32,717 bases of DNA, taken from NCBI GenBank assembly GCA_018665385.1, contig JABJDN010000048.1, positions 1 to 32,717 on the forward strand, written 5' to 3'. Under the pieces are notes generated by a model. The model made no database searches, was not told the DNA's origin, and worked only from the letters and a program-made list of their open reading frames with translations. The stretch's first letter is position 1. Each line of letters opens with the position of its first letter. The stretch is from Phycisphaerae bacterium. Lineage in GTDB: Bacteria > Planctomycetota > Phycisphaerae > Phycisphaerales > SM1A02. The position numbers were made by a program, and so were the translations under genes. Of the stretch, positions 1 to 32,717 are shown piece after piece.

Positions 1-672
1 ATTGATGAAATCCATCGGCTTCCTGCTGCGGTAGAAGAATATATCTACCCCGCGATGGAAGATTGCAAAATTGACTTCACTCTTGATTCTGGTATGCACG
101 CCCGAGTTGTCACGTACGCTTTGCAACCTTTTACCCTTATTGGTGCAACAACACGAGCTGGACTTCTCACTGGAGCATTGCGCAGCAGATTCGGCATAGT
201 ACACAATATTCGTTTTTACGATTGCGATGAACTATCAGCCATTCTTCAACAAGCAAGTGCAAAGTTAGCGTTGCAAACTCCAAGCGAAGAAGCGTTCACT
301 AGAATTGCATCTCGTAGTCGAGGCACGCCACGAATCGCATTACGATTACTTCGCAGGGTTAGGGATTATGCCCAAATTAAGCACAACGGCGATATCAATA
401 TCTCAGTTGTAAATGCTGCACTCGAATTAGAAGGTATAGATGAAGCTGGGCTAGACACTCTTGACCGTGCGTATTTAGCAACCCTCTCTGGAGTGTACGA
501 AGGCGGTCCTGTTGGTGTTGAAGCGATAGCTGCAAGCCTGGGTGAAGATGCCGGCACTTTGCAAGACGTAGTTGAGCCGTATTTGCTTCAAGCAGGTATG
601 CTGGCTCGAACAAGGCAAGGTAGAAAAATTACATCTTCCGGTCTAAAACACCTTAATTTAAAGTCCAAATAA
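1..672 (+). CDS. ruvB: Holliday junction branch migration helicase RuvB, C-terminal part (5' end outside window)
   Basis: Frame 1 is open from base 1 (IDEIHRLPAAVEEYIYPAMEDCKIDF...). RuvB-typical TLIGATTRAGLLTGALRSRFGI, then a winged-helix C-terminus (GVEAIAASLGEDAGTLQDVVEPYLLQAGMLARTRQGR). Confidence 0.96.
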   Translation: MDEIHRLPAAVEEYIYPAMEDCKIDFTLDSGMHARVVTYALQPFTLIGATTRAGLLTGALRSRFGIVHNIRFYDCDELSAILQQASAKLALQTPSEEAFTRIASRSRGTPRIALRLLRRVRDYAQIKHNGDINISVVNAALELEGIDEAGLDTLDRAYLATLSGVYEGGPVGVEAIAASLGEDAGTLQDVVEPYLLQAGMLARTRQGRKITSSGLKHLNLKSK

Positions 673-722
673 CGATTTATCGGAAGATTTTCGATAGAAA
701 TCAAAAAAACTCGTTATTTTTG
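667..722 (+). terminator. Putative terminator/stem-loop overlapping the ruvB stop codon
   Basis: AAATAACGA (667-675) pairs with TCGTTATTT (711-719), followed by TT. An inner stem ATTTATCG/CGATagAAAT is also possible. The stop TAA at 670-672 lies in the left arm. Confidence 0.45.
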
Positions 723-952
723 GGATAATTACCCTTGGCAGGTACGTCAATTTCCTCAATGATACACTTGGTTGAGCGTGCAATGTAGCCCGCTCTAAAT
801 TGTTGCAAGGCCCACTATCATGTCTTAAGGCTTGCAAATTGAATTGGTAGTCCATTATTTTCTACCAAATTTTATAAAATGTTTATGGTTTTATGGAACC
901 CTAGACACTGTGTAAAGCGTATGTAATGACAACGCATGAAGGAAAAAAACAC

Positions 953-2164
953 ATGACAAACAAGAAACACATTCACGGTTTCACAATCGTAGAGCTATTA
1001 GTCGTTATTTCGATTATCGCTCTTCTCGTTGGTATTTTGGTACCAGCTGTTCAGAAAGCACGTGACAGCGCAAAAGTTACACAATCAAAATCAAATATGC
1101 ATCAAGTTATGATTGCATTGCAGACCTATGCTTCTGATCACAATGATCGAAACTTCACAACTGCACCAGATAACTTATCAAGTGGTAACCGCCAAGGAAT
1201 GGACATCGAAGCAGCAGTCGACGCTCTCGCAATCGCTAACACATACCCAATGGGTATTAAACTAGGCGAATACGATGGTAACGGGTACATCTACTTCATC
1301 GGTACACCAGATTGGTGTGGCGGCGAAACAGGTGGTATTGCTCCGTACTGTTTCCAGTCAGGTCTTACAACTAGTTCCACTGGTAAAGATGGCTACGGCG
1401 TTTGGCGTCACCCTAATGCTTTGCAATGTGCTGAATACATGGAAGGCAAGCCACTTCACGATGCATATTTCTCGCCCAAAGATGTAGTTCCACTAAAAGC
1501 AATCGAAGATTGCAAAGATAACTCTGGTTCTTACTGCCCAACTACAGCAATGTCTGATGTTCACACTGGCGCAACAGGAATCGTGACCTCAAACCTTCTT
1601 GCTATTCCTTCAAGTTATTGCATATCCCCTGCGTTAATGTACAACCCAGTTGTATACCAATACAATATTCTGGCTGCGCAACGACCAACTGACCCAATGG
1701 CATCACCTCGTGGCTTCCAACCTCCAACAATTTCACAAGCTAAATACCCTGCAAACAAGACATGGCTTATGGAGCACAACTGGCTACAAAACCTGAGTGC
1801 TAACGAATGCAGTCGGCGTCTTGTAGGCTCATGGTTCCTTCAAGGCGATGGTTGCTACGATGGTTGCGAACCAAGTCACTACAACGCACACCCAGACTCA
1901 GAACCAGTTTGCGTATTCGTTGACGGTACTGTTAAAACATACATGCTGAACGATTTCATGATTGATTCAGGTATCGCAGAAGCAGATATGGAACCATCAC
2001 AACGTACAGGTGGTCTTCAAATCACTAACCTAGGTAACTTCGGTTTCGACAGTGGTAGCCACGAAGGCTACTTTGCAGAAGCAAACGAAATTACAAACGT
2101 TCGATGGACTGGCCACACACACACCAAATTCGGTGCTCGTGGTCGCGATACGCTGTCCAAGTAA
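953..2164 (+). CDS. Secreted prepilin-type protein (N-terminal methylation/cleavage motif; planctomycete DUF1559/H-X9-DG-like family)
   Basis: [30 protein letters not shown] is a class III signal/prepilin N-terminus. C-terminal [16 protein letters not shown] resembles the H-x9-DG motif. ATG at 953 has an upstream GAAGGAAAA; the ORF is also open from 926. Confidence 0.85.
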
Positions 2165-2201
2165 ATTGGCTCAGTAACATCGGATAAATTTTCCTTCATA
2201 G

Positions 2202-2234
2202 GGCGGCTACGCAAACGCGTAGCCGCCTTTTTTT
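2202..2234 (+). terminator. Rho-independent terminator
   Basis: Perfect 11-bp stem GGCGGCTACGC (2202-2212), loop AAAC, GCGTAGCCGCC (2217-2227), then T7 (2228-2234). Confidence 0.95.
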
Positions 2235-2254
2235 ATTCAGAGTACACTGCACAA

Positions 2255-3649
2255 ATGCAAGAATTAACACACGAGCGCCTCGTCGTTGTCGACTCCGTTT
2301 TAGACTTAGTTGGCAACACACCAATATTGAAATTGAATGCCCTCGATACAGGAAAATGTGACCTGTTTCTAAAATTAGAGTCTCAAAATCCGGGGCAATC
2401 TATAAAAGATCGAATAGCAATAACTATGATTGAGAGGGCTGAAAAAGATGGTCTTCTGAAAGAAGGCGTACGTATCATCGAAGCCACTGCGGGCAACACT
2501 GGTATTGCACTTGCTCTTATAGCTTCTTTAAAAGGGTATGACATAACCGTTGTCGTTCCGGACAAAATGAGCGAGGGGAAAATCGCACATCTACGTGCAA
2601 TGGGAGCAGACGTGATAATGGCCAGAAGCGATGTCGCAAAAGGCGATCCTGAATATTATCAAGATGTTGCAGAAAGGCTCGCAACCGAAAACGGGTGGTT
2701 CTTTGTAAATCAATTTTCGAATGAAGCCAACGTTGAGGCGCACTACAACTCAACGGGTCCTGAAATTTGGCAACAGTTAGAAGGCAATGTTGATGCAGTC
2801 ATTATTGGAGTTGGGTCTGGCGGTACAATCACAGGAATTGGTCGGTACTTAAAAGAGCAAAATCCCAATATAGAAATTATTCTTGCCGACCCAGAAGGTT
2901 CTGTACTTGAACCTCTTGTCAACGAAGGTAAAACTATTACTGCGGGCTCATGGCTTGTTGAAGGTATCGGCGAAGATTTTGTTCCTCCAATCACAGACCT
3001 AGGCGTTGTTTCAAAAGCGTACTACGTAAGCGATAAAGAAGCATTTACGGTTGCACGTGAGTTGCTTAAGAAAGAAGGCATTCTCGCGGGTTCATCCACT
3101 GGTACTTTGCTGGCGACCGCACTGAAATGGTGCAACGAGCAAACCGAACCGAAACGAGTTGTCACTTTTGCGTGTGACCATGGTTCTAAATACCTCAACA
3201 AAATGTTTAACGATTACTGGATGCTCGACCAAGGATTTATCGATCGTGAAAATCATGGAGATCTTCGGGATTTGGTTGCACGTCGCCATTCCACAAAAGA
3301 AGATTTCACCCTTATTGAGTCGTTGCCTGTTATTCAGGCAATCAAAAACATGCGCTTATATGACATAAGCCAAATGGCTGTACTCGATAGTAACGGCAAA
3401 GTCGTAGGCATTCTTGACGAGAGTGACATTCTGCTCGCTGTAGTGAAAGACGCAAACAACTTCACTAAACCTGTAAGCGAATTTATGACCACCGAACTTT
3501 CAACAATATCTGCAGACTCTCCAATCGATGCCCTCATGCCACTTTTTGCAGAGGACAAAGTAGCAATCGTATTCGATGGCGACACCTATCTTGGATTGAT
3601 TACCAAAATTGATTTAATCACTCACTTAAGAAAGCAGTTAGCACGGTGA
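2255..3649 (+). CDS. cbs: Cystathionine beta-synthase (PLP fold plus C-terminal CBS-domain pair)
   Basis: LVGNTPILKLN, LESQNPGQSIKDRIA, EATAGNTGIALA, GVGSGGTITGIGRYLKE, then two C-terminal CBS-type motifs (MAVLDSNGKVVGILDESDIL; VAIVFDGDTYLGLITKIDLI). Confidence 0.93.
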   Translation: MQELTHERLVVVDSVLDLVGNTPILKLNALDTGKCDLFLKLESQNPGQSIKDRIAITMIERAEKDGLLKEGVRIIEATAGNTGIALALIASLKGYDITVVVPDKMSEGKIAHLRAMGADVIMARSDVAKGDPEYYQDVAERLATENGWFFVNQFSNEANVEAHYNSTGPEIWQQLEGNVDAVIIGVGSGGTITGIGRYLKEQNPNIEIILADPEGSVLEPLVNEGKTITAGSWLVEGIGEDFVPPITDLGVVSKAYYVSDKEAFTVARELLKKEGILAGSSTGTLLATALKWCNEQTEPKRVVTFACDHGSKYLNKMFNDYWMLDQGFIDRENHGDLRDLVARRHSTKEDFTLIESLPVIQAIKNMRLYDISQMAVLDSNGKVVGILDESDILLAVVKDANNFTKPVSEFMTTELSTISADSPIDALMPLFAEDKVAIVFDGDTYLGLITKIDLITHLRKQLAR

Positions 3650-4842
3650 ATAAAAAAAACCAACACTTCGATTCCAAAGTTATTCACGCAGGGCAATCGG
3701 TTGAGCCAGTTACTGGCGCGGTCATGCCGCCAATTTTCTTAACTTCAACCTATGTACAAGAATCACCTGGTGTACATAAAGGCTTTGAATACACAAGAAG
3801 CCACAACCCGACAAGATACGCCTTAGAACGGTGTATAGCTCGCCTAGAGGGGTCTGAACTTACCGAGGAGCAAGATGCTTCCTACGGCGGTTTTGCGTTC
3901 TCCAGCGGCATGGCAGCAATCTCTACGACGCTCGACCTTCTCAACGCAGGTGACCACATCATTGCAATGGATGATTTGTATGGCGGCACGAATCGACTAT
4001 TCACCAAAGTAAAAGAGCGTTCTGCAGGATTGCAATTTTCATTTGTTGACCTAACAAATTTAAGCCTTCTTGAAAATGCGATTACCGATAAAACAAAATT
4101 GATCTGGATTGAAACGCCGACAAACCCAATGCTAAAACTTGTTGACCTTGAAGGCGTGGTCAACATCGCAAAGGATCGCGGAATACTCCTTGCTTGTGAT
4201 AATACATTCGCAACACCCGCTCTCCAGCACCCTCTTGATATGGGATTTGACATTGTTATGCACAGCGCAACTAAGTACCTTGCTGGGCACAGCGACGTTG
4301 TTGCTGGGATTCTTGTAACTGGAAATCCTGAACTTGCAGAGCGTATCCGCTTTGTTCACAATTCAGCAGGCCCAATCCTAAGCCCGTTCGATTCGTATTT
4401 GGTGCTACGTGGCATCAAAACGTTGTCACTCCGTATGCGAAGGCATTGCGAGAGCGCCAAGCGAATCGCTACATGGCTCAATACACAAGAGAGCGTAGAA
4501 CTAGTTATCTACCCTGGCCTATCCTCCCATCCCCAATTTGAAATTGCAGAGAAGCAAATGCAAATCGATGGAGAACTCGCAGGCGGTGGGATGATCACTT
4601 GCATCATTGCTGGTGGAATTGAAAAATCAAAATCATTCCTTGAAAAACTCGAAATATTCTCTCTTGCTGAATCACTTGGAGGCGTTGAATCGCTTGTCGA
4701 ACACCCTGCAATTATGACACATGCATCCGTTTCTCCTGAAAATCGTGCTGAACTTGGAATTGAAGACGGCCTAGTTCGCTTGAGCATCGGGATAGAAGAT
4801 TGCGGGGACCTTATTGCAGACCTTGAACAGGCGCTCGCGTAA
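3646..4842 (+). CDS. Cys/Met metabolism PLP-dependent enzyme (cystathionine gamma-lyase/synthase)
   Basis: KVIHAGQSVEPVTGAVMPPIFLTSTY, YTRSHNPTRYALE, HSATKYLAGHSDVVAG, SLGGVESLVEHPAIMTHASV. GTG start overlaps the cbs stop by 4 nt. Confidence 0.93.
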   Translation: MNKKNQHFDSKVIHAGQSVEPVTGAVMPPIFLTSTYVQESPGVHKGFEYTRSHNPTRYALERCIARLEGSELTEEQDASYGGFAFSSGMAAISTTLDLLNAGDHIIAMDDLYGGTNRLFTKVKERSAGLQFSFVDLTNLSLLENAITDKTKLIWIETPTNPMLKLVDLEGVVNIAKDRGILLACDNTFATPALQHPLDMGFDIVMHSATKYLAGHSDVVAGILVTGNPELAERIRFVHNSAGPILSPFDSYLVLRGIKTLSLRMRRHCESAKRIATWLNTQESVELVIYPGLSSHPQFEIAEKQMQIDGELAGGGMITCIIAGGIEKSKSFLEKLEIFSLAESLGGVESLVEHPAIMTHASVSPENRAELGIEDGLVRLSIGIEDCGDLIADLEQALA

Positions 4843-4848
4843 CTTCGT

Positions 4849-6075
4849 ATGAATACTATCGAACTTCATTTCCATTTTGATATTCATGAACCAAGTTCGC
4901 TGGCTAGCGTCATCCAATCTGCAAATGAGGGCAGTGGCAAAGGCGATGAGCGTTGGAGAGCACTGTGGCAAGAGCCGATGCAAAGCGAACATATCAGCGA
5001 AATTTCATCGTTGGTCTCTTCGCTACAGCCATACAAAAACATATTAGTACTTGGTATTGGGGGGTCAGCTCTGGGTACAAAAGCACTCTATCACTCCTTG
5101 CGTGATGACGATTCAACTAATTTACTTGTCCTAGACAACATTGACCCCCACACATTCAATTCCACCGTACCGCACCTCTCTAACGATTCCCAAACTGTTG
5201 TTGTTGTTATCTCCAAATCTGGAGGAACAGCGGAAATTGGAGCACTGTTAATGGCAACACAGAAAGCATTACCAGATGCTTCGTACGTTGCAGTCACAGG
5301 TGAATCTGGCGAATTACAAAAATTTGCAAACGTAAATAATTGGCCTACCCTTCCGGTACCTGACGGAGTTGGTGGCAGGTTTAGCGTCCTTTCACCTGTA
5401 GGCTTGTTTCCACTCGCACTTTGCGGCATCGCAATTCAACCCCTACTTGAAGGTGCAAGAGAGATGGATGAACTTTGCCAAACAACAGAGAACAATCCAG
5501 CAGGCAATCTTGCAAATGCTCTCATTTCAGCAATGCACGAAGGTCACAATATCCAAGTCATGATGCCGTACTGCGATCGACTTGTAAAACTTGCTGAATG
5601 GTATGTCCAACTCTGGGCTGAATCGCTTGGGAAAATCACTTCTTCAGGAACGAGAGTCGGTCCATCGCCAATGACTGCTCTTGGAGCAACTGACCAACAC
5701 AGCATGCTGCAATTATGGCGAGAAGGCCCAGCCGATAAAGTTATTGGTTTTATTGAACTCCAAGAGACCGTGGACGTCCAACTTGGCGAAAAGCCTCTGA
5801 CAGATTCGCTCTCTTGGCTTTGCGGAACCTCAATGGCATCTCTGCTCAGCGCCCAACTACATGCCACAGAACAAGCCGTCCGCGAGGCAGGTCAAAAAAC
5901 TTGGTCCTTACATATGCAGAGCCTAAATGGGCATTCACTGGGGCAATTTATAGCACTTTGGCAAATTACCGTCGCAATCGCAGGCCGGCTAATAGATGTA
6001 AACCCTTATGACCAACCTGGCGTAGAACTTGGCAAGTTGCTCACAAAAAAAGCATATACAAATAAAAAACCATGA
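4849..6075 (+). CDS. pgi: Glucose-6-phosphate isomerase
   Basis: LGIGGSALGTKALYHSL, VISKSGGTAE, DGVGGRFSVLSPVG (PGI signature 1) and NPYDQPGVELGK (signature 2). Confidence 0.93.
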   Translation: MNTIELHFHFDIHEPSSLASVIQSANEGSGKGDERWRALWQEPMQSEHISEISSLVSSLQPYKNILVLGIGGSALGTKALYHSLRDDDSTNLLVLDNIDPHTFNSTVPHLSNDSQTVVVVISKSGGTAEIGALLMATQKALPDASYVAVTGESGELQKFANVNNWPTLPVPDGVGGRFSVLSPVGLFPLALCGIAIQPLLEGAREMDELCQTTENNPAGNLANALISAMHEGHNIQVMMPYCDRLVKLAEWYVQLWAESLGKITSSGTRVGPSPMTALGATDQHSMLQLWREGPADKVIGFIELQETVDVQLGEKPLTDSLSWLCGTSMASLLSAQLHATEQAVREAGQKTWSLHMQSLNGHSLGQFIALWQITVAIAGRLIDVNPYDQPGVELGKLLTKKAYTNKKP

Positions 6076-6117
6076 CCAACAGGTCCCCGCATATGCGAAG
6101 CACTGTTTTTGAATATG

Positions 6118-6351
6118 TTAAAAACGGGCGATACGTGGCGGTGGAATTTCTTTTAAATCGTTTCGCTCAAACGAAGATGCGCCTTCGTTTTCTTTTTTAA
6201 TTGCGTCGTACACTTCTTTACGATGGACAGGTATTGAAGAAGGCGCTTTTATACCCACCCGTACCTTATCGCCTCTAATGTCAACGATTGTCAGTTCGAT
6301 GTCGTCACCAATCATTATAGTTTCGTCTTTATGGCGTGATAGCACTAGCAT
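6118..6351 (-). CDS. csrA: Carbon storage regulator CsrA (translational regulator)
   Basis: MLVLSRHKDETIMIGDDIELTIVDIRGDKVRVGIKAPSSIPVHRKEVYDAIKKEN. Start set at the MLVLSR ATG (6351) with GGAAGGA upstream; the ORF track extends to 6369. Confidence 0.96.
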   Translation of the reverse strand: MLVLSRHKDETIMIGDDIELTIVDIRGDKVRVGIKAPSSIPVHRKEVYDAIKKENEGASSFERNDLKEIPPPRIARF

Positions 6352-6412
6352 AGTAGAATCCTTCCTCAAGGTTGTTGCTAAAGTTGCAACTCTGCCGCCC
6401 TTCCCTGGGCAA
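6352..6412 (-). promoter_or_regulatory. Candidate CsrA-binding sites upstream of csrA
   Basis: Minus-strand RNA GCCC-AGGGAA-GGGC (6410-6397, ANGGAN hexaloop) and GAA-GGA-UUC (6364-6356) at the csrA Shine-Dalgarno. Confidence 0.55.
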
Positions 6413-6430
6413 CATCATGTCAAAAATCAA

Positions 6431-6874
6431 TTAAGCAGTCAGTCGTTCCTGGGCTGTGAGCCTCACAATTTCATGCCGAGTAGTCCATCGTTTATCCGCA
6501 AGCACAAGTTGCATTGCTTGATGGTTCGCTAAATTTACAATAATAGGTCCTTGTAAATTTACAGTTAACGTTTGGTCGTATTTGTTCACAATGACAAATG
6601 TTTGTGCGGTTTCAAGAGTTGCCAGCTGCAAGTCATCCATCTGCTCTTTACGAACAGTCGCTTGGTAATCGGGAACCCATGTTGATGGATCCGTTACCAC
6701 AAATGCTAATTCTGATGCTTCAGTTGATTGCAACCAGAAGAACAGACCATCATTATCTGGTTGAAGTAACGCATATTGCGTATAACTAGAGAACCCGAGT
6801 AACCCAGAGGGAAACTCCAAAATTCTACTATCATCAACCTCGACTGTACCGAATCGAGTCGTTTGTACATTCAT
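6431..6874 (-). CDS. fliW: Flagellar assembly factor FliW (CsrA antagonist)
   Basis: RFGTVEVDDSRILEFPSGLLGFSSYTQYALL...LFFWLQSTEASELAFVVTDP...IVNKYDQTLTVNLQGPIIVNLANHQAMQLVL. Directly upstream of csrA, the usual partnership. Confidence 0.95.
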   Translation of the reverse strand: MNVQTTRFGTVEVDDSRILEFPSGLLGFSSYTQYALLQPDNDGLFFWLQSTEASELAFVVTDPSTWVPDYQATVRKEQMDDLQLATLETAQTFVIVNKYDQTLTVNLQGPIIVNLANHQAMQLVLADKRWTTRHEIVRLTAQERLTA

Positions 6875-6950
6875 TCTCTATGCAATCCTTGCTGGTTCTG
6901 TGAATCCTTCAGTGCCCCACTCCGTTAGTGGGTGACATCCTGTCCGAGAT
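6875..6950 (-). promoter_or_regulatory. Candidate CsrA-binding leader of fliW (clustered GGA hairpins)
   Basis: Minus-strand RNA reads GACA-GGA-UGUC (6944-6934), CCCACU-AACGG-AGUGGG (6932-6916), UGAA-GGA-UUCA (6911-6901), GCAA-GGA-UUGC (6892-6882). The last contains the fliW Shine-Dalgarno. Confidence 0.65.
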
Positions 6951-7070
6951 CTGTTCGGCTTGAACCACAAGACCGAATCAACCACATATCATTGTGGTCG
7001 TCTTGCCATCGGCAGTATTGAGCATGTTTCGATAATCTATGTTGGAAGTAAGCGATAAGTCCGGTAATAA

Positions 7071-7745
7071 CTAGCGGTTCATCAACATATAGATTGTAGT
7101 TCCAAGTGCAACTACACAAATCGTAAGTACTACTGCAAGAATTCGGATAGTTCTCCCATCCTGCTTATTCTTACGCTGCAAGGCATGGAATGGTGGTGAA
7201 CCTGTATTTTCTTCTGCATTCTTATTTTCAGACTCTTCGCGGGGTGGCAAGGTCAACGGCGTTGATTGTGTATCCAAAATAGATGAATCTGAGAGAAAAG
7301 AGGACATCCCCTCTACTTTTCCTTCGGAGGGTACAGTAAGGTCAACACCGAAATTGTTTCTATCTCTGTACGTGAGAAATGGTGTCTTGCATGCTCCACA
7401 ACTTCTATCTTGTGCTGCGACATGTTCCCCACAACTGTGGCAGCGACCGAGGATATGCGCGATACCAGGCACTCTGCGAGCGACTTTCCAAAGTTGTCTT
7501 GTCGTTGGACCGCGCAAGATTGTGTGCAATTCGACTTCGCCCCTTCGAGCAAGCTCTGCAAGATGGTCGTACGTCATTCCTGGTAAGAATGGCGATTTAG
7601 GGTCTCTGATAGACCAAGGGCCAATTGAGCCCTCTGCGTACAACAAGCCATCTGTATCAAGCGAATTATCGCATGATTTACATACTGAAGTTTCTTGTTG
7701 AGTCTCCCCACAAACTGGGCAGACGAGTATCCTTTGTTTAGCCAT
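7071..7745 (-). CDS. Zinc-ribbon protein with central GYF_2-like domain and C-terminal transmembrane helix
   Basis: Cys pairs CPVC...CKSC and CHSC...CGAC flank GPWSIRDPKSPFLPGMTYDHLAELARRGEVELHTILRGPTTRQLWKVARRVPG. C-terminal TM segment ILAVVLTICVVALGTTIYMLM. Confidence 0.72.
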   Translation of the reverse strand: MAKQRILVCPVCGETQQETSVCKSCDNSLDTDGLLYAEGSIGPWSIRDPKSPFLPGMTYDHLAELARRGEVELHTILRGPTTRQLWKVARRVPGIAHILGRCHSCGEHVAAQDRSCGACKTPFLTYRDRNNFGVDLTVPSEGKVEGMSSFLSDSSILDTQSTPLTLPPREESENKNAEENTGSPPFHALQRKNKQDGRTIRILAVVLTICVVALGTTIYMLMNR

Positions 7746-8682
7746 GATATTACATTCCATTGTACCGTCCAAATCCGTTTGCTTGTGCCTAGTCCTCTTT
7801 GGGCTAGCCGCTTGCCAAAAAAAGATTTATTCCCCAGCGCATTCGCCAAATCGCGTAACTATCCATACATCCCCAATAGTCGCGAGCATAGACACCTCTG
7901 CCATTAGACAGAACGATATGTGGGCTGAACTTATAGAACTTGGGGGCAACGAAATAATCGAAGATATAATTTTAGAACATGCGCTCAAGGTGGAACTTCG
8001 TAAAAAGGGCATAACAATCGAAGTAGCAGATACTCAGTACGAAGAAAATTTACTTGTGTCGTTAACCGAAATCGATGCAGCTACAGTCGAAACAATATTA
8101 TTTACTAAAGGGATCGGTCCAATCCGAAAATCCAAACTCGCTTGGCGAAATGCCGCCCTACGAAAACTAGTTGGTCCTATAGACATGAGCGATAAAGAAA
8201 TACAACGCATGTATACCGTTGTACATGGCCCAAAATACTCTATACAACTTCTTGTGGTGACTACGCTCCAAGAAGCAACCAATGCAAAGGAACGAATTCA
8301 AAACGGCGAGTTCTTTGCAACTGTAGCACTCGAACTATCAATCGATCCAAGTGCAATACATGGTGGTATTGTCGATCCAATTTCACTTGCAGATCCAGCT
8401 TGGCCAGCCCCAATCCGCGAAACACTCTCAAGGCTTCAACCAAATGAAGTTTCAGTACCTATATTCACAGGAAATCGTTGGGTTATTGTTACCACCGACG
8501 GAACGATTTTTCAACCAAGCGTATCGTATTCTGAAGCAAAAGTTGAAATGCGTCGACTAGCGCTTCTTTCACAAGAGCGTTTCAAAATGGCACAGATAGC
8601 AAACTCGTTGTTAGAGAACGCTGAAGTTAAAATTTTTGACAAGCAGTTGCAACGACTACGTCCGAATCGTCAAACCCCGTAA
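7744..8682 (+). CDS. Putative peptidylprolyl isomerase (parvulin/SurA-like) lipoprotein
   Basis: Lipobox LAAC (VLFGLAACQKK). Parvulin-like YSIQLLVVTTLQEATNAKERIQNGEFFATVALELSIDPSAIHGGIVDPIS...PIRETLSRLQPNEVSVPI. Confidence 0.72.
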   Translation: MILHSIVPSKSVCLCLVLFGLAACQKKIYSPAHSPNRVTIHTSPIVASIDTSAIRQNDMWAELIELGGNEIIEDIILEHALKVELRKKGITIEVADTQYEENLLVSLTEIDAATVETILFTKGIGPIRKSKLAWRNAALRKLVGPIDMSDKEIQRMYTVVHGPKYSIQLLVVTTLQEATNAKERIQNGEFFATVALELSIDPSAIHGGIVDPISLADPAWPAPIRETLSRLQPNEVSVPIFTGNRWVIVTTDGTIFQPSVSYSEAKVEMRRLALLSQERFKMAQIANSLLENAEVKIFDKQLQRLRPNRQTP

Positions 8683-9786
8683 CAATGCAATCGGAATAAG
8701 AACTATTGAGGGCAGAAAAACGCTCACCATGGCTGGAATGCCAGCAATTGGCATTAACATCACCACCATGCCTCCAAACAAAATAGTTAACCCTATAGCA
8801 CCGCTTTTTATTGCTTGACGTGAAATTACAACGTCATCTTTTGTTACAAAAAATGGAATTGCAATAATCATCGTCAATAAATTCAATGCAATAGATGCGA
8901 ATCGGGAATACCAGTGACGAAGTAACATAGTTTCATCTCCAAAGGCGCCTTTTGCATCAATCATTTTGTTGAGTTGTGTCATGCCCAACATGCCAATGTA
9001 TTGACTGTATCTTCTAAGCATGAGAATGCTTGGTGAAAGATCCGTTTCATAAAAATCAATGGGCTGTGGGGTGAACGTAGTCGCTTGGCCCGAATCAACA
9101 TCAAATGCAATTTCAACAGTTACACCATTTGTCAGAATCCAACCAGCATTTGATTCTTCATCCCAATTTGCACTATCTGCTTTTATTTGCCTTACCATTC
9201 TTCCAATGGGATCTCGCTCTAAAAAAGATGGCTCTGTAATAACACCTGTACTTGGGTCTACGGAGGGTGCTAGCAAGAGAGAGCCTTTGCTATCTTTTGT
9301 AAATGGGACTGAAAACGAAGAAACTGATTTAGAACCAGATTCTTCATGGTCTCTCAATAACAATGGAGCGACTTTGGGAAGCATGAATTCTTGATTGAAT
9401 AATGCTAACACGCTGATACCCGCCATAACATATACGAATGGAATTGCAATGCGTTGAAGCGAAATACCTGCTGCCATAATTGCAACGAATTCCCTCGAGC
9501 GTAACATGTTAGCGGCAGTAAAGCACATTGCTCCAATAGCGATCACGCCATGTAAATACGCAAAAACTTGGAATAACCTAGGACCCTCATATCCAACTGC
9601 GACTTGAATAACTGTAAATATTTTTACGAAAATGCCTGAATCAGCAGACAATGCCGAAGCTGTTTTCCCAAATTCATCTAAGTTGACAACGATGTCGATC
9701 ACTGCCCCAAGCAAAAAGAACAACGTGAAAAGTACAATGAAATTCACTATCATTTTTCTCATGATGTACCAAGTCAGTCGCCTCAT
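8656..9786 (-). CDS. LptF/LptG family permease (LPS export), LptG-like
   Basis: YjgP/YjgQ architecture: N-terminal TM block (LTWYIMRKMIVNFIVLFTLFFLLGAVIDIVVNL), central beta domain, C-terminal TM block (RHWYSRFASIALNLLTMIIAIPFFV). Confidence 0.82.
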   Translation of the reverse strand: MRRLTWYIMRKMIVNFIVLFTLFFLLGAVIDIVVNLDEFGKTASALSADSGIFVKIFTVIQVAVGYEGPRLFQVFAYLHGVIAIGAMCFTAANMLRSREFVAIMAAGISLQRIAIPFVYVMAGISVLALFNQEFMLPKVAPLLLRDHEESGSKSVSSFSVPFTKDSKGSLLLAPSVDPSTGVITEPSFLERDPIGRMVRQIKADSANWDEESNAGWILTNGVTVEIAFDVDSGQATTFTPQPIDFYETDLSPSILMLRRYSQYIGMLGMTQLNKMIDAKGAFGDETMLLRHWYSRFASIALNLLTMIIAIPFFVTKDDVVISRQAIKSGAIGLTILFGGMVVMLMPIAGIPAMVSVFLPSIVLIPIALLRGLTIRT

Positions 9787-9787
9787 A

Positions 9788-11392
9788 TCAAGCTACCCTC
9801 AACCGTAGCCAGTTCCAGACAACCATTACTGATAAACCAAACACACCTATCCACATGACAAAGAATCCAGTACCAACGCTTGAGTCTCGAACCATTTGCC
9901 CCCCTGTGAAGACGAGCAATAACGCAATAATCGATGGTATAAAAACCTTAGCGTACACTGCTAGTGGCATTTTGTCTGTGAAACGAAGTGCAAGAACGCT
10001 GCCAAGCAAAATCGCGAGTAAGGGAAGCAAACTAACACCCCATCGTTGTCCGATTCTTCCTGATACGTGGTTTCCTAGAGCTGCAATATGCAAATCAACG
10101 TTTGCAACTGCACTTCTTATACCAGCATGTTTTGGTGCAAGTTGTCTTCCAACCTCAAGTAATTCCGCCGTCGTTGCATGTTGCAATGAATCTAAGTATG
10201 GCACATCTGTCACTTGTAATGAGGGAATGACAATTTCACCCCGTTGATTCTCTCCAACTTGACCGCGACCTACAAAGACATCTTTCATTACTAATGTAAC
10301 TGATTGGAATACACCTGCTTCGTATTCAAATTGTAAAGAGGCGCGTTCTGGGTTGAGGATACTTCGTTTTTCCTGTTCTGTAATTGCAACAACCGTAATA
10401 GGAGAAATGAAATTCCTAGATTCCATACCTTTTGAATCGATTAAGAACGTACGCCCACCTTGATTTGAAACACATTCCAACAAACCATCAGATTCGTTGA
10501 TTGATTGTTCCAATGCAAACTCATACGTATATATAGAAATTTGAGTTCTCAGTGACATAACCGCTCTGCTCACATAACTGTATTCTTCCGGATGTTGTTC
10601 TAGTCGTTTCAAGTCTCCGAAGGAAAGGGCTGTAAGGCGCTGGTTCGTGAGTGCAGGCAAATTGATTTCATGTGTCAACCGTCCTTCAGGAGCACCCTTT
10701 AACATCCCTGCACCATCTTCACCGCGAGTCCATTGCGTCGTGTTCCGCATTTCAACTGACAGCGAAGAAACGTCATCAACTCTGCCGATATCAATTACAG
10801 CAGCTGATGCAGTAAAGTACATAGACGCTCTGCCATCACCATCTATTTTGGCAACAGCAACTTGATCTAATGCCATTCTTTCATCTTGGTCGTCCGTACC
10901 CGGAAAAATGTCTTTTGCCCAAATGACTAAGTCGCCCTGCTCAAAAGGTAAATCTTGTTCGATAGAACTCTGCAATAATTTTGGCAAATCAGCAGTAATT
11001 GCCCGTGCCATTTTTCCAATAAAAACAGGGATGATTGATTGCGTCAAAATGGCAACGACGATTGTAAGAACGATGCCAAAAAAAGCCATGGGCGCTAGCA
11101 ACCGGAGGTAGGACTGGCCACTTACTGACATAGCAACAAACTCGTTGTCCTGAGCCATTCTGTGCAATACTATAGTTGCAGCGAATGCACCAGCAAATGG
11201 CAATGCGAATTGAAGCATCGGAATCATTGCAAGGAAAAGGTACCGCAAAGTGTCCCAGCCACTTATTATATTTTCACTCGATAATGGTTTTATTGCAGCA
11301 CCAAAGGCAACAATAATTACGAGGATAGAAGCGGTGATGGCAAATTGCCGCAGCACGTCAAACAGCATGTATCGGTAGAAGCGCCACGGCAT
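9788..11392 (-). CDS. LptF/LptG family permease (LPS export), LptF-like
   Basis: RFYRYMLFDVLRQFAITASILVIIV...FAATIVLHRMAQDNEFVAMSVSGQSYLRLLAPMAFFGIVLT; adjacent to the second family member with 1 bp between them. Confidence 0.82.
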   Translation of the reverse strand: MPWRFYRYMLFDVLRQFAITASILVIIVAFGAAIKPLSSENIISGWDTLRYLFLAMIPMLQFALPFAGAFAATIVLHRMAQDNEFVAMSVSGQSYLRLLAPMAFFGIVLTIVVAILTQSIIPVFIGKMARAITADLPKLLQSSIEQDLPFEQGDLVIWAKDIFPGTDDQDERMALDQVAVAKIDGDGRASMYFTASAAVIDIGRVDDVSSLSVEMRNTTQWTRGEDGAGMLKGAPEGRLTHEINLPALTNQRLTALSFGDLKRLEQHPEEYSYVSRAVMSLRTQISIYTYEFALEQSINESDGLLECVSNQGGRTFLIDSKGMESRNFISPITVVAITEQEKRSILNPERASLQFEYEAGVFQSVTLVMKDVFVGRGQVGENQRGEIVIPSLQVTDVPYLDSLQHATTAELLEVGRQLAPKHAGIRSAVANVDLHIAALGNHVSGRIGQRWGVSLLPLLAILLGSVLALRFTDKMPLAVYAKVFIPSIIALLLVFTGGQMVRDSSVGTGFFVMWIGVFGLSVMVVWNWLRLRVA

Positions 11393-11641
11393 AAGTCGGC
11401 ATTATGGTCGTACTAGCGAACATTGCAATTGGTTTCAGGCATGAACCACCTATTTTCCTCAAAATCGCTGCGTACCCCCCTTTAGAAAGCAGAAATCGCT
11501 TTTTTGCCAGTTGTTTATCGGACTATTTTCATGGAAAGATAGGTAATCCATACTCCTTGTCATATTTTCATCTCGTAATAAATGAAAATGTATACATCCA
11601 GAGAGGATTGGTGCTCACAGAGGTTCGATTTTACTTTCACG

Positions 11642-12091
11642 ATGCATCCATTCACATTACAACCTATCCCCCGCAGAGGCCTAGCGCTTCTAGAGGCTGT
11701 TATTGCGGTGGGTATTTTAACTGTGTCTGTCGCTGCAATAACTTCTGCCATTGTCAGCGGACAACAACAAAGTTTACAATCGAGATCTACGATCGTTGCA
11801 AGCATTGCAGCAGAATCGATGCTCGCTTCCATTTCGCAAGAACCATGGGAAACAATCGACTCATGGCACGGATACTCTGAAGGCGTTGGTGAAATTGTAG
11901 ATGCAACTGGAATGTCTATTGGCGGTGATTGGAACGCGATAGGTCGAAAAGTTGCAGTTATAGAAACAGATTTATTTGTGGACACCTTACAAGTGTTCAT
12001 TACAGGGCGAACAGTATCCGTCACCGTGTTTGGTAAAGATGGCCGAGAGCTCGCTTCCGTTGACCGATTTATACCGGAGCCTAAATCATGA
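11642..12091 (+). CDS. Prepilin-type minor pseudopilin (GspI-like)
   Basis: MHPFTLQPIPRRGLALLEAVIAVGILTVSVAAITSAIVSGQQQSLQSRS; Glu+5 after the G/L cleavage site. ORF is open from 11582. Confidence 0.75.
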   Translation: MHPFTLQPIPRRGLALLEAVIAVGILTVSVAAITSAIVSGQQQSLQSRSTIVASIAAESMLASISQEPWETIDSWHGYSEGVGEIVDATGMSIGGDWNAIGRKVAVIETDLFVDTLQVFITGRTVSVTVFGKDGRELASVDRFIPEPKS

Positions 12092-12705
12092 ATCGTAGAG
12101 GATTATCATTGATTGAAATGATTATTGCGATTGGTATCACCGCTGTAATAGGTGCGGCCATAGCATCTATGATGGCGGCTGCAACAAACAGCCTGACATC
12201 AAAAGACGATGGGCGACAATCAGCAATACGACTTGCGACTACGCAAGTTCGCCTTGGGGCTTACATTGCGCCCTCACGATGCATTGTTGATAAAAGCAAT
12301 ACGCACGTTACTTTGTGGCTTGAAGATAGCAATGAGAGTAAAACCATTCATGCTACTGAACTCCGCTGGATAGAGTTTGATAACGATAACGCATTCATCG
12401 TTGTTAAGTTTATTGACTTCCCAGAAGAGTGGAGTCAGGCAATGATTGACGATTACAACATTGAATGCATTTCGAATACAGATTATGAAACGCTTCTTAG
12501 TTCCTTTGAAGCCATTGACCTAGTTGAAACTATACCTCTTGTTGATGCGATTAATGCATGCAAGTTTTGGATCAATGCGACTGACCCTTTTGGCGCTACA
12601 CGCATAAGTGTACGTTTTTCGCTTGAATCTACATTTGGCACAACAAGTGACGGTGTAATTGACGAGACAATTCTATTGCATCAACCACCTGCGGAGCAAC
12701 AATGA
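12088..12705 (+). CDS. Prepilin-type minor pseudopilin (GspJ/PilW-like)
   Basis: MNRRGLSLIEMIIAIGITAVIGAAIASMMAAATNSLTSKDDGRQSAIRLATTQ; ATGA overlap with the preceding gene. Confidence 0.75.
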   Translation: MNRRGLSLIEMIIAIGITAVIGAAIASMMAAATNSLTSKDDGRQSAIRLATTQVRLGAYIAPSRCIVDKSNTHVTLWLEDSNESKTIHATELRWIEFDNDNAFIVVKFIDFPEEWSQAMIDDYNIECISNTDYETLLSSFEAIDLVETIPLVDAINACKFWINATDPFGATRISVRFSLESTFGTTSDGVIDETILLHQPPAEQQ

Positions 12706-14417
12706 ATAACGAGCACACACAGAGCAATACCGTAGACCGCAGGGGAATTGCATTGATGCTTGTCATGATTGCTGTTCTTGTTGTAGGTGGCATGTCTGTT
12801 GCGTACTTTGGATCAAGAGACAACTCCATTGCCATAAGTAAAAATGTTTCGTCTGCATCCAGAGCCCGTATTGCTGCAGAATCTGGTTTAGATTTAGCCG
12901 TTGCAATATTAGAAACCAATGCTAATTGGCGAAACAACCATGTCAACGGTATTATCTTGAGCGATTACCAACTCGCAGGTAGCAACATAACAATTACCGT
13001 CCTTGATAACGAGACGAGCCTCCCACCCACCGCATCAACACTAGAAGTGGACATCAAGATTGCTTCGACTGTAGATGGGAAAACTCAAATCACGCAAGCA
13101 ACTGCCACCATCATTCCAAATGAGGATGAGTTTGACGTTGACTACAGTGAGTATGCAGTATTTGCTCAGAATCATATTTCTATTTCTGACGCAGCTTCGA
13201 TTCAAAATTGGTCAGCATCACCTTCGTATTCAAACACTCCCTTGCAAGTTGGAACTTTATCAACGCAACCTATGGCGGTTCAGTTTAACACGATCAGTTC
13301 AACTTCAAATGTTGAGTTACACGCATACGAATATGCATCTTCCATGCTTTCCACTACAGCGGTATTGCGGGAACAATTTAAAGATGAACTCCCCTTCTAC
13401 GATCCACCTGCACCACCTTCTTCAGGACAAAAACTCTCATTAGATAAAAAAGATGCAGGAAACGATGACGATGATACATTTGGTTCACGACACAACCGAA
13501 CATCTAATTTTAATAAATATTCATCAAGTCGTTTTAACTTAGCAACCGTCATTGACGCTGGCACATATTCTGTTGAAGCACTTTCATTGCAGCATTCCAA
13601 TACCATCATCATCCAAGGTGAGGTAATTCTACATGTTGAAGACAATCTTTCCTTGCAAAACGCCGCGATTATTCTAAGTGAAGAAGCCTCACTCACTCTG
13701 CATGTAGGCGGGCAAATCAATATTACTTCGAGTTACATTGGAAATGAAAACCAATCAATAAACTCTTGGATGGATCCAAGCCGCGTAACTATCTATGGCC
13801 ATGGTTCAAACACCTGGAAAATTACAGGCACATCAATCCTGAAGGCAGAACTATACGCCCCAGACTGCGAAATACAACTTCGTGGTGCTTCAACTATATG
13901 TGGCAGAATCGCCGGAGAGGAAGTGCAAGTAAATGGTACTGCGAGAGTGCTCTACGATCAATCACTCGATCATGGTGGTTTTGCAGAAGCTGAGGGCATG
14001 CTGTATACCGAGCACGGAGAAGTACGAGATGAACTCCGTCAGATTACGCAGTTAAACCCTGCATTGCTTCAAAACATCGCTGATGCTCTTTACGCCTACG
14101 ATGAAGGCCACGCCGTAGATAGCTCTGCCTATGCATTCGGTAATCAATCATTCGATACCGACTGGCAAGATCGACCAACTGAACGACCGCACGCTGTGTA
14201 CTACGAAATTCTATCGCATGGCACAGATACTCAAAAATGGGAACAACATGCACGCGCCGCCCGAACTGCACAAACTGGTGGCTCCAATACAAAATCTTCT
14301 CCATCCAACGATACTCAAAATGAGCACTACAATTACATGTTTGATTGGAATGACCTTGATTGGGAAGATATGGATGGCTCACTGTATAACGATTATTCAA
14401 TGGTGGTAGATCAATGA
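12702..14417 (+). CDS. GspK/PilX-like prepilin-type protein with repetitive beta-rich C-terminal domain
   Basis: VDRRGIALMLVMIAVLVVGGMSVAYFGSRDNSIAISKNVSSASRARIAAESGLDLAVAILE is the GspK/PilX-type start without Glu+5. The later repetitive beta segment runs from GTYSVEALSLQHSNTIIIQGEVILHVEDNLSLQNAAIILSEEASLTLHVGGQINI. Confidence 0.75.
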   Translation: MNNEHTQSNTVDRRGIALMLVMIAVLVVGGMSVAYFGSRDNSIAISKNVSSASRARIAAESGLDLAVAILETNANWRNNHVNGIILSDYQLAGSNITITVLDNETSLPPTASTLEVDIKIASTVDGKTQITQATATIIPNEDEFDVDYSEYAVFAQNHISISDAASIQNWSASPSYSNTPLQVGTLSTQPMAVQFNTISSTSNVELHAYEYASSMLSTTAVLREQFKDELPFYDPPAPPSSGQKLSLDKKDAGNDDDDTFGSRHNRTSNFNKYSSSRFNLATVIDAGTYSVEALSLQHSNTIIIQGEVILHVEDNLSLQNAAIILSEEASLTLHVGGQINITSSYIGNENQSINSWMDPSRVTIYGHGSNTWKITGTSILKAELYAPDCEIQLRGASTICGRIAGEEVQVNGTARVLYDQSLDHGGFAEAEGMLYTEHGEVRDELRQITQLNPALLQNIADALYAYDEGHAVDSSAYAFGNQSFDTDWQDRPTERPHAVYYEILSHGTDTQKWEQHARAARTAQTGGSNTKSSPSNDTQNEHYNYMFDWNDLDWEDMDGSLYNDYSMVVDQ

Positions 14418-14905
14418 ATGCTATTACACATCGCCGTGGTTTTACTTTTCTAGAACTGCTAATGTCTCTCGGGATTATGGCAATGCTTGCGGCCTTAGCA
14501 GCTCCCATGTTTGGTAGTAATGAAGCACTTCAACTTGACATTACAAAACGATTACTAGTAAGTGATTTGGAATATGCACAAGTACTTGCCATTGCGAATC
14601 CAGAAACCGAAGTTGCATTGATTGTCGATGAAGATGGAAGTGGTTGGAGTATCGCTACTCTTAACTCCCCTTCTGTACCCTTAACAAATACAAGTACAGG
14701 CGAGCCTCTAGTTACAATATTAGGTTCAAATGCTGCTGCATCAGCCACAAATGTACAACTTACATGCAACACCGAAAACAACGCAGTAGCATTCGACCAA
14801 AATGGTGGTCTTATTGATTTCGCCCAAAGTGCACAACTTTATCTGCAATGTGGTGAAACTGTTTTGGTTATAGAAATTAGCCCAACGACAGGCTCAATAC
14901 GATAA
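14414..14905 (+). CDS. Prepilin-type minor pseudopilin (GspH/FimT-like)
   Basis: HRRGFTFLELLMSLGIMAMLAALAAPMFGSNEALQLDITKRLLVSDLEYAQVLAIANPETEVALIVDEDG; ATGA overlap with upstream gene. Confidence 0.8.
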   Translation: MNAITHRRGFTFLELLMSLGIMAMLAALAAPMFGSNEALQLDITKRLLVSDLEYAQVLAIANPETEVALIVDEDGSGWSIATLNSPSVPLTNTSTGEPLVTILGSNAAASATNVQLTCNTENNAVAFDQNGGLIDFAQSAQLYLQCGETVLVIEISPTTGSIR

Positions 14906-16270
14906 TTATTTAATTCCGTACTCTTTTAATTTTCGGTATAGAGTTCGTTCTCCAATGCCAAGAAGATTTGCAGTCTGCTCTCTATTCCCGCCTGTCATAG
15001 CGAGTGTTTGACGGATCGCTTCTTTTTCTAACTTATCTAATCCGATGCCCGCTAGGCTGCCAACTTCGTATGAGTCGTCCGTTTCTGAACTACGAATTTC
15101 ATCTGGAATCTGTGCCAATGTAATGCTAGTACCACTGCTCATGACAGCAATCCTCTGCACAACATTGAATAACTCACGCACGTTGCCGGGCCAGTCGTAT
15201 GCAACAAGACGTAACATTGCCGGCTCTGAAATTGTTGGTCGCTTGCAATCCATATCCGCTGCAAATTTACCAAGCGCGTGATTAACTAATAACGGTATAT
15301 CTTCTCGACGCATACGTAGCGGAGGTACATGTATTTCTGCACCATTAATTCTAAAATACAAATCTTCGCGGAATTCGCTATTTGTAACTCGTTCTTTTAG
15401 CTCGGCATTCGTTGCAGACACAAAACGGATATCTGTTTTTCGATCGCTGTTTTGTCCTAATCGAACTACGTCTCCTGTTTCGAGAACACGGAGTAATTTA
15501 GCCTGCATTGTGATTGGCATATCACCAATCTCATCTAGAAATAAAGTACCCTTATTCGCAAATTCAAATACACCTTCTCGGTCACGGTCAGCACCTGTGA
15601 AAGCACCGCGAACGTGACCAAACAATTGATCCTCTAGCAAAGACTCGCTTTGGCCAGCGCAATTGAATGCTACATACTTGTTCCCAGCACGCTTTGATTG
15701 GTTATGAATCGCGGCTGCAACAAGTTCTTTGCCTGTTCCAGATTCGCCCGTAATGAGGACGGGTAAATTACTAGGAGCAACTTGCCTGATTAACTCAATA
15801 ACTTTTCGGATAGCGGGAGAGTCGCCAATAATCCCCTCAAACCCAAATGCAGAATCAACTTGATCTTGCAGGCTTTCGTTCTGTTGCCGAAGCATCACTG
15901 TTTCAGCAGCTCTATTTACAAGATTCCTAAACACGTCAAGGTCAAGTGGCTTTTCAATGAAATCGTACGCACCGCCTTGAAGTGATTTTTTTGCTGTTGG
16001 AATATCGCCATGCGCAGTTACCACAATAGTTGCAGCTTCTTCTTGATGCTCTTTTGCGTATTCCAACACTTGCAATCCAGAATGTTCTTCTTCCATAACC
16101 ATGTCAGTCACGATTACGTCAAACGAGCCCATTGTTAGCTCTTCTCGGGCATTTTCGAAACCATCTACTATTGTGCATACATGACCAAGTCGCCTAAGCG
16201 ATTCAGCCATTACTTCAGCGTGATCTGGTTCATCATCGACAATTAAGATTTGAGCATGCAAGTCATTCAT
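14906..16270 (-). CDS. Sigma-54-dependent response regulator, NtrC family (REC-AAA+-Fis)
   Basis: Receiver ILIVDDEPDHAEV...DVIVTDMVM...VVTAHGDIPTAKKSLQGGAYDFIEKPL; AAA+ GESGTGKELVA, FGHVRGAFTGADRDREGVFE (GAFTGA loop); Fis-type HTH GGNREQTANLLGIGERTLYRKLKEYGIK. Confidence 0.96.
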   Translation of the reverse strand: MNDLHAQILIVDDEPDHAEVMAESLRRLGHVCTIVDGFENAREELTMGSFDVIVTDMVMEEEHSGLQVLEYAKEHQEEAATIVVTAHGDIPTAKKSLQGGAYDFIEKPLDLDVFRNLVNRAAETVMLRQQNESLQDQVDSAFGFEGIIGDSPAIRKVIELIRQVAPSNLPVLITGESGTGKELVAAAIHNQSKRAGNKYVAFNCAGQSESLLEDQLFGHVRGAFTGADRDREGVFEFANKGTLFLDEIGDMPITMQAKLLRVLETGDVVRLGQNSDRKTDIRFVSATNAELKERVTNSEFREDLYFRINGAEIHVPPLRMRREDIPLLVNHALGKFAADMDCKRPTISEPAMLRLVAYDWPGNVRELFNVVQRIAVMSSGTSITLAQIPDEIRSSETDDSYEVGSLAGIGLDKLEKEAIRQTLAMTGGNREQTANLLGIGERTLYRKLKEYGIK

Positions 16271-16351
16271 GATACGACGAATTGTACCTTGAAAATGAAA
16301 AGTGCCCTATGGTTCAAGCCAACAAATGAATCTCGGCGATAGAATCTATAG

Positions 16352-17824
16352 ATGACGCCTCTGCAAATGCCCGATTTATCGATTGAAACCCTACAAGGAA
16401 AACGTTTCCATTTTGTAGGCATAGGTGGATGCGGAATGAGTGGGCTCGCGAGACTAATGGCGAAACATGGAGCCCAAATCCAAGGCACAGATAACGTCGA
16501 GTCTCTAGTCACAAAGGGTCTCTCTCAAGAAAGCATTTCCGTTTCTTATTGCCAAGATGGCAGCACTATCACTGGTGATATCGAGGCAATAGTCCATTCG
16601 GCAGCTATACCGCCCGAACATATTGAAATCAGTAAAGGCGATGAATTGGGGATTCCTGTTATCACCTATGCACAAATGCTCGGGTTCGTCCAATCTAATT
16701 CGACTGGGGTTTGTATTGCAGGTACACATGGCAAATCAACAACTGTTTCTATGCTATGTGCGATTCTCCTAGAATCTGGATTTGACCCCAGTTTTATTGT
16801 TGGCGCTCATTGCAATCAAATTGGTGGTTCAAGTCGTGTAGGGGCAAAGACAATCATGAATGGCACTTTAGAGGGTAATGCAGGAATTCTCATTAGTGAG
16901 TCTTGTGAATTTAACCGTTCGTTCCATGACCATTTTCCGAAGTTAGGACTTATTAACAATATAGAAGAAGACCATCTTGACTATTACCACTCCCTCGATG
17001 CAATCATCGAATCATTTCGCGGGTTTGCAAAACGTATTCCTCACGAGAAAGATGGCGGGTATTTGCTCATTGCACACGACGAAGCGCATAGGCATACGGT
17101 AACTCCCGGTCTTGAATGCAAAGTAGAAACATTCGGATTTCACCCAGAAGCGGACTACCAAATTATCTTTGACCCAAGCGTGCAGCGTGTTGGAATTCTT
17201 AGAGATGGCATGTGGACAATTCAGTGGACAAATTCTATGCCAGGGTCTCACAACGCACTGAATGCAGCTGCCGCTGCTATTCTTGCTTCAAAGTTAGGTC
17301 TCGATTGGGAACTCATGCTTGAATCGCTTGAACAATTCACAGGCTTAGATAGACGCTTACAAAACCTTGGCACATTCCCATGCAAGGATGGTGGAGCAGC
17401 CACAGTATTCGACGATTATGGTCACCACCCAACAGAAATAGAGATGACCCTAAAAGCACTACGCTCATCCGAACTTCCGAAGCGGTTAATTTGTGTTTTC
17501 CAACCGCATCAACATAGCAGGACTCGATTCTTGTTAGATCAGTTTGCCCAAAGTTTTTCATCTGCAGACGAAATCATCGTTCCCCATATTTATTTTGTTC
17601 GGGACTCGGAAGCAGAGCAGCAACGAGTCAGCGCTCAAGACTTAGTGGATAAACTTGATGCGCAAGGGCTCGACGCTAAACATATAAATAACTTTGATGA
17701 CATTGTCCTGCACCTTCAAGAGAATGCTCTCGATGGAGACTTAATTGTAATCATGGGCGCTGGACCTGTTACTTCAATTGCACATGCTCTTGTTGATAAC
17801 GCAAAGATGCCTTCAAGCAAATGA
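16352..17824 (+). CDS. murC: UDP-N-acetylmuramate--L-alanine ligase
   Basis: FHFVGIGGCGMSGLARLM, VCIAGTHGKSTTVSMLC, ESCEFNRSFHDHFPKLGLINNIEEDHLDYY, VFDDYGHHPTEIEMTL, FQPHQHSRTR. Confidence 0.97.
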   Translation: MTPLQMPDLSIETLQGKRFHFVGIGGCGMSGLARLMAKHGAQIQGTDNVESLVTKGLSQESISVSYCQDGSTITGDIEAIVHSAAIPPEHIEISKGDELGIPVITYAQMLGFVQSNSTGVCIAGTHGKSTTVSMLCAILLESGFDPSFIVGAHCNQIGGSSRVGAKTIMNGTLEGNAGILISESCEFNRSFHDHFPKLGLINNIEEDHLDYYHSLDAIIESFRGFAKRIPHEKDGGYLLIAHDEAHRHTVTPGLECKVETFGFHPEADYQIIFDPSVQRVGILRDGMWTIQWTNSMPGSHNALNAAAAAILASKLGLDWELMLESLEQFTGLDRRLQNLGTFPCKDGGAATVFDDYGHHPTEIEMTLKALRSSELPKRLICVFQPHQHSRTRFLLDQFAQSFSSADEIIVPHIYFVRDSEAEQQRVSAQDLVDKLDAQGLDAKHINNFDDIVLHLQENALDGDLIVIMGAGPVTSIAHALVDNAKMPSSK

Positions 17825-18768
17825 GCGATCCCACGCAATTTGAATTCCTCAAAAATATTGATTGCGACATCCAATTCAATGCACCTATCGGGAATATGAC
17901 CTACTTTGAGATTGGAGGACATGCAGATACGCTTGCCACTCCAAAATCTGTTGCGGGGCTACAGGAACTCCTGAGACTTTGCCATAAGCATGATTTACCC
18001 ATTCATATTCTTGGTAAAGGCGCGAACCTTCTTGTAGATGACACTGGTGTTGATGGGGTTGTCATTTCACTCTTGCACGATTGTTTCAAAACTACAGCAT
18101 TCGATGAACAGTCAGGCAACCATAACTTGCATTGCATGGCTGGCGCAGATTTAAGCAAAACGATCATGCAAACTGCACGCGATGGCATGCACGGCCTAGA
18201 AAGCCTTGCTGGAATACCTGCAACTATCGGTGGTGGTATTCGAATGAATGCAGGTGGCAAATATGGTTCCATAAGCGACAACCTAACCTCTGTACATTGC
18301 CTTTCGTCGAAAGGCGAACTCGTCGTATACAACATTGATGAACTTGAATTTTCTTATAGGCACAGCAATATTATTGAACCCTTGATTCTATCGGGCACAT
18401 TTGCTCTTACCTCTGAGGATCCTGAAGTTGTTCGCGAGAGAGTCAAAGATATTTTTGCGTGGAAAAAATCAATGCAACCCTTGGCGGACACTTCCGCTGG
18501 TTGCGCCTTTAAGAACCCTGTGGATGAAAATGGCCAACGAATTTCAGCAGGCAAGTTGATAGACCAATCTGGTTTAAAAGGAACCAGTAAGGGAGGCGCT
18601 TCAGTGAGTCAACAACATGCAAATTTTATTACAACATCAAAAGGTGCCACTGCTCAAGATGTCATTTCTGTCATGAATACGATTGAAAAAAAAGTCTTCG
18701 ATTACACAGGCATAACACTGCAGCGTGAAGTCGTTGTATGGTCGCGGTGCGAAGTGAGCACTACATGA
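17821..18768 (+). CDS. murB: UDP-N-acetylenolpyruvoylglucosamine reductase
   Basis: ILGKGANLLVDDTGVDGVVI, GLESLAGIPATIGGGIRMNAGGKYGSI, AGCAFKNP, AGKLIDQSGLKG, VSQQHANFI; ATGA overlap with murC. Confidence 0.96.
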   Translation: MSDPTQFEFLKNIDCDIQFNAPIGNMTYFEIGGHADTLATPKSVAGLQELLRLCHKHDLPIHILGKGANLLVDDTGVDGVVISLLHDCFKTTAFDEQSGNHNLHCMAGADLSKTIMQTARDGMHGLESLAGIPATIGGGIRMNAGGKYGSISDNLTSVHCLSSKGELVVYNIDELEFSYRHSNIIEPLILSGTFALTSEDPEVVRERVKDIFAWKKSMQPLADTSAGCAFKNPVDENGQRISAGKLIDQSGLKGTSKGGASVSQQHANFITTSKGATAQDVISVMNTIEKKVFDYTGITLQREVVVWSRCEVSTT

Positions 18769-19667
18769 GTGGTGCCTCTATCACTGTTCTCATGGGTGGA
18801 CCAGATGCTGAGCGGGATATTTCTATTCATTCTGGCCAAGCAATCGCGCATGCGTTGCGTGAGAGTGGTTCATTTCTTGTTGAAGAACTAGTTATAGACA
18901 CACCTACTATCCAAGATATCCAGAATATCCGCTGCGATGCCATCTTTCCTGCACTGCATGGCCCATTCGGCGAAGGAGGACCTTTACAAGAACTTCTTGA
19001 GCAATGTGGCAAATCATTTGTGGGTTCGGCAAGCAAACCTGCACGACATGCGATGGAGAAAGTAGCGACAAAACAAACGGCAGAAGAATTGAGCATCCTC
19101 ACCCCGAAATGGTGCCTTGTCACTAAAGAAACCAAATGCACAATTACTCCGCCACTTGTTTTGAAACCCAATGACGATGGGTCTAGCGTAGATGTTGCCA
19201 TTTGTCGTACCGATTCCGAATTACAACAGAAATGCACTGAACTACTTTGTGGGCGAAAGCAGCTTCTTGCTGAACAATATATTCAGGGTCGGGAACTTAC
19301 TGTTGGCATCGTAAACGGAAAAGTGTTGCCAATCATTGAGATTATTCCACCTGCGAACGCGCAATCGTACGACTATGAAGCAAAGTATCAAAGTGATGAA
19401 ACAGAGTATGTGGTTTCACCTGATCTTCCAAACAACAACTGCTGTGAAGTCGCATTGCAGTTATACAATGCAATGGATATTCGAGACCTTGCTCGGGTTG
19501 ATTTTCTTCTAGACCAACATGGCGCCTGCTGGTTGCTAGAGATTAATACGATGCCTGGATTCACGAACCACTCGCTTTTACCGATGGCTGCTGAGCATGC
19601 GGGCTTACCCATGGAAGATTTATGCACCCAACTTGTTTTAGCCGCTTTAGCACGACAAGTAAAGTAG
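18765..19667 (+). CDS. ddl: D-alanine--D-alanine ligase
   Basis: ITVLMGGPDAERDISIHSG, FPALHGPFGEGGPLQELLE, VLKPNDDGSSVDVAI, EQYIQGRELTVGIV, LLEINTMPGFTNHSLLPMAAEHAGL. ATGA start at 18765 overlaps murB stop. Confidence 0.95.
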   Translation: MSGASITVLMGGPDAERDISIHSGQAIAHALRESGSFLVEELVIDTPTIQDIQNIRCDAIFPALHGPFGEGGPLQELLEQCGKSFVGSASKPARHAMEKVATKQTAEELSILTPKWCLVTKETKCTITPPLVLKPNDDGSSVDVAICRTDSELQQKCTELLCGRKQLLAEQYIQGRELTVGIVNGKVLPIIEIIPPANAQSYDYEAKYQSDETEYVVSPDLPNNNCCEVALQLYNAMDIRDLARVDFLLDQHGACWLLEINTMPGFTNHSLLPMAAEHAGLPMEDLCTQLVLAALARQVK

Positions 19668-19699
19668 AGTTGACTGCATAGTCGATGGTGTACTACGCT

Positions 19700-20557
19700 A
19701 TGGCACGAAAGAAGAAAAAGAAGGTTTCATTCGCATTTTTTACCCTCATTGGGGCAATTGGGCATATTTTTAAATCCCCTGTAGTTTTGTCTTGGGTACT
19801 AGCAATTGTGGGCTTAATAACCCTCACAGCTATGAGCGTTCCGAAACTACGTGCAACGCAGCACCCTGCATCTGATTTTACAGTTTCATTTAGTGCGCCG
19901 CCTATTTGGCTCAACGGGGTGTTACTGCAAGAACTTCAAGATGTAGCCAAACTCCAACTATCGAAGACTGAAGTAAGCCGAGAAAGCCTCATTCGTACAG
20001 CAGATGCTCTCGCTTCGACTGGCTGGTTTCTAGATGTCAGCCAGGTTCGCTGGGTTGACGAGAACGAAGCGGTCATTGACGCTACATTTCTACTTCCATA
20101 CGCTAGAGTGCAAGATGGGCTCGGCTCTGTGTATGTTGATGATAGAGGTAGGCGGTTACCCGACAGAAATGGCGAAATAGTAAATCCAAAATACCATTTC
20201 ATTTCAATCACGTCGCCCGAATTCGATAGGCCTCAACGCCCCGGTTTACAATGGAACGGCGCTGATGTTGCTGCAGGGCTTGAAGTACTTAAACTTTTGT
20301 ACAACAAACCATGGGCGACGCAAGTACACGAAATTAGCCTGCTAAAGTGGAATACTTCGAAGACCATACGTTTAGTTTCAGACTCAGCGAGCACTTTCAT
20401 TTGGGGTTCAGCGCCTGGCAATGAGAGGCCTCTTGAGTCACTAGCAACCAAAAAATTAGAGTGGCTTAACTCTATGTTCGAGAGCTCAGGGCGCATTGAT
20501 TTGGGGTCTACAGCAGAATTTGATTTAACAAATCCAACTAGAGTCTATAGAAACTAA
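19700..20557 (+). CDS. Single-pass membrane protein, divergent FtsQ-like candidate
   Basis: MARKKKKK, one N-terminal TM (VVLSWVLAIVGLITLTAMSVP), extracytoplasmic remainder with VYVDDRGRRLPDRNGE. Sits directly after murC-murB-ddl, where ftsQ lies in dcw clusters. Confidence 0.5.
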   Translation: MARKKKKKVSFAFFTLIGAIGHIFKSPVVLSWVLAIVGLITLTAMSVPKLRATQHPASDFTVSFSAPPIWLNGVLLQELQDVAKLQLSKTEVSRESLIRTADALASTGWFLDVSQVRWVDENEAVIDATFLLPYARVQDGLGSVYVDDRGRRLPDRNGEIVNPKYHFISITSPEFDRPQRPGLQWNGADVAAGLEVLKLLYNKPWATQVHEISLLKWNTSKTIRLVSDSASTFIWGSAPGNERPLESLATKKLEWLNSMFESSGRIDLGSTAEFDLTNPTRVYRN

Positions 20558-20590
20558 CAACTCGCCTTCCTTTTCGTTTATCTTGGGGCC

Positions 20591-22036
20591 ATGCAACACT
20601 TGTCGATACCAGCAATTGTATTTGTTTCAGATCTACTTTTTAAGTTGCTGATGATTGCTGTACTTCTGTTAAGCAAAAAGAAATCCGACTCTGCAAAAAT
20701 TGCATGGATGATCTTGATAATTGCATTACCATTTGTTGGAACTGCCGTTTATTTACTCATAGGCACTCGGCGTCTTGGAAGCCGAAGAAGAAAACGTAAT
20801 AGAGCCATCATGCAAGAAATACCTCAGAATATTTCTTGCCATATCCAAAACCCTAAACTGCACGCTCACACACAAGTTCAGAAATACAAATCCGTTGCAC
20901 ATATTGCTCAAGCAATCGGCGGCTCTGAGGTGTTACCTGGAAACAGCGCAAAATTAATTCAAGAGTCCGATGTTTTTATCGAAAATCTTGTGAACGATAT
21001 TGCAAATGCAGAAAAACACTGCCATATCCTTTCCTACATCATGCTCAACGATCAAGCTGGAGATGATGTTTCTGCAGCGCTTATTACAGCTGCTGAACGT
21101 GGGGTAACATGTCGACTACTTCTTGACTCACTTGGCTCGAAAGAATTTTTACAATCTAGTACATGCGATGAGTTACGCAATGCAGGCGTGCATGTAACGG
21201 CAGCCTTACCCGCAAATTTGTTACGTGCATTTTTTGCTCGTGTCGACTTACGTAACCACCGAAAAATTTCTGTCATAGACAATACTATTGGGTACATGGG
21301 TTCTAATAATATTGCAGAAAAAGCCTTCGCAATAAAACCGAAATTCGCTCCATGGGTTGACGCCTCTGTAAGATTGACAGGGCCAATCGTTAGAGAACTC
21401 CAGGCGATTTTTGTACAAGATTGGTGTTTAGATACAAACGACGATTTAGATGCAATACTGAAGGAATCAATCGAAATTGATGAAAAAGGATTACCTGCGC
21501 AACTAATGCCAACAGGACCCAATAGCAACAATCTTGCACTTAGCCAATTGTTGCAAACGACATTCTTTAGTGCTCAGAAAAAACTGGTCATTACCACGCC
21601 ATATTTTTCGCCGGACGATGTAACTGAATTAGCGCTTCTCATCGCTGCAAAACGCGGAGTTGATACGCACCTTGTGTTACCTGCGAAAAATGATTCCAGG
21701 CTAGTTCAAGCTGCAAGCAAAAGCAGGTATGCAATGTTGTTACAAGCCGGCGTTCAAATTCATGAATACGAAAAAGGTCTTCTTCATGCAAAAACAATTA
21801 CTTTCGATAACGAAGTCGCTTTGCTTGGTTCTGCCAATATGGATAGACGGTCGCTTGATCTCAACTTTGAAGTAAGTATGTTGGTGTACGACAGCAACTT
21901 TACGAAGGAACTGTTAAATCTTCAAGAATCCTATATGGCTCAATCCAGAAGAGTTCCAGTTGATATTTATAGACAATGGTCAATACGGCAACGTTTATGG
22001 CAAAATGCTGTCAGCCTCATAGCACCGATTTTGTAA
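20591..22036 (+). CDS. cls: Cardiolipin synthase (phospholipase D family)
   Basis: Two PLDNF TM helices (MILIIALPFVGTAVYLLIGTRRLG), two HKD motifs: HRKISVIDNTIGYMGSNN and HAKTITFDNEVALLGSANMDRRSLDLNFEV. Confidence 0.92.
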   Translation: MQHLSIPAIVFVSDLLFKLLMIAVLLLSKKKSDSAKIAWMILIIALPFVGTAVYLLIGTRRLGSRRRKRNRAIMQEIPQNISCHIQNPKLHAHTQVQKYKSVAHIAQAIGGSEVLPGNSAKLIQESDVFIENLVNDIANAEKHCHILSYIMLNDQAGDDVSAALITAAERGVTCRLLLDSLGSKEFLQSSTCDELRNAGVHVTAALPANLLRAFFARVDLRNHRKISVIDNTIGYMGSNNIAEKAFAIKPKFAPWVDASVRLTGPIVRELQAIFVQDWCLDTNDDLDAILKESIEIDEKGLPAQLMPTGPNSNNLALSQLLQTTFFSAQKKLVITTPYFSPDDVTELALLIAAKRGVDTHLVLPAKNDSRLVQAASKSRYAMLLQAGVQIHEYEKGLLHAKTITFDNEVALLGSANMDRRSLDLNFEVSMLVYDSNFTKELLNLQESYMAQSRRVPVDIYRQWSIRQRLWQNAVSLIAPIL

Positions 22037-22144
22037 CAATAGGTAAGATAAATGGTCTATTTGGGCGCTTATGACGAACTTTGAGGGCATACAATCAGAA
22101 CTATTAGTTAGATTGGCTTTGTTAGAGCCGATATATACCTAACT

Positions 22145-22867
22145 ATGCACCGTAGTATTATCGCAATTCTTCTAATCACTGCCCTTTTAGGCATGCAAAC
22201 CAATGCACACTCTGAATACATTACTGTCAGCGGTGCAGATGGTACGTACGACCTTCATGCTGGTGAATTTAGCGGTTTGCTAGGTTCGACTGACAACCAG
22301 TTTTCAATGAGTGAACTTGATCTTCTTGCTGCGACCTTACATGGTAACGGAATCGATACTATTGGGCATCTAACCTTCTTTTTGGCAAATACAGACGCTG
22401 GAGTCTCTCTCATTGGTTTATTCGATGGCGTAGCCGTTAATGACCCAAACGGTTCGATTTCAAATCATTTCTTAGGTGTTTCTGCAACAACAAGTTCAGA
22501 TACTGATTGGTTTGCTACGGGCAATACTGGAAGCCAGACTGAGTGGTATGACCTTGGAAATGGCACGCAACTTGTGAACGCATATCTTGGCTGGGAACAC
22601 GAACAAACTTCAGCTGGCTTTGCATGGGGTGATGTTCAAACAGCGCAGGCAGGAACCGTCACGCTGTACGACATTGACCTTACAGAATTCGCAGGCGAAC
22701 CAATCCAATTCGTAACCTACGAAGACTCGCACTGGGATGTCGCCGGTACAGCAGATTTTTCCTTGATGAATCAATATGCTTTTTCATACCAGTTCGTCCC
22801 CGCGCCCGGAGCCGTTGCATTACTCGCATTAGCTGGCCTCACTGGCACGCGTCGACGTCGCATATAA
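22145..22867 (+). CDS. Secreted PEP-CTERM sorting-domain protein
   Basis: N-terminal signal peptide MHRSIIAILLITALLGMQTNAHS; C-terminal VPAPGAVALLALAGLTGTRRRRI (PEP-CTERM variant with TM and Arg cluster). Confidence 0.83.
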   Translation: MHRSIIAILLITALLGMQTNAHSEYITVSGADGTYDLHAGEFSGLLGSTDNQFSMSELDLLAATLHGNGIDTIGHLTFFLANTDAGVSLIGLFDGVAVNDPNGSISNHFLGVSATTSSDTDWFATGNTGSQTEWYDLGNGTQLVNAYLGWEHEQTSAGFAWGDVQTAQAGTVTLYDIDLTEFAGEPIQFVTYEDSHWDVAGTADFSLMNQYAFSYQFVPAPGAVALLALAGLTGTRRRRI

Positions 22868-22889
22868 AACGCAATACTTCTGCAATGAA

Positions 22890-23225
22890 TTATGGGGATT
22901 CCGCTACCACAGCCGATGTAATTGTGGATTCTTCGAAATGCAATACTGCATTAATATATGCTGCCACTGCTTCCGATTCTACAGCATTAAATGCTGATTC
23001 CTTCACCATGCTTGGCAGAATACGCGACCATTTCTTCTTCGAATATCGAGTTATTCGTAATGCGTTATGACATTTCGAGCAACCATGCACGTACAAATCT
23101 CTACCTAACTCTAGCATTTCAACATTTTGAACTACACCGAGATCGTGAATAGGCGGCGCAACTTTTGCAAAATCCATGCAACTAACCGTACAGAAAGCAA
23201 CAAAAAGAATAAACAGCAGACGCAT
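22890..23225 (-). CDS. Monoheme c-type cytochrome lipoprotein
   Basis: MRLLFILFVAFCTVSCMD (lipobox VSC) and one CSKCH heme c motif, followed by KKWSRILPSMVKES. ATG at 23225 overlaps the stop of the upstream gene. Confidence 0.75.
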   Translation of the reverse strand: MRLLFILFVAFCTVSCMDFAKVAPPIHDLGVVQNVEMLELGRDLYVHGCSKCHNALRITRYSKKKWSRILPSMVKESAFNAVESEAVAAYINAVLHFEESTITSAVVAESP

Positions 23226-23983
23226 CAAAAATCAATTCCGAATAATAATCGAACTTGCAAGTCTGGTTCGCTTTGAACGTTTGTTGCTTGGAACAATGGT
23301 GAAATTGTAATCCACCAGCCTTCTGATTGCCAAGCAATCGATGGCCCTACATAGACTACATCATCACTTTGTTGGCTCCAACCTGGAAACTCAATTTCCC
23401 AAATAGCTTGAATGCCGTATGTTAGATTTGGTTCTGGTGCATACGTTACTGCAATTGCGTTTTCTAACACGCCCTTGTCATCGTCAAGGTGTTGCCCTTC
23501 CCATTCAGCCTCGAGCGTACAGTTATATAAAATATTTACTTGATCGAGTTCCATTTCGAACAAGAGTTTACCTTCCAGTTCAAAGAAGTCATCACCGTAT
23601 TTGATTTCGCCGTAAAGACCAATTCCAACGTCATCAGGAGTTGGAGCTTGTAACTGCCAAATCGCTTCAACTGCAACATCATGGAAGTATGTATCACTTC
23701 CTTCAGAAGTTTTTTTGTAACGCCAGTCTGCAAAATACACTGCCATTTGCAAGTTTTCAGCTGCGCCCCATTCAATTGAATGACGGAATCGAACTTCGCT
23801 GTACTCAGAATCGCTTTGTTTATTTGTTTTCCATGTTGTGTATTGTTCGTACTCAACTTCGCCAACATTCATAATGTTAGGGCTATACAGCCATGGAGTT
23901 TTTCTTGATGAAGCATGCGCGAAAGACGTGCATAAAACAGTTGCAAGCACTGCAATGTGAGTTGATAATGAAGCAAAAGACAT
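23225..23983 (-). CDS. Putative outer-membrane beta-barrel protein
   Basis: Signal peptide (MSFASLSTHIAVLATVLCTSFAHAS); alternating aromatic/charged beta-strand pattern; ends in VRLLFGIDF (C-terminal Phe OMP signal). Shine-Dalgarno AAGGAA upstream. Confidence 0.68.
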   Translation of the reverse strand: MSFASLSTHIAVLATVLCTSFAHASSRKTPWLYSPNIMNVGEVEYEQYTTWKTNKQSDSEYSEVRFRHSIEWGAAENLQMAVYFADWRYKKTSEGSDTYFHDVAVEAIWQLQAPTPDDVGIGLYGEIKYGDDFFELEGKLLFEMELDQVNILYNCTLEAEWEGQHLDDDKGVLENAIAVTYAPEPNLTYGIQAIWEIEFPGWSQQSDDVVYVGPSIAWQSEGWWITISPLFQATNVQSEPDLQVRLLFGIDF

Positions 23984-24002
23984 AGTAATTCCTTAGTTGA
24001 CA

Positions 24003-24031
24003 ATTGTTGAGACTGAGTCTCATTCGCTCAA
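24003..24031 (-). promoter_or_regulatory. Putative promoter with Fur-family box in the spacer
   Basis: On minus strand: -35 TTGAGC (24031-24026), 17-nt spacer, -10 AACAAT (24008-24003). Palindrome TGAGACT-G-AGTCTCA at 24008-24022. Confidence 0.6.
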
Positions 24032-24061
24032 GCGAGGAATCATACAATCATCCTTCTCGCT

Positions 24062-24076
24062 GTGCAACCGTTGCAC
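24062..24076. promoter_or_regulatory. Perfect 7-1-7 inverted repeat, candidate operator
   Basis: GTGCAAC-C-GTTGCAC in the divergent intergenic region; half-site GTGCAA again at 24090-24095. Confidence 0.45.
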
Positions 24077-24147
24077 GGCTGATAAAGTGGTGCAAGTGAG
24101 TAGAAAAAATGTAAGGGGTCTGTATCTCCATTTGTTACGATGCTGAT

Positions 24148-24837
24148 ATGCAAATCAAACTTACCTTTCATGGCCAATCATGTTTTCAACTCGATGACGG
24201 TACGAATAGTCTTTTGATAGACCCCTTCTTCACAGACAATCCCGTAGCGAAAATCTCTGCCTCTGCTGTTGAATGCACGCACATCGCGATCACCCACGGT
24301 CATTTCGATCATTTTGCAGATTGCGAAGCTATAGCAAAAGCGAACAATGCCACTGTATTCGCTGCCTACGAGATATGTGAGTACCTTGGTGAACAAGGAC
24401 ATGATATATGTGAACCAGGAAACCCTGGCGGACGAATAGAAGCTTCATTTGGAGCGATTTCATTCACCCAAGCATTTCACTCCTCTAGCTACAAAGGGCG
24501 ATACATGGGCATGCCCTGTGGACTTATGATTGAATTTGGGGGCGCTATGCTCTACCACGCTGGCGATACTTCGCTGTTCTCAGATATGGAACTTCTCGGG
24601 CAAATGTACCAACCCGACATTGCAATGTTTCCCATCGGTGACCGATTTACAATGGGGCCAGAAATGGCCTCTGCTGCTGCTGAAATGATTGGCGCTGGCA
24701 CTTCCATACCGATGCATTACAACACATGGCCACCCATCGAAGTTGACGTCGCTCGATTTGCTCCAAGAGACATGGACGTCATGGTGATGGAACCCGGAGA
24801 CAGTGTCGATTTAACACCTGAAGATTCAGCCGAATGA
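24148..24837 (+). CDS. UPF0173 family metal-dependent hydrolase (metallo-beta-lactamase fold)
   Basis: LTFHGQSCFQLDDGTNSLLIDPFFTDNP, ITHGHFDHFADC, YHAGDTSLFSDMELLG, PIGDRFTMGPEMA, IPMHYNTWPPIE. Confidence 0.92.
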   Translation: MQIKLTFHGQSCFQLDDGTNSLLIDPFFTDNPVAKISASAVECTHIAITHGHFDHFADCEAIAKANNATVFAAYEICEYLGEQGHDICEPGNPGGRIEASFGAISFTQAFHSSSYKGRYMGMPCGLMIEFGGAMLYHAGDTSLFSDMELLGQMYQPDIAMFPIGDRFTMGPEMASAAAEMIGAGTSIPMHYNTWPPIEVDVARFAPRDMDVMVMEPGDSVDLTPEDSAE

Positions 24838-26489
24838 CAACTGCAGACTTCATTCTCAGGGGTGGGCAAGTAATACATGTGCAATCACGCTCGATAGAGT
24901 GTGTTGATGTTTGCATTAAGGACGGAAAATTTATAGAAGGTGCTACAGATGCAAACGAAGTAATAGAACTTCATGGTTCGTTTGTAGCGCCGGGATTTAT
25001 CGATGCACACATGCATGTTGAATCCACAATGCTTCCACCTACTTCGTTTGCCACACTCGCCCTACCCCGCGGCACCACTTCGGCAATTTTTGACCCCCAC
25101 GAAATTGCAAATGTGCTGGGTATCACCGGAATACAACTCATCTTAGATGACGCCAAACATATCCCCTTCGATGCATTCTTCGCAGCGAGTTCTTGCGTAC
25201 CTGCATCACCGCTTGAAACAAGTGGAGCAACACTTTTAGCAGACGATTTAGAACCATTGTTTGAAGACGAAAGAGTAATTGCACTTGCAGAAATGATGAA
25301 TTACCCTGGGGTCATTCACGATGACCCAGAAGTACATAAAAAAATCAAAATGGGTTTACGCCACGGCAAAGTAGACGGACACTGTCCAGGTGTAACCGGT
25401 CAAGATTTACTGAAATATATTGCAGCGGGAATTTCGAGCGACCATGAAAGCACAACTGCCAAAGAAGCGCAAGAAAAACTTGACGCTGGAATGCAAATTT
25501 ATATTCGCGAAGGCAGTGCAGCAAAAAATTTAGAAGCACTGTTGCCCATCGTAACACCAGAAAATGCACACAAAATTTGTTTCTGCACTGACGATAGACA
25601 CCCTGCTGATTTAGTACGCGAAGGACATATCGACAATATCGTCCGCAAATCCATCGCCCTGGGGTTAGACCCCATCCTTGCAATCTGCATAGCGACAAAG
25701 CATGTTGCAGACCATTACGAACTTTCTTCAATTGGCGCGATTGAAGATGGCAAGTGGGCAAACTTTATTGTGTTCGACAATTTGCAAGCACCAAACCCAA
25801 AACAAACTTGGCATCACGGAAATCTTGTTGCCCAAGATGGAAAAACTATTACTCAATTTAAATCAGACACCGATTGGAGCATCGCTAAGAATAGCGTGCA
25901 TGTGCCGCCCACAATTACAATAAAATCCTTTGCTATCAATCCAACCAGCGAACTCATCCGAGTGATTGGTCTTATCCCAGGGCAACTATTTACTGAAGAA
26001 CTTCATCTTGCTATCACCGATGAAGACGTTCTTAAAATGGCTGTTATCGAACGCCATCACAACACAGGCAATATTGGGCTTGGATTCGTCAGAGGGTTTG
26101 CATTCAAGGGTGGTGCAATAGCTTCAACAGTAGGGCATGATGCGCACAACATCGCTGTTGTGGGTGATAACGATAAGGACATGTTCATCGCAATGCAAAC
26201 TCTACAGGCCACAGGAGGTGGCCAATGCGTTGTTGCAAATGGGAACGTTTTAGCGATACTGCCGTTACCCATTGCGGGCTTGATGTCAGATGCGCCACCT
26301 TCAGAAGTAATCAAACAACAATCACAAGTTCTAAAAGCCATTGCATCCCTTGGGTGCCCACTTGACGACCCATTTATGCCCCTCAGTTTTCTTCCACTAT
26401 CCGTCATCCCAAAGCTCAAACTCAGCGATTTAGGTCTTGTTGATGTTGATCTATTTGCTATTGTGCCACTTGAAGTATGCCCCACTTAA
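24834..26489 (+). CDS. ade: Adenine deaminase
   Basis: FVAPGFIDAHMHVESTMLPPTSFATLALPRGTTSAIFDPHEIANVLG, SCVPASPLETSGA, GHCPGVTGQDL, SDHESTTAKEA, CTDDRHPADL, GLGFVRGFAFKGGAIASTVGHDAHNIAVVGDNDKDM. Confidence 0.94.
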   Translation: MTTADFILRGGQVIHVQSRSIECVDVCIKDGKFIEGATDANEVIELHGSFVAPGFIDAHMHVESTMLPPTSFATLALPRGTTSAIFDPHEIANVLGITGIQLILDDAKHIPFDAFFAASSCVPASPLETSGATLLADDLEPLFEDERVIALAEMMNYPGVIHDDPEVHKKIKMGLRHGKVDGHCPGVTGQDLLKYIAAGISSDHESTTAKEAQEKLDAGMQIYIREGSAAKNLEALLPIVTPENAHKICFCTDDRHPADLVREGHIDNIVRKSIALGLDPILAICIATKHVADHYELSSIGAIEDGKWANFIVFDNLQAPNPKQTWHHGNLVAQDGKTITQFKSDTDWSIAKNSVHVPPTITIKSFAINPTSELIRVIGLIPGQLFTEELHLAITDEDVLKMAVIERHHNTGNIGLGFVRGFAFKGGAIASTVGHDAHNIAVVGDNDKDMFIAMQTLQATGGGQCVVANGNVLAILPLPIAGLMSDAPPSEVIKQQSQVLKAIASLGCPLDDPFMPLSFLPLSVIPKLKLSDLGLVDVDLFAIVPLEVCPT

Positions 26490-26584
26490 AGTCTCATCTT
26501 CAACATGATTTTACACGCAAAAAATCACTAGCTCGCGTTGGTACTGTTGCCAATCTCTCTTGCAATTGGTACCGTTCTCTGTAG

Positions 26585-27466
26585 ATGGCTAAAAGAAACA
26601 AACTCCCCATGAAAATTGCACTTGTAAGTTGCGACGAATTGCCTGGTTGGGAAATTGACGACCAACCACTAATAAGTGCACTAGAAGCGAGGGGTGCAAC
26701 TGTGCACCGCCCATCTTGGACATCAGATGTTGACTGGAATCAATTTGACCTCTCTGTCATACGCACAACATGGGATTACCATTCAAGAAAAGATACATTT
26801 GTAGCGTGGTGCAAAACTGTTCCAAGACTTTTAAACGACGCGTCAATTGTTGAATGGAACACACACAAATCGTATTTGCGGGAACTCGAACAACACGGTG
26901 TTGCCATTGCTCCTACCGTCTGGATTGAAGCGGGCAAAAAAGTTTGCATACAGAAAAGCATGCAAACGCTTGGAATAACGAAGGGCTTTATAAAACCACA
27001 AGTGGGCGCCTGTGCTTCTGACACTCTTCGGTTTACTGGAGAAGAGTACCAAAAAGCCCAACGCTTCTTAGAGTCTAATAGTCACCAAGACATGATGGTA
27101 CAACCATATTTAGAAGCGGTAGAAACAGAAGGTGAACTCAGCGCTATTTTTATTGGCGATCAATTCACACATGGAGTTCAAAAAATTCCAGTCCCTGGAG
27201 ATTACCGTGTGCAAGATGATTTTGGAGCGAGCGATGTACCGTTCGAATTTTCTAACGATGAGATTCAAATGATGAAACAAGTTTTGCGTTTCGTACCGAA
27301 TCATGAAGCACTGCTCTATTCTCGGTTTGATTATCTTCGTGATGCGAATGGCGATTTACTCCTCAACGAGCTTGAATTAGTAGAGCCTTCGCTTTTCTTT
27401 AGACATTGTTCATATTCAGCTGTATTGCTTGCAGATGCCATCCTCAAAAGGGCTATGATGTCATGA
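26585..27466 (+). CDS. ATP-grasp domain protein (RimK/DcsG-like)
   Basis: IRTTWDYHSRKDTFVAWCKTVPRLLNDASIVEWNTHKSYLRELEQHGVAIAPTVWI ... FIKPQVGACASDTLRF ... LLLNELELVEPSLFF. Alternative start MKIAL at 26612. Confidence 0.72.
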   Translation: MAKRNKLPMKIALVSCDELPGWEIDDQPLISALEARGATVHRPSWTSDVDWNQFDLSVIRTTWDYHSRKDTFVAWCKTVPRLLNDASIVEWNTHKSYLRELEQHGVAIAPTVWIEAGKKVCIQKSMQTLGITKGFIKPQVGACASDTLRFTGEEYQKAQRFLESNSHQDMMVQPYLEAVETEGELSAIFIGDQFTHGVQKIPVPGDYRVQDDFGASDVPFEFSNDEIQMMKQVLRFVPNHEALLYSRFDYLRDANGDLLLNELELVEPSLFFRHCSYSAVLLADAILKRAMMS

Positions 27467-28192
27467 ATGAAAAAAGTACTCTTACTTTTAATTGCCATCG
27501 TTTTCGTTGGCTGTAGTTCGGCTGACGAACAACCTGCTGCCCAAGCTAGAGAACTTACAGTGGATGGATATACATTTAAAATGATGCCAGTATCGTCTGG
27601 TAACGGCAATTTCTTGATTTCACGAACCGAAGTGCCTTGGGATGTGTATGACTCCTTCGTGCAGTTTATAAATAGTACAGAGAATCAATACGCGGTCGAT
27701 GCAGTCACAGGACCAACACCTGCATACGCAACAGTCGATCGTGGCTTTGGCAGAGGTGGCTATCCAGCAATCTCGATGTCAGCAAAGGCAGCAGACTCTT
27801 TTTGCAGTTGGTTATCATCAAAAACAGAAACCACTTTTACAATTCCTACAATTGAACAATGGAACTTAGCAAATGTAGGTGGTGGTGGCGCCTGGCATAA
27901 ATGGAATGCTGATAAAACTACGCATCCGATAGCAACAACTGAGCCGAACACGCTTGGTGTGTACGACATGCGAGGGAATGTTGGCGAATGGGTTTCCACT
28001 CCAGAAGGACCTAGAGTCATCGGTGGAAGTTTTAGAACACCAGCAGAAGAATTAGGCCCAAAATCACTTTTAACCAGAGATAAAAGTTGGAACACAACTG
28101 ACCCTCAATTACCTAGAAGCCCATGGTGGCTCGCAGATGCAGACTATGTCGGCTTGCGAGTTGTCATCAACGAAGGAAATAGCAATGAATGA
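27467..28192 (+). CDS. SUMF1/FGE-like domain lipoprotein, probably non-catalytic
   Basis: Lipobox FVGCSS; SUMF1 motifs ISRTEVPWDVYDSF, AADSFCSWLSSKTETTFTIPTIEQWNLA, LGVYDMRGNVGEWVSTPEGPRVIGGSFRTP, DYVGLRVV. Confidence 0.8.
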   Translation: MKKVLLLLIAIVFVGCSSADEQPAAQARELTVDGYTFKMMPVSSGNGNFLISRTEVPWDVYDSFVQFINSTENQYAVDAVTGPTPAYATVDRGFGRGGYPAISMSAKAADSFCSWLSSKTETTFTIPTIEQWNLANVGGGGAWHKWNADKTTHPIATTEPNTLGVYDMRGNVGEWVSTPEGPRVIGGSFRTPAEELGPKSLLTRDKSWNTTDPQLPRSPWWLADADYVGLRVVINEGNSNE

Positions 28193-29462
28193 AGTAACAC
28201 GAAGAGAATTTGTAAAAGCAGCAAGCGCAGTAACAGCTGTGGGCGCGACAACATTACCAGCGTGGGCGGTTCAAGAAAATAGAGACCCCATTAAGATTGG
28301 CTTCATCGGTTGCGGTGGGCGTGGAACAGGTGCTGCAAACCAAGCATTGAACGCAAACGAAAACGCAGTAATCTGGGCGATGGGCGATGCCTTTGAAGAC
28401 CGCCTAACAAGTAGTCAAAAAGCTCTTCTTGACGAGCAAGGCAGTCGAGCAGAAGTCCCAAAAGAACGCCAATTCGTTGGCTTCGATGCATACCAAAAAG
28501 TTATTGACTCTGGTGTTGATATGGTCATCCTTACAACTCCCCCTCACTTTAGACCCGCGCACATTGCTGCAGCAGTCAAAGCGAAGAAACATGTCTTCTG
28601 CGAAAAACCGATGGCTGTTGATGGAAGTGGTGTCCGCAGCGTTATGGAATCTACAAAACTTGCAAAGGAAAACGGTACGAACCTCATGTCTGGTTTCTGC
28701 TGGCGATACAACTTACCGATTCGCGCAGCATTCAAACAACTACATAACGGCGCAATCGGCGATGTACGTTCGTACTTCGCTACATACTATTCAGCTCCAC
28801 TATGGACAAAGCCTCGTAAAGAAAATTGGAGCGACGTTGAATGGCAAATGCGGAACTGGGTACACTTCGACTGGCTATCAGGCGATCACATTGTGGAACA
28901 AGCCTGCCACTCGGTTGACAAAATTAATTGGGCATTCCAAAACGAAACACCAATAAGCGCAACCGCAGTCGGCGGTCGTGAAATGCATGAAAGATTAGAA
29001 ACAGGAAACGTATTTGACCACTTTGGAGTTGTTTACGAATACTCAGATGGCAGACGAGCACACTTGCACTGCAGACAAATGCCATTTAGTTACAACGACA
29101 ATAACGATTACATAACCGGTGCAACAGGCACATGCACCATGAACGGTTGGTCAGGCGCTCCTACATTCACTGGTTCTTCTGACTTTACATACATTGGCCA
29201 ATCACCAAACATGTATCAGGTGGAGCACAACGAACTGCAAGAAGCTATTCGCGGTGATCGGCCCACTGTAAACGATGGCGATTTCATGGCGCAATCAACA
29301 ATGATGGCAATCATGGGACGCGAAGCTGCGTACACTGGCCAGAAAGTTTCATTCAACGATGCACTCAACGCAACAACAGTTCTTGGTCCAAAAGAATATG
29401 CGTTTGCAGATTTTGAACTTCCTGCAGTAGCGCAACCTGGTGCAACGAAACTGAATCGATAA
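28185..29462 (+). CDS. Tat-exported Gfo/Idh/MocA-family oxidoreductase
   Basis: Tat motif TRREFVKAASAVTAVGATTLPAWA; Rossmann IKIGFIGCGGRGTGAANQAL; KKHVFCEKPMAVDGSGVRSVMES. ATG at 28185 overlaps the previous gene by 8 bp. Confidence 0.88.
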   Translation: MNEVTRREFVKAASAVTAVGATTLPAWAVQENRDPIKIGFIGCGGRGTGAANQALNANENAVIWAMGDAFEDRLTSSQKALLDEQGSRAEVPKERQFVGFDAYQKVIDSGVDMVILTTPPHFRPAHIAAAVKAKKHVFCEKPMAVDGSGVRSVMESTKLAKENGTNLMSGFCWRYNLPIRAAFKQLHNGAIGDVRSYFATYYSAPLWTKPRKENWSDVEWQMRNWVHFDWLSGDHIVEQACHSVDKINWAFQNETPISATAVGGREMHERLETGNVFDHFGVVYEYSDGRRAHLHCRQMPFSYNDNNDYITGATGTCTMNGWSGAPTFTGSSDFTYIGQSPNMYQVEHNELQEAIRGDRPTVNDGDFMAQSTMMAIMGREAAYTGQKVSFNDALNATTVLGPKEYAFADFELPAVAQPGATKLNR

Positions 29463-29487
29463 GCTACTCTATTTCGAGCAAAAAACG

Positions 29488-29515
29488 AACAGGTGCTTTC
29501 TAAGCACCTGTTTTT
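29488..29515. terminator. Bidirectional terminator between convergent genes
   Basis: Perfect 11-bp stem AACAGGTGCTT (29488-29498), loop TCT, AAGCACCTGTT (29502-29512). T-rich tail on plus (TTTTTGTTTT from 29511) and on minus (CGTTTTTTGC). Confidence 0.9.
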
Positions 29516-30840
29516 GTTTTGTTCGGATACAGAAACAAAAAGAGAACAAGGCAAATGACGGCGCCCCACATAGGCCAACCAAAGAGTTGCTCATACTGCA
29601 TTGTGCCATCTACTGTTGCAAGTCCAGCAACTTGGCCAGCAATCAAACTTCCAACAACGATTCCGATACCAATAATGACAAGGTTAAACAAGTTTTGACC
29701 ACTTGCTTTCACATCAGGTGTCATTTCTTCATCCACAACCATAAACGCTACAAAGATAAAGCAACCGAAGCAGAGGCCGTGAAGCAAAATGCCTGCGATT
29801 ACCATTCCTAATTGCGCGTCTGTTGAAGTGCCTACTACAGTACCAACAGTTGAGAATAAGAAGAAGCGAATCGCATATGCAGCAAGACCAATTGAAAGAA
29901 GTGCCTTGCGGCTGAATTTCACTGCCAGAATTGGCATGAATGCAAGGACTGCTATTTCAGACATTTGCCCCAATGTCATTAAACCCCCACCGCCAACACC
30001 AAAGATGCTGTTAAACCACGCTGCGAGACTATCGCCTGCACCTGCTTGTACTTGTTGTACAAACGGGGCAGTATGTACAAAATAAAACTGATGAATACAA
30101 CTTACAGGCACTGCTAAAAGGAACAGGGTAACAAGCGGCTGCATACGGATCTCTGAAATTGCTTTCTTCGTTGCGTTTGTTTTTTCTGTCTTATTAGGAG
30201 GTGTCGCTGGCAATGTAAAGCAATACAGACCCATGACAATTCCAAGAACTGCGCTCAGTTTAAATGCCATGACAATTCCAGCATTCTGTGTTGCGATTAC
30301 TGCAGTTTTTGCTTCAGCTAATGCTTCTCCAGTAAGAGCGGGATCAATTGCAGGCGTATAGGAATGCAATAGGAATTGCCCAATACCGATGCCAACTGCA
30401 ATCCATCCAACAGTTCCCCACAAACGTATTTTTCCAAAATCGCGGTCCCTATTAGGAAGATGATGGAATGAAAGTGAATTTGTAAGTGCAAGCGTGGGAG
30501 CGTAAATCAGTGAATAGATTAATGAGAACACCAGAAAGAGGGCATAACTATCCATCCATGAGAGTTGCCAAATTAAAATGCCACCAAGGATGTGGCAGAT
30601 ACCCAAAAACTTTTCTGTGTTGATATACCGGTCAGCAAGTTGTCCTGCGATAAATGGCCCAAGAATTGCGCCAATGCCACCAACCATAAAAATCTCGCCA
30701 ATTCGAGCACCTTCAAATCCTAGGTGGCCCGACAAATAGTTCCATAACAAAGGAAGCCAAGCTCCCCAAATTGCGTATTGCAAAAACATCATGACTGAAA
30801 GTCGTGGTAACAAGAACGCTGATTTAGTTTGGTTGTCCAT
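29500..30840 (-). CDS. MFS transporter, NupG-like nucleoside/H+ symporter family
   Basis: About 12 TM segments; SVMMFLQYAIWGAWLPLLWNYL, ARIGEIFMVGGIGAILGPFIAGQLADRYINTEKFLG, RDFGKIRLWGTVGWIAVGI. Confidence 0.82.
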   Translation of the reverse strand: MDNQTKSAFLLPRLSVMMFLQYAIWGAWLPLLWNYLSGHLGFEGARIGEIFMVGGIGAILGPFIAGQLADRYINTEKFLGICHILGGILIWQLSWMDSYALFLVFSLIYSLIYAPTLALTNSLSFHHLPNRDRDFGKIRLWGTVGWIAVGIGIGQFLLHSYTPAIDPALTGEALAEAKTAVIATQNAGIVMAFKLSAVLGIVMGLYCFTLPATPPNKTEKTNATKKAISEIRMQPLVTLFLLAVPVSCIHQFYFVHTAPFVQQVQAGAGDSLAAWFNSIFGVGGGGLMTLGQMSEIAVLAFMPILAVKFSRKALLSIGLAAYAIRFFLFSTVGTVVGTSTDAQLGMVIAGILLHGLCFGCFIFVAFMVVDEEMTPDVKASGQNLFNLVIIGIGIVVGSLIAGQVAGLATVDGTMQYEQLFGWPMWGAVICLVLFLFLYPNKTKTGA

Positions 30841-30879
30841 GATCCTATTGTAATCACAGACAGCTCTTCCCGTATAGCC

Positions 30880-32691
30880 TTACCGTGACTTATTAAAACT
30901 CCGCTTGCGATTACCACCCTTGCCTTTTGATTTCCCTTTTGAGAATTTAGGGCGCGAAGCAGTATTCTTGACAACAGAAATAGCTAACTTCTGTCCGCCA
31001 ACTGTAGTATTCTTTAAGTCATTGAAAATCTCTTTTGGCATTCCAAAAGGCAACTCAATGAAACTAAATTGGTCATGTAACTCTATACGTCCAATCTCTT
31101 TATCCGATAATCCAGCAACACTCGAAACAGCACCAACAATGTTCGCTGGCTTTGCTCCATGAGCCTTACCAACAGAAATGTGGTAGCGCTCCATACCTTG
31201 CGTCACTGGTTCGCTGCTCTTATTGCGATCTTTACGCTCACCACGTTCGCCCCGGTCGCCCCGGTCACGTCGTTCACGCTTCTCACCTCGATCTCGGCGG
31301 TCACCGCGATTACCACGATCACCACGGTCACCACGGTCAAATTGTTCGAATTTTACTTTTTCATCTGCTCGTAGAACGAGAGGCGAATCACCTTGCGCCA
31401 TAGTTGCAAGCGCGACAGCAATTTCAATTGCAGAAACATCGTGCTCGATTGCGTACGACTCTACTAGTTCGGCGAAAATTTTATTGTCTTCGCCATTGGC
31501 AAGAACATCTGTAATTTTTTGCTTGAATTTATCGACTCTGCGTTCATTCACATGCGCGTGACTTGGTAAATCCATCCGTTCGATTTTTTGACGTGTTGCT
31601 TTTTCAATGGAACGAAGCATACGCTTTTCACGTGGGGAGATGAATAGAATCGCATCTCCTTCTCTACCAGCCCTTGCAGTTCGGCCAATACGGTGAACAT
31701 ATGATTCTGTATCGTGCGGCACATCGTAGTTAATAACGTGACTAATTCGTGGAACATCAAGTCCCCGAGCAGCAACATCCGTTGCAATCAGTATGTCAAG
31801 TTTTGCAGATTTTAATTTGTTCACAGTAGTTTCACGTAAAGATTGAGGCATATCACCATTCAATGCTTCTGCTGCAAAACCTCGCGCTGCGAGTTTATCC
31901 GCAAGCGCAGTGGTCATCATTTTTGTTCTTGCAAAAATGATTATGCCATCTGTATCTTCAACTTCAAGAATACGCGTCAGGGCATCGAGTTTGTGCATGC
32001 CACTTACCATCCAGTAACGCTGGCGCACAGTTGAAACTGTTGCGCTTTTGTCTTGAATTTGAATAACAGCAGGATCTTTCAAATATTGTTTCGCAATTTT
32101 TGCTATTTGCTTTGGCATAGTTGCAGAGAACAACGCAGTTTGATGTTCGGTCGGAATTTGTTCTAGTACCCATTCCACGTCGTCAATGAAACCCATGCGA
32201 AGCATTTCGTCAGCTTCGTCAAGCACAAGGCATTGCAAGTTATCTAAATTGATACTACCTTTACGCATGTGGTCCATAACGCGACCCGGGGTTCCAACAA
32301 CTACATGTACGCCTCTGTCGAGAGCTCTAAACTGGACACGGTAATCTTGACCGCCGTAAATTGGAACAATATGAAAACCATTCATTTTCCCAGCGTATTT
32401 TTGAAACGCTTCAGAAACCTGAATAGCCAATTCGCGTGTAGGTGCAAGCACAAGAATTTGAGGACTTCGCTTCTTCAAATCAATATTTGAAAGCAACGGA
32501 AGTGCAAAAGCAGCTGTCTTGCCAGATCCTGTTTGTGCCTGTCCAAGAATATCCCTACCCTCAAGAAGTGGAGGTATGGCTTCCGCTTGAATTGGTGAAG
32601 GTGATTCATACCCTAGCTCGGTTACTGTTTGAAGTAACGCGTTATCAAGCCCAAATGAATCGAAAGTAATAGTTTGTGTATCTGATGACAT
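30880..32691 (-). CDS. DEAD-box ATP-dependent RNA helicase (CsdA/DeaD-like) with DbpA-type RNA-binding C-terminus
   Basis: Q motif, AQTGSGKTAAFALPL, APTRELAIQV, GTPGRVMDHM, LDEADEMLRMGF, FSATMP, ARGLDVPRISHVINYD, HRIGRTARAGREGDA. RGD/RGE-rich linker, then a C-terminal basic tail. Confidence 0.94.
   Translation of the reverse strand: MSSDTQTITFDSFGLDNALLQTVTELGYESPSPIQAEAIPPLLEGRDILGQAQTGSGKTAAFALPLLSNIDLKKRSPQILVLAPTRELAIQVSEAFQKYAGKMNGFHIVPIYGGQDYRVQFRALDRGVHVVVGTPGRVMDHMRKGSINLDNLQCLVLDEADEMLRMGFIDDVEWVLEQIPTEHQTALFSATMPKQIAKIAKQYLKDPAVIQIQDKSATVSTVRQRYWMVSGMHKLDALTRILEVEDTDGIIIFARTKMMTTALADKLAARGFAAEALNGDMPQSLRETTVNKLKSAKLDILIATDVAARGLDVPRISHVINYDVPHDTESYVHRIGRTARAGREGDAILFISPREKRMLRSIEKATRQKIERMDLPSHAHVNERRVDKFKQKITDVLANGEDNKIFAELVESYAIEHDVSAIEIAVALATMAQGDSPLVLRADEKVKFEQFDRGDRGDRGNRGDRRDRGEKRERRDRGDRGERGERKDRNKSSEPVTQGMERYHISVGKAHGAKPANIVGAVSSVAGLSDKEIGRIELHDQFSFIELPFGMPKEIFNDLKNTTVGGQKLAISVVKNTASRPKFSKGKSKGKGGNRKRSFNKSR
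31226..31340 (-). repeat. In-CDS low-complexity repeat (9-nt period) encoding the RGD/RGE linker of the helicase
   Basis: Repeated ggtcaccac/ggtcgcccc units encode DRGDRGDRGNRGDRRDRGEKRERRDRGDRGERGERKDR. Confidence 0.75.
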
Positions 32692-32717
32692 AGATAAACC
32701 TTTATAAAAGCGGAACA

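Follow-up and report, generated by a model that had tools for sequence, protein, structure and literature searches.

A pseudoknotted leader RNA with GGA hairpins upstream of fliW in a planctomycete order, a candidate target of CsrA

The fliW-csrA operon of the window

The stretch of DNA analyzed here (32,717 nt, hereafter the window) carries fliW and csrA next to each other, head to tail, on the minus strand. The question raised by this locus is whether FliW, the protein antagonist of CsrA, could itself be produced under the control of CsrA, acting via the RNA segment that precedes fliW.

The window is a part of a planctomycete-like draft genome of 1.87 Mb in 206 contigs. The fliW gene (147 aa, 6431..6874, minus strand) matched PF02623 with E=7.9e-35, while csrA (77 aa, 6118..6351, minus strand) matched PF02599 with E=1.9e-24. 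The solved structure nearest to the window FliW was 5dmb_A, a FliW crystallized with CsrA. The best solved match of the window CsrA was 5dmb_D, the CsrA chain of the FliW-CsrA complex, and this match was made via the C-terminal extension; the window CsrA resembles the FliW-bound CsrA. Among 101 relatives, fliW was detected in 91.

GGA hairpins upstream of fliW

A preliminary description of this locus had proposed an array of small hairpins at 6875-6950, three of them with a 4-bp stem and a GGA triloop and one of the form CCCAC..GTGGG. All four were found on the minus strand. H1, GACA-GGA-TGTC (6934..6944), was the best conserved GGA hairpin, with the order consensus GAC-AGGAN-GTC. Its CAGGATG matches the CsrB repeat CAGGA(U/A/C)G (PMC7652899). 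H2, CCCAC-TAACGGA-GTGGG (also written CCCACT-AACGG-AGTGGG; 6916..6932), has an order-wide homologue whose stem covaries and whose loop usually contains GGA. The H3 position, TGAA-GGA-TTCA (6901..6911), corresponds in the order to CCAA-GGA-TTGG. The fourth GGA is in the Shine-Dalgarno region of fliW, GCAA-GGA-TTGC (6882..6892).

A count over the entire 32.7 kb, with both strands included, gave eight perfect GGA triloops closed by 4 bp or more; three of the eight were situated within 63 nt at the fliW leader. The 105-nt window leader had three GGA hairpins compared to 0.05 per dinucleotide shuffle; the number three was never reached in 5000 shuffles. The same excess was seen in the 13 leaders of the genus (25 GGA hairpins compared to 0.5 expected) and, for the rest of the order, in 58 leaders (76 compared to 4.6 in shuffles, with the next-best trinucleotide at 11). 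The three perfect hairpins with 4-bp stems and GGA loops are not a product of chance. A local accident of one genome, due to chance or to the purine richness of Shine-Dalgarno-like sequence, would agree with the observation that most congeners form no hairpin at TGAAGGATTCA; the shuffle counts, along with the order-wide conservation and covariation described below, refute a chance origin of the hairpins and make such an explanation extremely improbable.

With respect to the start codon, the GGA triplets of the window leader were at positions -66, -49, -33 and -14, with one more at -71. The neighboring sites were 17, 16 and 19 nt apart, and the distance between the H1 and H2 triplets across the order was ~18 nt. 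A spacing of 18 nt is cited as the optimum for a single CsrA dimer (PMC4894983); the fliW leader thus has the spacing of about 18 nt characteristic of a CsrA-regulated leader. The H1 and H3 loops, on the other hand, had a length of 3 or 5 nt and so differ from the canonical CANGGANG hexaloop. Since the CsrB-type CAGGATG occurs in H1, the canonical hexaloop is a usual rather than a strictly defining feature of a CsrA site.

Extent and fold of the element

While the hairpins of the preliminary description were real, the true extent of the element reaches ~6977 upstream, and a 5' hairpin and a pseudoknot had been overlooked. Judged by the comparison of leaders, fliW is preceded by a structured RNA of ~110 nt, made of the 5' hairpin P1, the hairpins H1-H3, the Shine-Dalgarno GGA and the pseudoknot.

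In the window P1 (6954..6977, minus strand) is formed by TTCGG..CCGAA with the inner pairing CTTG/CAAG. It was also recovered on folding the window sequence, and the P1 stems of the genus were compiled. The apical loop of P1 holds the 5' strand of the pseudoknot, TGGTTC (6962..6967, minus strand), complementary to the 3' strand GAACCA (6893..6898, minus strand; read 6898-6893) located just upstream of the Shine-Dalgarno hairpin. The P1 loop is paired with the segment preceding the Shine-Dalgarno sequence, with H1-H3 between the two strands. Examples of the strand pairs in other leaders are CGGCC/GGCCG, CGGTC/GACCG, TCGACC/GGTCGA, TTGGGCC/GGCCCAA and ACCGACT/GGTCGGT. The P1-loop pairing would correspond to a classical pseudoknot layout, with a very long third loop carrying H1-H3; the pseudoknot probably serves to keep the array in register and to position it against the ribosome site.

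One more hairpin, ACCACA..TGTGGT, was observed upstream of P1 (window ~6998-6981, minus strand). Its stems differ in congeners, e.g. CCGC..GCGG and CTGCC..GGCAG.

Conservation and covariation

Besides the leader of the window, 70 leaders were read, and a structural alignment was made on 37 leaders of the order. In this alignment 91.3% of cells were paired compared to 65.4% in shuffled alignments, and two-sided changes were observed in 26 of the 30 pairs: 11/11 in P1, 6/6 in H2, 3/4 in H3, 2/4 in H1 and 4/5 in the pseudoknot. The covariation score, judged by shuffles and slides in statistics without a phylogenetic null, was 0.632 compared to 0.186 for shuffled and at most 0.101 for slid alignments.

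The pseudoknot was paired in 94.6% of cells of the 37 leaders, with its columns being outside the model of nested helices to which the alignment was fitted. When the pseudoknot partners were swapped within the genus, own and foreign strands were not separated. This swap carries no information, as the strands have a common core and G-U pairing was permitted; the valid test of the pseudoknot is the order-wide shuffle.

Conservation of GGA went beyond the conservation of the stems. Across the order GGA was retained while the flanking stem pairs changed, a feature of CsrA-regulated leaders, and GGA-presenting hairpins with covarying stems were conserved upstream of fliW, the outcome that the preliminary description had expected from a comparison of related leaders. 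Of its individual hairpins, GACAGGATGTC was kept across the order, while TGAAGGATTCA forms a perfect hairpin in the genome of the window and most congeners keep at the H3 position GGA alone, without a stem. The Shine-Dalgarno hairpin was similar in this respect, with GGA in all 13 congeners and a stem in only some of them. For two of the hairpins initially described, then, conservation of the hairpin is only partial, whereas the GGA is nearly always retained. In one congener, L039 (G008), GGA was lost both from H1 (GGCAAAAATC) and from the H3 position (GAAGAATG); this leader offers a naturally occurring variant in which the sites could be tested.

At positions -15..-8, overlapping the Shine-Dalgarno sequence, GGA was present in 13/13 leaders of the genus and in 34/36 leaders of the order. 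This observation bears on the direction of a possible control. Activation of fliW translation by CsrA, for example by stabilizing a pseudoknotted form that frees the Shine-Dalgarno sequence, would fit a pseudoknot ending just upstream of that sequence, and CsrA-mediated activation is known for other mRNAs. Nevertheless, GGA in the Shine-Dalgarno sequence itself points to occlusion, and we consider activation to be unlikely.

Distribution of the element

The first covariance model was built from 8 leaders, whose own matches follow from the training; this does not apply to the other matches. The E-values of the models are rough; with this one, leaders from across the order were recovered, the lowest E being 1e-31. 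The second model (R2), built from 37 leaders, matched 54 of the 101 whole genomes of relatives, each exactly once and immediately upstream of fliW. It missed the other 47, including 11 congeners (the genome of the window among them) that were recovered by the genus model (R3). The latter had one match in each of the 13 genomes of the genus, with 8 of the 13 leaders being its training set. Neither the 13 genus genomes nor the 54 matching relatives had trans-encoded or extra copies of the element.

Some members of the order, e.g. L020, L043 and L062, have fliW without a recognizable element. In four fliW leaders of the genus g46 (L020, L024, L031 and L069) the element was absent and the Shine-Dalgarno sequence was inside GCCG-GAGGAGTA-CGGC, possibly a reduced form of the element. 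In a search of 296 genomes of the phylum (sampled, strict filters) the matches were confined to the same order. Beyond the order, inspection of 24 fliW leaders by eye and by a script found no array, with the one exception of L124, a member of the same class with partial H2/H3-like hairpins. The window had no Rfam match at the gathering threshold. At E<=1 the only Rfam matches were two C/D snoRNA models in L003, far below the threshold. The element appears to be an undescribed family of structured RNA.

By a simple consensus scan, the interval between the upstream gene and fliW had no terminator or attenuator, and the interval from the leader to fliW had no terminator-like site and no strong promoter; the element ends at the fliW start codon.

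Sponge action requires high abundance of an RNA. The leader could be mainly a CsrA-titrating sponge, as the Campylobacter flaA or Salmonella fimA leader, with the control of fliW being secondary: it has several spaced GGA hairpins, one with the CsrB-type CAGGATG, no congener has a second copy of the element, and leaders with a dual function are known (PMC4894983). However, the element keeps a fixed position relative to the fliW start codon and takes in the Shine-Dalgarno GGA of this gene, and in flagellate relatives it sits between flgL and fliW, with no separate RNA. Copies independent of the target gene, as in sponges of the CsrB/RsmZ type, were not observed; the comparison gave a single copy per genome, at fliW. 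A sponge as the main function is improbable, if slightly less so than activation; the leader may nevertheless titrate CsrA, although no observation points specifically to this.

CsrA-type sites in the csrA and flagellin leaders

Sites of the same type were observed at two other genes. The csrA leader of the window has the hairpin TGTTGCCC-AGGGAA-GGGCGGCA (6393..6414, minus strand) with the canonical CsrA hexaloop ANGGAN, while the csrA Shine-Dalgarno sequence, AGG-AAGGAT-TCT (6355..6366, minus strand), is a second candidate CsrA site. These csrA leader sites are conserved in the order: 34 of 71 csrA leaders had a stem of at least four Watson-Crick pairs closing A-N-GGA-N, with variable N and changing stems. 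The hexaloops have the form C-ANGGAN-G, and no other core trinucleotide had a count above 3 in the 71 leaders. In flagellate relatives the flagellin Shine-Dalgarno sequence was within hairpins AATC-A[AC]GGAG-GATT, for example CAATC-AAGGAG-GATTG, and a compensated variant, ACAAAC-AAGGAG-GTTTGT, was present as well. Canonical CsrA-type hexaloop hairpins are present in the order at both csrA and flagellin; the csrA leader suggests autorepression of csrA.

The independent sites at csrA and flagellin bear on the nature of the ligand as well. Pseudoknots are common among ligand-binding RNAs, and the GGA loops could in principle serve a metabolite or a ribosomal or other protein instead of CsrA. Such a ligand is very unlikely given GGA in every hairpin, the operon shared with csrA, the canonical sites at the two other genes, and no match to an Rfam riboswitch.

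Proposed mechanism

We infer, with strong support, that CsrA binds the fliW leader, because GGA is kept while the stems change, the sites are 16-19 nt apart, and hairpins with canonical hexaloops are present at csrA and flagellin. The likely best explanation of all the observations is that CsrA would repress translation of fliW via the pseudoknotted GGA leader and that FliW would release this repression. The preliminary description had already proposed repression of the antagonist by CsrA through these hairpins, a reading that the comparison supports in part. P1 pairs, as a pseudoknot, with the stretch immediately preceding the Shine-Dalgarno sequence; H1-H3 display their GGA between the two strands, and the fourth GGA is in the Shine-Dalgarno sequence. 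Two CsrA dimers, by our estimate of their number, would bind, each bridging two neighboring GGA sites, and the bound CsrA would block ribosome access; free CsrA would then repress the translation of FliW. Plentiful unoccupied FliW would remove CsrA, and the fliW mRNA would be released. The resulting loop at fliW would be positive, nested in the autorepression of csrA. Even in the genus of the window, which has lost its flagella, synthesis of the antagonist FliW is probably under the control of CsrA.

Comparison with known systems

The closest known circuits are those of the Bacillus subtilis hag leader and the Campylobacter jejuni flaA leader, which share with the present system the proteins CsrA, FliW (antagonizing CsrA) and flagellin. 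These leaders, similarly to the fliW leader, have GGA hairpins with one at the Shine-Dalgarno sequence, and the flagellin leaders of flagellate relatives of the window resemble them. The fliW leader differs from hag and flaA in that the controlled gene is fliW itself, a pseudoknot is present, and there are up to four GGA sites. We found no CsrA site at fliW in the open-access literature on FliW-CsrA; a loop in which the protein antagonist of CsrA is itself under CsrA-type RNA sites is unreported in these papers.

The sponge RNAs CsrB/CsrC and RsmX/Y/Z have similar arrays of GGA hairpins, with the CsrB repeat in H1 of the window. Unlike these RNAs, the fliW leader is in cis to an ORF and has about four sites, a conserved pseudoknot, and a single copy tied to fliW. 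The autoregulatory csrA leader likewise has CsrA-type GGA sites both in the Shine-Dalgarno sequence and ahead of it, whereas the csrA leader of the same operon is a distinct element with a distinct fold, in which none of the features compared corresponds to the P1 pseudoknot. The Salmonella fimAICDHF leader (cited in PMC4894983) is also an mRNA leader with CsrA sites; it titrates CsrA and is described as not being a CsrA target itself, while the Shine-Dalgarno site of the fliW leader suggests control in cis.

Bacteria with FliW are thought to have no CsrB-type RNAs, and a 2020 review considered the joint action of FliW and RNAs on CsrA in any species an open question (PMC7652899). The fliW leader makes such a joint action testable.

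Loss of flagella and operon context

In the flagellate relatives flagellin comes after fliW-csrA. In those examined, a gene of a protein with the flagellin C domain, probably FlgL, ends ~125 nt before fliW, and the element fills the gap. In the genus of the window, flagellin was absent from 13/13 genomes (84-98% complete), and so was FliG. A FliW-CsrA-flagellin circuit has the three encoded together; here fliW, csrA and the leader were all retained while flagellin was absent. For the fliW genes of the genus, dN was 0.02-0.15 with dS saturated, and the ratios were 0.04-0.06 where dS could be estimated; fliW in this flagellum-less genus is under purifying selection. The non-motile clade 5 of Clostridioides difficile keeps fliW together with fliC (PMC11898703), in contrast to the genus of the window, where fliW-csrA is present without any flagellin.

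Tentatively, as a possibility that falls somewhat short of probable, the genus may have kept FliW-CsrA for a purpose other than flagellin: FliW would answer to another partner, the leader would link the output of FliW to free CsrA, and a flagellar checkpoint would have become a general post-transcriptional switch.

Two further genera (G015 and G016) kept fliW and the element, with flagellin not detected; both gave a FliG_C match of lower strength than the flagellates did. A second, more divergent CsrA paralogue (PF02599, bits 52-59) was also present in each of the 13 genomes of the window's genus, for example at G000:C57:10605-10772 (L002), and the two CsrA proteins could compete for the sites of the fliW leader.
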